DNA of 64,000 nt from Planctomycetota bacterium (GTDB taxonomy: Bacteria; Planctomycetota; Phycisphaerae; Phycisphaerales; UBA1924), in contig JANRJM010000013.1 in assembly GCA_033763975.1 (NCBI GenBank), positions 1-64,000 on the forward strand, read 5' to 3'. Position numbers and translations under genes: made by a program. The notes under the pieces were generated by a model, which saw only the letters and a program-made list of their open reading frames with translations, was not told the origin of the DNA and made no database searches. Positions 1 through 64,000 of the stretch are shown in pieces (position 1 is the first letter of the stretch; every line of letters begins with the position of its first letter).

Positions 1-141
1 GACATCGCCTGCATCTCGCAGGTCGTCGCGGGCGACCCGAGCTGCTCCCCGGTTGATCCTGACTTCAACCGCGACGGCAACGTCGACCAGGACGACATCG
101 CCAGCCTCGAGCAGGTCGTCGCCGGGTCGCCCTGCCCGTAA
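1..141 (+). CDS. C-terminal end of a dockerin-tailed exported protein (partial)
   Basis: Only the last 46 codons are in the window, and the start lies upstream. The visible part is most of the paired dockerin-like tail seen in nine other proteins here. It holds the Cys of the first repeat (DIACISQ), the linker Cys (DPSC), a complete second repeat (PDFNRDGNVDQDD) and the invariant terminal Cys-Pro. The body of the protein, and so its function, cannot be known from this window. By family logic it is an exported protein whose tail serves for attachment or sorting. A strong terminator follows about 90 bp after the stop. Confidence 0.9.
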   Translation, partial: DIACISQVVAGDPSCSPVDPDFNRDGNVDQDDIASLEQVVAGSPCP

Positions 142-229
142 CACGGCGGCCAGAGGCCGACCGAGCCCGATACACGGGGCGCGGCGGCCACCGGACCTCT
201 CTGGTTAACACACTGCTGACGTGACCCAC

Positions 230-261
230 GCCCCGGGCCCCGCGCCCGGGGCGTTTTCTTT
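230..261 (+). terminator. Rho-independent terminator
   Basis: A perfect 9-bp stem (gccccgggc at 230-238 pairing with 244-252) is followed by the T-rich run gttttcttt at 253-261. It ends transcription of the partial dockerin-tailed gene. Confidence 0.85.
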
Positions 262-370
262 CCATAGTTTCCGCGTCAGTACTGGGCGGCGTGACCGATC
301 ACGGTTTTTCGTCGCTCGGATTGTCGGTTTCGGGGTTCTTGGGGTCGCCGCCGCTCGATGAACAGTCTCG

Positions 371-398
371 TTGACGGGGTTCGGACGCGCGGTAGGCT
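371..398 (+). promoter_or_regulatory. Putative sigma70-type promoter of the FG-GAP gene
   Basis: TTGACG at 371-376 and TAGGCT at 393-398 are separated by 16 bp, about 45 bp upstream of the start codon at 443. The remainder of the 301-bp gap from 142 to 442 holds only the terminator at 230-261 and no convincing gene. The call is by similarity to sigma70 consensus only. Confidence 0.45.
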
Positions 399-442
399 GC
401 GGGCACGCGGCCGTCCGGAGAAGACGGCACGGAGGGGCATTC

Positions 443-2602
443 ATGAACACGACGCGTTGCATGTCTGTTGTTTCACGCGCACCGCGCGGGGCGGTGTCGG
501 CGTTGGTGCTGTGGGCGGCGTGCGGGCTGGCGATCGGCGAGCCGGAGATCATGATCGTGAGCCGCGACGGGGCGGCGCCGACGTACCGGGTCTTCACCGG
601 CCCGGGCCCCGGGAGCGTGTCGAGCCCGCTGGGCGCAGGGCAGCGCGTGGCGGTGCGCGACCTGAACAACGACGGGATCGACGACATCGTGGTCGCGTCG
701 GGGCCGGGGTCGCCCGGGCAGATCGCGATCCTCTCCGGCGACAGGACGCGCCCGCCGCTGACGGTGAGCGTGAACCCGTCGTTCACGGGCGGCTTCACGG
801 TCGCCATCGGGAACCACGCGGGCGACGCGGCGCCGGAGATCGTGCTGGGCCAGGAGACCGGCGGCGGGCAGTTCCTGGTGCTGAGCAACACGGGCGTGCT
901 GCAGTTCGGCGTCACGCCCTACAGCGGGTACACGGGCGGCGTGCGCGTGGCGGCGGGCGATGTGACCGGCGACGGCCGCGCGGAGATCATCGCGGCGCCG
1001 ACGGTCGCGTCCCCGACGCGCCCGGTGCGGGTGTACGCGGCGGACACCGGGCAGATCCTCGCGAACCTGTTCCCGTTCGGCAACGGGTTCACGGGCGGGG
1101 TGACGGTGGCGACGGGCGATGTGAACGGCGACGGCACGGGCGAACTCGTCGTGTCGCAGCTCGGCGTGACGGGCGACGCGACCACGGGCGCGCCGGTGCG
1201 GGTGCTGCACGCGCTGACCGGGGCGGTGCTCGCGGAGTTCACGCCGTTCCCGTCGTTCCTGGGCGGGGTGCGCGTCGCGACGGGCGACGTGAACGGCGAC
1301 GGGGTGTCCGACATCATCGCCGGTGGGGGACCGGGCGGCGGGCCCCGGGTGCGCGTGTTCTCCGGCAGCGGCGCCGAACTCGCGTCCTTCTTCGCGTTCG
1401 ACCCGACGTTCCTGGGCGGGGTGTCGGTCGCGGCGGGGGGTACGCAGCGCGACGGCGTGAGCGTGCCCGCGGTGTTCGCGGTGCCGGAGATGGGCGGCGA
1501 TCCGGTCGTGCGGGTGTTCACACAGCCCTTCCCGCAGACAATCGTTCCCGCTTCGCAGCAGGGCGGGGCGACGATCACGGTCGGAGACGTCGACGGCGAC
1601 GAGCTGGCGGACCTGATCTCGGGCTCTCGCGCGGGTATCCCGAAGATCTGGATCACGAGCAACTTCCGGGCGGATGCCGGCGGGCTGCCCAGTTCGGTGA
1701 ACATCCCCGCGCCGCCCAACTTCACGGGCGGGGTCTTTGTCGCCGCGGGAGACCTGGACGGCGACGGCGCCAGCGAAGTGGTCGTGTCGCTGTCGTCGGG
1801 CGAGCCTCGGGTGCGGATCTACGGCGGGCAGCCGCTGACGGAGCGTGCATCGTTCTTCGCGTACGACACGAGTTTCACGGGCGGCGTGCGCGTCGCGACC
1901 GGCGATGTCAGCGGCGACGGGATCGACGACATCATCGTCGGCACCGGGCCGGGATCGGCGGGCGGGCACGTGCGGGTGTTCGACGGGCCGACGCTCGACC
2001 CCATCCAGTCGCTGTTCCCCTTCCAGGACACCGGCTATTCCGGCGGGGTGTTCGTGGCGTCGGGCGACCTGAACTTCGGCGGCGGCAACGAGATCTTCGT
2101 GGGCCAGGATGAGACAACGGCCGCGGCGCCGCGCGTGCGGGTGTTCGCCAACCAGTTCGGAACGCCCGGGATGACGATGATCGCCGACTTCTTCGCCTTC
2201 GAGGATGCGAACTTCCGAGGCGGGGCGCGCGTGGGCGCGGGAGACGTGAACGGCGACGGCGCCGCGGACGTCATCGTGGGCGCGGGCGCGGGCGGCGGGC
2301 CTCGGGTGCGCGTGTTCGATGGCCAGACGCTGGGCGTGCTCGATTCGTTCTTTGCGTACGACCCGTCGTTCACGGGCGGGGTGCACGTGGCGTCGGTGCG
2401 ACTGCCCACGCCGCCGGCGTGCGATCCGGACTTCAACGGCGACGGCAACGTAGACCAGGACGACATCGCGTGCCTCGCGCAGGTCGTGGGGGGCGACACG
2501 AGTTGCTCGACCAACGACCCGGACTTCAACCGCGACGGCAACGTGGACCAGGACGACGTCGCGTCGCTCGAGCAGGTCGTCGGCGGTGCGCTGTGCCCGT
2601 GA
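443..2602 (+). CDS. Exported FG-GAP/VCBS-repeat protein with dockerin-like tail
   Basis: 719 residues, from ATG 443 with a GGAGGGG ribosome site a few bases upstream. A signal peptide covers about residues 1-31 (ending near CGLAIGEPE). Residues of about 35-650 are roughly ten repeats of the type F-x-GGV-x-VA-x-GDVNGDG-x-D-x-IVG, with acidic DxDGD-type calcium loops. These are FG-GAP/VCBS blades that would fold as a beta-propeller outside the cytoplasm. Residues 660-719 are the paired dockerin-like tail ending Cys-Pro. No catalytic motif is seen, so binding or a structural surface role is the most that can be inferred. Its own terminator lies at 2645-2669. Confidence 0.85.
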   Translation: MNTTRCMSVVSRAPRGAVSALVLWAACGLAIGEPEIMIVSRDGAAPTYRVFTGPGPGSVSSPLGAGQRVAVRDLNNDGIDDIVVASGPGSPGQIAILSGDRTRPPLTVSVNPSFTGGFTVAIGNHAGDAAPEIVLGQETGGGQFLVLSNTGVLQFGVTPYSGYTGGVRVAAGDVTGDGRAEIIAAPTVASPTRPVRVYAADTGQILANLFPFGNGFTGGVTVATGDVNGDGTGELVVSQLGVTGDATTGAPVRVLHALTGAVLAEFTPFPSFLGGVRVATGDVNGDGVSDIIAGGGPGGGPRVRVFSGSGAELASFFAFDPTFLGGVSVAAGGTQRDGVSVPAVFAVPEMGGDPVVRVFTQPFPQTIVPASQQGGATITVGDVDGDELADLISGSRAGIPKIWITSNFRADAGGLPSSVNIPAPPNFTGGVFVAAGDLDGDGASEVVVSLSSGEPRVRIYGGQPLTERASFFAYDTSFTGGVRVATGDVSGDGIDDIIVGTGPGSAGGHVRVFDGPTLDPIQSLFPFQDTGYSGGVFVASGDLNFGGGNEIFVGQDETTAAAPRVRVFANQFGTPGMTMIADFFAFEDANFRGGARVGAGDVNGDGAADVIVGAGAGGGPRVRVFDGQTLGVLDSFFAYDPSFTGGVHVASVRLPTPPACDPDFNGDGNVDQDDIACLAQVVGGDTSCSTNDPDFNRDGNVDQDDVASLEQVVGGALCP

Positions 2603-2983
2603 CCGGACGGTAACGGACACGCGTGACACGCACAGAACGGCACACCCCCGATCGAAGATCGGGGGTTTTGTCCGTGAAGTTTCGGCGAAGTTTTGGGGCG
2701 CGTTTCTGCCGGGGGGAGAGCCCCGAGGGGGCACCGGGCACCGGGCACAAGCCACTGGCGCGTCGGGTGTTGCTGATGGCGGGCGGGCGGGCAATGCCCG
2801 GAAGTGTGAAGGTGGCGCGAGCGATCTGAACGCAGCGCTTGCGCCAGGCGCTCGCGCGGACAGGGCGGGCGCGGCGCGCGCGTCGCGGCTGGCAGTCGCG
2901 ACTGATATCGACGGCGCGCGTCCGGGCGGTGCTCGCAGAGTCATCGCGGGGGGCGTTGAGACGGATTCAGAGGGAGCATGAAC
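2603..2983. other. Intergenic region, 381 bp
   Basis: It contains the terminator at 2645-2669 and a perfect 12-bp palindrome, cagtcgcgactg, at 2893-2904, followed closely by the palindrome gatatc. The palindromes lie about 80-90 bp upstream of the interrupted PhoX-like gene and could be a regulator site. No gene is convincing here. Confidence 0.4.
2645..2669 (+). terminator. Rho-independent terminator
   Basis: A perfect 9-bp stem (cccccgatc at 2645-2653 with 2657-2665) with a GAA loop is followed by tttt at 2666-2669. It closes the FG-GAP gene. Confidence 0.9.
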
Positions 2984-4507
2984 ATGCGCAAGATGACGGT
3001 GATTTCGGCGTGCGTGGTCGCGGCGATGGCGGGTCAGGCGATGGGGCAGTTCACGGGCCCGAGCAGCTCGCAGAGCCCGTACGTTCTGCCGACGGTGCCC
3101 GGCGTGACGACGACGAGCATCCTGACGGTCGGTGACAACGTCGGCGGGTACCGCATGGTGGGCATCCCGGACGGCATGGGCGCCTTCCGCGAGCAGTCCA
3201 GCGGCGACTTCACCCTGCTCATGAATCACGAGCTCGGCTTCACCTCGGGCGCCGTCCGCGCTCACGGCCAGACCGGGGCGTTCGTTTCGCGCTGGACGAT
3301 CAACCCCGGCACGCTCGCGGTGACCTCGGGGCGCGACACCGCCACGTCCTCGGCCGACGCGTACGAGTACTACTCCGCGACCGGCACGTGGAGCAACGCG
3401 GCTCACCCCTCCCAGCGTTGGGGTCGGTTCTGCTCGGCTGACCTCGCGGCGCCGACCGCGTACTTCAACCCGGCGACGGGCCTGGGCACCAACGCCCGCA
3501 TCTATCTGAACGGCGAGGAAGTCGGCGCGGAAGGCCGCGCTTACGCCCACATCGTGACGGGCGCCGCGACGAACCAGTCGTGGCAGCTCCCGCACATGGG
3601 CAAGTTCTCGTGAGAGAACGCCGTTTCGAGCCCCTACGCCCAGGACAAGACGATCTCGATCGGCCTCGATGACTCCACGCCCGGCCAGGTGTACATGTAC
3701 GTCGGCCAGAAGCAGGCCGCCGGCAACGACATCGAGCGCGCGGGGCTGACGAACGGCAACCTCTACGGCGTGCAGGTGACGGGGATCTCGGCCGAGCCGC
3801 GGGCGACGGGCGCCTCGGGGCGCTTCAGCCTGTTCAACCACGGCGACGTCTCGAACCGCACGGGCGCGTCGCTGCAGTCCGAGTCGGTGGCGAACGGGGT
3901 GACGGACTTCCTCCGCCCCGAGGACGGCCAGTTCGACCCCCGCCCGGGCAAGCAGAACGACTTCTACTTCGTCACCACTGACCGCTACGACAACACCAGC
4001 ACCGGCGGCACGACCGTCGGGCGCAGCCGCCTCTACCGCATGCGCTTCGATGACATCACCAACCCCACCGGCGGCGGCGAGGTCACCGAGCTGCTGAGCA
4101 CCGCGGCCGGCCCGCAGATGATGGACAACATGACGGTCGACAAGTTCGGCCGCATCATCATCCAGGAAGACATCGGCGGCCAAGACGCGCTGAGCAAGAT
4201 CTGGATGTACGACATCAACTCCGGCTCGTTCCTCCAGATCGCGCAGCACGACCCGGCCCGCTTCACGCCCGGCGAGCCCGGCTTCCTCACCCGCGACGAA
4301 GAGTCCTCCGGCGTCATCGACGCCTCGGACATCCTCGGCGACGGCTGGTACCTGATCAACGTTCAGGCCCACTACGGCATCCCCGGCGAACTCGTCGAGG
4401 GCGGCCAGCTGCTGGCGATGTACATCGATCCCACCATCCCCGCGCCGGGCGCCGCCGCCCTGCTGGGCCTGGGCGGGCTGTTCGCCGCCCGTCGCCGTCG
4501 CGCTTAA
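2984..4507 (+). pseudogene. PhoX/DUF839-like exported protein with PEP-CTERM-like end, interrupted by in-frame TGA
   Basis: ATG 2984 has AGAGGGAG eight bases upstream; ATG 2978 is too close to that site. The reading frame is open to 4507 except for a single TGA at 3611-3613 (codon 210). Both halves are clearly one protein: signal peptide (MRKMTVISACVVAAMAGQAMG), LMNHEL and GKFS before the stop, then ENAVSSPYAQDKT, QEDIGGQDALSK and DEESSGVID after it. These are DUF839 (alkaline phosphatase PhoX-like) motifs. The C-terminus (PAPGAAALLGLGGLFAARRRR) is a PEP-CTERM/MYXO-CTERM-like membrane sorting signal, not the dockerin tail of its neighbours. From memory of such proteins, Trp (TGG) is expected at the stop position. 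A G-to-A nonsense mutation, a sequencing error, or readthrough are all possible. Confidence 0.8.
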
Positions 4508-4511
4508 GTGG

Positions 4512-4539
4512 TTGCGTTGACGAAGGGAACCGGTAGACT
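4512..4539 (+). promoter_or_regulatory. Putative promoter of the DNRLRE-type gene
   Basis: TTGCGT (4512-4517) and TAGACT (4534-4539) are 16 bp apart, about 90 bp upstream of ATG 4628. An imperfect hairpin (ggtcggg at 4551-4557 with cccggcc at 4562-4568) and a T5 run at 4574-4578 follow. That could terminate the preceding gene or attenuate this one. Weak evidence. Confidence 0.3.
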
Positions 4540-4627
4540 CACGCAGGCTCGGTCGGGGACACCCGGCCGGGCCTTTTTCTCGGGCCGGCGGCACACCGGC
4601 GCGGGAGCCAAGGGTGGAGGGATGCGC

Positions 4628-5482
4628 ATGAAGAAGATGATTACTGCGGCTGTGTGTGCGCTCGCGTCGTCGCTCGGGCTCGCGGAGACGGTGACGCTGT
4701 CACCCATCGCCGACGCGACGCTGTTCGACGGGCTGGACCAGAACAACGCGCACGGGGCCGGGCCGCACGTCTTCGTGGGCGTGACGCGGGACGCGTACGC
4801 GCGCCGGGCGCTCGTGCAGTTTGACCTGAGCCAGATCCCCGGCAACGCGGTGATCTCGGGCGCATCGCTGACGCTGACCGTGACGCGGCACCTGATCGGA
4901 GAGCCGCTGGTCACGGTGCACCGGCTGACCTCGGAGTGGGGCGAGGGCCCGACGAACGCGGGCGAGCCCGGCGGGCAGGGGGCCCCGGCGCTGGCGGGTG
5001 ATGCGACGTGGGTGTTCCGGTTCTTCGGAACCGACAACTCGTGGAACAACCCGGGGGGCGACTTCGAGGGCGCCCCGAGCGCGCAGACCGTCGTGACCGG
5101 GTTCGGGACGTTCACCTGGTCAGGCCCCGGGCTCGTCGCCGACGTGCAGGCCTGGGTCAGCGGGAACGAGCCGAACTTCGGCTGGCTGCTGCGGGGCGGC
5201 GAGGACTCGACCTTCAACGCCAAGCAGTTCGGCTCGCGCGAGAACGCAGACCCGGCCGTGCGCCCGGTGCTCGTGGTCGAGTACACGGTGGCGCCGGCGT
5301 GCGAACCGGACGTGACGCAGGACGGGAACGTCGATCAGGACGACATCTTCTGCCTCGCGCAGGTGGTGGCGGGTGATCCGTCGTGCTCGTCGCTGGACCC
5401 GGACTTCAACCGTGACGGCAACGTGGATCAAGACGACATCGACGCGCTCGCGCAGGTCGTGGCCGGGCAGCCGTGCCCGTAA
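4628..5482 (+). CDS. Exported DNRLRE-type (CBM96-like) protein with dockerin-like tail
   Basis: 284 residues, starting at ATG 4628 with GTGGAGGG seven bases upstream; ATG 4622 is too close to that site. The signal peptide is MKKMITAAVCALASSLGLAE. The body (about residues 22-222) has the DNRLRE/CBM96-like pattern: LSPIADATLFDG near the start, then RALVQFDLSQIPGNAVISGASLTLTV, and ends RPVLVVEYT. Such domains are beta-rich stalk or carbohydrate-binding modules on exported proteins. The last ~60 residues are the paired tail, whose first loop is the variant PDVTQDGNVDQDD. No enzymatic residues are evident. Confidence 0.8.
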   Translation: MKKMITAAVCALASSLGLAETVTLSPIADATLFDGLDQNNAHGAGPHVFVGVTRDAYARRALVQFDLSQIPGNAVISGASLTLTVTRHLIGEPLVTVHRLTSEWGEGPTNAGEPGGQGAPALAGDATWVFRFFGTDNSWNNPGGDFEGAPSAQTVVTGFGTFTWSGPGLVADVQAWVSGNEPNFGWLLRGGEDSTFNAKQFGSRENADPAVRPVLVVEYTVAPACEPDVTQDGNVDQDDIFCLAQVVAGDPSCSSLDPDFNRDGNVDQDDIDALAQVVAGQPCP

Positions 5483-5572
5483 GACGGGGCCGCACGAGGG
5501 CGGCATAGAGTTATTACGTTGCCGCGGGTCCGGTGTGCGGGATCGCGGCACGGAAGCGAGGGAGAGAGACGC

Positions 5573-6313
5573 ATGAGCAGGAACGGCGTGTGGGTTGCGT
5601 GCGCGTGCGCGCTCGCGGCGGGGTCGTTCTCCTCGTCGGCGCGCGCGGACGTGCTGATCGACAATGTCGGCGAGCCGACGAGGGACACGACCATCTTCTC
5701 GACGGTGGCGCCCGATGACATCTGGGGCGCACAGGCGTTCTTGGTGAGCCGCCGGTACACCCTGGATTCGGTGCAGATGCTCCTGTCGGGCACGCAGGCC
5801 GGGAGCGACGTGGTGATCGAGCTGCGCGAGGGCGCGGACCCGAGCGGCGTGGCGGTCGCGACGTTCACGCTGCCGCCCCTCCCACCGGGCGGGCCCGAGG
5901 TCGTGACGCTGGTCCCCGACGCGCCGTTCACGCTCCTCCCGAACACGCAGTACTGGATCGTGATAGGCGTGCAGAGCGCCGGGGCGATCGGGTGGTCGTA
6001 CGCCGACGGGAACGCGAACTCGGGGACGGAAGCCATCGCGGCGTACTCGTATTCGTTTGATATGGGCGTGACGTGGGGGGTGCAGGGCACCGACAACCCG
6101 TACCAGTTCCGCATCGACGGGACGCGTACGTGCGACCCGGACTTCAACCAGGACGGGAACGTGGACCAGGACGACATCGAGTGCCTGGCGCAGGTGGTCG
6201 CGGGCGACCCCTCGTGCTCGCCGCTCGACGCGGACTTCAACGGCGACGGCAACGTCGATCAGGACGACATCGACGCCCTCGCGCAGGTCGTGGCCGGGCA
6301 GCCCTGCCCGTGA
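5573..6313 (+). CDS. Choice-of-anchor R domain protein with dockerin-like tail
   Basis: 246 residues, ATG 5573 preceded by GAGGGAGAGAG. A signal peptide runs to about SSSARA (residue 23). The body of about 160 residues matches the choice-of-anchor R pattern: an early VLIDNVGEP, WGAQAFLV, LREGADPSGVAVATF, and LLPNTQYWIVIG. That domain is found in bacterial exported proteins that use interchangeable C-terminal anchors, and here the anchor is the paired dockerin-like tail (last 60 residues, ending QPCP). Function is unknown. It lies 90 bp after the similar-sized DNRLRE-type gene and may share its expression. Confidence 0.75.
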   Translation: MSRNGVWVACACALAAGSFSSSARADVLIDNVGEPTRDTTIFSTVAPDDIWGAQAFLVSRRYTLDSVQMLLSGTQAGSDVVIELREGADPSGVAVATFTLPPLPPGGPEVVTLVPDAPFTLLPNTQYWIVIGVQSAGAIGWSYADGNANSGTEAIAAYSYSFDMGVTWGVQGTDNPYQFRIDGTRTCDPDFNQDGNVDQDDIECLAQVVAGDPSCSPLDADFNGDGNVDQDDIDALAQVVAGQPCP

Positions 6314-6466
6314 TGGACGGGCGGTTCGTGCGCGAGATGTTCACGTCTGATTGAGGCCTCGTGTCGGCGGGGCTACAAGTGCGTGAAGTCTGTGTCGGAA
6401 GCTGGCGGCGCGCCGGCCCCGAGCTAGTGTGACTGCGCGGCGTGGGAACGTCGCGGAGGCACACGG

Positions 6467-7270
6467 ATGAAGTCGCGCGCGCGACGTGCGTTCACGCTGA
6501 TCGAACTGCTCGTGGTCATCGCGGTCATCGCGCTGCTGATCGGCATCCTGCTGCCCGCGCTTGGCAAGGCGCGGGACGCGGGACGGCAGGTGAAGTGCCT
6601 GTCGAACGTGCGGCAGATCGGGCAGGCGGCGCTGGGGTACGCCCAGGATTACAAGGAGCAGCTCTGGCCGCCCTCGCAGTGGGCGCGATTGCCCAACCCC
6701 AGCGGGACGGAGCGCGGGCTGCTGTACGACTATCTGTCCAACGTCGACGCAGTGACGGAGTGCCCGGTGAACAAGCGTCGCAACCCGAACGGGGGCGACG
6801 GGAACAACATGCACAACACGCTCGCGGACCTCGACTTCGACTACACGATGGTCGCGACGATCGGGGGCATCCGGCTGACGACGCAGACGCGGATCGGGTA
6901 CATCCCGCCGACGATGACGCCCCGCGGATTCCTGCTGAACGCGGAGGCATCGGCGGTGCTGACGCACCTGCGCGCGATGCCGGTGTTCGTCGAGGAGAGT
7001 TCGTACTGGTACAACGCGTCGATCGAGGACGGGCTGTGGGGGAACGAGGACCAGGTGACGATCCGCCACGCGAAGGGCGGGCACGCGACGTACCTGGACG
7101 GCTCGGCGGACCTGTGGCGCGCGCCGTCGGGCCCGTCGGAGCGTGACATCGACGGCGACTTCATCGCGAACCACCTGTACGTGCAGTTGAAGCCGGCCGA
7201 CCCGGTGTGGTTCCAGTTGGACGGGCGCCGAGGCCGCCCGTGGGGATGGATCAACAACCCGCGTCCCTGA
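6467..7270 (+). CDS. Pseudopilin-like protein, prepilin N-terminus and H-X9-DG motif
   Basis: 267 residues, ATG 6467 with GGAGG eight bases upstream. Residues 1-30 form a class III signal: [21 protein letters not shown], cleaved and N-methylated before the Phe by prepilin peptidase in this family. The hydrophobic helix is followed by [15 protein letters not shown] and a soluble domain. Near the C-terminus [14 protein letters not shown] fits the H-X9-DG motif of planctomycete pre-pilins. The gene at 26,294 is a paralogue with the same internal landmarks (ECPxNKRR, PVFxEESS, GNED). No other type II secretion or pilus gene adjoins it. A possible promoter is TTGAGG-N17-TACAAG at 6351-6379. Confidence 0.85.
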
Positions 7271-7345
7271 TGGTGATGTCTGTGGAGAGATCCGACGCCG
7301 CGGGCGTCGGTGGATGTGTGTGACCGCTCGGAAGGAGACACAGGA

Positions 7346-9052
7346 ATGAACCGTTCGACCGCTCTGCTCGTGCTCGTTGCGATGGCCGGCGCCGCCGTGG
7401 CGCAGCCCGTTCCGCCCCAGCCCACGCCGAACGTTCCGGTGGGGAACGACGTGTTCGGCGATCCCATCCAGGGCCCGGGCGCGTGGCCCGCGTCGCTGAG
7501 CGCCGCGACGATCCGCGTGAGCCTGCCCCAGAACACGGTGAACGGCCGGTTCGGCAGCAACGCGCTGGTCGTGAACAACCTGGTGTCGGGCCCGTTCCGG
7601 TGGACGTCGGGCAACACGAACGAGGGCGATATCGACTTCGTGATCGGCCCCGCGCAGCCGGGCGACGAGCGCTCGTACCCCACGTGGGCCGGGTGGGACG
7701 CCTTCCGCGAGAGCGGCGGGCTGAGCTTCCCCAATCTCACGCTCAACCCGCTCTCGCCGGTCTTCCCGCTGCCCGCCTCGCAGTGGCCGGACTCGGAGAA
7801 CTGGGGGCGCCTGCGCCTGACGGGAAGCGTGCAGTACGCGCTGCCGAACTTCGCCTGGGGCGTGCACCCGGCCCGGGGCGTGATCATCGCGACGACCGCC
7901 GTGGACGGGCGTGACAACGTGAACTTCGACCGCTTCGACCGCACGACGGCGATGGGCACGTTCTACGCCCACGCCCACGTGACCGACGACGGCGGCGACT
8001 CCACCGGCCGCGGCTACAGCCCCATCACGGGCGACTTCCGCGGGACGGGGCTCTACGTCTCGACGTACGTCGTGGGCAGCCGCCCCGGCGAGCAGGACGA
8101 GGCCGTGGTCGACGTTTCCGCGGCGTACTTCCCCTACGAGCAGGGCTGGATCGGCGGGTACTGGACGCCCGTGGACAGCACGGGCGCGCCGAACTGGCGC
8201 TCGCGCGACGGGCTGCTGTGCGCGTCGCCGAACCTGTCCTCGAGCGTGGTCGCCTCTACGGACTTCCTGTTCGCCCGCTACACGATCACCCTGCCCGAGG
8301 TCACGCCCGCCGACGGGATGCTCTTCGCGCAGAACGTGAACGACACCAACGAGAGCAGCATCCTGGGCGTGCTCCCCACCGCGACGGGCTGGGACATCGC
8401 CCAGCGCTACGACGAGGTCATCGACACCGCGGGCACGGCGTCGTTCGCCTTCAACGACGGCGACGCGCGCTTCGCCTTTGTGTTCGTGCCATGGAACTCG
8501 TGCGGGCTCGTGGGCGCGCACATCGCCGGAGACGGCTCGACGATCCGCGGCGCGGGCGCGTTCACGCTCACCCGCGCGAGCGAGGGCGTGTACCAGGTGC
8601 GCATCGCCGGGGCGACGTCCTCGACGGGCGCGCTGCTCGTGCACAACGCCGGCGCCACGCCGACGGACGCCACCATCCCCGACAACACGTTCTACAGCGT
8701 GAACTTCGTCTCCGGCGCCGACCCCTACTTCGAGATCCACTCGCGCGTGCTCGCGACCGGCGCGAACACCTGGGGCGAGAGCTACCCCCACCGCGACTCC
8801 TCGTTCTACTTCATGTATGTTGACTTCACCAACCCGCCCGCGCCCGCCGAGTGCGCCCCGCCCTGCGACCCCGACGTCAACCAGGACGGCAACGTCGACC
8901 AGGACGACATCGCGTGCCTCGCCCAGGCCGTGGGCGGCACGCCCGACTGCCTCGGCGGCGGCGTCGACCCCGACTTCAACCGCGACGGCAACGTCGACCA
9001 GGACGACATCGCCTCGCTCGAGCAGGTCGTCGGCGGCGCGCCCTGCCCGTAA
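7346..9052 (+). CDS. Exported protein of unknown function with dockerin-like tail
   Basis: 568 residues, ATG 7346 with GAAGGAGA seven bases upstream. The signal peptide is MNRSTALLVLVAMAGAAVAQ. The body of about 480 residues matches no family I recognise. It is rich in Trp, Tyr and Gly and contains stretches such as NEGDIDFVIGPAQPGDERSY and RDSSFYFMYVDFTNP, as expected for an extracellular beta-rich fold. The paired tail at the C-terminus belongs to the variant with a longer linker (CLGGGVDPDFN). A perfect 18-bp palindrome starts 4 bp after the stop, and a terminator follows at 9091-9121. Confidence 0.75.
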   Translation: MNRSTALLVLVAMAGAAVAQPVPPQPTPNVPVGNDVFGDPIQGPGAWPASLSAATIRVSLPQNTVNGRFGSNALVVNNLVSGPFRWTSGNTNEGDIDFVIGPAQPGDERSYPTWAGWDAFRESGGLSFPNLTLNPLSPVFPLPASQWPDSENWGRLRLTGSVQYALPNFAWGVHPARGVIIATTAVDGRDNVNFDRFDRTTAMGTFYAHAHVTDDGGDSTGRGYSPITGDFRGTGLYVSTYVVGSRPGEQDEAVVDVSAAYFPYEQGWIGGYWTPVDSTGAPNWRSRDGLLCASPNLSSSVVASTDFLFARYTITLPEVTPADGMLFAQNVNDTNESSILGVLPTATGWDIAQRYDEVIDTAGTASFAFNDGDARFAFVFVPWNSCGLVGAHIAGDGSTIRGAGAFTLTRASEGVYQVRIAGATSSTGALLVHNAGATPTDATIPDNTFYSVNFVSGADPYFEIHSRVLATGANTWGESYPHRDSSFYFMYVDFTNPPAPAECAPPCDPDVNQDGNVDQDDIACLAQAVGGTPDCLGGGVDPDFNRDGNVDQDDIASLEQVVGGAPCP

Positions 9053-9056
9053 GCCT

Positions 9057-9074
9057 CCGGTTCACGTGAACCGG
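9057..9074. repeat. Perfect 18-bp palindrome
   Basis: ccggttcacgtgaaccgg is fully self-complementary with no spacer. It lies between the stop codon at 9050-9052 and the terminator at 9091-9121. A dimeric DNA-binding protein site or an mRNA-end structure are both possible. Confidence 0.6.
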
Positions 9075-9090
9075 TCATCGATCGTTCGAG

Positions 9091-9121
9091 CACGCCCCGG
9101 AGACGGGGCGTGTTCCTTTTT
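9091..9121 (+). terminator. Rho-independent terminator
   Basis: A 9-bp perfect stem (cacgccccg at 9091-9099 with 9104-9112), GAGA loop, then ttccttttt at 9113-9121. It ends the gene at 7346. Confidence 0.9.
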
Positions 9122-9125
9122 GGGC

Positions 9126-9153
9126 TTGAGGTTTGGAGCACCGTCGGTAGCAT
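9126..9153 (+). promoter_or_regulatory. Putative promoter of the YVTN propeller gene
   Basis: TTGAGG (9126-9131), 16-bp spacer, TAGCAT (9148-9153). It begins directly after the terminator T-run and lies about 65 bp upstream of ATG 9219. Confidence 0.45.
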
Positions 9154-9218
9154 GCGTGGCGAACGCGCGTACACCACGCACGCTTACGCATCCCGACGCA
9201 CCCAAGAGGAGCCCGACC

Positions 9219-11747
9219 ATGCGCACGTCCGCCGCTCTGTCCCTCGCTCTCGCCGCCGGCGCCGCCGCCCAGACCATCACCTGCCAGCCCGACGGGCACG
9301 GGAACGATGTCGTAGTCGAGCTGTGGGACTCCCCCCGGCCTCTGGCGCTGCCGGGTGGCGGGTACACGGATCGCGTGGCGGCGGAGTTCCTCTCGCTGAA
9401 CGTCGACCCCGAGGGCGACCTGCCCAAGGAGGTCGCGATCACGCCGGACGGGCGCACCGCGCTCGTGGTGCACATGGGCACGCTGCCGCTCTCGGGCGGG
9501 CTGCTGAGCTTTGTTGACATCGCGACGCAGACCACGACGGGCTCGGTCCCGCTGGGGCAGTTGCCGGTGCAGGTGGCGGTATCGCCCGACGGGCGATACG
9601 CGGTGACGCCCAACGTCTTCTCGAACGACGTGACGATCGTGGACCTGACGACGCGGACGGTGGCGTTCACCGTGCCCGTCACCGGAACGCAGCCCTTCCG
9701 CGCCGAGATCACCAGCGACAGCCGCTTCGCGATCGTGGCCGTGACGAACAACGCGACGACCACCGCGTTCGCCGTGATCGACCTCATGACGGGCGTGGAG
9801 GTCCGGTCGATCCCCGCGGGCTCGCAGGGGGCCATCGGCGCGTGGGGCACGCCCGAGTTCGGGATGAGCGGCCCGCTGCACAGCAAGTTCACGCTGACCC
9901 CGGACGGCACGCGCATCCTGCTGCCCGTGAGCACGACCGCGGCACCTCGGTTCGCCGTCTACGACGTCGCGACCGGCGTCGAACTCGCGTCCATCCCGGT
10001 GGCGGCGAGCCCGCGCAGCGTGGACGTCAGCGCGGACGGCACGCGGGCCGTCGTGGGGCACGAGGGGAGCGCCCAGCGCGTGAGCGTGATCGACCTCACG
10101 ACCAACACGCTGCTGGCCAGCCACCCGACGGGCGTGAACCTGTCGGAGCAGGTGATCCGCCTCACGCCCGACAACTCGCACGCGATCGCCGCGATCAGCA
10201 ACAACGTGATCTTCGTCGATCTCGCCAGCGGCGTGGTCGACGCGACGATCATGACCGGCAGCGTCGGCGACATCGAGATCGTCGACTCGACCACCGCGTT
10301 CGTCTCGAACTTCAACTCGCGCGTGATCGACATCTCGTCGCGCACGCTCGTCGCGACGCTCCCGCTGGCGGCGTGCGTGGAGACCGCGGTGACGCGCGGG
10401 ATCTCGCCCGCCCGGGCCGTCACCGTCAACAGCCGCTTCCGCGAGGACGTGCACTTCTACACCATCACGGGCGCCACGAGCACGGCCGACGGGTTCATCC
10501 GCAGCGGGCCCTTGCCCGAGGCCGACGCGACCAAGCCCCTGGCCATCTCGCCCGACGGCGCGACGCTGGTGGCGGGCAACCCGGTGTCGCGCAACGTCTC
10601 GATCATCGACACGGGCTCGCGCACCGTCCGCGCGACCATCGACACGGGCGACCGCATCGGGGGCGTGGCGGTGACGCCCGACGGACAGACCGCGGTCGCG
10701 GTGAACTCCGACAGCAACACCGTGTCGATCATCGACCTGAACACCGACGCGGTGGTCGCCACGCTGCCGGTCGTGACGCGCCCGTGGCATGTCAAGATCT
10801 CGCCCGACGGGTCGACGGCCGCGGTGCTCACCGTCGCCGGAACGGACGCGATCGTCTTCATCGACCTCAACGGCGCCGCGAGCAGCATCATCGGCTCGAC
10901 GATCGCCGGCCAGACGGGCTCGGCGCAGGGGTACGCCTACACGGACGTGAGCGGGATCGAGTTCAGCCCGGACGGCGCCACGCTGGCCGTGTGCCGCAGC
11001 TTCGACGACCTCATCCGACTCATCGACGTCGGCACGCGCGCGGTGATCGCCGACGTGCCGGTGGGCGACTTCCCGATGCGCATCACCTTCACGCCCGACG
11101 GCGCCAAGGCGTTCGTCACCAACGCGTTCAGCGACTCCGTGCAAGTCCTGGCGATGAACGGCGCCGCCTCCTCGGTCGTCGCGACGATCGCGGGCATCGA
11201 CTTCCCCTTCACCACCGTCATCGACGCGGCGGGGCAGTACGCCTATGTCAACAACGTGGGCACGTCGCCCCGCATCTCGATCTTTGACGTCGCGGCGAAC
11301 GCGCTGCTCACGTCGCTCACGCTCTCGGGCGGCAACCCGCGCGACATGGTGCTGACGCCCGACGGCACGCTGCTCGTCGCCGGGGCCGACACCACGGGGG
11401 GCAAGCTGTACGTCGTGAACGCCGCGGGCGCGTCGAGCAGCGTCGAGGAGATCGTCCCGCTCGCGGCGTCGCCCTTCATGATCGTGCACGCCGGCGACAT
11501 CGCGGCGATCTCGCAGCCCGTGCCCGACGGCGTGGACCTCGTCGACTTCGGTGCGCCGTGCGACCCGGACGTCAACCAGGACGGCAACGTCGATCAGGAC
11601 GACATCGCGTGCCTGGCGCAGGCCGTCGCGGGTAGCCCGGAGTGCCTCGGCGGCGGGGTCGATCCCGACTTCAACCGCGACGGCAACGTCGACCAGGACG
11701 ACATCTCGAGCCTCGAGCAGGTCGTCGCCGGCGCCGAGTGCCCGTAG
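9219..11747 (+). CDS. Exported YVTN-type beta-propeller protein with dockerin-like tail
   Basis: 842 residues, ATG 9219 with AAGAGGA eight bases upstream. The signal peptide is MRTSAALSLALAAGAAAQ. Around fifteen repeats of about 45 residues carry the hallmarks SPDGxxA, NxxSNxVSIIDL, TxxVVATLPV and GxxPxxVxxTPDG. These are YVTN/Ncl-like blades, probably forming two propellers. The last 64 residues are the paired tail in its longer-linker version (CLGGGVDPDFN), ending AECP. YVTN propellers are usually surface binding or adhesive proteins, and no active site is visible. The stop codon lies about 96 bp from the oppositely oriented tRNA-Leu. Confidence 0.85.
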   Translation: MRTSAALSLALAAGAAAQTITCQPDGHGNDVVVELWDSPRPLALPGGGYTDRVAAEFLSLNVDPEGDLPKEVAITPDGRTALVVHMGTLPLSGGLLSFVDIATQTTTGSVPLGQLPVQVAVSPDGRYAVTPNVFSNDVTIVDLTTRTVAFTVPVTGTQPFRAEITSDSRFAIVAVTNNATTTAFAVIDLMTGVEVRSIPAGSQGAIGAWGTPEFGMSGPLHSKFTLTPDGTRILLPVSTTAAPRFAVYDVATGVELASIPVAASPRSVDVSADGTRAVVGHEGSAQRVSVIDLTTNTLLASHPTGVNLSEQVIRLTPDNSHAIAAISNNVIFVDLASGVVDATIMTGSVGDIEIVDSTTAFVSNFNSRVIDISSRTLVATLPLAACVETAVTRGISPARAVTVNSRFREDVHFYTITGATSTADGFIRSGPLPEADATKPLAISPDGATLVAGNPVSRNVSIIDTGSRTVRATIDTGDRIGGVAVTPDGQTAVAVNSDSNTVSIIDLNTDAVVATLPVVTRPWHVKISPDGSTAAVLTVAGTDAIVFIDLNGAASSIIGSTIAGQTGSAQGYAYTDVSGIEFSPDGATLAVCRSFDDLIRLIDVGTRAVIADVPVGDFPMRITFTPDGAKAFVTNAFSDSVQVLAMNGAASSVVATIAGIDFPFTTVIDAAGQYAYVNNVGTSPRISIFDVAANALLTSLTLSGGNPRDMVLTPDGTLLVAGADTTGGKLYVVNAAGASSSVEEIVPLAASPFMIVHAGDIAAISQPVPDGVDLVDFGAPCDPDVNQDGNVDQDDIACLAQAVAGSPECLGGGVDPDFNRDGNVDQDDISSLEQVVAGAECP

Positions 11748-11842
11748 ACCGACAGGATCGACGACGCGTCGCCGGCGGCCCATCTGCGGCCGCGCGCGGG
11801 GGTCCAAGGCCCCCGGGTTCCTGCGCTGCGCCGGGTCTGAAG

Positions 11843-11925
11843 TGCGGGCGACAGGACTTGAACCTGCACGGCCTTTCGGCCACGGGAACCTAAATCCCGT
11901 GCGTCTGCCATTTCGCCACGCCCGC
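11843..11925 (-). tRNA. tRNA-Leu, anticodon UAG
   Basis: Acceptor stem GCGGGCG (11919-11925) pairs with CGCCCGC (11844-11850), with discriminator A at 11843. The anticodon stem CGGGA/TCCCG encloses loop TTTAGGT, giving UAG. The long class II variable arm (GGCCGAAAGGCC) is typical of tRNA-Leu. The T arm is CAGG-TTCAAGT-CCTG. CCA is not encoded. It is the only feature between the YVTN gene and the DoxX gene besides their untranslated regions. Confidence 0.95.
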
Positions 11926-12105
11926 GTTCCTCATCCATCGTATTCGAGGCGGGTTCGCACCCGATCGGACCCCGCCCGCAGCGCGTTGGCGCTGAATGTG
12001 CGGCGGGAACCCGCGGCGTGCCGACGTATCGGGGTTCGGCCCGGGCCGCGGGATGAACGGAACCCGCGGGCGCCGACGCCGAACAACCGGCCGAGGGAGG
12101 TTCGC

Positions 12106-12945
12106 GTGCCCGCCATGTCCCGTTCGCAGATGCTCGCGCCGCTGCTCTTGCGCCTCGCCCTCGGCGTCACGTTCGTCTGGGCGGGCATGGGCAAGTTGTT
12201 CGCCGAGATGGACGTGCAGGGCGAGCGGGCCGCCATGCTGGCGAACTGGGGCTCGCTCGAGAAAGCGCCCGCCAAGACTCCGCCCGCGCCAGAGGGCGAC
12301 GCGATTCCCGGCGAGGCGCGGCCCGAGGGGCGGCCCGACGCCCAGCCGGACGAGCGGCCCGTGCCGCGGGACCCATTGCCCCCCGCCACGCAGGGGCGCG
12401 TTCGGCCGGCGTACTTCGCGGACACGTACGACGCGTCAGACTTTCCCGAACCCGTGCGCACGCGGCGCGTGAACGGGCTGGCGCTGCTCGTGCACGCGGC
12501 GGCGTTCCCGCAGGCACGCGAGGACGGGTCGACCCCGATGGCGCTCTGGCCCGGGTTCGCGGCCCAGGGGCGCATGCCCGTGTATGTCGCGTGGGGCGTG
12601 GCGCTCACCGAGCTCGCCGGGGGCGGGATGCTGCTCATCGGGCTGCTCACGCGCCTGGCCGCCCTGGGCATCGCGGGCTCGATGCTCGGCGCGATGTGGC
12701 TGACGGAGATCGGGCCGGCCATCCAGAAGGGGCAGACGGTCCTCGGCTTCCTGCCCGATCGGCCCGGGCTGTACACGCCCGCGATGTCGCCCGACGGGTA
12801 CGTGAGTCTGCTGTGGCAGGCGGCGTTGCTCGCGATGGCGCTCGCGATCGTGCTGCTGGGCCCGGGAATGCTCGCGCTCGACCACGCGATGCGCTCCTCG
12901 CCGGTGCGCCCGCCCGCGCCACGTCCCGCGCCGACGCACGAGTGA
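12106..12945 (+). CDS. DoxX-like integral membrane protein
   Basis: 279 residues from GTG 12106, chosen because GAGGGAGG sits five bases upstream; ATG 12115 is 14 bases away. The first membrane helix carries the DoxX signature (LLRLALGVTFVWAGMGKLF). Then comes an unusually long ~110-residue hydrophilic, Pro/Ala-rich insertion (about residues 45-155). Three more helices follow: WGVALTELAGGGMLLIGL, AALGIAGSMLGAMW and the terminal LLAMALAIVLLGPG. DoxX proteins are small inner-membrane proteins linked to quinone or redox functions. The specific substrate here is unknown. Confidence 0.8.
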   Translation: MPAMSRSQMLAPLLLRLALGVTFVWAGMGKLFAEMDVQGERAAMLANWGSLEKAPAKTPPAPEGDAIPGEARPEGRPDAQPDERPVPRDPLPPATQGRVRPAYFADTYDASDFPEPVRTRRVNGLALLVHAAAFPQAREDGSTPMALWPGFAAQGRMPVYVAWGVALTELAGGGMLLIGLLTRLAALGIAGSMLGAMWLTEIGPAIQKGQTVLGFLPDRPGLYTPAMSPDGYVSLLWQAALLAMALAIVLLGPGMLALDHAMRSSPVRPPAPRPAPTHE

Positions 12946-12960
12946 CGCGCGCCGTCCGCT

Positions 12961-12972
12961 TAGAATGAGGCA
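12961..12972 (+). promoter_or_regulatory. Possible -10 element for a leaderless transcript
   Basis: TAGAAT at 12961-12966 lies six bases before ATG 12972, so transcription would start at or next to the start codon. No good -35 was found. Speculative. Confidence 0.25.
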
Positions 12973-14042
12973 TGCCCGCACCGGAGGCGCGCCGCATGCA
13001 CTGGCGGGTTCGAACACTCGCGATCGCGGCGTCCGCGTGCCTGCACGTGGTGCTGCTGGTGGCCATCGCGCGGGTCACGGTCTTCGAAGAGACTCCTTCC
13101 CCGCGGGCGGCGAGGCTGACCGACGCGCCCGCCACGACGCTCTCGCTCGCGCCCCCCGCGCCGACCGACACGGCGCCGACCGAGACGCCGCAGCCGCCGG
13201 ACCTTCCGGCACCGGAAGAAGACGCGCCGGCGCCCGCTCCCGAGCCGCCCGAGCCGCCTGTAACTGGAGCAGCGGCACCCGACGAGCCCGCATCGACGCC
13301 CCCGCGCCTGTTCATTCAGCCGGCGCCGACGGCGGGAACGCCGGATCTGGTGGTGGTCGACCGTCCGTCGCCCCGCTCCGCCCCGCCCGAGCCGGCGCTC
13401 CCGCCGCCAACGGCGCCCGAGGTTGAGCCGCCCCCGCCGACCTTTACCGCGTCGTTCGCGGGGGTAGAGGGCGTGCGGGCCCGGCGGATCGTGTACGTCA
13501 TCGATTCGTCGGCGGCGATGGTGCCGACGCTGCGCTTCGTGAAGCAGGAACTCGCGCGGTCGCTCGCGCGCCTGGACGCGCGCCAGTCGTTCCAGATCAT
13601 CGCGTTCCGGCGACCGCCCGGCGCCGACACCGACGATGTCGCCCGGCTGACGGGCGAGGACGGCTTTCTCGAGGCCTCCGCGTCGAGCCGCGATCGAGCG
13701 GCGGCGTGGGTGGAACGCGTGCAGCCGCTCGGCTCGTCCTACCCGCTGGCGGGCCTGCGGGCCGCGTTGGAACTGCGGCCCGACCTGGTGTTCCTGCTGA
13801 CCACGAGCATCCCGCGATCGGAAAACTCGCAGTGGGGCGACGGCGTGGAGGCGACGCTGGAGGCGCTGGACCGTCTGAACCCGATCGATCCGCGCACGGG
13901 CGAGCGTGCCGCGGTCATCAAGACCGTGCAGATCTTGAACGAGGACGCGACCGGCCTGCTGCGGGCCATCGCCGAGGCGCACGGCGACGGCGAGGGGTCT
14001 CACCGGGTGGTGCCGGGCGCACGGCGCGAAGAAGCGCCCTGA
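12972..14042 (+). CDS. Membrane-anchored VWA-like domain protein
   Basis: 356 residues. One membrane helix lies near the N-terminus (about 15-37, IAASACLHVVLLVAIARVTVF). A Pro/Ala/Glu-rich periplasmic linker (about 45-155) resembles that of TonB-type proteins. A von Willebrand A-like domain then begins at RRIVYVIDSSAAMVP. The metal site motif, normally D-x-S-x-S, reads D178-S-S-A-A182, so the second Ser is replaced. Later motifs include SSYPLAGLRAALELRPDLVFLLTTS. A protein-interaction role is plausible but metal binding may be altered. It follows doxX by 26 bp. Confidence 0.75.
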   Translation: MPAPEARRMHWRVRTLAIAASACLHVVLLVAIARVTVFEETPSPRAARLTDAPATTLSLAPPAPTDTAPTETPQPPDLPAPEEDAPAPAPEPPEPPVTGAAAPDEPASTPPRLFIQPAPTAGTPDLVVVDRPSPRSAPPEPALPPPTAPEVEPPPPTFTASFAGVEGVRARRIVYVIDSSAAMVPTLRFVKQELARSLARLDARQSFQIIAFRRPPGADTDDVARLTGEDGFLEASASSRDRAAAWVERVQPLGSSYPLAGLRAALELRPDLVFLLTTSIPRSENSQWGDGVEATLEALDRLNPIDPRTGERAAVIKTVQILNEDATGLLRAIAEAHGDGEGSHRVVPGARREEAP

Positions 14043-14067
14043 GATACCGCACGCGTCCCGAACCCCC

Positions 14068-14124
14068 TGTGCGCAAGCCGGAAATCTGCGCACAAACCGG
14101 CGGGTCTGCTTGACCGGTGCGCAG
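14068..14124 (+). promoter_or_regulatory. Three-arm inverted repeat (mutually exclusive hairpins) upstream of the sugar dehydrogenase gene
   Basis: tgtgcgca (14068-14075) pairs perfectly with tgcgcaca (14087-14094). The overlapping ctgcgcac (14086-14093) pairs perfectly with gtgcgcag (14117-14124). The two hairpins cannot coexist. All three arms contain TGCGCA, so they could equally be repeated operator half-sites. The downstream arm overlaps the spacer of the candidate promoter at 14110-14137. Confidence 0.45.
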
Positions 14125-14137
14125 GACGTCTCAGACT
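14110..14137 (+). promoter_or_regulatory. Putative promoter of the PQQ-type dehydrogenase gene
   Basis: TTGACC (14110-14115), 16-bp spacer, CAGACT (14132-14137), about 60 bp before ATG 14199. Confidence 0.4.
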
Positions 14138-14198
14138 GCAGTCTCTCGGACGCTCCGACGGGAAGGACGGGTCCGAGAATCCAGAGGAGAATGATCCC

Positions 14199-15725
14199 AT
14201 GCGTATCGCGCGCGCGGTGACGGCGGCGGCGGTGAGTGTGCTCGGCGGGGCGGCGGGGTCGGCGCTCGCGCAGCCCCTGCTCAACGGGCAGTTGGTGGCC
14301 TCGGGCCTTGCGACCCCCATCTACGTGACGGCGCCGGCGGGCGACACGTCGCGGATCTTCGTGATCGAGCAGCGCTCGGGCAGCACCGGGCGCATCCGGA
14401 TCATCAACATCCCCGCGAACACGCTCAACGGCACGCCCTACCTCTCGATCTCGCCGGTCAGCACGGGGAGCGAGCAGGGCCTGCTCGGGCTGGCCTTCCA
14501 TCCGAACTTCATGCAGAACGGGTACTTCTATGTGAACTACACCGAGCCGCCGGTCAGCGGCGTGAGCGCGGGCTCCACCGTGATCGCGCGGTACCGCGCG
14601 ACCGGGGGCAACCCGATGTCCGCGACGGCCGACGCGGCGAGCGCCAGCCTGGTGCTCCGCATCCCGCAGCCGGACGCCAACCACAACGGCGGGTGGATCG
14701 GCTTCGGGCCCGACGGATACCTCTACATCGCGACCGGCGACGGCGGGTGCTTCAACGACGTCACGTGCACCGCGCCGAACCCGCCGAGCGCCTTCCCGCA
14801 CTCGGCGGGCGGGAACGCGCAGGACATCACCGACAACCTGCTCGGCAAGATGCTGCGCATCGACGTGGACGGGGCGGACAACATCCCTGGCAACGCCGAC
14901 GACGACGGCTTCCCCGCCGACACGGCCAGGAACTACGCGGTGCCGTCCGACAACCCCTTCGTGGGCGTCACCGGCGACGACGAGATCTTCGCGTTCGGGC
15001 TGCGCAACCCGTGGCGGAACGCGTTCGATCGCGGGACGGGCGACTTCTGGATCGCCGACGTGGGGCAAGACCAGCGCGAGGAGATCAACGCGGTGCCGGC
15101 GGGCACGCTCGCGGGGCGTAACTTCGGCTGGCGCTGCATGGAGGGCACGCGGTGCACGGGGCTCTCGGGGTGCACGTGCAACGCGCCGGCGCTGACGCTG
15201 CCGGTGGCGGAGTACCGGCACTCGGGCTCGGCGGGACCGATCACGATGACCGGGTGCTCGATCACCGGGGGCTACGTCTACCGGGGGTCGGCGATCCCCT
15301 GCTTCCGCGGGCATTACATCTTCGCGGACTTCTGCACGCCGCAGATCTGGTCGTTCCGCCTGGGCGCGGGCAACGTGCTCGAGAACGTCGTGAACCGCAC
15401 CGTCGAACTGGAGCCCGCGGGCACGCCGTCGATCGCGAACATCTCGTCGTTCGGCGAGGACGCCAGCGGCGAACTCTACATCTGCGACCGCGCGGGCGAG
15501 GTCTTCAAGATCGTCTCGGCGGGCAACTGCCCCTCGTGCGAGCCGGACATCAACAACGACGGGAACGTGGACCAGGACGACGTGGCCTGCCTGACGCAGG
15601 CGGTCGCGGGCGACTCGGGCTGCCTGGGCGCGGGGATCGATCCGGACTTCAACCAGGACGGCAACGTCGACCAGGACGACATCGCGGCGCTCGAGCAGGT
15701 GGTCGCTGGCGCGCCCTGCCCCTGA
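14199..15725 (+). CDS. PQQ-dependent sugar dehydrogenase-like enzyme (GSDH family) with dockerin-like tail
   Basis: 508 residues, ATG 14199 with AGAGGAG upstream. The signal peptide ends near SALAQ (residue 25). The body (about 28-440) is a soluble glucose/sorbosone dehydrogenase-type six-blade propeller: GLATPIYVTAPAGD, IFVIEQRSG, GLLGLAFHPNF, NHNGGWIGFGPDGYLYIATGDGG, FGLRNPWRNAFD and WIADVGQDQREEIN. Family members oxidise sugars using pyrroloquinoline quinone and calcium. The cysteines in RCMEGTRCTGLSGCTC suggest disulfides outside the cytoplasm. The C-terminal 62 residues are the paired tail with the longer linker (CLGAGIDPDFN). No PQQ biosynthesis gene lies in this window, so activity is inferred from family only. 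Confidence 0.85.
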   Translation: MRIARAVTAAAVSVLGGAAGSALAQPLLNGQLVASGLATPIYVTAPAGDTSRIFVIEQRSGSTGRIRIINIPANTLNGTPYLSISPVSTGSEQGLLGLAFHPNFMQNGYFYVNYTEPPVSGVSAGSTVIARYRATGGNPMSATADAASASLVLRIPQPDANHNGGWIGFGPDGYLYIATGDGGCFNDVTCTAPNPPSAFPHSAGGNAQDITDNLLGKMLRIDVDGADNIPGNADDDGFPADTARNYAVPSDNPFVGVTGDDEIFAFGLRNPWRNAFDRGTGDFWIADVGQDQREEINAVPAGTLAGRNFGWRCMEGTRCTGLSGCTCNAPALTLPVAEYRHSGSAGPITMTGCSITGGYVYRGSAIPCFRGHYIFADFCTPQIWSFRLGAGNVLENVVNRTVELEPAGTPSIANISSFGEDASGELYICDRAGEVFKIVSAGNCPSCEPDINNDGNVDQDDVACLTQAVAGDSGCLGAGIDPDFNQDGNVDQDDIAALEQVVAGAPCP

Positions 15726-15758
15726 CCGACCGCCGACGCGGGCGGGCAGAGAGTTGAC

Positions 15759-15793
15759 CGCGCCCGTGCGCCACCGCGCGCGGGCGCGTTTTT
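15759..15793 (+). terminator. Rho-independent terminator
   Basis: An 8-bp stem (cgcgcccg at 15759-15766 with 15781-15788) encloses a further short inner stem, followed by ttttt at 15789-15793. It lies 34 bp after the sugar dehydrogenase stop. Confidence 0.8.
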
Positions 15794-15812
15794 CCGATCC
15801 GGAGCATTACTC

Positions 15813-17153
15813 ATGCGAACCCCGGCTGTTGTGTCATTGCTCGTGGCGAGCGCGGGTGCGCTCGCCCAGTCCACGTCGCCGGCCGTGTTCGTCGCGAACA
15901 ACGGCAACCTGCGCGGGAGCGTCACGTCGCTGCGGATCAACGCGGACGGCACGCTCGCGATGGTCCAGGACCTGGTGACGGCCGAGGTGCCCAGCGGGCA
16001 GAGCAACCCGGGGACGAACGCGTACGCGATCTCGATCAGCCCCGACGGGCGCTTCCTGGCGGTGTCGCACGCGACCGCCGCGACGATCACCGAGCGCATC
16101 ACGCTGATCCGCGTGAACCCGGACGCGACGCTCACGCTCACGGCGAACGCGACGACGCCCGACTCGCCGCTGGACGTGGAGTGGCTGACCGATCGGTACC
16201 TGGTCGCGACGCGGACGCGGTCGAGCGGCGCGAACGAGGTGATCCTGTACCGGTTCGACGAGACGGCGGTGACGCTGACAGAGGTCGACCGCGCGGGCGC
16301 GGGCTCGTTCGCCAGCCGCCTGGCGATCGCGGACGGGGGCTCGCTGGTCATCGTGAACGACTCGCCCCTGAGCGGGGGCGCGGTGCTGCGCGTCTTCCGG
16401 GTGGACTTCGAGGGCGAGACCATCGACGAGGTCGGCAGCGCCCCCACCGGAACGACGTACGCGCTGGGCATGGGCCTGACGCCCGACGGGACCATGCTGT
16501 ATGTCGGGGGCGGGGCGTCGACGCCCTACCGCGTGGGCGGGCTGTCGCTCGACATCTCGTCCGGCTCGCTGGCGGCGTTGCCCGGGTCGCCCTACACGTC
16601 GATCGGCACGTCGCCCAAGGAGTGCGTGGTGTCGCCCGACGGGCGGTTCGTGTACGTGGGGCACGGGACGGATTCGAGCATCCGCCTGCAACTGCGCGGG
16701 AACGACGGCGCGCTGAGCGAGTCCGGGCCGGTGTACGACGTGGGGATCCAGGGCTCGCTGGGCGACATGGCGACGCTGCGCCTCCCCGGGCCGACGCCGC
16801 TGGACCTGCTGCTCTTCACCGACAAAGAGACCTTCGACAACACGCCCCGGGGGATCTTCAGCGCCGAGATCACGCCCAACGGGCAGATCAACCTGCGCAC
16901 CACGCGCCTCGACACGGGCGCGATCTCGCCCAACGACCTCGCCGTATGGGCCGGGACGGGCGCCCCGCCCTGCGAGCCCGACTTCAACCAGGACGGCAGC
17001 GTCGACCAGTTCGACATCGCGTGCCTCGCGCTGGTGGTCGCGGGCGATCCATCGTGCGCGGCGAGCGACCCGGACTTCAACCGCGACGGGAACGTCGATC
17101 AGAACGACGTGCTCGCGCTCGAGCAGGTCGTCGCCGGCCAGCCCTGCCCGTAA
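15813..17153 (+). CDS. Lactonase-like beta-propeller exported protein with dockerin-like tail
   Basis: 446 residues, ATG 15813 with GGAG nearby. Signal peptide MRTPAVVSLLVASAGALAQ. The body has seven-blade lactonase/YVTN-like repeats: VFVANNGNLRGSVTSLRIN, ISISPDGRFLAVSH, GLTPDGTMLYVGGG, CVVSPDGRFVYVGHG. Family members include 6-phosphogluconolactonase-like and surface propellers. No lactonase active-site assignment is possible by eye. The tail is the most divergent of the set: first loop PDFNQDGSVDQFD, second PDFNRDGNVDQND. All four cysteines and the terminal Cys-Pro are kept. Confidence 0.8.
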   Translation: MRTPAVVSLLVASAGALAQSTSPAVFVANNGNLRGSVTSLRINADGTLAMVQDLVTAEVPSGQSNPGTNAYAISISPDGRFLAVSHATAATITERITLIRVNPDATLTLTANATTPDSPLDVEWLTDRYLVATRTRSSGANEVILYRFDETAVTLTEVDRAGAGSFASRLAIADGGSLVIVNDSPLSGGAVLRVFRVDFEGETIDEVGSAPTGTTYALGMGLTPDGTMLYVGGGASTPYRVGGLSLDISSGSLAALPGSPYTSIGTSPKECVVSPDGRFVYVGHGTDSSIRLQLRGNDGALSESGPVYDVGIQGSLGDMATLRLPGPTPLDLLLFTDKETFDNTPRGIFSAEITPNGQINLRTTRLDTGAISPNDLAVWAGTGAPPCEPDFNQDGSVDQFDIACLALVVAGDPSCAASDPDFNRDGNVDQNDVLALEQVVAGQPCP

Positions 17154-17224
17154 GAAGTGGGACACGACCTCCACAAGCCGCCGCGCGGGCCGCATCGGTC
17201 TCGCGAGCGCTGCGGAGCGCGTGT

Positions 17225-18712
17225 CTAGCGGCCGACGGGCGCGAGCGTCTGACCCGGCCTTGAGACCGGCGAAGCGCCGGCGAGTCCGAGCGCGTCGACG
17301 ACAACCCGGTGCAGCGCGGCGTTGTCAACAACCGCGGGGATGGCGTCGCTGCCGGGGCCGGTGGCGACAAGTTCCACGAGGTCGCCGGTGTGGTGCGGGC
17401 TCATGAACGACACGGCGCAGTGGTCGGCCAGGATGGCGCCCAGCACGAACGTCCACGAGTTGCCCTCGCGGAACGGGTTCACGCGCTCGCCCCGCGCCAC
17501 GGCGCCGAGCAGGCGGGCCTCGTCGGCGTCGAGCGCGACGCCCGTCGCCTGCTCGACGATCTCCGGCAGTTTCGCGACACGCTCGCCCTTGTCCTTGATC
17601 GCGTCGACCTGCGACTCGATCCAGTCGAACGAGCGTCCGCCGGGCTCGCGCACCTTGAAGAGCGAGCGGAAGCCCTTCTCGACGTGCGGGCCGTAGGTCG
17701 TGAGACCCGGGTTGGCGTTGCCGTGGTCGGTGGTGATGATGACGAGGGTGTCGTCGCGATCGCGGACGAACTCGAGCACGGCGCCGATGGCGTCGTCGAA
17801 CTCGACCTGCTCGTGCAGGAGCGCGCGGGCGTCGGAGGAATGTGCGGCGTGGTCGACGCGCCCGCCCTCGACCTGCAGCACGAAGCCGTTGGGATCGCGC
17901 GAGAGGATGGCGAGCGCCTTCGACGTCATGTCGGCGAGGCCGGGCACCGTGGGCTCGCGGTCGCAGACGAACGGGACATGCCCCTTGGCAAAGAGCCCCA
18001 GGACGCGGGTGGACGCCGCCGCCGGGTCGAGGCGGGCGAGCTCGTCGCGCGTGCGGACGAGCAGCGGCGTCGGGCCGATGGCGAGCGTGGCGTCGGGGAA
18101 GTAGTTCCCGCCGCCCCCCATCACGACGTCGACGGAGCGCTCCATGATCTGACGGGCGATCTCGCCCTCCATGTCGCGCGAGGGGACGTTCGCGATGAAG
18201 CCCGCGGGCGTGGCGTGCGTGACGCGGGTGGTCGTGACGATCCCGGTGCGCTTGGCGTTCTGGGCCGCGTGCACGAGCAGCGGCGTGGGCTGCACGCCGT
18301 CGGGCGTGATGTTCACCGACCCGTTGTTGACCTTCGTGCCGATGCCCCATGCCGAGGCGGCGGCGGCCGAGTCGGTCACCAGGCTGTCGGCGGCGTGGGT
18401 CATCTGGAACGAACGCCGCCAGCCGGGCGCCCCGAGCAGCGACACCCAGTGCGACGTTCGCCCGCGCGTGAGCTTGGCGTGCCAGTCGGCGAGCGTGAGC
18501 GTGCCGGCGCTCATGCCGTCGGAGACCATGAAGATGACGTTCGTCGCGCGCCGCGGGAACGAAGGGGACCGCGAGGTGCGGACCGCCGCCCGCGCGGGCA
18601 CGGCGAGCCCGGCGGCGGAGACGGCCAACGCGCCCAGCAGCGTCCGCCGAGTCACGCCCGTGGAGACATCAAGCCCGTCGCGCGAGTGTCCGGAAGAAGC
18701 AGGAGTGCGCAT
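17225..18712 (-). CDS. Alkaline phosphatase (PhoA-type), Tat-exported
   Basis: 495 residues. An N-terminal twin-arginine signal (TRRTLLGALAVSAAGLAVPARA, about 21-42) indicates folded export. Active-site features of the alkaline phosphatase superfamily are present: metal Asp65 in VSDGM, nucleophile Ser115 in TDSAAAAS, the metal-binding EGGRVDHAAHSSD, and DHGNANPG. It hydrolyses phosphomonoesters in the periplasm, releasing phosphate that the Pst importer later in the window could take up. It ends convergently with the lactonase-like gene, 71 bp away, with no obvious terminator between them. Confidence 0.92.
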   Translation of the reverse strand: MRTPASSGHSRDGLDVSTGVTRRTLLGALAVSAAGLAVPARAAVRTSRSPSFPRRATNVIFMVSDGMSAGTLTLADWHAKLTRGRTSHWVSLLGAPGWRRSFQMTHAADSLVTDSAAAASAWGIGTKVNNGSVNITPDGVQPTPLLVHAAQNAKRTGIVTTTRVTHATPAGFIANVPSRDMEGEIARQIMERSVDVVMGGGGNYFPDATLAIGPTPLLVRTRDELARLDPAAASTRVLGLFAKGHVPFVCDREPTVPGLADMTSKALAILSRDPNGFVLQVEGGRVDHAAHSSDARALLHEQVEFDDAIGAVLEFVRDRDDTLVIITTDHGNANPGLTTYGPHVEKGFRSLFKVREPGGRSFDWIESQVDAIKDKGERVAKLPEIVEQATGVALDADEARLLGAVARGERVNPFREGNSWTFVLGAILADHCAVSFMSPHHTGDLVELVATGPGSDAIPAVVDNAALHRVVVDALGLAGASPVSRPGQTLAPVGR

Positions 18713-18800
18713 AGGCGCAGCCTAGGTCGAGGCACGGGCCGACCGGCGGCGGGCGGCGAGGCGACGGGCGACCTTGGCGCGAACTTCACGATGGCGCGGG

Positions 18801-20540
18801 CTACGGCGCGTCTTCGTCGAAGGGCGGCTCGTCGCGGTCGGGGCCACCGCCGTCGCGGTGCCCGTCGATCGGGCCGCTCTTCGCCCGCCCGCCAAACCCG
18901 CCGCCGGGCGCGCCGGGGGCGAAGGGCGGCGCGTCCTTGACCTCGGCGTGGGTCCACGGCTTGGCGCCCGAGGCGGGCGCGCCGCCGAAACCCGACCCGC
19001 CGAAGCCCGACGCGGCGTGCGACGGGCGGTCGTAGCCGTTGCTGCGCGGGGCGTGCCCGAGCGGGCCGATGTCGGCGGGCGCGCGGGCGCCGGGGTCGTA
19101 GGACTTGAAGCGCGTGGTGCGGTTGTCCCAGGCGAGCTTGATGACGCCCGTCGGGCCGTTGCGCTGCTTGGCGATGATGATCTCGGCGATGCCGACCTTG
19201 TCGGGGTTCTCGGTTCCCCACTCGGGGTTGTGCACGTGGTAGTACTCCTCGCGGTGCAGGAGCATGATGACGTCGGCGTCCTGCTCGATCGAGCCCGACT
19301 CGCGCAGGTCGCTCATGCGGGGGCGGTTGCCCTCGCGGCTCTCGCTCGCGCGGTTGAGCTGGCTCAGGCAGATCACCGGCACGTTGAGCTCGCGCGCCAG
19401 CGCCTTGACGCCCCGCGAAATGGCCGAAACCTCGACCTGGCGGCTCTCGCGGGCGGCGTTGGGCGAACTCATGAGCTGCAGGTAGTCGATCATCAGCACC
19501 TTCACCGAGTGCTGCGCCACCATGCGACGCGCCCGCGCCCGAAGGTTCAGCACCGTCAGGTTGGGGGTGTCGTCGATGTACACCGGGGCCGCCTTGAGGT
19601 CTTCGGCCGCCATCATGAGGCGACGGAAGTCGTCGTCGGGGATCTTGTGCCCGCCCCGCAGCGCCTGGCTGCTGACGCCCGAGCGGGCGCTCAGCAACCG
19701 CTGCACGATCGCGTTCTTGCTCATCTCCAGCGAGAAGAGCCCCACGGGCGAGCGCCGCCCCGCGGGCGCCCCAGGCACCGGCACGCCCCCGATCGCCATC
19801 TGCTCGGCGAGGTTCAGCGCCAGCGCGGTCTTTCCCATGCTGGGACGGGCGGCGAGGATCACCATTTCCCCCGGCTGGAACCCGCGGAGCAGCTCGTCGA
19901 GGTCGTCGTACCCGCTGGGCACGCCCGACAGGCTGCCCCCCTCGAAGTCCGCGGCTTCGATCCGCGCGAGCTCGATGTCCAGCAGTTCCGCCAGCGCCTG
20001 CGGGTCGGCGGCGTGGGTCTCCTGGGCGATCTCGAAGACCCGCATCTCCGCCGCGTCGAGCACCTCGCGCGCCCCCTCGGGCCCCAGTTCGCCCGCGTGG
20101 TACGCCTCGTAGATGATCTGCCCGGCCGCGTCGATGAGGCGCCGGAGCTTGGCCTTCTCGGCCACGATGCGCGCAAAGTGCGGCGCGTTCACCGCGCTCG
20201 GCACGGCGGCGGCCAGCTCCGCGAGGTAGTTCGGCCCGCCGATCTGCTCGAGCACGCCCCGGTCGCGCAACAGGTCGAGGATCTGCACGAGGTCCCCGCT
20301 GTGGCGCTGGTCGTAGACATCCACCACCGCCTGGTAGATGTGCCCGTGCGAGGCGGTGAAGAAGTCCTCGGGCCGACGCACCATCCCCAGCACGTCGGGG
20401 ATGACGTTGGGATCAAGGATCATCGAGCCCAGCAGGCTCATCTCGGCCTCGGGGCTCGCCGGGGGCTGGCGCTCGAAGAGCTCCTTCGCGGACAACGGGG
20501 GGGAAGAGAAACGCCGGTCGCGGTCGGGTCGTCCTGACAT
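18801..20540 (-). CDS. dnaB: Replicative DNA helicase DnaB, with SSB-like acidic C-terminal tail
   Basis: 579 residues. The N-terminal DnaB domain (about 28-130, PEAEMSLLGSMILDPNVIPDV) is followed by a RecA-type motor with Walker A ARPSMGKT (231-238), Walker B VLMIDYLQL, and SQLNRASESR and LRESGSIEQDADVI. It forms the hexamer that unwinds DNA at the replication fork. Residues 481-579 are an extra low-complexity Gly/Pro-rich tail (SGFGGSGFGGAP, GGGFGGRAKSG) ending DRDEPPFDEDAP, which resembles the acidic tip of single-stranded DNA-binding protein (DDDIPF type). Start: ATG 20540, the first Met before the conserved domain; the ribosome site is weak. It is divergent from the phosphofructokinase gene. 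Confidence 0.95.
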   Translation of the reverse strand: MSGRPDRDRRFSSPPLSAKELFERQPPASPEAEMSLLGSMILDPNVIPDVLGMVRRPEDFFTASHGHIYQAVVDVYDQRHSGDLVQILDLLRDRGVLEQIGGPNYLAELAAAVPSAVNAPHFARIVAEKAKLRRLIDAAGQIIYEAYHAGELGPEGAREVLDAAEMRVFEIAQETHAADPQALAELLDIELARIEAADFEGGSLSGVPSGYDDLDELLRGFQPGEMVILAARPSMGKTALALNLAEQMAIGGVPVPGAPAGRRSPVGLFSLEMSKNAIVQRLLSARSGVSSQALRGGHKIPDDDFRRLMMAAEDLKAAPVYIDDTPNLTVLNLRARARRMVAQHSVKVLMIDYLQLMSSPNAARESRQVEVSAISRGVKALARELNVPVICLSQLNRASESREGNRPRMSDLRESGSIEQDADVIMLLHREEYYHVHNPEWGTENPDKVGIAEIIIAKQRNGPTGVIKLAWDNRTTRFKSYDPGARAPADIGPLGHAPRSNGYDRPSHAASGFGGSGFGGAPASGAKPWTHAEVKDAPPFAPGAPGGGFGGRAKSGPIDGHRDGGGPDRDEPPFDEDAP

Positions 20541-20681
20541 CGGGGCATCGTTCCCGCGCCGAACGACGTGACGCGGGAGGTCCAACCGCGCGCTTGCGAC
20601 CGGTTGTCCAGAGACTATGCACATCGCTCCTCGAGCCCGAGCGGGGGCCGCGTGGCGAGCACAGCGTCTACCCTCTGCACC

Positions 20682-21809
20682 ATGTCGACAGTCTCCTGCC
20701 CGATGGTCCGGCGGATCGCGGTGCTCACCGGCGGGGGCGATTGCCCCGGCCTGAACGCCGTCATCCGCGCGGTGGTGCTCGACGCGCTCGCCTGCGGCCT
20801 GACGGTCGTCGGGGTCGAAGACGGCTACCTCGGCCTCATCGAGAACCGCATGCGCGAGCTCACCGAGACCGACATGCTCGGCATCCTCGCACGCGGCGGC
20901 ACGATCCTGGGCTCGAACAACAAGTCGAACCCCTCGCGCTACCCGGTGGGGCAGAACCCCCCGCCCCCCACGGGCGACGGCAAGACGATCTACGCCGACG
21001 TCACCAGGCAGTGCCTCGCGAACCTGCGCGAGCGGGGCGTCGAGGCGATGGTCATCATCGGGGGCGACGGCACCATGACCTCCGCCGCGACCTTCGCGTC
21101 GATGGGCCTGCCGGTGGTGGGCGTGCCCAAGACGATCGACAACGACATCGAGGGCACGGAGATCACGTTCGGCTTCCAGACGGCGGTCGCGACGGCGACC
21201 GAGGCGATGGATCGATGCCGCACCACCGCCGACAGCCACCACCGGGCGATGATCGTCGAGGTGATGGGGCGCAACGCGGGGTGGATCGCGCTGCACTCGG
21301 GCGTGGCGGCGGGTGCAGACGTGATCCTGCTGCCCGAGATCCCGTTCAAGATGGAGCCGATCTACACGAAGATCATGCACCGGAGCAAGCGCGGGCGCAA
21401 GAGCACGCTGGTGTGCGTGAGCGAAGGGGCCGCGCCGCTGGGGGGCGCAAAGGTCATCGCCCGGGTCGATCCCCTGAGCCCGGACCCCATCCGGCTGGGC
21501 GGTGTGGGGAAGTGGCTGGCCGAGCAGATCGAAGAGGCCACGGGCGTCGAGAGCCGCTTCGCGGTGCTGGGGCACACGCAGCGGGGCGGGACGCCGGTGG
21601 CGGCGGACCGGGTGCTGTCGACGCTGCTGGGCAGCCACGCGATGCAGTTGCTCCGCGAGGGCAAGACCGGGCGGATGGTCGCGGTGCAGAACGGGCGGCT
21701 GACGGACATCGACCTGCGTGAGCCCGCGGGACGCCAGCGCCTGGTGACGCAGGACGAGCCGCTGATCGCGGCGGCGCGGGCGGTGCACACGACGTTCGGA
21801 GACCTGTAG
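20682..21809 (+). CDS. 6-phosphofructokinase (PfkA superfamily, mixed-substrate-like)
   Basis: 375 residues from ATG 20682; ATG 20703, just before RRIAVLTGGGDCPG, is an alternative. It phosphorylates fructose 6-phosphate in glycolysis. Motifs: GGGDCPGLN (17-25), GGDGTMTSA, GVPKTIDNDIEGT with the catalytic Asp, EVMGRNAGWIA and GHTQRGGTPV. GGDGT (Gly where strict pyrophosphate enzymes have Asp) combined with PKTIDND (Lys where classical ATP enzymes have Gly) is the mixed signature. The phosphoryl donor, ATP or pyrophosphate, therefore cannot be settled from sequence alone. The gene abuts pdxH with no spacer. Confidence 0.92.
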   Translation: MSTVSCPMVRRIAVLTGGGDCPGLNAVIRAVVLDALACGLTVVGVEDGYLGLIENRMRELTETDMLGILARGGTILGSNNKSNPSRYPVGQNPPPPTGDGKTIYADVTRQCLANLRERGVEAMVIIGGDGTMTSAATFASMGLPVVGVPKTIDNDIEGTEITFGFQTAVATATEAMDRCRTTADSHHRAMIVEVMGRNAGWIALHSGVAAGADVILLPEIPFKMEPIYTKIMHRSKRGRKSTLVCVSEGAAPLGGAKVIARVDPLSPDPIRLGGVGKWLAEQIEEATGVESRFAVLGHTQRGGTPVAADRVLSTLLGSHAMQLLREGKTGRMVAVQNGRLTDIDLREPAGRQRLVTQDEPLIAAARAVHTTFGDL

Positions 21810-22541
21810 ATGGGGCGGCTCTACGACGTGCCGGGCCTGCCGCGTGAACTGATCGAGGCGTTCTGCGCATCGCCCGAGCTGCCGGACCCGCTCCCCGCCG
21901 ACCCGTTCGGGCTGCTGCGCGAGTGGTTCGACGACGAGCGCCGCGCGAAGCGGACGCCAAACCCGGACGCGATGAGCCTGGCGACGGTGACCGCCGCGGG
22001 CGAGGTGAGCAACCGGATCGTGCTGTGCCGCGGCATGGACGTCGCGGGCGGGTTCGTGACGTTCTTCACCAATCGGCAGGGGGCCAAGGGTCGAGCGCTC
22101 GCGGAGACGGGCAAGGCGGCGGCGTGCTTTCACTGGGACGCGAGCGACCGCCAGGCGCGCCTGGAAGGGCTCGTGACGCTGAGCCCGGACGACGAGAGCG
22201 ACGCGTACTTCGCGTCGCGCCGGTGGGAAAGCCGCCTGAGCGCCTGGACGAGCAACCAGAGCGAGCCCACGCCCGGGCGCGGGGCGTTGCTCGCTCGGAT
22301 GGCCGGGGTGATCGCGTCGCTGGGGCTGACGCCCGAGAACCTGATGGCGCTGCGCGAGCGCGCGCCGATCCCCCGTCCGGCGCACTGGGGGGGCTACCGG
22401 CTGCACGCGACGCGCGTGGAGCTGTGGCTGGGCGGCACGGGGCGCCTGCACGACCGGGCGTCGTGGACGCGCGACGTTGAAATCGTCGCGGACCGCGTGA
22501 TCCGCGCGGGCGGCTGGCGATCGACGCGGTTGCAGCCCTGA
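21810..22541 (+). CDS. pdxH: Pyridoxamine/pyridoxine 5'-phosphate oxidase
   Basis: 243 residues, usual length for the family. It makes pyridoxal 5'-phosphate from pyridoxine or pyridoxamine phosphate using FMN. Visible motifs: SLATVTAAGEVSNRIVLCRG, FVTFFTNRQGAKGRAL, the WESRLSAWTSNQS segment, RPAHWGGYRL and ELWLGGTGRLHDR near the C-terminus (substrate and FMN contacts). The start codon follows the phosphofructokinase stop codon directly, so translation is very likely coupled although the pathways are unrelated. Confidence 0.95.
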   Translation: MGRLYDVPGLPRELIEAFCASPELPDPLPADPFGLLREWFDDERRAKRTPNPDAMSLATVTAAGEVSNRIVLCRGMDVAGGFVTFFTNRQGAKGRALAETGKAAACFHWDASDRQARLEGLVTLSPDDESDAYFASRRWESRLSAWTSNQSEPTPGRGALLARMAGVIASLGLTPENLMALRERAPIPRPAHWGGYRLHATRVELWLGGTGRLHDRASWTRDVEIVADRVIRAGGWRSTRLQP

Positions 22542-22621
22542 CCCCCTGTTCACGGGGTTCAGGCGCGCGGCGATTCGGTCGATGACTGCCCGGCGCGTGT
22601 CGCGCGGGGAAGCACGCCGGC

Positions 22622-23842
22622 ATGAAAGTCCGCAGTCAACTCACGGCGATCGAAGTGGCCCAGGTCCGCGAGACGCTCGACCGTCGCCTCATCGGGATCG
22701 GGGTCGCGAGCCAGCCCGAGGTGGTGCTGCGCCTGCTGGAGCTGTCGTCCAAGGTCGACGCGCAGGTGAGCGACTACGCGAAGGTCATCCGGACGGACCA
22801 CGCGGTGTCGGGCCGCGTGCTCAAGCTGGCGAACTCGTCGTACTTCGCGCAGCGCTCGCCGGTGACGAGCCTGGAACGCGCCAGCGTGGTGCTGGGGCTG
22901 GAGCGGCTCAAGGCCGTGTCGCTGGGCTTCCAGTTGAGCCGCGCCGCGACGGCCGGCGCGTGCGGAGATCTCACGCGCCGGGTGTGGTCGCAGTCGGTGA
23001 TGCGCGCGTGCGTGGCGGCGGAGCTGGCGCGCGTGCTGGCGCCCGGGTACGTCGCGGAGGCGTTCGTCATCGGGCTGATGGCCGACGCGGGCGTCCCGCT
23101 GATGCCCCGCCTGATCGGCAAGCCCTACGACCCGATCGCGGCCGAGGCGATGACGCCCGGGCGCCTGTTCCGGGTCGAGAGCGAGACGCTGGCGTTCACG
23201 CACGTGGACGTGGTGGGCGCGATGGCGCGGGCCTGGAAACTGCCCGAACTGCTGGCGCGCCCGCTGGAACTGCACCACACGCGCCCGCCCACGCCGATGC
23301 GCGACGACGTGCCCTCGCGCTTGCACGCGCTGGCCTTCGTGACCGGCACGCTGGAGATCGACCCCGCGACCGCGCGCGACCCGGGCGCGGTGGAGAGCGC
23401 CGCCGGGATCGCGTCGCACATCCTGGGCCTCCCGCGCGACACGGTCCGCGCGATCGTCGACCGCAGCGCCCGCGAGTACGGCGCGACCGTCGGGATGTTC
23501 TCGCAGGTCGCCAGCGCGCTGGGCGAGGGCGCCGACCTCATCGAGTGCATCCACGCGGGGCTGGTGAAGGCGGCGGACACGCTGGTCCTGGGCAGCCTCG
23601 AACGCGAGCACCGCGCGTCGGAGGTCGTCTCGATCGGCGGGCACTCGATCCAGGCGACCCGCGAGGCGGACGGCTCCTCCGTGCTCGTGCTCTTCGACGG
23701 CGCCGGATCGCAGCTCGTCGCCCACCGCTTCCCCCCGGGATTGGCGACGCCGCTGAGCGTGGTGGACGCGCTCGGCCTCGAACGCATCTCGCCCGACGAA
23801 GAACGCCGCCTGCACGAGTACCTGCGTGCGCGGGCGGCGTAA
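22622..23842 (+). CDS. HDOD domain protein
   Basis: 406 residues. The HDOD domain (about residues 20-215) has IGVASQPEVVLRLLEL, VIRTDHAVSGRVLKLANSSYF, SLERASVVLGLERLKAVSLGF and the degenerate His-Asp region (FVIGLMADAGVPLM). HDOD proteins are non-enzymatic relatives of HD phosphohydrolases, often in signalling or stress regulation. The C-terminal half (about 215-406) has no domain I recognise. It is the third gene after pfk-pdxH, 80 bp downstream, and ends 12 bp from the convergent ATP-grasp gene. Confidence 0.85.
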   Translation: MKVRSQLTAIEVAQVRETLDRRLIGIGVASQPEVVLRLLELSSKVDAQVSDYAKVIRTDHAVSGRVLKLANSSYFAQRSPVTSLERASVVLGLERLKAVSLGFQLSRAATAGACGDLTRRVWSQSVMRACVAAELARVLAPGYVAEAFVIGLMADAGVPLMPRLIGKPYDPIAAEAMTPGRLFRVESETLAFTHVDVVGAMARAWKLPELLARPLELHHTRPPTPMRDDVPSRLHALAFVTGTLEIDPATARDPGAVESAAGIASHILGLPRDTVRAIVDRSAREYGATVGMFSQVASALGEGADLIECIHAGLVKAADTLVLGSLEREHRASEVVSIGGHSIQATREADGSSVLVLFDGAGSQLVAHRFPPGLATPLSVVDALGLERISPDEERRLHEYLRARAA

Positions 23843-23854
23843 GAACCCGCGGGA

Positions 23855-25018
23855 CTAGTCCGACACGAGGCTCCCGCGACGGTCCCGCAGGTGCGCTCGC
23901 CACTCGCGGACGAGACGCGCCAGCGACCACGTCGTGCACCCGCCGCCCCGCAGACGCCACGCGCCCAGTTCGTACATGCGGCTCCAGAGCCCGAAGAGGA
24001 CCCCGTAGGCCCAGAGCGGCCCGCGCGCCGGATCGTACAGGTTCGTGCTCTCGCTGGAGGCGCCGTTCAGCTCCACCACGCCGAAACCCTCGCCCCGGCG
24101 CAGGGCCTCGTCGCTCTCGTAGCGCAGGTCGAACCGCCCGACATCGAGCCCGCCCGCGAACGACCGCGCGAGCGCGTCGATCGCGCGCGTGAGCGCGGGC
24201 GTCACGAGGTCGGCCCCGTCGCGGAAGAGCGTGCCCTGCGCGTGGTTCCCGGCCATGGCCAGGCGCACCGCCTCGCCCCGGGCGGGCGTGCGGCCCCAGC
24301 CCTCGCCCAGGCGCGTGCGGAAGACGCGCGCCTGGCGCCGGTAGCGCGGGTGGGCGTGAATGAGCGCCCCGAGCGTGGAGACGCCGTCGCCGATGACGAC
24401 GGGGAACTCCTTGCGCGTGATCGAGTAGATGAAGCCCGCGCACCCGTCGTCGGCGGGGGGCGAGCCCGGCGGGCGCCGGACCCAGAGCACGCCGCATTCT
24501 TCCGGGCCGGGGTGATACGCCTGCGCGATGGCGTCGGTGTCGAGTTCGATGAGCGCGCGCCGGGCGTCATCGCGCGAGCGCACGAGGCGCACGCCCAGGC
24601 CGCGCTGCCCGCACTCGGGCTTGATGATGAGCGGAAAGCCAAGCCGGGGCTCGTCGCGGATGGCGTCGTCGAGCGTGCGGAGGCGGGCCTCGATGTCGCC
24701 GGGCTCGAGGAGTCGGAAGGGGAGCGCGTGGGGCGAAGCGGGAAACGCGCCCAGGATGCGCGACTTGCGCTCGCCCACGAACCCGCCCGCGTTGTCCATC
24801 CCCGGGTTCACGCAGGTGAACGCCATGCAGGAGCGCTCGCGCATCGCCAGCCAGACGAGATACGGGAAGAGCGGGGCGTAGAAGAGCCAGGCGGGCCAGT
24901 ACTCGTGGTGCAGCCCGGCCAGCAGCCCCGCGCCCGCCGGGCGCGCCGGGAGGCGCGCCGCGCGCGCGTGCCCCGCGTCGGGGCCGAGTTCGCCGGTCTG
25001 GGTGGGCACGCCGCTCAC
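23855..25018 (-). CDS. ATP-grasp domain protein of unknown substrate
   Basis: 387 residues from GTG 25018, whose GTGA overlaps the rlmN stop codon by 4 nt, so the two are translationally coupled. An N-terminal segment with a hydrophobic stretch (WLFYAPLFPYLVWLAM, about 46-61) precedes the ATP-grasp fold: FPLIIKPECGQRGLGVRLV (ATP-binding Lys and glycine loop), PGPEECGVLWVR, FPVVIGDGVSTLGALI and the metal/ATP region GRFDLRYESDE with GVVELNGASSES. Similar to carboxylate-amine ligase-like proteins. The substrate is unknown; cell-envelope or small-molecule ligation would fit. Confidence 0.75.
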   Translation of the reverse strand: MSGVPTQTGELGPDAGHARAARLPARPAGAGLLAGLHHEYWPAWLFYAPLFPYLVWLAMRERSCMAFTCVNPGMDNAGGFVGERKSRILGAFPASPHALPFRLLEPGDIEARLRTLDDAIRDEPRLGFPLIIKPECGQRGLGVRLVRSRDDARRALIELDTDAIAQAYHPGPEECGVLWVRRPPGSPPADDGCAGFIYSITRKEFPVVIGDGVSTLGALIHAHPRYRRQARVFRTRLGEGWGRTPARGEAVRLAMAGNHAQGTLFRDGADLVTPALTRAIDALARSFAGGLDVGRFDLRYESDEALRRGEGFGVVELNGASSESTNLYDPARGPLWAYGVLFGLWSRMYELGAWRLRGGGCTTWSLARLVREWRAHLRDRRGSLVSD

Positions 25019-26151
25019 GCCGAGGTGGTCACCTGCACCAGGCGTCGCTGGCGGATGCGATCAGTCCCCAACTGCCCGCAGGCGCCCATGAGGTCGCGCC
25101 CCTTCGTACGGCGTCGCTTGGCGAACACGCCCAGGTCAATGAGCCAGCCGAGGAACCGGGCGACCTCGTGCTCCGGCGGTGCGGGCCAGGGCGAATTACG
25201 CCGCGGGTTGTAGGGGATGAGGTTGAGCATCGCCATGACCTTGGCGCCGGCGATGCGTCCGCCCTGAAGCAGGCCGAAGGGCTTCATGAACTCGGCGATC
25301 TCGCGGGCGTGCCTGGGCGAGTCGTTGACGCCGGGAATCAGCACGTACTCGATGCACACCTTGTTCCCGCTGGTGCGGGGCCAGTCGAGCAGGGCCTGCT
25401 GCACGTCGGCGAGGTTCCACCGCCGGTTGATCGGCATGATCGCCTCGCGGTCGGCGTCGTTAGGGGCGTTGAGGGAGAGCGCGAGGCCCAGGCGGTGCCA
25501 GCCGGGCTCGCGGATCTTCTGCGCCAGGCGGCGGATGCCGTCCACCCGCCCCACCGTCGAGACCGTGATCTGGCTCGCGGGCACGTGGGGCCCGTTGTGG
25601 TCGCGGAGCACGTCGATCGCGTCGATGACGGCGTCGAGGTTGTCCATCGGCTCGCCCATGCCCATGAACACCAGGTTCTTGGGACGCACGCCGATGACAT
25701 GGGCCGCGTTCCACCACTGCGCCACGATCTCCGCCGCCGAGAGCGAGCGAACCAGCCCCATCTGGGCCGTCTCGCAGAAGCGGCATCCCATCGCGCACCC
25801 GACCTGGCTCGAGAGGCACAGGGTGTAGTTCTGCTCCTGGCGCGAGTTGATCATCGGGATGAGGACCGACTCGATGTCGAGTTCGTCGGCTTCCCCCCGC
25901 AGGGCCCCGGCGCCCGGCACGCGCGTGACGAACTTCACCACCTCTCCCTCGGGAGAGTCCTCGCGCAGCACGCGCCCCACCGGGGGCACCGTGCCGTCGA
26001 GCCACGCGGCGGCCTGCCCCTTGCGGAAGAAATCCCGGTACGCCGCCAGCGCGCCGGGACGCGCCACGCCCGCCGCCGGGCGCGCGGCGCCGATAAAACG
26101 GTCGCTCGGCAACCCCAGGCAGGAGAGGGATTTCGGGGTCGGTTCGGTCAC
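25015..26151 (-). CDS. rlmN: 23S rRNA (adenine-2503-C2)-methyltransferase RlmN family
   Basis: 378 residues from GTG 26151, chosen because homology begins at TEPTPKSLSCLGL. A radical SAM enzyme: Cys119, Cys123 and Cys126 (SQVGCAMGCRFCETA) bind the 4Fe-4S cluster. A conserved C-terminal Cys (about 358, in MGACGQLG) matches the RlmN cysteine that resolves the covalent RNA intermediate. Other landmarks: VFMGMGEPMDN, HRLGLALSLNAPNDADR, EYVLIPGVNDS. It methylates A2503 of 23S rRNA and, in E. coli, A37 of some tRNAs. Cfr is a related family, but the chromosomal context and full-length match favour RlmN. Confidence 0.9.
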   Translation of the reverse strand: MTEPTPKSLSCLGLPSDRFIGAARPAAGVARPGALAAYRDFFRKGQAAAWLDGTVPPVGRVLREDSPEGEVVKFVTRVPGAGALRGEADELDIESVLIPMINSRQEQNYTLCLSSQVGCAMGCRFCETAQMGLVRSLSAAEIVAQWWNAAHVIGVRPKNLVFMGMGEPMDNLDAVIDAIDVLRDHNGPHVPASQITVSTVGRVDGIRRLAQKIREPGWHRLGLALSLNAPNDADREAIMPINRRWNLADVQQALLDWPRTSGNKVCIEYVLIPGVNDSPRHAREIAEFMKPFGLLQGGRIAGAKVMAMLNLIPYNPRRNSPWPAPPEHEVARFLGWLIDLGVFAKRRRTKGRDLMGACGQLGTDRIRQRRLVQVTTSA

Positions 26152-26212
26152 GAGCAGACTGTAGGGGCGGCGGCGGGAACAGCCCAAACAGGGCGGGGAA
26201 GGCGAAAGGGGC

Positions 26213-26248
26213 TTACGCGTTGCCCCCCAGCGCGGTAGGCTGGGGGGC
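26213..26248 (+). promoter_or_regulatory. Putative promoter overlapped by a perfect 10-bp inverted repeat
   Basis: TTACGC (26213-26218), 17-bp spacer, TAGGCT (26236-26241). Across the spacer and -10 lies gccccccagc (26222-26231) with its exact complement at 26239-26248, separated by 7 bp. This placement suits an operator for a dimeric regulator of the pseudopilin gene starting at 26,294. Confidence 0.4.
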
Positions 26249-26293
26249 GCGCGGGCATTCGCCCGGAGCCAGGTTCCCTCTCGCGAGGTACAC

Positions 26294-27202
26294 ATGCCAA
26301 AGCGCGCCTTCACGCTGATCGAGTTGCTGGTGGTGATCGCGATCATCGCGCTGCTGATCGGGCTGCTGCTGCCCGCGCTGGGCAAGGCGCGCGAGGCGGG
26401 GCGCTCGACCAAGTGCCGCTCGAACATGCGCCAGTTCGCGCTGGCCACGAGTTTCTACGCGGCGGACTTCAAGGACCGGGTGTGGCCCGTAGCGGACCGG
26501 TCGCCGACGTGGCCCAACGGCAACCGCGTGTGGTTCGCGCAGACCGTGCCCCCGCCCCCGCCCGGAGAGGCCGGCACCAACGTCGCGCAGTGGGCGAAGA
26601 TCGTGGATTCGTCGGGCGTCGCGCGCCCGGGGTTCCTGTACGACTACGTCCAGAACGCGCACGCCGTGGGCGAGTGCCCCACCAACAAGCGCCGCTCGGT
26701 GTCGGGCACCGAGCGTGCGAACATGTGGGCGAGCGTCACGGGCGTCGACTTTGACTACTCCATGCTGGACGAGACCGAGGGCGTGAAGCTCGGCTGGCAG
26801 GGGTTCTTCGGCGTGGCGCCGCCCAACGCGCCGCAGTCGTCGGTGCTCGCCGCCGCATGGATCCCGCAGCTCACGCAGCTCCACTCGGTGCCGGTCTTTT
26901 TCGAGGAGAGTTCGTTCTTTCACAACGGCGCGCAGCACAAGGACGGCATGTTCGGCAACGAAGACCGGCTGACGCTGCGCCACGAGAAGGGCGGGCACAT
27001 CGCGTACCTCGACGGCTCCGCCAAGCACCACGTCTTCGCCAACGACCGCCTCGACACGAGCACCAACACCAACGCGAACGTCAACGCGAACGACTTCTAC
27101 ATCAACGTCCGCGGGCTCAACTCCACCTGGCTCGCCATCTCCGACCGCCAGTGGCGCTACGGGTTCGTGCAGGGCTACGGCTGGCTGAACCACCCGCGCT
27201 AG
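26294..27202 (+). CDS. Pseudopilin-like protein, prepilin N-terminus and H-X9-DG motif
   Basis: 302 residues, ATG 26294. It opens with [21 protein letters not shown], a textbook prepilin cleavage and methylation signal with Phe after the cleavage site and Glu at +5, then [25 protein letters not shown]. Near the C-terminus [15 protein letters not shown] fits H-X9-DG. Shared landmarks with the gene at 6467 (LYDYxxNxxAVxECPxNKRR, PVFxEESSxxxN, GNEDxxTxRH) show the two are paralogues. Probably an exported minor pseudopilin or surface protein. No secretion apparatus gene adjoins it. Confidence 0.85.
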
Positions 27203-27246
27203 AGCGCGTTCGGTCGGCCTTGTGTATGCGGGCGGGTCGCCGGCGT

Positions 27247-28953
27247 TCAGCGGGGCGAAGCCGCGCCGGGGGCCGGGGCCGGCTTGGGTGCCTGGCGCAC
27301 CGGCGTGTCATCGTCGGCCTGGAGCATCCGGTCGAGCATCGTGCCGATCAACGCCGTGCCCGCGCCCGTCTGCCCCTGCTCGCCCAGCACCATGATCCGC
27401 GGCGTGATCTGGATGTTCCGCTCGCCCACGATCTTCAGCACCTCGATCATCGCCGCGTTCGACTTCCCGATCTGCAGCGCGATCTTCTCGTACGCCTCCG
27501 CCTGCGCGTCGGCCTTGATCGTCGTCGCCTCGGCCTCGGCCTGCGCCTCGGTCACCCGGCGACGCTGCTCCTCCGCCGCGATCTTCACCGAGTACTGCGC
27601 CGTCGCCAGCTTCTTCTCCTCCTCGGCCTCCTGCGTCGTGCGCGTGAGCTCCTTCTTCTGCTCCGCCGCCTTCTGCTGCTCCTGGAACGTGAGCTGCTCT
27701 TGCTTCGCCAGTTCGCGGTCCGTCTGCGTCTTGAGCAGCGCGCCAAGCGTCTCCTCGTCGCCGACGTTGCCGATGCGCACCGCCGTCACCCGCACCCCGT
27801 AGCGGGCCATCTGCGTCACGAGCATCTGCAGCGACTGCGATTCCTGCTGCGAACGCTGCTGCACGTAGTCCAGCGCCTTCACCTTCTCGGCGTTGTTCCG
27901 GAAGATGGCGCGCACCGCCGAGTTCAGCGCGTTGCGGAAGCGGTCGCCCTCGTCGTCGCCCAGCGACGCCACCACGATCGGCGCGCTCGCAGCACTCACG
28001 ACGTACTCGATCCGCACGTCCACCGGGAACGTGAACCCGTCGTTCGTGCGCACCGTGATCTCACGCTCTTCCATCGGCGAGGCGTGCAGCACCTTCTGCT
28101 GCCCGCTCTCGTTCTGGCGCTGCGATGCCGACTGCATGACATCGATGCGCGCCACCGGCAACGCCGCGAACTGCGCGACCATCTCCGTCGTCCAGATCTC
28201 CACCAGCGTGAACGCCTCGGTGTTCAGCGGGTACTTGCCCGGCAACAGAACGTCCTTGCGGATGCCCATCTCGTCGGGCCCCGCCAGCAGCAGCGGCGGC
28301 ACGCCCGACGTCTGCTCGCCCGGCAGCGCGACGGCCTCGCTCGCGGGCGTCCCGAAGTTCGCCTTCAGCACGCCCACCTCGCCCTGCAGAATCTCGGTCT
28401 GGTCGACCATCCGCACGCTGAACAGACGCGGGTTGAGCGGGTAGCGCCCGGGCGTCAGCACCGACACCTGCTTGCCCTTGCGGCCCTTCCCGGTCGTGAG
28501 GAAGTACCGCGCGTCGAGCATCTGCTGGAACGTGGTGCGGGGCCATTCGGGCGCGAACAGCTGCCCCTCGTCCTGCGGCAGGCCGTCGGTCGTCTCGATC
28601 AGCCCCACCTGGCCCGACGACACCTCGATCAGCGGCACAAGGTCAACGCTGTACAGCACGGGCCAGTACCACAGGTGGACGCCCGAACGCAGGATGTCGG
28701 CCTGCGGGCCCATCTCGCCGTTCACCGCGAGGATCTTCCCTTCCTTCAGGGGCGAGCCCAGCATGTTCTTCGTCACGATGCCCACGCGATCGCCCGGGAC
28801 GTAGACGATCGACGACATCGAGATGCCGAAGATCACCAGCACGAGCGCCGCCAGGCGCATCGGCTTGGCGAGCACGCGGGCCTTGTCTCCAAAGCTCGCC
28901 CCGACGAGCACCAACGCCAGCACCAGGCACAGCACCAGGACAGCAAAGCCCAT
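27247..28953 (-). CDS. SPFH/Band 7 (flotillin-like) membrane protein
   Basis: 568 residues. Two N-terminal membrane segments (about 2-19 and 33-52: [17 protein letters not shown] and [19 protein letters not shown]) precede the SPFH region beginning [17 protein letters not shown] coiled-coil follows (about 415-500: [25 protein letters not shown], then [21 protein letters not shown]), and a conserved C-terminal stretch. It also has a duplicated GKYPLN/GRYPLN element. Flotillin-type proteins oligomerise at the membrane as scaffolds. The gene is divergent from asnS and ends 44 bp from the convergent pseudopilin gene. Confidence 0.88.
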
Positions 28954-29078
28954 GCGACACCTCCCCCGCGGCGTTACGCCGCGGCCCGGACGATGATTGG
29001 GTGCTCGCGGGGGACGCGTGCTGTCGGATCCCTACCATCCCGCCCGGCGCCCCGCGCGTCGGGGGCTGGAGGTATCGC

Positions 29079-30533
<1,455 letters not shown>

Positions 30534-30540
30534 ACGCCAC

Positions 30541-30570
30541 GAAAAAGCCCGCCGGCTGTGCCGACGGGCT
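30541..30570 (-). terminator. Rho-independent terminator for the CHRD gene
   Basis: Read on the minus strand: agcccg (30565-30570) and gccg (30560-30563) pair with 30546-30551 and 30553-30556, with one mismatch and a 3-nt loop, then TTTTT (30542-30546). It lies between the convergent asnS and CHRD genes. Confidence 0.85.
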
Positions 30571-30625
30571 CGTGGAACGCCGCGGTGTTGTCTCGCCTCG
30601 CTACGCCGGTGACTCGCCGGCGCCG

Positions 30626-32197
30626 TTACGGGCAGGGCTGCCCGCCGACGACCTGCTCGAGCGTGGCGATGTCGTCCTGGTCGACGTTGCCGTCCTGGTT
30701 GAAGTCGGGGTCGATGCTCGAGCACGACGGGTCGCCCGCGACCACCTGCGCCAGGCACGCGATGTCGTCCTGGTCGACGTTGCCGTCCTGGTTGAAGTCC
30801 GGCTCGCAGGTAGTCGGGCCCTCGATCGTCACCTGCGCCATGTCCGACGCGATGGTGCGGCAGAGGTTCGTGATCACCACGTCGTACATGCCCGACAGCG
30901 TGGCATCGGTCGGATCGATCGTCAGCGTCGCGGTCGTCACGCCCGCGTACGGGGCGGCGTTGGGCAGCGGGTTGCCGTTGCGGCGCCACTGGTACGACAG
31001 CGCGCCCCCGCCGCGGGTCTCGGCGACGACCATGAGGCTGACGGGCGTGGGCGCGGTGACGGTGACGGGGCTGGGCTGGGTGGTGACGAGGGGCTCGCAG
31101 GGGGCCGACATGCCCCGGAAGACCTGCCCACGGATCTCGCCGCCCGGGAACGCGTTGGAGTGGATGTTGATGTACGAGCGCGAGGTGAGCACGTTGGTCA
31201 GGTTGGCGGCCCCGAAGGCCCACGTGCCCTGCTTGCGCATGCCCAAAGGCAGATTCTGCACGACGCCGGCGTTGGACCCCGGGTTGGCGAAGCCGTGGAA
31301 GTGGGCGGCGATCTCGCCGCTGGCCAGGCCGCTGTGGCGAATGTCGTAGCCGAGCGTGTTGGTGCCCTGATTGACGGAGATGAGCGAGTAGCCGGTGCTG
31401 ATCGAGGCGTTCATCGGCACCTCTTGCACGCCGTTGATCGGGCTGACCCAGGTGACGACCTGCCCGCGGATCTCCCCGCCGGGGAAGGCGTTGGTGTGGA
31501 TGTTGACGTAGCTGAGCCCGTCCAAGATGCCCTGCTCCTGGGCTTCGGTGAAGTTCCAGACGCCGACCTTGGGCGAGCCGAGCGGCAGGTTGTGCACGAC
31601 GCCGGCGTTCACGCCGTGCGTGGCGAAGCCGTGGAAGTGGGCCGCGATGTCGGGCCCGGTGAGCCCGGCGAACGAGATGTAGTACGACAGTTCATTCGTC
31701 ACGGGATTGATGTTGAACAGCCCGAAGCCGGTGCCGGGGGTGGCGTTGGCGGGCACCTCCTGCCCCCCGTCGAGGTCGGCGACGGCCGAGACGATCTGCC
31801 CGCGGATCTCGCCCCCGGGGAAGTTCACCGAGTGGATGTTGACGTAGCACAGCCCGCCGAGGATCGCGCTCTCCTGCGCGTCGGTGAAGTTCCAGGTGCC
31901 GGCTTTGACGGTGCCGCTGGGGAGCGGGTGAACCACGCCGGAGTTGAAGCCGGGCGCAGAGAACCCGTGGATGTGGGCCGCCTGCTCGGCGCTCGACAGC
32001 CCCCAGTACACGATCTCGTACGTCATCGTGTTCTGGTCGGTGTCGATGACGAACCGCCCGGCGCCGCGCGCCGTCGACGCGTTCGCCGGCACCTCCTGCA
32101 AGCCCGTCAGCAGGCAGACACGGGTGACGATTTCGGCCTGGGCCATCGACGCGGCGAGCGACGCGGCCACGATCGCGATGCGAGCGGGGTTCTTCAT
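30626..32197 (-). CDS. Triple CHRD-domain exported protein with Ig-like domain and dockerin-like tail
   Basis: 523 residues from ATG 32197 with GAAGGAG upstream. Signal peptide MKNPARIAIVAASLAASMAQA. Three CHRD domains in tandem (about residues 22-135, 136-250, 251-360), each with LxGxQEVPxNA, TYEIxYxGLS, AAHIHG(F), GxVxxLPxG and FPGGEIRGQ. An Ig-like domain follows (about 362-460: ALSYQWRRNGNPLPNA and GMYDVVITN). The paired tail ends QPCP. CHRD domains, named from chordin, occur in bacterial exported proteins of unknown function. Its terminator lies at 30541-30570. Confidence 0.88.
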   Translation of the reverse strand: MKNPARIAIVAASLAASMAQAEIVTRVCLLTGLQEVPANASTARGAGRFVIDTDQNTMTYEIVYWGLSSAEQAAHIHGFSAPGFNSGVVHPLPSGTVKAGTWNFTDAQESAILGGLCYVNIHSVNFPGGEIRGQIVSAVADLDGGQEVPANATPGTGFGLFNINPVTNELSYYISFAGLTGPDIAAHFHGFATHGVNAGVVHNLPLGSPKVGVWNFTEAQEQGILDGLSYVNIHTNAFPGGEIRGQVVTWVSPINGVQEVPMNASISTGYSLISVNQGTNTLGYDIRHSGLASGEIAAHFHGFANPGSNAGVVQNLPLGMRKQGTWAFGAANLTNVLTSRSYINIHSNAFPGGEIRGQVFRGMSAPCEPLVTTQPSPVTVTAPTPVSLMVVAETRGGGALSYQWRRNGNPLPNAAPYAGVTTATLTIDPTDATLSGMYDVVITNLCRTIASDMAQVTIEGPTTCEPDFNQDGNVDQDDIACLAQVVAGDPSCSSIDPDFNQDGNVDQDDIATLEQVVGGQPCP

Positions 32198-32416
32198 GAT
32201 GCTCTCCTTCGGAGGGGTGCGGGCGCACCGCCTTCCGGTCGAGTATGTCCGATCGCGATTCCCGCTGTGCATGAGATCCCCAGAATGACACAAACCCAAA
32301 CAGTCAATGGGGTTGCGGGAAGCCCATGCGATGATCACGCGCGGCGCGGCGTGCGCACCAACGCCCCCGCACGCCAGGTTCGAATGACCCGTTCCGCGTG
32401 CCCCGATATGCCCGGC

Positions 32417-34285
32417 CTACGGGCACGCCCCGCCGGCAACAACCTGCTCCAACGCCGCGAGGTCGTCCTGGTCGACGTTGCCGTCCGCGTTGAAATCCGG
32501 GTCGCTGGTCGAGCACGACGCATCGCCCGCGACGGCCTGCGCCAGGCACGCGATGTCGTCCTGGTCGACATTGCCGTCCGCGTTGAAGTCCGGAACGCAC
32601 GACGGCGGGCAGCCGTACAGGCCGCAGAACATCGGGAGGCGTGCGACGACCGACCGCGCCTCGCCGCCCGGGGCGGCGGGATCCTGCACGATCCACTGCG
32701 CGTACACGACGTCGCCCGCGTCGAACAGCCGCGGCGAGATCGGCCAGTGCAGGGTGCCCAGCCCGAGCCCGGCGCCGACGCCCTGCGCGGTGGTAGACCC
32801 CGCGACGATGTCGGCCGAGACGCGGCCGTTGGTCGGGGGCGTGAACGAGAGCACCAGCGTGGCGCTGGCGCCGCCGAGCGCGCCGTCGAGGCCGATGCGG
32901 AAGTGTTGCATGCCGATCATCGCGGGGGTCTGCGCGATGATGCGGGGCACGATGCCGCCGGTGCCCGGCGAGCCGCCCCCGACGAGCGCGGGGAGCTGCG
33001 CGGGCCGATCGCCCGCCAGCAGGGGGCGATCAAACGGGAAGGTCTGGCTCGCGACGCGGGGGTCGGTGAGCGCGGTGAGGAACGCCTGCACGTCGGCGGC
33101 GGCGTTGGGCGGGAGCTGGATCAGCGGCATGATCGGGTCGCGGTTCTGCGGGAACTGCGCCGGCGGCCCCCCCGCGTAGAACCGCATCACGTCCGCGAGG
33201 TTGTTGAACTGCCCGTTGTGCATGAATGTCGGCTTGAGCGCGACGTTGCGCAGGCTCGGCACCTTGAAGCGCCCCGCGTCGGCGGGGTTGCCCGTCACGC
33301 TCTGCCGCCCCGGGTCCTCGGCGATCGGACGCAGCCCGATGTTGCGGAACGTGTGGTCGGTGAACTGGTCGGTCGCAACACTGTGACAGAGCGAGCAGCG
33401 TGCCGCGTTCACGTTGGTGAACGCGTTGAAGCCCCGCACCTGCGCGGGCGTCATCGCGCCCGGCACGCCGTCGCGGAACGCGTCGAAGGGCGTCTGGTCG
33501 GCGATCAGCGTGCGCTCGTACGTCGCGATCGCCATGGCGATGCGCGACGCGGTGATCTGCGCATCGCCGAAGGCCCGGCGGAACAGGTCCTGGTACGACG
33601 GGCGATCGGCCAGCGCCGCCTGCACATCCGCCGGCACGTTCGTCGCGAGGTCCAGCGGGTTCACGCCCGCGAGCTTGTCCGCCAGCGAGTCCCAGTCGAA
33701 CCCGTCGTGCGCCATCTCGACGCTGCTCACGGGCGGGCCGGCGGCCTGGCTCTCGAGCGCGCCCCCGACCGGGATCACGACCTGGCCCGTCTGCGGGTCG
33801 ACGAACTGCGAGCGGGCGCGCCCGTCCCAGAAGAGCTCCGGGGCGAACGCCGCGTTGATCATCGAGTTCGCCGCACGCGTGGTGATCTGCGGGTTGAGCC
33901 CGAAGACGTCGTCGCGCATGAAGTCGTTGTCGGCGTCGGAACGGATGATGCCGGGCGAGCCCAGCACGTCGTCGGGCGTGTTGATGATCCCGTCGCGCCC
34001 CGGGTGCCGGGCGATGCGCGGGTCCGCGCCGCCCCGCGCGGGGCTGTGGCACGTGCCGCACGACACGATGTTGCTCGTCGAGAGTTGCTCGTCCCAGAAC
34101 AGGACCTTCCCGAGCACGCGCTTGTCCTCGGTCAGCGGGTTCTGCGGCGGGACCGGCACCGGGGGAAGGTCGGCGCGGGCGAGCAGGCTGAGCGCCGCCG
34201 CCGTCCCCAGCGCCGCCGGCGCCACGCCCAACACCGCGATCGCCCCGCGGCGTGCCGAGGTCCTGCCCGAACGATGCATCTCCAT
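32417..34285 (-). CDS. Di-haem cytochrome c peroxidase family protein with dockerin-like tail
   Basis: 622 residues from ATG 34285, with GGGAG eight bases upstream. N-terminal signal: AIAVLGVAPAALGTAAALSLLARA. Two c-type haem sites, CGTCH and CSLCH, lie in a CCP/MauG-type domain: NPLTEDKRVLGKVLFWDEQLS, RDGIINTPDDVLGSPG, GRFKVPSLRNVALKPTFMHNGQF, MRFYAGG. Family members reduce peroxide or oxidise protein targets in the periplasm. About 150 extra residues follow the peroxidase domain, then the paired tail (PDFNADGNVDQDD twice, ending GACP). A redox enzyme with this tail is notable. 131 bp separate it from the CHRD gene ahead of any shared transcript end. Confidence 0.88.
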   Translation of the reverse strand: MEMHRSGRTSARRGAIAVLGVAPAALGTAAALSLLARADLPPVPVPPQNPLTEDKRVLGKVLFWDEQLSTSNIVSCGTCHSPARGGADPRIARHPGRDGIINTPDDVLGSPGIIRSDADNDFMRDDVFGLNPQITTRAANSMINAAFAPELFWDGRARSQFVDPQTGQVVIPVGGALESQAAGPPVSSVEMAHDGFDWDSLADKLAGVNPLDLATNVPADVQAALADRPSYQDLFRRAFGDAQITASRIAMAIATYERTLIADQTPFDAFRDGVPGAMTPAQVRGFNAFTNVNAARCSLCHSVATDQFTDHTFRNIGLRPIAEDPGRQSVTGNPADAGRFKVPSLRNVALKPTFMHNGQFNNLADVMRFYAGGPPAQFPQNRDPIMPLIQLPPNAAADVQAFLTALTDPRVASQTFPFDRPLLAGDRPAQLPALVGGGSPGTGGIVPRIIAQTPAMIGMQHFRIGLDGALGGASATLVLSFTPPTNGRVSADIVAGSTTAQGVGAGLGLGTLHWPISPRLFDAGDVVYAQWIVQDPAAPGGEARSVVARLPMFCGLYGCPPSCVPDFNADGNVDQDDIACLAQAVAGDASCSTSDPDFNADGNVDQDDLAALEQVVAGGACP

Positions 34286-34362
34286 AGTCTGTACTCCCGT
34301 GCGGGCCGAAACGGACGGGCGCGTCGGGTATTGCCGAGTATTCGGGATATCCGGCCCGAGAA

Positions 34363-34824
34363 CTACACGCGACCCCGCGTGCCCCGGGGTTCGTCGGGGC
34401 GTCCGGCCTCCGGATCGGCGAGCAGCCGGTCCACCAGCATCGACCCGCCCACGAAGAGAACCGCGGCGAGCGGCACGATGTACCAACGCTCCGGCGGGAC
34501 CCGCAGCGGCAGCCACGACGCCGGCATGGCGTAACTGAGCGCGTGGTACGCGATGCCCATGGCCGCCAGCCCGATCGACAGGCGCGACGCCTCGGTGAGC
34601 CCGTCTCGCCAGCGGGCGCCGGCCGAACGTGCCGCATCGGGATCGCGATCGACGGGGGCGAGCCGCCCGCCCCACAGCATCCACAACGCGAAGGCGAGCA
34701 GCACGCCCGCGAGCGGCGCGACCGTGCCGATGAGCAGCCAGTCGGGCCCCGTGCCGCCCGAGAACGCGGCGTGGGGCGGCGGGTGCGAGCCGGGCACGAG
34801 CGCCGGCGCGCCGGGCCCGGTCAC
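34363..34824 (-). CDS. Small three-helix membrane protein coupled to MEMO
   Basis: 153 residues from GTG 34824; GTGA overlaps the MEMO stop codon by 4 nt, strongly implying translational coupling. Three hydrophobic segments: WLLIGTVAPLAGVLLAFALWMLW, SRLSIGLAAMGIAYHALSYAM and WYIVPLAAVLFVGGSMLV, separated by charged loops. No family is recognised. It may anchor or assist the MEMO protein at the membrane, but this rests only on gene overlap. Confidence 0.7.
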   Translation of the reverse strand: MTGPGAPALVPGSHPPPHAAFSGGTGPDWLLIGTVAPLAGVLLAFALWMLWGGRLAPVDRDPDAARSAGARWRDGLTEASRLSIGLAAMGIAYHALSYAMPASWLPLRVPPERWYIVPLAAVLFVGGSMLVDRLLADPEAGRPDEPRGTRGRV

Positions 34825-36179
34825 GTCATCACCATGCTGGCGCTGCTGACGAAGGTGAAGCCCTCGGGGTCCATGGCGCCGGCGTAGTTGAGCAGCTCGA
34901 CCTTGGCGGGCTGGGTGATGCGGTGGGCCGCGACGAGGTTGCCGATGCTGCACCAGCGCGTCGGGTTCTGCTGCCAGGTCATGGACGCCAGGAGCTCGTC
35001 GGGCTTGTTGGACGTGAGGAACCCGAGCATCTCGCGATCGTGCGAGAGCACGCGCGTGCGGAAGTCGACGGCGGGCTTGTCCTCGCCGCCGAGCTTCTGC
35101 TGGTCGCCGAAGGCCGGCCCGCAGTGCGAGAGATCGGCCGAGGACACGACGAGCGTGGGCCCGCTGACCTCGCTGATGGCGGCCCGGATGGCCTCGATGA
35201 AGGCGTCGAGGTCCACGCCCTTGCCGTCGTAGCTCTTGCCTTCCAGTGCGGTGGGGTCGTGCACCAGCACGCCCATCACCTTGGGGAACTCGCCCTTGTC
35301 GTCGGCGCCGAAGACGTGCTGGATCCAGGGGATCTGCAGCTCGATGGAGTGCTCGCGCTCGTGGTCGAAGCGGTGCTCGAAGAGGCGCCGGGACTGCTCC
35401 TCGCCCAGGCGACGGCGCAGGGCGGCGATCAGGTCGAGATCGGCGTGGCACACGCCCAGGGGCGTCTCGTAGCCCTTGTCGCACCCGCACACGCCGGTGG
35501 CGAAGCCGAAGTGGTTGGTGCCCAGGATGACCACGCGCGCCGGACGGGGCGTGCCCTTGAGGCGTCCCCAGGTGGCGGCGTAGTTCATCCAGCCGCGCCC
35601 GTAGTCGAGGTGCGGGGCGACCACCGCCCGCGGGAGCGCGGTGAACGCGGGCGCGTCCTTCACGACCGTCGTGATCCACTGGTTGAACACGCCCCGCATC
35701 TTCTCGGCGCCGCGCGCGGCGGTCTCCTCGGGCGACGCGGGCATCGGCTCGTTCTGCTGCTGCACGCCCTGCTGCACGAGCGCCTCGGCGAAGGCAGCGC
35801 TGGCCGCGGGGGGCAGCGTGGCGGAGGAATCAAACTCCGCACGCGTCTTCTGGAGGAGCGCGTCGAACGCGGGGCCCTCGAGCAGGAAGGCCGATTCAAG
35901 CTGGGCGACCAGGTTCTCCAGCAGCGGGCGCGTGAGCCCGCGCCCGATCTGCTTCACGATGGCGTCGAGGTCGTGCTGGCCGTCCATGAGGGGCAGCACG
36001 TGCTGCACGGCGGGCGAGCAGTAGACGATCTTGTCCGAGATCTGTCTGGCGTCGGTCAGGCCGAGCATCGGCTGGCCTTCCTGGGTCTGGGCGGGGAACG
36101 CCCGGACCTGGCGCAGGCGCGGACGCTGCTGGTGGGGGGCGTTGGGATCGAAGGCGGGCTGCGCGGGCATCTGTGTCAT
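34821..36179 (-). CDS. MEMO family protein (AmmeMemoRadiSam system protein B) with N-terminal PqqD-like region
   Basis: 452 residues from ATG 36179. The C-terminal ~270 residues are MEMO: VVAPHLDYGRGW, VVILGTNHFGF, EHSIELQIPWIQHV, VVSSADLSHCGP and SMTWQQN. MEMO folds like an extradiol dioxygenase and is often associated with a radical SAM and an AMMECR1 protein, but neither is in this window. Residues of about 40-100 (ISDKIVYCSPAVQHVLPLMDG, then DLDAIVKQIGRGLTRPLLENL) resemble a PqqD-like peptide-recognition winged helix. That would be a fusion worth checking. Expected MEMO length alone is about 280. Confidence 0.85.
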   Translation of the reverse strand: MTQMPAQPAFDPNAPHQQRPRLRQVRAFPAQTQEGQPMLGLTDARQISDKIVYCSPAVQHVLPLMDGQHDLDAIVKQIGRGLTRPLLENLVAQLESAFLLEGPAFDALLQKTRAEFDSSATLPPAASAAFAEALVQQGVQQQNEPMPASPEETAARGAEKMRGVFNQWITTVVKDAPAFTALPRAVVAPHLDYGRGWMNYAATWGRLKGTPRPARVVILGTNHFGFATGVCGCDKGYETPLGVCHADLDLIAALRRRLGEEQSRRLFEHRFDHEREHSIELQIPWIQHVFGADDKGEFPKVMGVLVHDPTALEGKSYDGKGVDLDAFIEAIRAAISEVSGPTLVVSSADLSHCGPAFGDQQKLGGEDKPAVDFRTRVLSHDREMLGFLTSNKPDELLASMTWQQNPTRWCSIGNLVAAHRITQPAKVELLNYAGAMDPEGFTFVSSASMVMT

Positions 36180-36299
36180 GGAGGGGGAGCGTAGGCCAAT
36201 GCGGGGAGGACGCCGCAAGACTTGGAACCGCCGGGAGATCCGCCTAGACTCTGGGCCCAGCACCCGCCGGGTGCGTCCGGGGAGTCGGAGTTCCGCGTC

Positions 36300-36623
36300 A
36301 TGCTCGATCTCGCGTCATTCAAGCCCGGCCAGACCATCACTCTCACGCTGAACAAGCTTCCGCGCCGGGAGGACGCCGTCCACACCGTCGAGCGGCTCAT
36401 GCGCCTGGACCCGGTGAACCGCAAGGCGCTGAAGCGCGCCCAGCGGATGCGCGAGCAGCGCATCCTCATCTACAATCGTGGTAACCGGGACTGGGTCAGC
36501 CGCGAGAAGCCCGCGCTCGTCGTCCGCCCCGTCGAGGGCGCGACGTGGTCGATGTCCTTCGACTTCGACATCGCCCGCGACCTGCAGAGCGTGGGCGAGT
36601 ACCTGAGCGTGAAGTCCGCCTGA
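36300..36623 (+). CDS. Conserved small basic protein of unknown function
   Basis: 107 residues from ATG 36300. A soluble, strongly basic sequence with ITLTLNKLPRREDAVHTVERLMRLDP followed by RKALKRAQRMREQRILIYNRGNRDW. It probably belongs to a planctomycete-specific family. The basic helical middle suggests nucleic acid or protein binding. It is the first gene of a short plus-strand unit with the copper-binding lipoprotein and is divergent from MEMO (120-bp gap). Confidence 0.65.
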   Translation: MLDLASFKPGQTITLTLNKLPRREDAVHTVERLMRLDPVNRKALKRAQRMREQRILIYNRGNRDWVSREKPALVVRPVEGATWSMSFDFDIARDLQSVGEYLSVKSA

Positions 36624-36673
36624 GGACACTGCTTTCGCCGCTCGACCACGCAGCCCCGGCCGGAGGTTCCGCC

Positions 36674-37156
36674 GTGCGCTGTTCCCTCGTCCGCGGCGTC
36701 GTGCTCGTGCTCGCGTCGTTCGCCGCCCTCGCCCTCGGGGCGTGTGCGCGAGAACTCCCCCCGCCCGACCAGACCTATACGGTGCGCGGACGGATCGACG
36801 CGCTCCCCCAGCCGCCCGCGCCGCTGGCGATCCACCACGAGTTGATCCCAGAGTTCCTCGATCGCACCGGCAAGGTTGTCGGGATGCGCGAGATGGTGAT
36901 GGATTTTCCCGATCTCGCCCCGGGAGTCTCGCTCGAGGGCCTCAAGGCCGGCGATCCGATCGAGTTCACCTTCGAGGTGCGCTGGAAGTCCGACCCCCGC
37001 GCCCGCGTGACGCGGATCGTGCGGCTGCCCGACGACACCACGCTGGAACTGGGCGGCGAGCGCGAAGCCCCGCCCGGCGGATCGACGCCTTCCCCGGAGA
37101 AGGCACCCGAGACAACTCCAGATCCCCCCGCACCCGCCGAACCCGGTCCGGGATAA
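36674..37156 (+). CDS. CusF-like copper-binding lipoprotein
   Basis: 160 residues from GTG 36674, with GGAGG seven bases upstream. A lipoprotein signal ends at LGAC (Cys about residue 18-19). The core (about 28-115) follows the CusF/copper-binding OB pattern: YTVRGRIDALP, LAIHHELIPEF, GMREMVMDFPDL (Met and His ligand region), then LKAGDPIEFTFEVRW. A Pro-rich acidic tail closes it. Such periplasmic lipoproteins bind or deliver copper, often near cytochrome oxidase assembly or efflux genes, none of which are seen here. Confidence 0.75.
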   Translation: MRCSLVRGVVLVLASFAALALGACARELPPPDQTYTVRGRIDALPQPPAPLAIHHELIPEFLDRTGKVVGMREMVMDFPDLAPGVSLEGLKAGDPIEFTFEVRWKSDPRARVTRIVRLPDDTTLELGGEREAPPGGSTPSPEKAPETTPDPPAPAEPGPG

Positions 37157-37220
37157 GCACTTCCGCATCGGACGCGCGGCGCGCGCCCGGCGTGCCGTGG
37201 TTCCGGCCGGACGGGCGCGT

Positions 37221-37260
37221 AAAAAAACCCGGCACTCAGGACAAAAACCGAGCACCGGGT
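37221..37260 (-). terminator. Rho-independent terminator for the uracil-DNA glycosylase operon
   Basis: Minus strand: acccggtgctc (37250-37260) pairs with gagtgccgggt (37227-37237), an 11-bp stem with two wobble pairs, followed by seven T (37221-37227). It sits between convergent genes. Confidence 0.88.
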
Positions 37261-37375
37261 CTCGTGGGGGTCGTTGTGAAACGGCGTCGCGTGACGCACC
37301 ACCCGATTCGCAGCCCGAGCGGCCCCGGTTCCGGAAGGTCCAAGAAAAAATCGTCGGTGCCGCGAAAACACGCGG

Positions 37376-38329
37376 CTACTGGGGCAGGTCGGCCTGACCC
37401 GGGGCGAGGCCGAGTTCGCCCATGACCAGGCGCAGATCGCCCCACACCTGCCCGCGGGTCTCCGGGGTGTAGTTGCGGAGCACGTACGCCGGGTGGAACG
37501 TCGGCATCAGACGCACCTGCCGCCCGTCCTCCAGCGCGTACGTCCGCCACTTGCCCCGCATCCGGGTCATGGACTCGTCGGACCGCAGCAGCGCCCGGGC
37601 GGCGGGCAAACCCAGCGTCACGATCACCTCCGGCGAAATGATCGAGAGCTGCGCGCGCAGGAATGGCTCGCACAGCTCGATCTCGCGTCCGGTGGGCGTG
37701 GCGTTGTTCGGCGGGCGGGTCTTCAGGACGTTGCAGATGTAGACCTCGTCGCGCGAGAGCCCCATCGCGGTGATCATCTTCGTGAGCAACTGCCCGGAAC
37801 GCCCCACGAACGGCACGCCCTGGCGGTCCTCATCCTCGCCCGGCGCTTCGCCCACGAACACGAGCCTCGCACACGGGTCGCCGTCGCCCCACACGATTCT
37901 CGTGTGCGCGGTGACGAAGTACCGGTGGGGCGCCTCACGCTCGTAACGCTCGCGCAGGTCGTTCATCGCGCGGACGACGCCCGCGCGATCGCGTACGCCC
38001 GCGCGAGCGGGCACTTCGTTCGCAGGTTCGGGCGCCGCGGCGGGGGCTTCCGGCATGCGCGGCGGGGGCTCGGCGGGGCGAGGGGCCCGCGAAACAGCAG
38101 GCGCCGGGCTCGGCACGGCCGCCGGGCCCGGGGGAGCCGCCGGGTTTGCAACCATCGCCGGGCGCGGAACAGGCGTGGGCTCGCCCCGCGGGGCGGGCGC
38201 CAGGGGCGACCCCGCCGGGCGTGCGTACGCGGGAAGGAAGTCCACGCCGCTCGCGAGCGATGCCTCGGCGTGCAAGCGCACGAGACGAGCGAGGTCGGGC
38301 GTCGGCGGGTTGGACGCTGCGCCGGTCAC
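37376..38329 (-). CDS. Family-4-like uracil-DNA glycosylase lacking most Fe-S cysteines
   Basis: 317 residues from GTG 38329 (GTGA overlap with the upstream gene). After a ~95-residue Pro/Ala-rich N-terminal extension, the catalytic domain has motif A VFVGEAPGEDEDRQGVPFVG, SGQLLTKMI, and motif B FHPAYVLRN. It would remove uracil from DNA. Family 4 enzymes bind a 4Fe-4S cluster through four Cys: an early CxxC, one in KCRPP and one about 15 residues later. Here the early pair is missing (YFVTAHTRIVWGD), KCRPP reads KTRPP, and only ELCEPF keeps its Cys. Cluster binding in the usual way is therefore unlikely. Confidence 0.88.
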   Translation of the reverse strand: MTGAASNPPTPDLARLVRLHAEASLASGVDFLPAYARPAGSPLAPAPRGEPTPVPRPAMVANPAAPPGPAAVPSPAPAVSRAPRPAEPPPRMPEAPAAAPEPANEVPARAGVRDRAGVVRAMNDLRERYEREAPHRYFVTAHTRIVWGDGDPCARLVFVGEAPGEDEDRQGVPFVGRSGQLLTKMITAMGLSRDEVYICNVLKTRPPNNATPTGREIELCEPFLRAQLSIISPEVIVTLGLPAARALLRSDESMTRMRGKWRTYALEDGRQVRLMPTFHPAYVLRNYTPETRGQVWGDLRLVMGELGLAPGQADLPQ

Positions 38330-38691
38330 TGCGGCGTCGTAGGCGTGGGAGGCGTCGTGGGCGCGGAAGGCGGCGTGCCGCCGGGCGCGGGCTCGCCGGG
38401 CGCGGGCTCGGTGGGGGCGGGTTCGCCGGGCGCCGGGGTCTGCGGAGCGGGCTCGGCCGCGCCGGGCTCGGTGCCGCCCTGAGGAACGGGCGGAATGGCC
38501 GAGGGCGGGGGATCGCGCATCGGGTCGGTGTTGGCCTTGGCGGTGGCGGGCTGGGTGTCGAAGTCGGCCCCGCGTCCCTCGAACAGCCCGCTGAGGTAGG
38601 CCCCGGCCAGCAGCCCGACCGCGAGCCCGAGCACCAGCCCGGGCACGAACGCCTTGACGAACGAGGGGGATGTTCCGGTGGCAGAGGTCAT
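38326..38691 (-). CDS. Small single-span membrane protein with Pro-rich tail
   Basis: 121 residues. One membrane helix (about 11-35: FVKAFVPGLVLGLAVGLLAGAYL), then a periplasmic tail with repeated GEPAPTEPAPGEPAPG. No family is recognised. It overlaps the uracil-DNA glycosylase start by 4 nt, so the two are coupled. Confidence 0.6.
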   Translation of the reverse strand: MTSATGTSPSFVKAFVPGLVLGLAVGLLAGAYLSGLFEGRGADFDTQPATAKANTDPMRDPPPSAIPPVPQGGTEPGAAEPAPQTPAPGEPAPTEPAPGEPAPGGTPPSAPTTPPTPTTPQ

Positions 38692-38737
38692 CGGGGGCTC
38701 CGGGGGAAGCGGGGAGGGTATGCGGGGGTGGTCGAGG

Positions 38738-38944
38738 TCAGGGGCGGGCGGACCGCCTCATACGGTAGACCCATCGGGCATAGTCGATGAGCCCGTGAGC
38801 CAACTCTCGCGCGGGAGGCGTGCCGCGCCCGAAGGCGGTGTGCCACCGCCAGGTCCAGTAGGCCCCCCGGAAGCGGAAGCGGGTGATGCACGCGAGGCGG
38901 GCGAGTTCGTAGAAGCCGCCGAGGGTTTCGAGGATCGCCCGCAC
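38738..38944 (-). CDS. Small conserved planctomycete-type protein, 68 aa
   Basis: 68 residues from GTG 38944, three bases after the epimerase stop, suggesting one operon. Contains AYWTWRWHTAFG and LIDYARWVYRMRR, dense in Trp, Tyr and Arg. I associate this pattern with short planctomycete proteins near sugar-nucleotide genes, but only from memory. Function unknown. Confidence 0.6.
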   Translation of the reverse strand: MRAILETLGGFYELARLACITRFRFRGAYWTWRWHTAFGRGTPPARELAHGLIDYARWVYRMRRSARP

Positions 38945-38947
38945 GCG

Positions 38948-39970
38948 TCAGGCCCCCGCGAGGACGCGCTTGTACCACTCGATCGTCTCGCCGAGCCCTT
39001 CCTCGAGCGGGGTGACGGGCTCATAGCCCAGCAGTTGGCGGGCGACCGAGATGTCCGCCAGGCTGTGCTTGACGTCGCCCGCGCGCTCGGGACGGAAGAC
39101 GGGCTGGATGTGCGGCACGCCGCACTGCCGGGCCATGACCTGCGCGAGTTCCAGCACGCTCACCCGCCGGGCGGTGCCGACGTTGATGACGTTGCCCGTC
39201 AGGCGGCTGGGGCACGAGCCGGCCAGCAGGGTGGCGAGCACGGCGTTGGAGACGTAGGTCATGTCGCGGGTCGCGGTGCCGTCGCCGAAGATCGTCGGCG
39301 CCTCGCCCGCGAGCAGGCACTTGGCGAACGCCGCCACGACCGCGGCGTAGGCGCTGTCCGCGCTCTGGCGGGGCCCGAAGATGTTGAAGTACCGCACCGA
39401 CGCCGTGGACAGCCCGTAGCAGTGCGACCACACGGCGAGCAGTTCTTCGCCCGCGAGCTTGCTGGCGGCGTAGGGCGACAGCGGCTTGGCGGGCTGCGTC
39501 TCGACCTTGGGCAGTTCGGGCTGATCGCCGTACGCCGAGGACGACGCGGCGAAGACAACCCGCTGGGCCTTCACCGCGCGGGCCGCCTCGAGCACGCGCA
39601 GCGTGCCCGTCGCGTTCACCGACCACGTGCGCTGCGGCTGCTCGATGCTCTTGGGCACGCTGCCCAGCGCCGCGAGGTGAAAAATGGTCTCGGCGCCGGT
39701 GACGGCCTCGCGCAGCGAGTCATCGTCCAGGATCGACGCGTGCACGAAGCGGACCCGGTCGGGTTCCAGTTCGATCAGCCCGGACAGGTGGTCGAGCGTC
39801 GAGTTCGACAGATCGTCGATCACACGGATCGACGCGCCCAGCGCCAGCAGCGTGTCGCACAGGTGCCCGCCGATGAACCCCGTGCCGCCTGTCACGCAGA
39901 CCGTTCGGCCTTGGTAGAACGTCCGGAGCTTGGACACCTTGTCGGCGGGCAGCTTCATGGGGGGCACCAT
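38948..39970 (-). CDS. NAD-dependent sugar-nucleotide epimerase/dehydratase
   Basis: 340 residues; ATG 39970, with ATG 39958 possible. Extended short-chain dehydrogenase: VTGGTGFIGGHLCDTLL (about 26-42) for NAD, HLAALGSVPKSI, FAASSSAYGD and the catalytic Tyr-x3-Lys in SPYAASK. RYFNIFGPRQ and TRDMTYVSNAV fit the UDP-GlcNAc/UDP-glucose 4-epimerase group (WbpP-like). It would supply activated sugars for surface polysaccharide. The exact substrate cannot be fixed by eye. Confidence 0.88.
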   Translation of the reverse strand: MVPPMKLPADKVSKLRTFYQGRTVCVTGGTGFIGGHLCDTLLALGASIRVIDDLSNSTLDHLSGLIELEPDRVRFVHASILDDDSLREAVTGAETIFHLAALGSVPKSIEQPQRTWSVNATGTLRVLEAARAVKAQRVVFAASSSAYGDQPELPKVETQPAKPLSPYAASKLAGEELLAVWSHCYGLSTASVRYFNIFGPRQSADSAYAAVVAAFAKCLLAGEAPTIFGDGTATRDMTYVSNAVLATLLAGSCPSRLTGNVINVGTARRVSVLELAQVMARQCGVPHIQPVFRPERAGDVKHSLADISVARQLLGYEPVTPLEEGLGETIEWYKRVLAGA

Positions 39971-40038
39971 CGTATCGGCGTCGGCCCTCCGACGCCAGAC
40001 AGAGTCGGACGAGCGTCCGGGGCGAGAGCGGTGGCGGG

Positions 40039-40075
40039 CAAAAACAAAGCGGCGGGCCCCGGAAGGGCCCGCCGC
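40039..40075 (-). terminator. Rho-independent terminator of the DUF11 lipoprotein gene
   Basis: A perfect 11-bp stem (gcggcgggccc at 40049-40059 with 40065-40075) and a 5-nt loop. On the minus strand it is followed by TTTGTTTTTG. Confidence 0.92.
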
Positions 40076-40101
40076 GCGAGGGTCAGACGAGTGGCGCGAA
40101 C

Positions 40102-41754
40102 TCAGCGGGGCTGGTTCTCGCCCTGGGGCGCGCGGGGCTGGCCGGGCGCCGGGATGAACACGGTGATCTCGTCGTCGCGGACCGGGAGGCGCAGCTCGGC
40201 GCAGGTGGTCTCGGAGATGACGAGGAACTCACCGTCGCGGGTGGTCCGGACGGTGATGGTGCCCGCGCGCTTCTCGCCGCGGGGGATGCGGTCGGCGATG
40301 CGCCAGGTGAACTTGGTGCCGGCGCGCTGCGGCTGGCCGAGCGTGGAGGAGACGAACTCCATCCCCTCGGGCAGGACGATGCTGACCTGCACGTTCGTCA
40401 GGTCGACCTGGCCCTGGTTCGTGACCTCGTAGCGGTAGGCCTGGTTGGTGCCGACGGTGACCACGCCCTCGCTGTCGTCCAGCAGGGTGGCCATGTCGGG
40501 CGTGCCACGGACGCCCGTGGTGCACGAATCAGTGACCGCGTTCGCGCAGGTGCACGTCGCGGTCGCGGAGGCGGTCATGGTGCCCGCGCCGCCGGCCGAA
40601 ACGGTCATGTTGAGCGTGCGGCTGGCGTTGGCGTTCAGGGTCGCCAGGTTCCACACGACGTTCGAGCCCTGCAGCGTGCCGCCGTTGTCGGCGCTCACGA
40701 ACGTCGCGCCCTGCGGCAGCGGCGCGGTCACCACCGTCGCGTTGCAGTTGCCGTCACCCTTGTTCGAGACGGTGAACCGGAACGTCGCCTGCCGACCGAT
40801 GAGGATCGCCTCGGGGCACTCGGCCTTGATGGCCAGCTCGGGCTGGCGCACCACCGTCGTCGTCTGGTTCGAGTTGGCCGTGAGGTTGCCCTCGGCGACG
40901 GCACGCCCGGTGTTCTGGAACGAGCCCTTGCGGGTCGCCTTGGCGTTGAACGTGAACTCACGCGACTGGCCCGCGTTCAGCGTGCCCGCGTCGAACTCGA
41001 CGCTCGAGCGCCCGTCGGCGGTGGTGAGGCCCACCGGGAGCGGGTCGGTCACCTTCACGTTGCGCGCGACGCCCGTGCCCGTGTTCGTCACGACGAGCTT
41101 GACCGGGATCGGGTCGCACATCATCACCTCGGCCGGGACGGTCTTCGTGAGCGCCAGCGAGGGCTTCACGACCGGGATCGTCATGCACGCGGGGATGGTG
41201 TAGCTGAGCGTGGCGCACGACTGCACGGTGCCGACGTTGCCCGCCGCGCCGTTCACGCGGATGGTCTTGGTCTCGCCGGGGGTCATGCGCCCCAGGTCGA
41301 ACGCCCACGCCCGCCCGCCGTCGGCCGACGCGCCCTGCGGCGTGGTCGAGGCGACGGTGAACCCGCTGGGCATCGACTCGACGACCGTCACGTCCTCGAG
41401 CGTGCTGGGCGAGACGTTCGTCACCTTGATGAGGTACTCGAAGGGTGCGCCCGCGATGACTTCGCTGGGGTACGAGCGATCAAGGAACAGGGCGGCGTTG
41501 TTCTGCACGCCGGACGGGTAGTACACCCCGGAGCCGGACGAGGCGACCGGCGTCGTCCGCGCCACCTCGGTGGTGCGGGCGGGCTGCGCGGCCGTCGTCG
41601 ACTCGGGCCCGCGCGGGGCGTGCGTGCGCGTCGGCTCGCCGGGGCCGCGGACGGTGCCGTCGTACGGATACCCGCGATCGCCGGTCCGCTGCTGGCTGCA
41701 CCCGATGACGCCGGCCAGCAGAGCCATGACGCCAACACCGATCAAGGACTTCAT
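40102..41754 (-). CDS. DUF11 repeat lipoprotein
   Basis: 550 residues from ATG 41754 (GTG 41760, nearer to AGGAGG, is possible). A lipoprotein signal ends VIGC (Cys19). A Thr/Ala/Arg-rich linker is followed by four to five ~110-residue DUF11 (OmcB-like) repeats with hallmarks YLIKVTNVSPSTLEDVTVVE, VVTNTGTGVARNVKVTDPLP, FRFTVSNKGDGN and YRYEVTNQGQVDLTNVQVSIVLPEG. Paired cysteines (CATLSYTIPAC, CTCANAVTDSC) suggest disulfides. Such proteins are envelope or cell-surface structural candidates in bacteria with unusual walls. It is preceded by a good promoter and a ~175-nt leader. Confidence 0.85.
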   Translation of the reverse strand: MKSLIGVGVMALLAGVIGCSQQRTGDRGYPYDGTVRGPGEPTRTHAPRGPESTTAAQPARTTEVARTTPVASSGSGVYYPSGVQNNAALFLDRSYPSEVIAGAPFEYLIKVTNVSPSTLEDVTVVESMPSGFTVASTTPQGASADGGRAWAFDLGRMTPGETKTIRVNGAAGNVGTVQSCATLSYTIPACMTIPVVKPSLALTKTVPAEVMMCDPIPVKLVVTNTGTGVARNVKVTDPLPVGLTTADGRSSVEFDAGTLNAGQSREFTFNAKATRKGSFQNTGRAVAEGNLTANSNQTTTVVRQPELAIKAECPEAILIGRQATFRFTVSNKGDGNCNATVVTAPLPQGATFVSADNGGTLQGSNVVWNLATLNANASRTLNMTVSAGGAGTMTASATATCTCANAVTDSCTTGVRGTPDMATLLDDSEGVVTVGTNQAYRYEVTNQGQVDLTNVQVSIVLPEGMEFVSSTLGQPQRAGTKFTWRIADRIPRGEKRAGTITVRTTRDGEFLVISETTCAELRLPVRDDEITVFIPAPGQPRAPQGENQPR

Positions 41755-42112
41755 GTTCACAACTGCCTCCTCATCACTACTGCACCCGGGCGGTTGAACT
41801 CGGGCGCAACCTCGCAGCCCGGCCAAACCGGGACTCATGCTCCCGGCGACAGCCGGGCCCCGATCACTACCCCTCCGTTCGGTCACCCCTGCGAGCCGGA
41901 CAGGCTTCGCAAAACACCACGCTGTGGGTTGCGGAGGATTCTCTGTCGCATGTGTGGGGTTGTCAATGAGTTCGAGCATGACGGCATCCTGCGAGCGTGC
42001 CAGTCGTGCGGGTACTTCTCGCGCTCGCGGATGAACACCGCATGAACTGCGCGTTGCTTGTGCGACGCTTTTCGGAACCCCGATGAGATCGCGGGGTCAC
42101 ACCGGAACAGAT
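41755..42112. other. Divergent intergenic region with long leader, 358 bp
   Basis: It holds the minus-strand promoter at 41938-41966. The downstream ~175-nt untranslated leader of the DUF11 gene can form several GC hairpins (cccggctgtcgccggg at 41851-41866 and cccggtttggccggg at 41831-41845). It repeats gtagtgat near its middle and again beside the ribosome site. No protein gene is convincing in this gap. A structured regulatory leader is possible but matches no riboswitch I can name. Confidence 0.45.
41938..41966 (-). promoter_or_regulatory. sigma70-like promoter of the DUF11 lipoprotein gene
   Basis: Minus strand: TTGACA (41961-41966), 17-bp spacer, GAGAAT (41938-41943). It is the best consensus match seen in the window. 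Transcription would begin near 41930, giving a 5' leader of about 175 nt. Confidence 0.6.
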
Positions 42113-43696
42113 ATGGCGAACGATGTTTCTTCGTGGACGTCGTATGTGCTTCTATTCGCAGCGCTTGCGCTCACAGCGTGGGTGCTGCGGGGCCGGCGCG
42201 CCCGTTCGCCGCGTTGCCCGCGCTGCGCGTATGCCATGGTCGGGCTGGATCTGCTGAAATGTCCGGAATGCGGGCTCGAGGCCGCGAGTGCGCGCGTCTG
42301 GACGCGTCGACGCCGTCCGTGGCGGGCCCTCTGGCTCGCCCTGGCGCTCGCGCTGCTCGCCTACGCCGCCGCCGCCACGCCCCGAACGATCCGCGAGGGC
42401 TGGGCCGGCGCCGTGCCCACGCCCGCGCTCGTCGTGATGTTCCCCGCGATGAGCCCGGCGTGGGATCAGGTCACGCGCCCGCTGGAAGACAGGCCGCTGC
42501 GCCTCGAACTCGCGCGCCGTGTGAACGACAAAGAACTCGGCCTGCTCGGGCCCGTGTGGGAGCGCGTGTGGCTGTGGCGCACGCGCGCGTCGTTCTCGTA
42601 CGCCGGCCGCCTGGGCGTGCCCGCGCGCGACCGCGCACTGCTCGAACAACTGCACACGACGATCATCGGTGAACTGCCCGCGGGCGCGACGTTCGAAGAC
42701 GCGCTGCTCGCGATCCGCGGCTCGGGGATCCACTACGTCAACCCCGACTGGGCGGGGCTGCGCGCATCCGGGCTCCCAGAATCCGCGGCCGCGCCGCGTT
42801 GGAAGGGCGGCACCGCCGCGGCGTTGCTCGACCGCCTGTGCACGCACCCCGGCGGCCTTCCCGCGGCCCGGTGGACCGTGCACGATGGATGGATCGTCGT
42901 CCACCCGGCCAACGAGCCCCCGATCCGCGTCTTCGCGTCGTACGACATGCCCGACACGCTCGCCGACGAGCGCTCGGTGCTTGACGCGATGCGCGACAAG
43001 TGGCCGGAGCCGGAGGAAACTAACCCGCTCATATCCGACAGCGCCTCGTGGTACTTAGTCTCGCCCCCACTGACATCTCTCGCCGGCACAGTCCCATACG
43101 TCATCGAGCCCGACGGGTGGTTCGACAACGGCGGCGACACCAGCGCGCTGTCCGTGATCGGCGGGCGAATGGCCATCTCGGCGCCGGCGCCGGTGCACGA
43201 GAAGGTCCGGCGCCTGCTCGACGCGATCAACCAGGCCACGCCCGAGACGCCCCGCACGGCCTTCGCGGACGGCACGCTCGCGACCAGCGATGCGGCGGCG
43301 ACCGGGCGAGGGCCGGAGGCGCGGCATGCGGTACGGGTCTACAACGTCACCGACCTGCTCGCGCGCTCAATGAGCCCCGACCCGCCGTCGGTCGACCCGA
43401 TGCTCGACCTGGGGTACGCGCTTTCGTCGTTCGTACGCCCCAACGACTGGATCGACAACGGCGGGGACCGCGCCCACTGGTTGCCAGTTCACATGCGCCT
43501 GGTGATCGTCGGCGATGCGCGCCTGCACGCGGAGGTCGAGGATCTGCTGGCGAAGCTCCGGGGGCCCGGGCAGCCGCTGCGCCGGTTCGACCCGTTGACC
43601 GAGCCCGCGGAAGCGGACACCCCGCGCGCGCCCTCCGGCACGGGCGATGGCGATCCGCCGAGCGGCGCAGAGCCGCCGCCGGAGCCCGGCGAGTAG
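42113..43696 (+). CDS. Zinc-ribbon membrane protein with two secretin-NTD-like segments
   Basis: 527 residues from ATG 42113. An N-terminal membrane helix (SYVLLFAALALTAWVL) precedes a zinc ribbon (CPRCAYAMVGLDLLKCPECG, about 37-56), then a second helix (ALWLALALALLAYAAA). The long exported part has two related segments, VIEPDGWFDNGGD...LLDAINQ and FVRPNDWIDNGGD...LLAKLR. These resemble the short secretin-N-like modules widespread in planctomycete proteins. HYVNPDW and AARWTVHDGWIVVHP precede them. The function is unknown. The modules suggest protein assembly at the membrane. Confidence 0.7.
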   Translation: MANDVSSWTSYVLLFAALALTAWVLRGRRARSPRCPRCAYAMVGLDLLKCPECGLEAASARVWTRRRRPWRALWLALALALLAYAAAATPRTIREGWAGAVPTPALVVMFPAMSPAWDQVTRPLEDRPLRLELARRVNDKELGLLGPVWERVWLWRTRASFSYAGRLGVPARDRALLEQLHTTIIGELPAGATFEDALLAIRGSGIHYVNPDWAGLRASGLPESAAAPRWKGGTAAALLDRLCTHPGGLPAARWTVHDGWIVVHPANEPPIRVFASYDMPDTLADERSVLDAMRDKWPEPEETNPLISDSASWYLVSPPLTSLAGTVPYVIEPDGWFDNGGDTSALSVIGGRMAISAPAPVHEKVRRLLDAINQATPETPRTAFADGTLATSDAAATGRGPEARHAVRVYNVTDLLARSMSPDPPSVDPMLDLGYALSSFVRPNDWIDNGGDRAHWLPVHMRLVIVGDARLHAEVEDLLAKLRGPGQPLRRFDPLTEPAEADTPRAPSGTGDGDPPSGAEPPPEPGE

Positions 43697-43805
43697 CAGC
43701 GTCTCGCGCGGCGCGAGCGGTCGTTCGGGACGCAGCGACGTGGCGCTTGCCGCGCTCTACGGAGCACGCGCGACCGTCCGGGGGAGGTCACGCGGCGCAG
43801 GACGT

Positions 43806-44477
43806 TCAGCTCGCCACGGGCTGGGCGTTGGAGCGGTGCAGGGCGCGGATGAGCGAGAGTTCGAGGGCCGTCAGGCCGGCCCGCGTGGCGTGTCGTGCGA
43901 GCTGCACGCGGTTGTCGCAGTGGAGCTTTCGCCCGAGGCTGGCGCGGTGCCACTCGACGGTGCGCGTGCTTCGGTGCATCATCGCGGCAATCTCGTCGCT
44001 GGTGCGTCCGTGCCCGAGGTGGTGGAGCAGTTCGAGTTCGCGCTCCGTGAGCGCCGCGAGCGGGCCCAGGTGGTTCGAGTGGGCGAGGGGCGCGGGCGGA
44101 TCGGCGGCGATCTCGGGGACGTCGGCCTCCAGGCCGCAGGGCCTCGCGACCATCAGCGCCTCGCGCCGGCGCGGAGCGGCGGCGCGGTACGACTCGGTGC
44201 ACAGGACGCCCATGAGCATGCCCCGGACGCGGACGCGGTTCTCGCCGTTGCACGCCCGGTTGATGAGCTCGACGCGCTCCTGCGCGAACTCACGCCCGAA
44301 GATGGACGCGAGCGTCCGCCCGGCGAGCGTGGCCGCGTCGACGCGAAGGAGCGCCGCGGCGCTCGGGCTGGCGTGCAGGATGGTCGCGGCGTCGTCCAAG
44401 AGAAGGATGAACGCCCCGGCGTCGGCGTTCAGTGTGTCCCAGGTAACGTCGCCAGTAGGAGCTGCTGTTGAAGGCAT
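43806..44477 (-). CDS. PAS-like plus LuxR-type helix-turn-helix regulator
   Basis: 223 residues from ATG 44477. An N-terminal PAS-like sensor region (about 15-120: AFILLLDDAATILHASPSAAALL) is followed by a LuxR/FixJ-type DNA-binding domain (about 145-205: LTERELELLHHLGHGRTSDEIAAMMHRSTRTVEWH). No receiver domain is seen, so it senses through PAS or another input. Targets are unknown. The neighbouring aldolase gene is transcribed in the same direction, 272 bp upstream of it. Confidence 0.82.
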   Translation of the reverse strand: MPSTAAPTGDVTWDTLNADAGAFILLLDDAATILHASPSAAALLRVDAATLAGRTLASIFGREFAQERVELINRACNGENRVRVRGMLMGVLCTESYRAAAPRRREALMVARPCGLEADVPEIAADPPAPLAHSNHLGPLAALTERELELLHHLGHGRTSDEIAAMMHRSTRTVEWHRASLGRKLHCDNRVQLARHATRAGLTALELSLIRALHRSNAQPVAS

Positions 44478-44749
44478 GCTGTCTTCGTGTGGGGTGGCTC
44501 GAGGTTGAGAAGGCAGGGACAACTCGCCGCACATGCGGACCTCCGTTCCCCCGCTGAACCAAGCGTTGCATTCTGCGGCTTGGCGACAAGCCCACAGCCG
44601 ACGAATGCTCGCAAACCCAGTAAAAATCCCGAGACTTTTCCTTGGGTCTTGCGCTTGGTCCGCGCGTGAATGCATGCGCACTCCACCGCGCTCCTGCGTG
44701 AGGCGCGGGTGAGAGCACCCAACTTCGCTCGACCGACGTTCAGGAGATG

Positions 44750-45883
44750 TCAGGCAACCGTGATGCTGCGATCGAGGTACACGTCCTGCACGGCCTGCAG
44801 GAGCGCGACGCCGTCGGCCATGGTCTTCTGGAAGGCCTTGCGCCCGGAGATGAGCCCCATCCCGCCCGCGCGCTTGTTGATGACGGCGGTCAGCACCGCG
44901 TCCTGCAGGTCGGCGGCGCCCTTGCTCTCCCCGCCCGAGTTGATCAGCGGGATGCGCCCCATGTAGTTGTTCAGGATCTGGTAGCGGCAGAGGTCAATGG
45001 GGTGCCCGCCGTTGCCCCACTCATCGCTCCCGCACAGCTCCGTGTACACGCGCTTGTCCCACTTGCCGTAGGACGAGCCGCCGGTGTTGAGCGCGGCGTA
45101 CCCGCCGTTGTTCACGGGCAGCTTCTGCTTGATGATGTCGGCCTTGATCGTCGCGCCCAGGTGGTTGGCCTGCCCGGTGAGGTCGGCGCTCGCGTGGAAG
45201 TCCACGGGCTTGTCGGGCTGCGGGGTTCCCGCGGGGTGCGCGGGGAACGTCTTGAACTTCGCGTTGCGCGTGTAGCACCAGAGCACCGTGACCATGCCCA
45301 GCGCGTGCGCCTCCTCGAACATGTCGGAGACATACGCGATCTCGTCGCGCGAGGAGTCGTTGCCGAAGTACACCGTCGCGCCGACCGCCACCGCCCCCAT
45401 CTCGTAGCACTGGCGGACGCTGCCGAAGTACGACTGCTTGTAGATGTTCGGGTACGTCAGCATCTCGTTGTGGTTGAACTTCACGAGGAAGGGGATTTTG
45501 TGGGCGTACTTGCGGGAGACCGACGCCAGCACGCCGACGGTCGAGGCGACGGCGTTGCAGCCGCCCTCGATCGCCAGGCGGACGATGTTCTCCGGGTCGA
45601 AGAACTCGGGGTTGGGCGCGAAGCTCGCGCCGGCGGAGTGCTCGATGCCCTGGTCGACCGGGAGGATCGAGATGTACCCCGTGCCGCCGAGGCGCCCGTG
45701 GTTCATGATGGTCTGGAAGTTGCGCAGCACGACCGGCGAGCGGTCGGAGAGCGCAAGGACGCGGTCGACGAAGTCGGGCCCGGGCAGGTGCAACTGCCCG
45801 CGCCGGACGGTCTTGGACTCGTAGTTCAGCAGCGCGTCGGCCTGCGCGCCCAGGACGGCTCGGACGTTCGTTGCGGTAGACAT
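44750..45883 (-). CDS. fbaB: Fructose-bisphosphate aldolase class I (FbaB/DhnA type)
   Basis: 377 residues from ATG 45883. Splits fructose 1,6-bisphosphate in glycolysis, using a Schiff-base Lys and no metal. Landmarks: [83 protein letters not shown] and [16 protein letters not shown]. It is near the expected length of bacterial FbaB. With the phosphofructokinase gene it gives two steps of glycolysis in the window. Confidence 0.93.
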
Positions 45884-45905
45884 GGCGTGATTCCCCGAAA
45901 GACGA

Positions 45906-48050
45906 CTATACGTCGGGCGCCGGGGCCGCATGCTTCGGGGGCCTCCCGAACACGCCGACCAGCGCCACGACCGTCACCAGCCCGTACCAGGGCATCGTGT
46001 ACCGCAGGTTGCCGGTGAACACCATGAGCGGGACGGCCAGGGCGTGGGCGAGAAAGACCCCGCCCAGGAAGACGAACGTCCAATCAGCGCGGCGCACGAG
46101 GCGCAGGAGGCCGACGAAGAGCAGGATGGTGACGACGGGGCGTCCCGCTTCGGCCGCGTCGTACACGGCCCCGAGCGCGCGTGCGTGGGGCGAGCGGTGC
46201 AGGTCGTTCAGCGGGCGGACGGTGGGGTTGAAGATGGCCTGCTCGGGCGGGCTGAAGCGAACGATGTGGTCCTTCCAGTTTGTGCCGCCGATCACGTGGG
46301 GCGTTCGACCGATGAACGCGTCGCTCAAGAAGCCGGGATCGCCCGCGAAGTAGGGCGGATGGCGGAACCGCACCCCCAGTTGCGACAGCACGGCCTTGGC
46401 CGTCACCGTGCCCATGCGGTCCGCCCGACGGACGAACGTCTCCTGCCAGAGCAGACGGCACCGCGCGTCGCGCACGATGAGGGGGTGCCCGTGGGTCGGT
46501 ACTTCCGGGACACCCCACGCGTGGCAGAGGTCGAGGAAATCCCACGAGGCGAAGGTGGTGCCGCGGCATCGGGCGCGGACATCGTCGAACTGCTCGAACG
46601 AGAGCGTGCCCGACTGGTTCCAGTCGAAGAGGGTGTTCTCCCACGTCCAGATCGCGCGGTTCCAGTCGCTGCCGATGGTCAGCGACCATCGCCCGTAGAG
46701 CCGGTGCGTGAGCGAGAGCATCGGCGCGAGCGCCACGAGCATCGCCGCCGCGCAGGACACCGCGCCAAGGAGCATCCGGGGCGAGCGGGCGCGCAGGGCG
46801 AGCAGGCCCAGGCACAGCGGCGCGATGGCCGCGAAGACCTGCAGGTTGGGCCGCGTGAGGCAGCCCCCGGCGAGCGCGAGCCCGAGCAGCGCGGCGAGGG
46901 CGATGGTCCGCGCCAGCGGGGCGCGTCGCGCCACGCGATCGGCGGTGTGCACGAACAGGAAGCCCCCGAGCATGATCCAGAAGATCGTGAGCTGCTCGGT
47001 GAGGAGGCTGCGCTGCCACACGATGAGCGCGGGGTCGCAGGCGACGAGGATCGCGGCGAGGGATGACAGGGCCGGAGACAGACGGCGCCGCGCGATGCCC
47101 CAAGCGAGCAGGCTGGACGTGATGGCGATCCCGGTCTGCGCGAAGCCCAGCCCGATGGAGAAGTCGTTGCTCCACGCGACGAACGGCAGGATGAGGATGG
47201 CGTAGCCGGGGAGGCGCCAGCCGTCGTAGTGATCGAACGTGCCGGTCTCGAGGAGCCACCGGACGAACAGGACGTAGGCGGTGCCGTCGCCGGAGTGGAT
47301 CATCGGCGCCCACGCGTGCATCCAGACGGGCACGCCGACGACAACGCCGAGCGTGAGCAGGCGGAGCGCGAGGCTCGTGCGACGGGCGGGCGCGGGGTGC
47401 GGGGCGGGCCCGTCCGAATGCCCGTCCGGACGACGCAGGAACTCGCGGACCAGCCACCGGACGACCAGGAACGCGAGCGCGAGCGCCGCGGCGCACACCG
47501 GCGCGGGGAGCAGCCACGCCCACGCCGGGACGCGGGGCGGCTCGAAGACCAGCCGCCCGGCGGGGGCCGTCGCTCGATACGCGCCTCCTGACCCCGCTTC
47601 GCCCGGGCGTTCGCCCACGTGCTCAAGCGTGCGGACGCGCAGGCCGCTCGTGCCCAGGTGCACGCCCAGCAGGTGCTGCGACACCTGCGCGCGCTCCAGC
47701 GAAATCTCAACACCGGGCGAATCGTGCCACGCGAGGAACACCTCGGACAGCGCCTGGTTGGAGACGCGGTAGCGCAGATCGAGAGGCGTGCGCGTGTCGA
47801 ACGGCGGCCCGGGCTGGTTCGGGCCGAGGCGCTCGGCGAGGTCGATCCAGTGCCCGTTCGGCGGCAGCCCGTCGACGGGCGTCCAGCCGATCTCCCAGCG
47901 TGCGCCCGCGTCGCGCAGCGACAGATCGATCGCGACTTCGCGCGCCACGAAGAGGCGGGCGACGAGCGCCCCCGACATCAATGACAGCAGCACCCAGGCG
48001 AGCAGCGCGCCGAGCTTCCACCAGACTCGCCCTGCGCGGGTTGCTGTCAC
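45906..48050 (-). CDS. Multi-span membrane protein, GT-C glycosyltransferase-like
   Basis: 714 residues from GTG 48050. An N-terminal helix, then a ~130-residue exported domain, then about nine to ten membrane helices ([58 protein letters not shown] and others). The first loop after helix 3 has [15 protein letters not shown], where GT-C enzymes (GT39/ArnT-like) carry acidic catalytic residues. [14 protein letters not shown] and [10 protein letters not shown] also fit that group. It would transfer lipid-linked sugars at the membrane. Substrate unknown. 22 bp separate it from the aldolase start. Confidence 0.72.
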
Positions 48051-48101
48051 GCGGGCGGAGTGTACCGGTGCGTGACGATCGCGGCGTGCGACACCAGCGG
48101 A

Positions 48102-49508
48102 TTAGGGCTCCTTCAGATCGCCCGTCTGGCGGTAGCGCTCGCGGTACTTCTCGTACAGCTTGGTCTGCTTGTTCGAGAGGTCGATCTCGCGCCCGTCGAT
48201 GAACGCGCGGCGGACCTGCGTCGTCACTTCCAGGGGCGTGCCCGTCGTCAGGATGAGCGTCGCCGACTTGCCCGCGTCCAGCGAGCCGTAGCGGTCGGCG
48301 ACGCCCAGCACGCGGGCGGCGTCGAGCGTGATGGCGCGCAGAGCGGCGTCGGCGGGCAGGCCGTGCGCCGCGGCCATGGCGGCGGCGTACGGCAGGTTGC
48401 GCTCGTGCGCGGTGTCGTCGCCCACGGCGATGGCGAACGTGATGCCCGCGCCGTGCAGGCGCGCGGGCAGCGAGAACGCGTCGTCGTACGGGCTGTCGGC
48501 GCGCCGGGGCATGACGAACGTGCCCGACGACAGAATCACCGGCACGCCGTGCTTGGTCAGCAGTTCGGCGCAGCGGTCGGCGTCGCGCCCGCCGACGATC
48601 ACGCAGCGCAGGCCCCGCTCGGCGAAGAACGTGACCGCGCCGTTGATCTGGTCGAGGTCGTTCGCCAGGACGTACACGGGCATGGAGGGCGGCTGCGCGC
48701 CGGAATCCGACGCCGACTGGCGCGTCCCGAAGACCGCGCGCATGGCCTCCCAGCGCAGGTCGATCGGGGCGCCCGGGTCGGCGGTGCGCTGCGCGTGGTA
48801 CGCCTCGGCCGCGTCGAAGATCTCGCGGATGCGCGTCAGCGCCCGCTGGGCGTCGCGCTGCTGATCTTCCTCGCTGCGATCCATCCACCACGCGGTGAAG
48901 GTGCGCGTCGAGGGCCAGCGGACGATGAGCCCGGCCTGCGCGGCGACGGCCATCTCGCCGGTCGTCCAGCCGTCCAGGCGGATCACGCTCGCGCGCCCGG
49001 GCACGATGCCCCCGGTGGGGAACACGCCCGCCACCAGCACGCCGTTGGAGCGCGTCACCGGCAGCAGCGTCGAGTCCGGGTTCACCGCCGTCACGGCGAC
49101 GACCTCGGGCGAAAAATCGCCGGTCTCGGCGGTGTCGTTGGTCTGGCGGACGGCCTGGATCTCCGTCAGGCCCAGTTGCGAGTAGGGCGAGATCAGCCCC
49201 GGGTAGACGTGCTGCCCGCCCGCGTCGATGAGCGCGACGCGCTGCTCGCCCCCCGCCGCGCGCAGGGCGTCGGGCCACGAGGCCCTGTCGTAGACACCCA
49301 CGATGAGGCCCTCGGCGAAGAGAATCGCGCCGTCGGCGACGGGCTCGCCCGACACCGGGTGGATCGTGGCGTTGACGATCGCGATGGGACGCGTCTGGGG
49401 CGGGGCCTTGACGGTGAGGTCCTGCGCGAACGCCGGCAGCGCGGCCAGCACGGTCGCGGCGAGCGGCGTCAGTCGGGCGAGGCGGGCGAGAGGGGCGTGG
49501 GTCTTCAC
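48102..49508 (-). CDS. Amidohydrolase-like exported protein, metal motif lost
   Basis: 468 residues from GTG 49508 (GGAG six bases upstream). Signal peptide to about ALPAFA. Amidohydrolase superfamily layout: IAIVNATIHPVSGEPV, then PGLISPYSQLGL where active members have PGxIDxHxHxG, and a C-terminal LDAGKSATLILTTGTPLEVTTQVRRAFIDGREI. The His-x-His metal pair is therefore absent. It is either catalytically dead or uses different chemistry. It lies 109 bp downstream of the double-length amidohydrolase on the same strand, probably as one unit. Confidence 0.82.
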   Translation of the reverse strand: MKTHAPLARLARLTPLAATVLAALPAFAQDLTVKAPPQTRPIAIVNATIHPVSGEPVADGAILFAEGLIVGVYDRASWPDALRAAGGEQRVALIDAGGQHVYPGLISPYSQLGLTEIQAVRQTNDTAETGDFSPEVVAVTAVNPDSTLLPVTRSNGVLVAGVFPTGGIVPGRASVIRLDGWTTGEMAVAAQAGLIVRWPSTRTFTAWWMDRSEEDQQRDAQRALTRIREIFDAAEAYHAQRTADPGAPIDLRWEAMRAVFGTRQSASDSGAQPPSMPVYVLANDLDQINGAVTFFAERGLRCVIVGGRDADRCAELLTKHGVPVILSSGTFVMPRRADSPYDDAFSLPARLHGAGITFAIAVGDDTAHERNLPYAAAMAAAHGLPADAALRAITLDAARVLGVADRYGSLDAGKSATLILTTGTPLEVTTQVRRAFIDGREIDLSNKQTKLYEKYRERYRQTGDLKEP

Positions 49509-49617
49509 GGTTGTCTCCGAGGCGACGCGCGTGTCGCGATGCGAACGCGTGTACGTGTGACTCGTGGGGTTCAGGTCTCGTGCCGGTCTGGTCTCGTGGT
49601 CGAACACTGCCGGGCGG

Positions 49618-52600
49618 CTATTCCCAGTGGTCGAAGCCGCAGCCGCACAGCCCCGGCTGGTTGGGCGTCTTCCCGCGCATCTCGAGGTCGAGGTAGAACT
49701 CGCGGATGGCGGCGGCCTCCTCGTCGGAGAGCGCGTCCGTCGGCGGGCCGCCGGGGCGCTGGCGTCGGCGCGGCCCCTCGCCCGCGCCGGCGGCGGGCGC
49801 GTCGTCGGCTCCGGCCTTCTTGCGCTCGGCCAGGATCTTCTGCACGAGACGCGAGCGCTCCGCGCGGATGACCTCGCGGTGGGCCGCGTCGCTCTCGAGC
49901 GAGAACAGGCGTCGACCATCGACGAACGTCGTCTCGCAGCGCGAGAGGGTGCTCATCGGCGGGCCCGACCACACGGCGAGGTCCGCGTCCATGCCCGGGC
50001 GGATCGCGCCCACGCGCGAGTCGATCTTCAACTGCTGCGCCGGGTGCAGCGTCACGAACTTCCAGGCCTCTTCCTCTGGAAGCCCGACGTACTTGACGGC
50101 CTTGGCCGCCTCGACGTTCAGCCGGCGCGCCAGCTCGTCGCTGTCGCTATTGAAGCTCGTCGTGGCGCCCACGAGCTGCATGAGCGGCAGGCCCTGCGGG
50201 ATCGCGTCCTGCACTTCGACCTTGTACGCCCACCAGTCGGCGAACCCCGACCCGCCCCCGGAGTGGTCGCGCACGTAGTCCGCGACCTTGTACCCCTCGA
50301 GGATGTGCTGGAACGTGCCGATCTTGAACCCGAACTCCTTCGCGACGTGGCACAGCATCACGATCTCGTCCTGGCGGTACGAGTGGCAGTGCACCAGGCG
50401 CGTGCCCTCCAGGATCTCCGCCAGGGCGTCCAGCTCCAGGTCGCGCCGCGGCGGGCGGGCGCTCTTGCGCAGGGCGGCGTACTCGCGTGCGGCGGTGAAT
50501 CGGTCGCGGATGAGCATCTCCACGCCCATGCGCGTCTGCGGGTAGCGGGCGCCCCCGCCCCCGGCGCCGGCCTCGCGCGGCGACGAGCTGTTCGCGCCGC
50601 GCGGGTTCTCGCCGAGCGCGAACTTGATCCCGGCGACCGCGCCCTCGAAGTGCATGTCGTTCGGGCGAGCCGCGCCCCAGCGCACCTTGTTCACCTGCGA
50701 CTGCCCGCCGATGGCGTTGGCCGACCCGTGCAGGTTCAGCACGGTCGTCACGCCGCCCGCGAGCTGCCAGTACCAGTTCGTCGTGTCCGGGTTCGTGACG
50801 TCCTGGATGCGGACCTCGGCGGTGATCGCCTGCCCGCTCTCGTTCACGCCGCGCGAGATGCCCGTGTGGCTGTGCGCATCGATGATGCCGGCGGTGACGT
50901 GCTTGCCCGCGCAGTCGATAAGCACGGCGTCGGCGGGGACGGCGGGGAGAGGCGCCCCGGCCTCGACGATCCCCACGACCTTCCCCGCCGCCACGACCAC
51001 GGTCGCGTTTTTCAGGATGCCCCGGTCGGTGTTGGTCCAGACCGTGCCGTTCCGCAGGACGAACGTGCCCTGCGCCGGGCGCTGCGTGGAGCCGTAGGGC
51101 CCGAAGGGCGTGGGCAGCGATTCGGGGATGTCCTTGAGCATCGGGTCTTCGTCGTCGGCGTCGTCCTTCTTTCGCCGGGCCGCCTCGTAGGTGTGCGTCG
51201 CGCCGTCGGGCAGGGTTGATTCGCCCGCCAGCGTGTCGCCGAAGATCCGCATCACGTCGGTGCTCTTGCCCGCGCCGCCCAGGGGCGCGAGGTCGTGCGT
51301 GAACCGGACGGTGCGGCCCTCCACCTTGACGTCCTCGCCCTTGATTACCGTGGGCTTGGGGCGCTGGGCGTTCTCGCCCTTGGGCTTGGTGAACGTGAGC
51401 GTGACGCTGTCCTTGCCGATCTCGATCGAGAGCGCGTCCTCGGCGTCGGGGTTGCGGATCTCGGCGTCGGCCTTGGTGACGCGCCACGTCCCCTGCACCC
51501 CGGCCCGCGTGCCCGTGAAGGGGTAGCGGGCGTTCGGCGTCACCACCGCGCCGGCGATGGTCGGGGGCGTGTCGGTGAAGTCCGGCGTCGCCTCGACGCG
51601 CGTGCCCGCGACCCCGGGCACGTCGTACCGCAGCGTGGCGCCGTCCCACTGGCAGGGCGCGGGCGTCTCGGAGCCGTCGGCGCCGACGATGGTGAGCGCG
51701 CCGGCGTCGTCGAAGACGAGCATCGGCGCCGGGCGGGCCGCGTCGGCACGTTCGAACACGAGGGGCCAGAGCCCGGCGAGCGAGCGGGGCTGACGCGCCG
51801 CGCTCCAGACGAACGACGTGCCGTCGGCGTGCAATCCCTGGCCAACAAGCCGCACCGGGCGCCGGGCGGCGTCGCGCTCGATCACGCCCGAGCCGGCGGA
51901 AACGCCCTCGCGCCCGCCCAGCGGGGCGTGGTCGAACGTGAAGTTCACACGCCCGCCCTCGATGCTCACGCGCGACGCCTTCACGCTCGCGTCGTCGCGG
52001 TGCAGCGTGATCGACGTGCCCTCGATGACGAGCTTTCGCTTGCCCTCGGGCGCACCGGGAACATCCAGAGTCCATTCGCCCGACAGGTCGTCGCCGGGCG
52101 TGTAGAGCTCGTGCGGGCGCCCGTCGATCCACACGGCACGCAGGCGGGTCTTCTTCTCGAACAGCGGCCCGTCGGCCACGATCAGGTTCGCACGCTTCCC
52201 CGGCTCCACCGTGCCGAGCTGCCCATCGGCGAGCAGCATCGCCGCGGGCGTGGTCGTCAGCGCCGCGAGCGCCTGATCGGGCGAGAGCCCCGCGCCGATC
52301 GCCTTGCGCAGGTTCTCCGTGAACTGGGCGCGGTCGCGCAGGCGCGCCGTCGTGAGCGCGAACTGCACGCCGGCCTTCGCCAGGCGACGCGGGTTCGTCG
52401 GGGCCTGCTCCCACGTCATGAGGTCGCGCAGCTCGGTCGAGTCGATCTTCGCCAGCGAGCCGACATCGGGCGTGCGCGGGAAGTTCAGCGGCAGGAACAG
52501 GGGCACCTTCTCCGCCGCGATCGCCTCCAACCGGCGGAACTCGGTCCCGCTGCCCAGCAGGATCGCGCGCCGGTCAAACTCCTTCGCGACGCCCGCCGCT

Positions 52601-53397
52601 CGCAGCGCGTCGAGCTCGTCGGCGGTATCCATGAGCAGCGGGGTGACGCCGTCGTACGAGCGGCTCAGGAACGCCAGGCACGCCTCGTTCTCGAGGGCCG
52701 CGGCGCGGGCCGCGCCCTCGGGCAGGGCGTCGAGCCACGCGGCGTCGGCCAGGGTCTGACGCACCAGCGCGATCGCGCCCATCAGGCTGTTGGGGTAGCC
52801 CCCGCGCGCGGTCTCGAACGACACGCCCTGGTAGATGTCGGCCCGGTACACCGGCGGACGCGCGACGCTCGGGTCGTCGGGCGCCTTGGCCAGGCTCACG
52901 AGCGCGCCCGTGCCCCGGAACGTCCCGCCGCGCGGCGCGATCCCCGCCGCACCGAACCCCAGCTTGCGCAGCGCCTCGGCCGTGGCGGCGTCGGCGCCCG
53001 CGCCGTCGAGCGCGCGCCGCTGCGGCGTGACGCCCGCGTTCCAGTGCACGCCCGGCGAGCCCGGGGCCGGCGCCGGGGCGTCGACCTCGACATACGGGTC
53101 GATGAACGCCGCGTACACGTGCAGGTCGGTGGAATCGATCACGCGCGGGCCCAGCGGCACGCGCGCGGGCTGCCCGTCAGCCCCGGGCAGGATCGCGACG
53201 ACCACGCCGTCGCGGAACACGACCGTCGCGTTGGGAACCGTCTGCCCCGGGGCCGGGTGCAGCGTGCAGTTGGCGAGCGCCGTCCACGCGGGGTCGGCGC
53301 GTCGCGGGCCGTTCGCGGGCGGCTGGAGCGGGCCCGGGCCCTGCGCAAACACGAGCCCGCAGACACCCGATACGACGGCGAGGAGCAGCTTGAGCAT
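49618..53397 (-). CDS. Double-length exported amidohydrolase fusion, inactive-looking N-half and active-looking C-half
   Basis: 1259 residues, ATG 53397 (GTG 53412 possible), signal peptide MLKLLLAVVSGVCGLVFAQ. The N-terminal half (about 40-450) has the superfamily frame, but the first metal motif reads FIDPYVEVD, without His. It ends LGTVEPGKRANLIVADG, the usual end of such domains. A ~330-residue beta-rich linker follows (VTLTFTKPKG, IRNPDAEDALSIEIG). The C-terminal half (about 800-1200) keeps AGIIDAHSHTG, LVHCHSYRQDE and FQHILEGYK, and ends IRPGMDADLAVWSG, so it could be an active metal hydrolase. Substrate unknown. Confidence 0.82.
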   Translation of the reverse strand: MLKLLLAVVSGVCGLVFAQGPGPLQPPANGPRRADPAWTALANCTLHPAPGQTVPNATVVFRDGVVVAILPGADGQPARVPLGPRVIDSTDLHVYAAFIDPYVEVDAPAPAPGSPGVHWNAGVTPQRRALDGAGADAATAEALRKLGFGAAGIAPRGGTFRGTGALVSLAKAPDDPSVARPPVYRADIYQGVSFETARGGYPNSLMGAIALVRQTLADAAWLDALPEGAARAAALENEACLAFLSRSYDGVTPLLMDTADELDALRAAGVAKEFDRRAILLGSGTEFRRLEAIAAEKVPLFLPLNFPRTPDVGSLAKIDSTELRDLMTWEQAPTNPRRLAKAGVQFALTTARLRDRAQFTENLRKAIGAGLSPDQALAALTTTPAAMLLADGQLGTVEPGKRANLIVADGPLFEKKTRLRAVWIDGRPHELYTPGDDLSGEWTLDVPGAPEGKRKLVIEGTSITLHRDDASVKASRVSIEGGRVNFTFDHAPLGGREGVSAGSGVIERDAARRPVRLVGQGLHADGTSFVWSAARQPRSLAGLWPLVFERADAARPAPMLVFDDAGALTIVGADGSETPAPCQWDGATLRYDVPGVAGTRVEATPDFTDTPPTIAGAVVTPNARYPFTGTRAGVQGTWRVTKADAEIRNPDAEDALSIEIGKDSVTLTFTKPKGENAQRPKPTVIKGEDVKVEGRTVRFTHDLAPLGGAGKSTDVMRIFGDTLAGESTLPDGATHTYEAARRKKDDADDEDPMLKDIPESLPTPFGPYGSTQRPAQGTFVLRNGTVWTNTDRGILKNATVVVAAGKVVGIVEAGAPLPAVPADAVLIDCAGKHVTAGIIDAHSHTGISRGVNESGQAITAEVRIQDVTNPDTTNWYWQLAGGVTTVLNLHGSANAIGGQSQVNKVRWGAARPNDMHFEGAVAGIKFALGENPRGANSSSPREAGAGGGGARYPQTRMGVEMLIRDRFTAAREYAALRKSARPPRRDLELDALAEILEGTRLVHCHSYRQDEIVMLCHVAKEFGFKIGTFQHILEGYKVADYVRDHSGGGSGFADWWAYKVEVQDAIPQGLPLMQLVGATTSFNSDSDELARRLNVEAAKAVKYVGLPEEEAWKFVTLHPAQQLKIDSRVGAIRPGMDADLAVWSGPPMSTLSRCETTFVDGRRLFSLESDAAHREVIRAERSRLVQKILAERKKAGADDAPAAGAGEGPRRRQRPGGPPTDALSDEEAAAIREFYLDLEMRGKTPNQPGLCGCGFDHWE

Positions 53398-53493
53398 GCG
53401 CCCAATGTACACGATCCGCCAACGCCGCAGAACCCCGCCGGGGGGCCTCGGCGAGTCGAATGCCGCGCGCGCCCGCGGGTGCGCCGTCGCCCG

Positions 53494-54297
53494 TCAGAAC
53501 CGCTTGTGCACGGGGCGGCCCTCGGGAGGCCGCACCCCCAGGATGAGCCGCGCCAGCGCGAGATCGTCGGGCACCGTCACCTTGATGTTCCGCGCCTCGC
53601 CCTCCACCACGACGACCCGCTCGCCCAGGCGTTCAACCAGCCCGGCGTCATCGGTGCTCGAGAGGTCGGCCTGGGCGTACGCGCGTCGCAGCAGGTCGGC
53701 CCGGAAGAACTGGGGCGTCTGCACCAAGCCGAGCCCCGCGCGATCGACGGTCTGCTCGACCACGCGCAGCGGGCGCGAGGGAGCCGCCCCGAGGATCGCG
53801 GCGGTCGGGTCGTCCTCGCCCATCGCTTCGCCCGTGTCGCGCACGCGCTTCACGGTGTCGGTGATGCCGACGGCCGGGATCACGCCCGGGTACATCGCCC
53901 CGGCGCGCAGCACGCGGTCGATGAGCTCGGGCGACGCGCAAGGCCGGGCCGCGTCGTGCACGCACACGTGCGTGCAGTCGTCGGGCACCGCGCCGAGCGC
54001 CGCCCGCACGGTCTCCCAGCGGTGCGTGATCCCGCCCGGCACGAGCGTCGCGCCCAGGAACCCCAGGCGGTCGCCGTGGCGAGCCCGGAACTCGGCGAAG
54101 TCGTCGGGGTTGCCCGGGCCAGCGACGATGATCGCGCCGATCGTGCCCTCGCGGGGCTCGAACTTCGTGAACAGCTCGACCGTGCGCTGCAGCACGGGCT
54201 TGCCGCCCAGGTCTTCGTCGAGCTTGGACCGCAGCCCGCCGGCGGCGGCGTAGCGTGCCGAGGACCCGGCCGCGGGAATGATGACACCGATGCGCAT
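53494..54297 (-). CDS. ispD: 2-C-methyl-D-erythritol 4-phosphate cytidylyltransferase
   Basis: 267 residues from ATG 54297. Third enzyme of the non-mevalonate isoprenoid pathway: joins MEP and CTP. Motifs: IIPAAGSSARYAAAG with RSKLDEDLGGKPVLQRTVE (nucleotide loop), VCVHDAARPCAS, TDTVKRV, QTPQFFRADLL, STDDAGLVE and GEARNIKVTVPDDLALA. Slightly longer than E. coli IspD (236). Confidence 0.93.
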   Translation of the reverse strand: MRIGVIIPAAGSSARYAAAGGLRSKLDEDLGGKPVLQRTVELFTKFEPREGTIGAIIVAGPGNPDDFAEFRARHGDRLGFLGATLVPGGITHRWETVRAALGAVPDDCTHVCVHDAARPCASPELIDRVLRAGAMYPGVIPAVGITDTVKRVRDTGEAMGEDDPTAAILGAAPSRPLRVVEQTVDRAGLGLVQTPQFFRADLLRRAYAQADLSSTDDAGLVERLGERVVVVEGEARNIKVTVPDDLALARLILGVRPPEGRPVHKRF

Positions 54298-54421
54298 GGC
54301 GGAGGGTACTGCAGGTCTCGGGCGTGGGCACACCGCGGAACGGGCCGGACGCTGATGAGGCCGGACGCGCTGAACAGGCGGGACGCGCGGGGCGTCAGCC
54401 CAAAGCGCGTCGGTTCACCAC

Positions 54422-54517
54422 CTCCTCACCTCCTCACCTCCTCACCTCCTCACCTCCTCACCCCCTCACGTCCTCACCCCCTCACCCGCTCGCCCTCGCA
54501 CCCCCTCACCGCTTCCC
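54422..54517. repeat. Octanucleotide tandem repeat array (CTCCTCAC)n
   Basis: Twelve consecutive 8-bp units. The first five are exact CTCCTCAC; later units degenerate (CCCCTCAC, GTCCTCAC, CCGCTCGC, CGCTTCCC). The array lies between ispD and the membrane protein gene at 54666. Confidence 0.9.
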
Positions 54518-54545
54518 ATCCCCACCGCAGCACTCGACGTTTCCA

Positions 54546-54642
54546 CGCCGCAACGCGGCGACGGTCAATAGCCGGGGGTCGCCGCGTAGCGGCACCCCCG
54601 GACGTCCGCGCCCCACTCCCCCCGCGCACCGCGACGCGGTGC
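54546..54642. repeat. Cluster of three hairpins with CCGC-N3-GCGG core
   Basis: cgccgc-aac-gcggcg (54546-54560); ccgggggt plus gccgc-gta-gcggc plus acccccgg (54572-54601, one bulged base); gcaccgc-gac-gcggtgc (54626-54642). All share the CCGC/GCGG stem base and a three-base loop. Confidence 0.65.
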
Positions 54643-54665
54643 AGGCACCCGCCACTTCCCCGCGC

Positions 54666-55865
54666 TCACGCCGCGGCCCGGGCCGGGTCGGCGTCTGCGA
54701 CGGCACACGCCGCCAGGGCGCGGCGACGGATCGCTCGCCAGCGCAGCGCGATGAGCCCGCACTCGAACAACACCCACGACGCCGCCGCGGGCAGCATCCA
54801 CCACGCGTGCCGATCAAGCGCGTCCATGGTGCGGGTGATCAGGTCCTCGGCGTTGCCCTTGTAGAGCGCCTTGGCGAGCCCCACGAGCGGGTGGGGCTTC
54901 AAGAGCGCCCGCCCCGCGCCGTGCGTGACGAACTCCACGCCCCGCCGGCCTTTCGGCGCCGCCCGCAGCAGCGCCCGGCGCGCCAGCGCCTCGCCTTGCG
55001 GGCCGGCGTTCGCGCCTTGCCTCAGCAGGTCGGCGCCCGCCTTGCCCCCGATGTGCAAGGCCGCGTGCGCGTCGTCCGCGGAATCGATGAACCGCGCCAG
55101 TCGCGCGACGTCTTCTGGCGAATCGGCGTGTCGCATGAGCCGCGCCGCCCCGCCCGGCGAGGCCCGGCGCGCGATCGTCGCCGAATCTTCGAGCAGCGGG
55201 CGCAGCGACGACATCTCGCCCCGGCGCACACCCCGCACGATGAACCCGCCCAGTTCGTCGCCCAGCGCGCCGATCCTGCGGGCGGCCTTCAGGATCGACG
55301 GCGCCCAGTCGACCTGCGGCGCCAGCGTCGTCGCGACGCCCACGACGCTCAGCGCGAGGATCACCTCGTCGGTCTCGCCCTCGACGACGTACCGCCCGCC
55401 CTGGATGACGATGTCGCGCACATCGCCGACGACGAAGAAATCCGCCGCCACCGCGCCCACGAGCGATTCGAGCGTCTCGCCCTCGCCGCTGAGCGCGCCC
55501 CAGCCCACGTCCTTCGCGCGTCGGAGCCAGCTCGACTGCTCGTCGAGCGTCGCCTGCTTCTCGGCCAGCAGGGCGTCGCGCTCCTCGCCCTCGACGCGGC
55601 GGAGCCCGGCGTCGGCGATCGACACCGCCTCGCCGTAGCGTCCTTCCAGTCGAAGCGCCCGTACCTCGGCCGCGTAGTCGAAATCCGGCAGTTCCGCCAG
55701 CGCCCGGCGCGCCACCCGCGCCGACAGGTCCGCCGCCACCACCCACAGCACGAACCCCGCCAGCCCGAGGCGCACGAACCCCCAGCGCGACCGCCACAGC
55801 AGCACGCCCAGCGATCGCGCGAACGACAACCCCTGCGCAACGCGGCGTGGAGGTGCGATGGTCAT
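54666..55865 (-). CDS. Membrane protein of unknown function
   Basis: 399 residues from ATG 55865; ATGA overlaps the upstream gene by 4 nt. One helix near the N-terminus (about 29-46: GFVRLGLAGFVLWVVAA) and one near the C-terminus (MLPAAASWVLFECGLIAL). Between them are alpha-helical, Arg/Ala-rich stretches (ARVARRALAELPDFDYAAEV, EGRYGEAVSIADAGLRRVEGEER). There is also a small hydrophobic region (EVILALSVVGVATTLAP). No family recognised. It is bracketed, with its partner gene, by two octanucleotide arrays. Confidence 0.7.
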   Translation of the reverse strand: MTIAPPRRVAQGLSFARSLGVLLWRSRWGFVRLGLAGFVLWVVAADLSARVARRALAELPDFDYAAEVRALRLEGRYGEAVSIADAGLRRVEGEERDALLAEKQATLDEQSSWLRRAKDVGWGALSGEGETLESLVGAVAADFFVVGDVRDIVIQGGRYVVEGETDEVILALSVVGVATTLAPQVDWAPSILKAARRIGALGDELGGFIVRGVRRGEMSSLRPLLEDSATIARRASPGGAARLMRHADSPEDVARLARFIDSADDAHAALHIGGKAGADLLRQGANAGPQGEALARRALLRAAPKGRRGVEFVTHGAGRALLKPHPLVGLAKALYKGNAEDLITRTMDALDRHAWWMLPAAASWVLFECGLIALRWRAIRRRALAACAVADADPARAAA

Positions 55866-56641
55866 CGGTCCTCCGTCGCGGGTGCGGCTGTGCCGCGCGC
55901 GTTGCCCTCGCCAGCTGCGAGTGTGCCGCCGCGGTCAACGACCACCTTCACCGGCACCGCGCCGCCCACGATCGACTTCACCAGCGCCGTCACCTGCTCG
56001 ACGGTGACACGCTCCACCCGCGCCTGGTCCTCCGGGCGCAGCGTCATCTCGCGGGCGGCCTGGGCCGCGTCGCGCCGCGCCAGCCCCAGGTAATACTCCC
56101 CCGCGCGCGATCGCATCCGCAGCCAGCCCGTCTCCACCTCGGTGCGCTCGCGCTCGGGAAAGACCTCCGTCGCGACGCGTTGCGGCGGTGGGATCCGCAC
56201 CACCAGCCCGTCGAAGACCGACACGCCCACCGCGTCGCCCGCGAGCCCCGACAAGTCCGTGCCGTACGCGAGACGCACCGGCACCTCGACGCTCGCCGCC
56301 ACGTCACCCCGCCACGACGTATCGCCCCGGCGCACCGAGACCGTCGTGTCAATCTCCACCGTGACGAGCTTCATCGCCCGCATGGCGCGCGCGACATCCG
56401 CCGGCGCGGGCGACGGCGGCGCGACGGGCGCCTGCGCGACCGCCTCGCTCACCCGCGCACGCTCGACGCTTCCCCACAGGGGCACCAGCACGCACGCCAG
56501 CGCGAGGCACCCCAACGCAAGCACGCCGCCCGCGCGGGCGCCCGCTTGCCCGCCCACACGCGAACCCGGGCGCGACGGCGCGGAGGTGGGGGCTGCCGCG
56601 GGAGCGGTGGTCGAGATGGAGGCAGGAGCGCGGGAGCGCAT
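55862..56641 (-). CDS. DUF4230-like membrane-anchored protein
   Basis: 259 residues from ATG 56641. A Pro/Ala-rich start, one helix (about 39-55: GGVLALGCLALACVLVPLW), then a periplasmic domain. It has TVEIDTTVSVRRGDTSWRGDVAASVEV, DAVGVSVFDGLVVRIPPPQ and the helical EVETGWLRMRSRAGEYY, which fits the DUF4230 pattern. Function unknown. It overlaps the downstream membrane protein gene by 4 nt. Its start is 52 bp from the second octanucleotide array. Confidence 0.65.
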   Translation of the reverse strand: MRSRAPASISTTAPAAAPTSAPSRPGSRVGGQAGARAGGVLALGCLALACVLVPLWGSVERARVSEAVAQAPVAPPSPAPADVARAMRAMKLVTVEIDTTVSVRRGDTSWRGDVAASVEVPVRLAYGTDLSGLAGDAVGVSVFDGLVVRIPPPQRVATEVFPERERTEVETGWLRMRSRAGEYYLGLARRDAAQAAREMTLRPEDQARVERVTVEQVTALVKSIVGGAVPVKVVVDRGGTLAAGEGNARGTAAPATEDR

Positions 56642-56693
56642 CGGGTGATTATCGACAGGCCGAGGGCCAACGCCCCGCAAGTCTCCTGTGCCG

Positions 56694-56797
56694 TCCGGCC
56701 CTCCGGCCCTGTGGCGCTTTGGCGCAGCGGCGCTTCGGCCCTGTGGCACTGTGGCGCTGTGGTCCTCCGGCGCTTCGGCCCTGTGGCCCTGTGCTCT
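56694..56797. repeat. Octanucleotide tandem repeat array (TSYGGCSC)n in a divergent promoter region
   Basis: Thirteen consecutive 8-bp units with exact period: TCCGGCCC twice, then TGTGGCGC, TTTGGCGC, AGCGGCGC, TTCGGCCC, TGTGGCAC and others, ending TGTGCTCT. It lies between the DUF4230-like gene (minus) and gmhB-like gene (plus) and stops 17 bp before the latter's ATG. Confidence 0.88.
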
Positions 56798-56814
56798 TCT
56801 TCGTACCATTGGGA

Positions 56815-57729
56815 ATGCGCCCGTGCGTCTTCCTCGATCGCGACGACACGCTCGTCGAGTGCACGGCCTTGCCGCCGCCGCCCCCGCCCGCGCGCCCCGG
56901 CGACCTCGTCGACCCCGCACGCGTTCGCCTGCTCCCGGGCGTGGGCGAGGGCCTCTCGCGCCTCGCGGCGGGCGGATTCGCGTTGGTCGTGATCTCCAAC
57001 CAGGGCAGCGTCGCCCGCGGCGGGGCCACGCTCGCCGACGTTGAACGCGTCAACGACCGCCTCCGCGACCTGGTGCGGGCCGACGCGGGCGTCGAACTCG
57101 ACGCCGTCTACGTCTGCCCCTTCCACCCCGACCCGTTCGGCTCCGCGAAGAACGCCCCGGGCCCCGGGGAGGCCGGCACGAACGCGCCCGCGCCCGTCGC
57201 ACGCTTCCACGCCGAGCACGACTGGCGCAAGCCCGCGCCCGGCATGATCCTGGCGGCGGCCCGCGAACTCGGACTCGACCTCGGCGGGTCGTGGCTCATC
57301 GGCGACGCCCCCCGCGACGTCGAGTCCGGGCGTCGCGCGGGGCTGGCCCCCCACCGCTGCCTGCGGATCGGCGAGGGCGCCGACGCCCCGGACCTGGCCG
57401 GGGCCGCCGACATCGTCCTCGGTGCGCACGACATCGGCGAGGTCATCGCCTCGGGGGGCGAGGTCTGCACGGTGCTGATGCACGCGCTCGACGCGGCCGC
57501 GCTCGCCGACGAACGCGTGCGGGGCACGGTGCTCGCCAGCGCCCGCAGCGTGGCCGACCGCGCGGGCGTGCGCGTGCTGCACGCCGAGATCGAGGGCGGC
57601 GCGCTCATCGTTACGCTCGCGGCCGGGCGCCTCGCGGGGCTCGGGCTGCTGGGCGAGGTCCGCACGATCACCGACCGCTGGCGCGCCTCGCGCGGCGAGG
57701 GCCCGCTGTGGAGAGGTGCGCATGACTGA
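56815..57729 (+). CDS. HAD phosphatase, GmhB-like, with C-terminal extension
   Basis: 304 residues from ATG 56815. HAD class III phosphatase: nucleophile motif FLDRDDTLVE, VVISNQGSVARG, WRKPAPGMILAAARELGL and IGDAPRDVESGRRAGL. The closest known role is D-glycero-D-manno-heptose 1,7-bisphosphate 7-phosphatase for lipopolysaccharide core heptose. GmhB has a zinc loop with Cys-x-His and a later Cys-x-Cys before RKP. Here VCPFHP keeps the first half, but the second reads EHDWRKP. About 110 residues after the HAD domain (ending ITDRWRASRGEG) are extra. The gene overlaps the next by 8 bp. Confidence 0.82.
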   Translation: MRPCVFLDRDDTLVECTALPPPPPPARPGDLVDPARVRLLPGVGEGLSRLAAGGFALVVISNQGSVARGGATLADVERVNDRLRDLVRADAGVELDAVYVCPFHPDPFGSAKNAPGPGEAGTNAPAPVARFHAEHDWRKPAPGMILAAARELGLDLGGSWLIGDAPRDVESGRRAGLAPHRCLRIGEGADAPDLAGAADIVLGAHDIGEVIASGGEVCTVLMHALDAAALADERVRGTVLASARSVADRAGVRVLHAEIEGGALIVTLAAGRLAGLGLLGEVRTITDRWRASRGEGPLWRGAHD

Positions 57730-58906
57730 CGCCACCCCCCCCACCCCCCCCACGCCGCCGCCGCCGGGCACGCGAGGCGCGTCCGCCCCGGGCCGCCTGC
57801 TCGTCGTGCTGCCGAGCTGGGTGGGCGACGTCTGCATGGCGACGCCCACGCTCCGCGCGATCCGCCAGGCGTTCCCGGGAATCCTGATCGGGGGCCTGTG
57901 CCGCCCGGGCATCGACGACCTGCTCGCGGGCTGCGGGTTCTTCGACGACCTGCACGTGCAGCGGGCGTCGGGCGTCATGGGCCCCAAGCACGCGGCGGCC
58001 CGGGTGCGCCACGCGCGCTACGACACCGCCCTGCTGCTCACCAACTCGTTCAGCACCGCCCTCGCCGTCCGCATGGCGGGCATCCCCCGCCGCATCGGCT
58101 ACGACCGCGACGCGCGGGGCATCCTGCTGACCGACAAGCTCAAGGCCCCCACGCGACCCGACGGCTCGTGGTCTCCCGTGCCCGCCGTCGACTACTACTG
58201 GACGCTCGCCGAGCGGTTCCTCCTGCCGCTCTCGCGCGTGGGCGGGGCGGCGATGGGCCCGCTGCAACTCGGGCTGACCGACGCCGAGCGGGACGCGGGA
58301 AACGCGCTGCTGGAGCGGGCCCTGGCCGGGCGCAACGCGGCCCGCTCGTTGGCGATCCTGAATCCCGGGGGCAACAACCCGGCCAAGCGCTGGCCGGCCG
58401 ACCGCTTCGCGCGCCTCGGGGCCTGGCTGGCCGACGCCCACGCGATGGACATCCTCGTCAACGGCTCGCCCGGCGAGCGCGATCTCACCGGCGCGATCGC
58501 GTCCGACGTCCGCCGCCTCGCGCCCGGCGCGGGTGTCGGCGATCTCGCGGCGTCGGGCGTCACGCTGTCGAGCCTCAAGGCCATCGTCGCGCGGGCCGGG
58601 CTCATGGTGACCAACGACACCGGCCCGCGCCACATCGCCGCGGCGTTCGGCGTGCCCGTCGTCACGCTCTTCGGCCCCACCGACCACCGCTGGACCACCA
58701 TCCCCACGCGCCCCGACGCGCCGGAAGCGATCGTTCTGGCCGACCCCACCCTGCCCGACGACCAACTCGCCAACGACCACCCCGAACGCTGCGCCATCGA
58801 CCGCATCCACGAGCCCCGGGTCCGGGAATCGGTGTCGCGGGTGCTGGGGGCAAGCGGGAGGGCCGCCTCGCGGACGCCCTTGGACGCCGCCCGACCCGCT
58901 CCCTAG
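57722..58906 (+). CDS. Glycosyltransferase family 9 (heptosyltransferase-like)
   Basis: 394 residues from ATG 57722, with GGAGAGG six bases upstream. It starts inside the gmhB-like gene (8-bp overlap). GT9 landmarks: VVLPSWVGDVCMATPTLRAIR, LLLTNSFSTALAVRMAGIPRRIGY, ILNPGGNNPAKRWPADRFARL, VTNDTGPRHIAAAFGVPVVTLFGPTDHRWT. This family adds heptose to lipid A-core. With the gmhB-like partner it makes a short heptose module. The N-terminus is a run of Thr/Pro, unusual for the family. Confidence 0.9.
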   Translation: MTDATPPTPPTPPPPGTRGASAPGRLLVVLPSWVGDVCMATPTLRAIRQAFPGILIGGLCRPGIDDLLAGCGFFDDLHVQRASGVMGPKHAAARVRHARYDTALLLTNSFSTALAVRMAGIPRRIGYDRDARGILLTDKLKAPTRPDGSWSPVPAVDYYWTLAERFLLPLSRVGGAAMGPLQLGLTDAERDAGNALLERALAGRNAARSLAILNPGGNNPAKRWPADRFARLGAWLADAHAMDILVNGSPGERDLTGAIASDVRRLAPGAGVGDLAASGVTLSSLKAIVARAGLMVTNDTGPRHIAAAFGVPVVTLFGPTDHRWTTIPTRPDAPEAIVLADPTLPDDQLANDHPERCAIDRIHEPRVRESVSRVLGASGRAASRTPLDAARPAP

Positions 58907-58990
58907 ACTTGCCCTCGCCTTGGGCGACCGCCCGGGCGAAGACATTTCAGCGGACCATCGGCCCGGTCGATGGTCCGAGGCCAGACAGCC

Positions 58991-59065
58991 GGGGGCATAG
59001 CTCAGTTTTGGTAGAGCGCATCCATGGCATGGATGAGGTCAGGGGTTCGAGTCCCCTTGCCTCCA
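58991..59065 (+). tRNA. tRNA-Ala, anticodon GGC
   Basis: A 75-nt cloverleaf. Acceptor GGGGGCA pairs with TGCCTCC and includes the G3:U70 wobble pair that identifies tRNA-Ala. Anticodon stem CATCC/GGATG, loop ATGGCAT. T arm AGGGG-TTCGAGT-CCCCT. Discriminator A, no encoded CCA. Confidence 0.97.
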
Positions 59066-59078
59066 CTTCGGCGAAGCG

Positions 59079-59112
59079 CACGGGACCGGCAACGGTCCCG
59101 TGTTCGCGTTTT
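59079..59112 (+). terminator. Rho-independent terminator after tRNA-Ala
   Basis: A perfect 10-bp stem cacgggaccg (59079-59088) with 59093-59102, GCAA tetraloop, then ttcgcg and tttt at 59109-59112. Its T-run serves the plus strand. Confidence 0.85.
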
Positions 59113-59147
59113 GTCCCTGCTCCCGTTCCGGCGGGCCCGCGCCGTGC

Positions 59148-60032
59148 TTAGCCGAAGCGTCCGGAGATGTACTGCTCGGTGAGCGGCTTGGCGGGGTTCT
59201 GGAAGATGGTGGGCGTGCGGGCGAACTCGACGATCTCGCCCAGGTACATGAACGCGGTGTAGTCGCTCACGCGGGCCGCCTGCTGCATGTTGTGCGTCAC
59301 GATCAGGATCGTCACGCGCGTGCGCAGGTCGTCGATGAGTTCCTCGATCTTGCTGGTGGCGATGGGGTCGAGCGCGCTGGTGGGCTCGTCGAAGAGCACG
59401 ATCTCGGGCTCGACGGCCAGGGCGCGGGCGATGCACAGGCGCTGCTGCTGCCCGCCCGAGAGCGAGTAGGCGTTGTCCTTGAGCCGGTCCTTGACCTCGT
59501 CCCACAGGGCCGCCCCGCGCAGGGCCTGCTCCACCCGGTCGCCCAGCGTGCCCCGGCCCCGCACGCCCCGCAGGCGCAGCCCGTACGCGACGTTCTCGAA
59601 GATCGACTTGGGGAACGGGTTGGGCTTCTGGAAGACCATGGAGATGCGCATGCGCATCTCGACGGGGTTCGTGCGGTGGTCGGCGATGTCCAGCGTGCGC
59701 GTCGCGCCCCCGTCGCCCCGCGTGTGCAGCAGGATCTGCCCCGCGTAGCGGTTGTGCGGGTACAGGTCGTGCATGCGGTTGAAGCAGCGCAGCAGCGTGG
59801 TCTTGCCGCACCCCGAGGGGCCGATCAGGGCCGTCACCGCCTTCTCGCGGAACACCCCGTTCACGTGCTTCACCGCCTGGAACGCGCCGTAGTAGAACGA
59901 GAAGTCCTTGACCTCGGCCTTGATGGGCGCGCTGTCGGGCGTCGGCGGGCGGGGGACCCCCGGCGACGGGCGGGGCGTCTCGGACGCGCCGGGCGCCTTG
60001 CCGGGGGCGGGCTTCGGGGGAGCGTCTGTCAC
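59148..60032 (-). CDS. pstB: Phosphate ABC transporter ATP-binding protein
   Basis: 294 residues from GTG 60032, whose GTGA overlaps the pstA stop by 4 nt. Energises phosphate import. Walker [11 protein letters not shown], then PstB-specific [31 protein letters not shown], signature [15 protein letters not shown], Walker [13 protein letters not shown] and the H-loop [10 protein letters not shown]. It carries an extra ~38-residue Pro-rich N-terminus. Last gene of pstSCAB; no phoU follows. Confidence 0.96.
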
Positions 60033-60946
60033 CACTTGATCCTCCGGCGCACACGGTATCGCACCGCGATCGCCACGGCGTTCATCGTGAGCGTGATGGC
60101 CATGAGCACGATGCCCGTCGCCGCCGCGTGGGCCGCAAAGTCCGTCCCGGCGCGGCTCACCCAGTTGAACATCTGGATCGGCAGCACCGTGAAGGGCGAC
60201 ATCAGCCACTCCGTCGGCCCCACGCTGGCGCCCTCGCGCGTCACGCTGAAGGGCGCCGGCGGCAGGAACGCGATGTACGTGAGCGCCCCGATCGTCACCA
60301 GCGGGGCCGTCTCGCCGATGGCCCGCGACAGCGCGATGATCACGCCCGTCGCGATCCCGCCCATGGAGTAGGGCAGCAGATGGTTCGACACGACCTGCCA
60401 GCGCGTGGCCCCCAGCGCGTACGCCGCCTCGCGGATGTACTGCGGGATCGCGCGGAGCGCCTCGCGCGTCGCGACGATCACGATCGGCAGAATGAGCATC
60501 GCCAGCGTCAGCCCGCCGGTCAGGATCGACGTGCCCAGGCGGAACTGGTACACGAGCAGGCCCAGCGCCATGAGCCCGTAGATGATCGACGGCACGCCCG
60601 CCAGGTTCGAGATGTTGATCTCGATGATCGTCGTGAACCAGTTCTTGCGCGCGTACTCCTCGAGGTACACCCCCGCCGCGATCCCCAGGGGCACCGCCGT
60701 CAGCCCCGTCACGATCATGACGAGCAGCGAGCCCACGAGGGGCGAGAGGATGCCCGCGCGTTCGGGGCGGTACGAGGGATAGTTGGTGATGAACGACCAG
60801 TCGAGGCGGCGCGCGCCCTCGTACACCAGGTCGCCCAGGAGCAGCGCCAGCACGCCCAGGCAGAGCACCGTGAGCCCCGCGCCCGTCCAGCGGAACGCCC
60901 GGTCCCACAACTGCCCGCGCCGGATGATGGTGTGCAGATCGTCCAT
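60029..60946 (-). CDS. pstA: Phosphate ABC transporter permease PstA
   Basis: 305 residues from ATG 60946. Six membrane helices. Typical permease motifs include [50 protein letters not shown], and the cytoplasmic coupling loop [22 protein letters not shown]. Only 2 bp separate it from pstC and it overlaps pstB by 4 nt. Confidence 0.95.
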
Positions 60947-60948
60947 GG

Positions 60949-61884
60949 CTAGTAGACCTGGCGGAACCGCCGACGCAGGAACGCGCCCAGCAGGTTGAAG
61001 CCCAGCGTCATGACGAACAGCGTCAGCCCCGCGGCGAAGATCGACTCGTACCCCACGCTCCGGTGCGGCAGGTCGCCCTGCGAGACCTGCACGATGTACG
61101 CGGTGATCGTCGCCGCCGCCTCGGTCGGATCGATCGTGAGGTTCGGCTTCCCGCCCGCGGCGATCGCGACGATCATCGTCTCACCCACCGCGCGCGACAT
61201 CGCGAGCGTGTACGCCGCCGCGATCCCCGAGATCGCCGCCGGGAACACCACCCGCAGCGCGGTCGTCAGCCGGTTGGCGCCCATCGCGTACGAGCCCTCG
61301 CGCAGGATCATCGGCACCGCGCGCATCGCGTCCTCGCTCAGCGACGACACGTACGGCACGATCATGACGCCCATCACCAGCCCGGCGATCAGCATGTTGA
61401 ACGCCGGCAGCCCGGGGAAGATCGACTGCAGCCCCGGGCCCACGAAACTGATCGCGAAGTACCCGTACACCACCGTCGGCACCGCGCTCAGCAGTTCCAG
61501 CACCGGCTTCACCGATTCGCGCACGCGGTGGGGCGCGAACTCCGACAGCCAGATCGCGATGATCGTCCCCACGGGCATCGCCACCACCAGCGCCACGGCC
61601 GTGGTCACCAGCGTCCCGCTCACCAGGGGCATGATCCCGAACTGCTGGGGCTCGAACAGCGGGGTCCACTCGCGCCCCGTCAGGAACTCGCGCACCGTCA
61701 CCTGCGGCTGGCGGAAGAACAGGATCGAGTCGTACACGAGCACGTACACGATGCCCGCCGTCACGAAGATCGAGAACACCGCCGCCAGCAGCAGCCCGAC
61801 CTCCAGCAGACGCTCCACGGGGCGCGCGCCCACCGTGGCCGGCAGGGGCAGAGGATCGACCGGTCGTGCTACCGCTGCCGACAT
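60949..61884 (-). CDS. pstC: Phosphate ABC transporter permease PstC
   Basis: 311 residues from ATG 61884. Six membrane helices, with [43 protein letters not shown] and the coupling loop [22 protein letters not shown]. Forms the channel with PstA. 57 bp downstream of pstS. Confidence 0.95.
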
Positions 61885-61941
61885 CGTGCTCCACTCTCGG
61901 GGAATGAACCCGTTCCGCGTTGGGCGCTTCCCGCCCGCGAC

Positions 61942-63051
61942 TCACTCGGCCTCGCGCGCCAGCACGTCCTCGATCTTGATGCCCACCGGCGATTCGCCCG
62001 CGAAGACCGATCCGGCTTTGCGCTGCGCGAACCGCGACGCCGCGAGCTGGTACGCCGCGTCCGGCAGGGGCACGTAGCGAACCTCCGTCGCGAGCTTCCC
62101 CGCGTTGGCCAGGTAGAACTCGACGAACTGGCGCACCTCGGCGCGGGTGTCCGCGCTCTTCTTGTTCACGTAGATGAAGAGCGGGCGCGAGAGCGGCGCG
62201 TACGTGCCGTTCAGCACCGTCGCGGGGCTGGGCGTCACCGGGTCCTTCGTCGCCGTGTTCTTGTCCCAGGCGATCGCCACCGGCGTCAGTCGCTCCTGGT
62301 GCGCCAGGTAGTAGGCCATGCCGAAGTAGCCCAGCGCGTTCTTGCTGCGCTCCACGCCCGTCACGAGCGTGTTGTCGTCTTCCGAGGGCGTGTAGTCCGG
62401 GCGCGAGGCCTTCGCCTTCCCGACGATCGCCTCGGTGAAGTAGTCGAACGTGCCCGAGTCGGCGCCCGGGCCGAACAGGTCGATCGGGGCGTCGGGCCAC
62501 TCCGGACGCACCTGGTTCCACCTCGTGATGACGCCCTTGGCCTCCGGCTCCCAGACCTTCTTGAGCTCCGCCACCGTCATGGAGCGGGCCCACGTGTTCT
62601 CCTTGTTCACGACCACCGTCAGCGCGTCGTACGCCACCGGCAGCTCGATGAACTCCACCCCCGCCTTCGCGCAGTCCTCGATCTCGGTCTTCGAGATCGG
62701 GCGCGACGCATTCGCCACGTCGATCTCACCCCGCGCGAACTTCTTGAACCCGCCCCCGGTCCCGGAGTTCCCCACCGTCGCGCGCAGCCCCTTGTTCGCG
62801 ATCTGGAACTCCTCCGCCACCGCCTGCGAGATCAGGAACACCGTGCTCGAGCCGTCCGTCTTCACCACGTTCGACGTGGCCTCGCCCGTGGGCGCGTCCG
62901 AGCCCGGGGCCCCCTTGGGCGCCTCGCCGGTCGCCGGCGCCGTCGCGCCAGCGGGCGCTTTCTCCCCGCCCTGCGGCGACTCCCCGCACCCCGACATCCA
63001 GCCCACACACGCCGCCGCCACCACCGCCGCCCATCCGAGCACGCGAGTCAT
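61942..63051 (-). CDS. pstS: Phosphate-binding lipoprotein PstS
   Basis: 369 residues from ATG 63051 with GGGAG eight bases upstream. A lipoprotein signal ends MSGC (Cys19). An Ala/Pro-rich linker leads to the phosphate-binding fold: VKTDGSSTVFLISQAVAEEF, GNSGTGGGFKKFARGEIDVANASRPI, VAYDALTVVVN, RPEWPDAPIDLFGPGADSGTFDYFTEAI. Delivers phosphate to PstCA. The first gene of pstSCAB. I found no convincing Pho box in the 202 bp upstream. Confidence 0.95.
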   Translation of the reverse strand: MTRVLGWAAVVAAACVGWMSGCGESPQGGEKAPAGATAPATGEAPKGAPGSDAPTGEATSNVVKTDGSSTVFLISQAVAEEFQIANKGLRATVGNSGTGGGFKKFARGEIDVANASRPISKTEIEDCAKAGVEFIELPVAYDALTVVVNKENTWARSMTVAELKKVWEPEAKGVITRWNQVRPEWPDAPIDLFGPGADSGTFDYFTEAIVGKAKASRPDYTPSEDDNTLVTGVERSKNALGYFGMAYYLAHQERLTPVAIAWDKNTATKDPVTPSPATVLNGTYAPLSRPLFIYVNKKSADTRAEVRQFVEFYLANAGKLATEVRYVPLPDAAYQLAASRFAQRKAGSVFAGESPVGIKIEDVLAREAE

Positions 63052-63198
63052 GCCTGCGTCTCCCATTGTTCGAAGCCCCGCCCCAGCACACCGTCCCGAC
63101 CCGACGTCCGTGCGGCTCCGGCACGGGCGTCCGAGAATCCCCCTCACCCTAAGTCTCGTGCGCCCCAGCCGATGGAACCCATGACCAATCTTCGCATT

Positions 63199-63225
63199 GA
63201 GTTCGTGTTGTGTTCGGACGAACTC
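63199..63225. repeat. Inverted repeat between ppk and pstS
   Basis: gagttcgt (63199-63206) and acgaactc (63218-63225), perfect 8-bp arms, 11-bp spacer, no T-run. It could be an operator or a weak 3'-end structure of ppk. Confidence 0.4.
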
Positions 63226-63253
63226 TCGCGGATCTTCCCGCCTCGGGCCCCGT

Positions 63254-64000
63254 TCACGCCGTCGGCTGCCCGCCCGCCTCCCGCATCAGCGTCTCGAACG
63301 TGCCGAGCAGTTCCACGCTGTCCGGCGACGCGTCGCGCGGCGGCGCGCGCCGCACGCTGTGCCCCTCCCCGGTCAGGTCCCAGGCGTTCCGGTGGTCCGC
63401 CAGGTGCACCTGCATGATCCGCAGCAGGCGCTCCCGCGCCTCGCGATCGCGCACCGGCACCGCGACCTCCACCCGGTTCGACAGATTCCGGTACATCCAG
63501 TCCGCGCTCCCGAAGTACCAGTCCCCGTCCAGCGGGTCTTCCTGCCCGGACGCGAAGTGGAAGATCCGCGAGTGCTCGAGGAACCGCCCCACCACCGACA
63601 GCACGCGAATGTTCTCCGACATCCCCGGCACCCCCGGACGCAGGCAGCAGAACCCGCGGCAGACGATCGTGATCTGCACGCCCGCCGCGCTCGCCGCGTA
63701 CAGCCGCTCGGTGATGTCCCGGTCCTCGAGCGCGTTGACCTTCACCAGGATCCGCGCCGGGCGACCACGCCGCGCAAACTCCATCTCGCGCTCGATCATC
63801 TGGTTGAACCGCGTGCGCATGGTGAAGGGCGCGACGAGCAGGTTGGGGTACGACGGCGCCGCGGCCATGCCCGTGAGGAAGTTGAACAGGTTCACGAGGT
63901 CCGCCGTGATCTCCGGATCGCACGTGAACAGCCCGCAGTCGGTGTAGAGCTGCGCGGTGCGCGGATGGTAGTTGCCCGTGCCCAGGTGCGCGTAGCAGCG
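63254..64000 (-). CDS. ppk1: Polyphosphate kinase 1, C-terminal part (truncated by the window edge)
   Basis: 249 codons are visible; the gene continues beyond 64,000. It polymerises ATP gamma-phosphate into polyphosphate. Visible C-terminal landmarks: CYAHLGTGNYHPRTAQLYTD, APFTMRTRF, ILVKVNALEDRDITERLYAAS, RGFCCLRPG, SVVGRFLEHSRIFHF, YFGSADWMYRNLSNRVEVAVPV. It includes the second phospholipase D-type His (EHSRIF) and the conserved domain end. It is transcribed in the same direction as pstSCAB, 202 bp upstream. This links phosphate uptake to storage. Confidence 0.95.
   Translation of the reverse strand, partial: RCYAHLGTGNYHPRTAQLYTDCGLFTCDPEITADLVNLFNFLTGMAAAPSYPNLLVAPFTMRTRFNQMIEREMEFARRGRPARILVKVNALEDRDITERLYAASAAGVQITIVCRGFCCLRPGVPGMSENIRVLSVVGRFLEHSRIFHFASGQEDPLDGDWYFGSADWMYRNLSNRVEVAVPVRDREARERLLRIMQVHLADHRNAWDLTGEGHSVRRAPPRDASPDSVELLGTFETLMREAGGQPTA

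Follow-up and report, generated by a model that had tools for sequence, protein, structure and literature searches.

The closest described relatives of the protein analysed here are the family 4 uracil-DNA glycosylases (UDGa), which are represented by structures from Thermus thermophilus (1ui0/1ui1), Thermotoga maritima (TM0511, 1vk2/1l9g) and Sulfolobus tokodaii (4zbx). As far as the available part of PMC10359453 describes them, the enzymes of family 4 carry a [4Fe-4S] cluster and have the motifs GE(A/G)PG and HPAAVL, and those of family 5 (UdgB) have GLAPA and HPSPLN. The active site of Thermus UDGa is listed as E41, G42, E47, F54, N80, N89 and H155 (PMC5387724, in part). A further group, UdgX (Mycobacterium smegmatis 6ail and others), has a family-4-like fold, GEQPG as motif A and a KRRIH loop. 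The 'clusterless' MutY is likewise a DNA glycosylase that has lost its [4Fe-4S] ligands, although it belongs to the HhH superfamily (PMC11078426, in part).

The role of the [4Fe-4S] cluster in DNA glycosylases is disputed, and it has been seen as a structural brace, as a DNA-binding loop and as a redox sensor for finding damage; the arguments for the redox role are summarised in PMC9266487 (in part). In the literature that we searched, which gave partial coverage, neither a family-4 UDG without the cluster cysteines nor a His ligand in the UDG superfamily was described, nor was a statement on the cluster ligands of UdgX found. Since coverage was partial, we do not claim priority.

Family assignment and active site

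In the window (the whole stretch of 64,000 nucleotides that was analysed) the following features were identified:

37376-38329, minus strand: coding sequence of 317 amino acids with a GTG start, predicted to be a cluster-free family-4-type uracil-DNA glycosylase (TIGR00758, PF03167)
37430-37888, minus strand: catalytic domain of the glycosylase, residues 148-300 (PF03167 match)
37472-37495, minus strand: motif B, HPAYVLRN, in which H279 matches Thermus H155 (PMC5387724, in part)
37670-37672, minus strand: C220, corresponding to Cys4, the sole cluster cysteine left
37703-37732, minus strand: N200 to N209, including KTRPP, from the uracil-binding Asn (N80) to the motif-3 Asn (N89), with T204 at Cys3
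37838-37852, minus strand: motif A, GEAPG, residues 160-164, in which E161 and A162 match Thermus E41 and G42 (roles from PMC5387724, in part)
37922-37933, minus strand: A133-P-H-R136, the former CxxC site (Cys1 and Cys2)
37943-37945, minus strand: Y129, at the position four residues before Cys1, which is His in 3-Cys relatives
38326-38691, minus strand: low-complexity ORF of 121 amino acids upstream of the glycosylase, whose stop overlaps the glycosylase start (GTGA)

The glycosylase reached 185.4 bits with the NCBIfam profile TIGR00758 (cut-off 125.3) and 127.5 bits with the Pfam UDG profile (PF03167), and with 112.7 bits it fell below the cut-off of the UdgX profile TIGR03914 (189.95). Its nearest solved relatives are the Thermus 1ui0, Thermotoga 1l9g/1vk2 and Sulfolobus 4zbx proteins, and it shares with the family-4 structures the motifs, the active site and the fold (Z 26.9-28.6, 38-41% identity). 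Unlike them it has no CxxC and no third Cys, and it carries a long Pro/Ala-rich N-terminal stretch.

The sequence-only reading had described motifs A and B as intact, and this is what we find, as GEAPG (160-164) and HPAYVL (279-284, of the HPAxxL type) both agree with the family-4 motifs; the nuance concerns motif 3, which reads NNATP in the window protein whereas canonical members mostly have xNRxP, the catalytic Asn (N209) being kept. All seven positions of the Thermus active site have their counterparts (E161, A162, E167, F174, N200, N209 and H279), the Ala found at the position of Thermus G42 being allowed by the family motif. The protein does not have the features of UdgX, carrying GEAPG instead of GEQPG and KTRPPNNATP without insertion instead of the KRRIH loop, and the family 5 motifs are absent from it, GEAPG and HPAYVLRN standing in their place.

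In the AlphaFold model the core of the window protein (residues 110-317) has a pLDDT of 96.0 and a pTM of 0.92, with blocks of 97-98 in the former cluster region; AlphaFold works without metals, and its alignment included cluster-bearing relatives. With VIA-align the model matched 1vk2 with a Z of 28.6 (rmsd 1.8 over 189 residues) and 1ui1 with a Z of 27.6, and the UdgX structures with a Z of about 23-25.

The window protein contains only three cysteines, C153, C199 and C220. The sites of Cys1, Cys2 and Cys3 are occupied by A133, R136 and T204, and only Cys4, in ELCEPF, remains as C220. This bears out the earlier description of a family-4-like UDG lacking three of its four Fe-S cysteines, in which the early CxxC is gone, KCRPP has become KTRPP and only the Cys of ELCEPF is left. 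Because only one of the four cysteine ligands is present, we file the protein as a putative cluster-free variant derived from family 4 and not as a canonical member.

That the window protein comes from a UDG family in which no cluster was ever present, an alternative which the sequence-only reading had itself raised, is hardly credible. Other structures of the UDG superfamily do share the fold (BdiUng, 5gn2, Z 15.6), but the TIGR00758 score lies far above the cut-off, Foldseek and VIA rank the family-4 structures first for the window model, and four-Cys sequences surround the protein on the tree, which argues for a loss. Profile, fold and tree thus put it inside family 4 and, judged from its sequence, the window protein is a UDG that has lost its cluster and whose active site is complete.

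Two trivial explanations were discarded. A missed upstream exon or start bearing the CxxC does not fit a protein with no cysteine before residue 153; moreover, the alignments with several homologues start at residue 8-12, and the GTG codon shares bases with the stop of the ORF upstream, so that no N-terminal piece seems to be hidden. A sequencing or assembly error is discounted by the C4-only state of all six other genomes of the same genus and by the absence of the CxxC throughout most of the family (see below).

The ORF upstream of the glycosylase (38326-38691) encodes a small Pro/Glu/Ala-rich repeat protein (APTEPAPGEPAPG...), for which a Pfam search gave no match. At positions 40105-41979 of the window there is a large DUF11-repeat surface-type protein, which also matches a Chlamydia cysteine-rich outer membrane protein.

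Cysteine states among the relatives

The UDG was extracted from 307 loci and then from 40 more, 17 named loci were added, and 346 rows were aligned after removal of duplicates and of UdgX-type rows (four in f1, and G385), which were all dropped before the trees. The row codes f1-f6 and f104 are GTDB families, f1 being that of the window, and the cysteine state is written as C1 C2 C3 C4 with x for a lost one. G571, G590 and G622, three rows that lack motif A, were left out of the 303- and 107-row trees and restored in the 346-row alignment. In f1, 153 genomes had a match and 150 rows were obtained, G475 being identical to G476 and G451 and G533 giving weak or split matches.

Among these 150 rows of f1, 104 keep C4 only, 31 have no cluster Cys, two keep C1+C4, 12 keep C1+C2+C4 and one (G014) has all four, so the CxxC pair is absent in 137 of the aligned rows. 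The 43 rows of f2 comprise 33 with C1+C2+C4, three with four Cys and seven with other losses, and the C1+C2+C4 state is found in the only row of f3 and in 6/6 of f4. In f5 (nine rows) three are four-Cys and six have lost the CxxC; in f6 (38 rows) 30 are four-Cys, seven have none and one has C1+C2+C4. Family f104, from another order of the class, has no cluster Cys in 11/11 rows, and its K-RPP loop carries an insertion. Elsewhere in the class 40 of 42 rows are four-Cys, many of these loci being top-scoring hits. The suggestion of a cluster-free branch, made from the window protein alone, is therefore supported, in that the state spans f1 and appears to have been reached stepwise. The named loci that come closest belong to MAGs with the titles Phycisphaerae, Phycisphaerales or Planctomycetota.

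Of the 17 named outgroup loci, 13 are four-Cys and four proteobacterial ones lack C1 and C3; two of the 17, L325 and L327, are from Planctomycetota. The 29 loci sampled elsewhere in the phylum are all four-Cys, but they, like many loci of the class and the order, are best-scoring hits and for that reason lean to four Cys; the remaining loci were hand-picked from the listed hits. To offset this bias an even draw of 119 genomes was run, with the start of the match as a proxy for the CxxC that is silent on C3. Of 112 genomes outside the class 99 had a match, and in 99/99 the best match started within profile positions 1-4. The proxy is based on f1, in which the 13 listed matches starting at position 1 correspond to the 12 CCxC rows plus the single CCCC row. 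The 80 named loci that were scored, some of them from the same genomes as G-coded rows, comprise 50 four-Cys, 11 C1+C2+C4, nine C4-only and ten other sequences.

The four proteobacterial sequences, L365, L366 and L371 (titled Alphaproteobacteria) and L344 (uncultured proteobacterium), resemble the window protein in the absence of Cys1 and Cys3 (FxGC ... LPWRPP). They differ from it in forming a separate clade on a long branch, in having Trp at the third position and in keeping C2 and C4, and apparently represent a separate loss of cluster ligands. Counted by sequence, at least two ligands are absent in 137/150 f1 rows, in 11/11 rows of f104 and in these four sequences.

Trees were built with FastTree on 157 columns (303 and 346 rows) and with IQ-TREE in quick mode on 155 columns (107 rows), the N-terminus and the C3/C4 columns being excluded in all cases. 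In these trees f1 is one side of a branch with supports of 79 and 84 (FastTree) and 69 (IQ-TREE), and the corresponding branches have supports of 94-97 for f2, 97-99 for f5 and 97-98 for f104. As each of these families is one side of a branch, the gene follows the genomes at family level. Parsimony called for 9-13 changes in each of C1, C2 and C3 and for 13-18 in C4. Since losers of the CxxC are found in f1, f2, f5, f6 and f104 and keepers also in f1, f2, f5 and f6, the pair was lost several times.

Some further observations were made on these sequences. In f104 (L289-L296, L298, L451 and L452) the insertion has roughly 10-15 residues between K and RPP, and the N89 column is Asp in 11/11, perhaps because the insertion disturbs the alignment. 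UdgX-type paralogues (L255-L258) occur in a few f1 genomes, namely G015 (two copies), G042 and G074, with the loops KRRIH (two), ERRIH and LRRIH. The UDG of L332, titled Comamonas sp., resembles those of Myxococcaceae (L333, L336), and the organism label may be wrong.

The histidine before Cys1

A scan of every alignment column for Cys and His by cysteine state revealed the arrangement H-x3-C-x2-C. Counted over rows among which sisters are not independent, His stands four residues before Cys1 in 53 of 54 CCxC rows (f1 12/12, f2 33/33, f3/f4 7/7, f6 1/1; the exception is G097) and in 7/119 four-Cys rows, in which the usual residue is Glu (74) or Gln (19). Similarly, among the 80 named loci it is found in ten of the 11 C1+C2+C4 rows (all but that of the bradymonad L383) and in one of the 50 four-Cys rows. 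Among the 137 f1 rows that lack the CxxC pair this position is occupied by Tyr in 135; the His is still there in two f1 rows devoid of cluster cysteines and is missing from 7/7 f2 rows that lost the pair.

On the tree, Cys3 differs in four supported independent pairs, with the His opposite in about one and unchanged in about three. The loss of the CxxC pair gave three supported independent pairs, and the His follows in about 2.7 of them. The AlphaFold model of the 3-Cys protein L320 (mean pLDDT 96.5, blocks of 97 and 92 around the His) places the His (residue 10) in a helix ending just before C1 (residue 14). A spacing of i,i+4 is common in helical metal sites.

These data suggest to us that an exchange of ligands, His for Cys3, preceded the full loss of the cluster, a view drawn from few independent events and with G097 and L383 as exceptions. 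A possible 3Cys:1His intermediate would be the newest element of the present analysis. There is, however, a somewhat less than even chance that the His is a lineage signature that was never a ligand, the 3-Cys proteins then holding a [3Fe-4S] cluster, a labile one or none at all. Such a signature would agree with the small number of independent His/Cys3 exchanges, with the rows in which the His lies beside four Cys and with the loss of Cys3 without His in G097 and L383. It agrees less well with the near-constant His of the CCxC rows, which include G559 of f6, a sequence that groups with f5 and not with f1-f4, with the disappearance of the His together with the CxxC in f1, in f2 and in the independent pairs, and with its place at i,i+4 from Cys1 at the helix end in the L320 model.

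The four-Cys rows G014, G568, G582 and G622, which carry the His, sit in f1 and f2, families that are mostly 3-Cys or cluster-free, which implies that Cys3 was regained or lost more than once. The UDG of G014 (L025), the sole four-Cys one of f1, groups with 3-Cys rows and keeps the His, and its genome has SUF genes. In this genome Cys3 may have been regained.

Repacking, activity and the other Fe-S proteins of the cell

The residues around the former cluster site, Y129 among them, have changed in concert. The equivalent of F138 is Phe in 103/104 C4-only rows and 17/31 no-Cys rows of f1, and Leu in 106/119 four-Cys rows. Positions 204 and 220 are Thr and Cys in 102 of the 137 f1 rows without the CxxC and Val and Ser in 19; it looks as though one cavity had been filled in two ways. 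The side-chain packing proposed here is read from the sequences.

It is improbable that a metal (zinc or a smaller Fe-S cluster) is still bound, with residues such as H135, H142, C153, C199 and C220 as ligands. In the f1 rows without the CxxC, H135 is found in 129/137 and C220 in 106/137, but H142, C153 and C199 vary (73, 55 and 44 of 137), and H135 persists in 22/22 f1 rows whose C4 is Ser. With at most two positions widely shared, which are too few, a conserved site of other ligands is unlikely; H279 is catalytic and hence no spare candidate. The sequence-only reading had asked whether other Cys or His residues fill the site. For the cluster-free rows of f1 its claim holds, no replacement set being conserved in them, and the objection may apply only to the His of the 3-Cys relatives.

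We also consider it quite unlikely, even more so than a remaining metal site, that the UDG is decaying or repurposed and without glycosylase activity. Three of the four family-defining cysteines are gone, and some f2 and f6 relatives have an altered motif A. The seven active-site positions are, however, conserved across the 137 f1 rows without the CxxC, the equivalent of H155 being present in 134 and gapped in three. The gene is also the only one with PF03167 found by a genome-wide profile search of its own genome (3.27 Mb, completeness 96.95). In 16 same-genus pairs, which were chosen afterwards by genus code, dN/dS (Nei-Gojobori) was 0.04-0.39, indicating purifying selection in the relatives; the top value, 0.39, is that of the window against G001, with synonymous sites near saturation. 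An estimate over all greedy pairs (median 0.38 in 61 cluster-free pairs, maximum 0.77) was dropped, since distant GC-rich pairs give a falsely low dS and make it unreliable. In two archaeal family-4 UDGs, replacing Cys by Ser lowered the activity by only about 40% (PMC5295032, in part).

The altered motif A was observed in the f2/f6 copies L277, L286, L287, L418 and L426 (GDGPS, GDSPN, GEVPT, GDAPT and GESPN), which are perhaps decaying or in another role.

Taking the data jointly, we regard it as quite probable that the window gene encodes a working family-4-type UDG without a [4Fe-4S] cluster and that the cluster was dismantled in order. Such an enzyme would follow the family-4 mechanism, flipping uracil out of the DNA and cutting the glycosidic bond, with H279 stabilising the leaving uracil and N209 positioning the water. 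Y129, F138 and T204 against C220 would have been repacked to hold the former cluster site at the end of a continuous helix. In the order proposed, a His would first be gained four residues before Cys1. Cys3 would then be lost with the His in its place, giving three Cys and a His, and Cys1, Cys2 and the His would later go together and leave Cys4 as a remnant, which in a further subset would change to Ser or an acidic residue.

In the own genome the MutY (L415) and a second HhH protein (L417) both carry the canonical C-x6-C-x2-C-x5-C. An earlier idea that MutY had lost its cluster, drawn from a missing PF10576 match in this genome, was wrong, as L415 is canonical; 150 of 200 candidates were scored. 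The window's genome thus differs from the case of the 'clusterless' MutY in keeping a MutY with the canonical motif. IscU is present, and a profile search for SufB/D in this genome gave no match. As the MutY motif is kept and IscU is present, clusters are very likely still made in this cell, and the loss seems to be confined to the UDG.

More widely, we propose, with some hesitation and at somewhat less than even confidence, that one class preserves the whole path from four Cys, through four Cys with a spare His and a 3Cys:1His cluster, to the cluster-free state. This path would have been run several times, wholly or partly, with the MutY motif kept. If this is true, these uracil glycosylases would use the cluster as a brace that can be replaced, and would not need it as a redox sensor. 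Since the active site is the same in close relatives whatever their number of usable Cys (four, three or none), these can be compared for activity, stability and lesion search, and natural enzymes, not damaged mutants, become available as material for testing the purpose of the cluster. The annotation 'family 4 UDG' does not in itself imply a cluster.

Among the genomes of the order SUF was found in 42/151, and IscU in 22/25 (the own genome and 24 relatives); the ISC- and SUF-type assembly systems (IscU, SufB/D) seem to replace each other. The 151 genomes were taken as one earlier draw of the order, all 42 positives being in the draw and 89 negatives unlisted. A loss of SUF as the cause of the loss of the cluster was considered and dropped. 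Outside f1 the CxxC is lost in 14/29 SUF genomes against 6/68 non-SUF genomes, but f1 reverses this trend (5/8 against 34/37), nine of the 151 genomes being uncounted as they have no UDG row (including G475, identical to G476). On the tree, five supported independent pairs gave 2.0 for, 0.6 against and 2.4 neutral, which is not significant.

The usual spacing in endonuclease III is C-x6-C-x2-C-x5-C. The Nth of the own genome (L399) has four or more cysteines with altered spacing. Across the ten genomes covered, this one included (L397-L406), Nth has four or more Cys, roughly as C-x5to9-C-x5-C-x3to6-C, which suggests a rearranged cluster loop.
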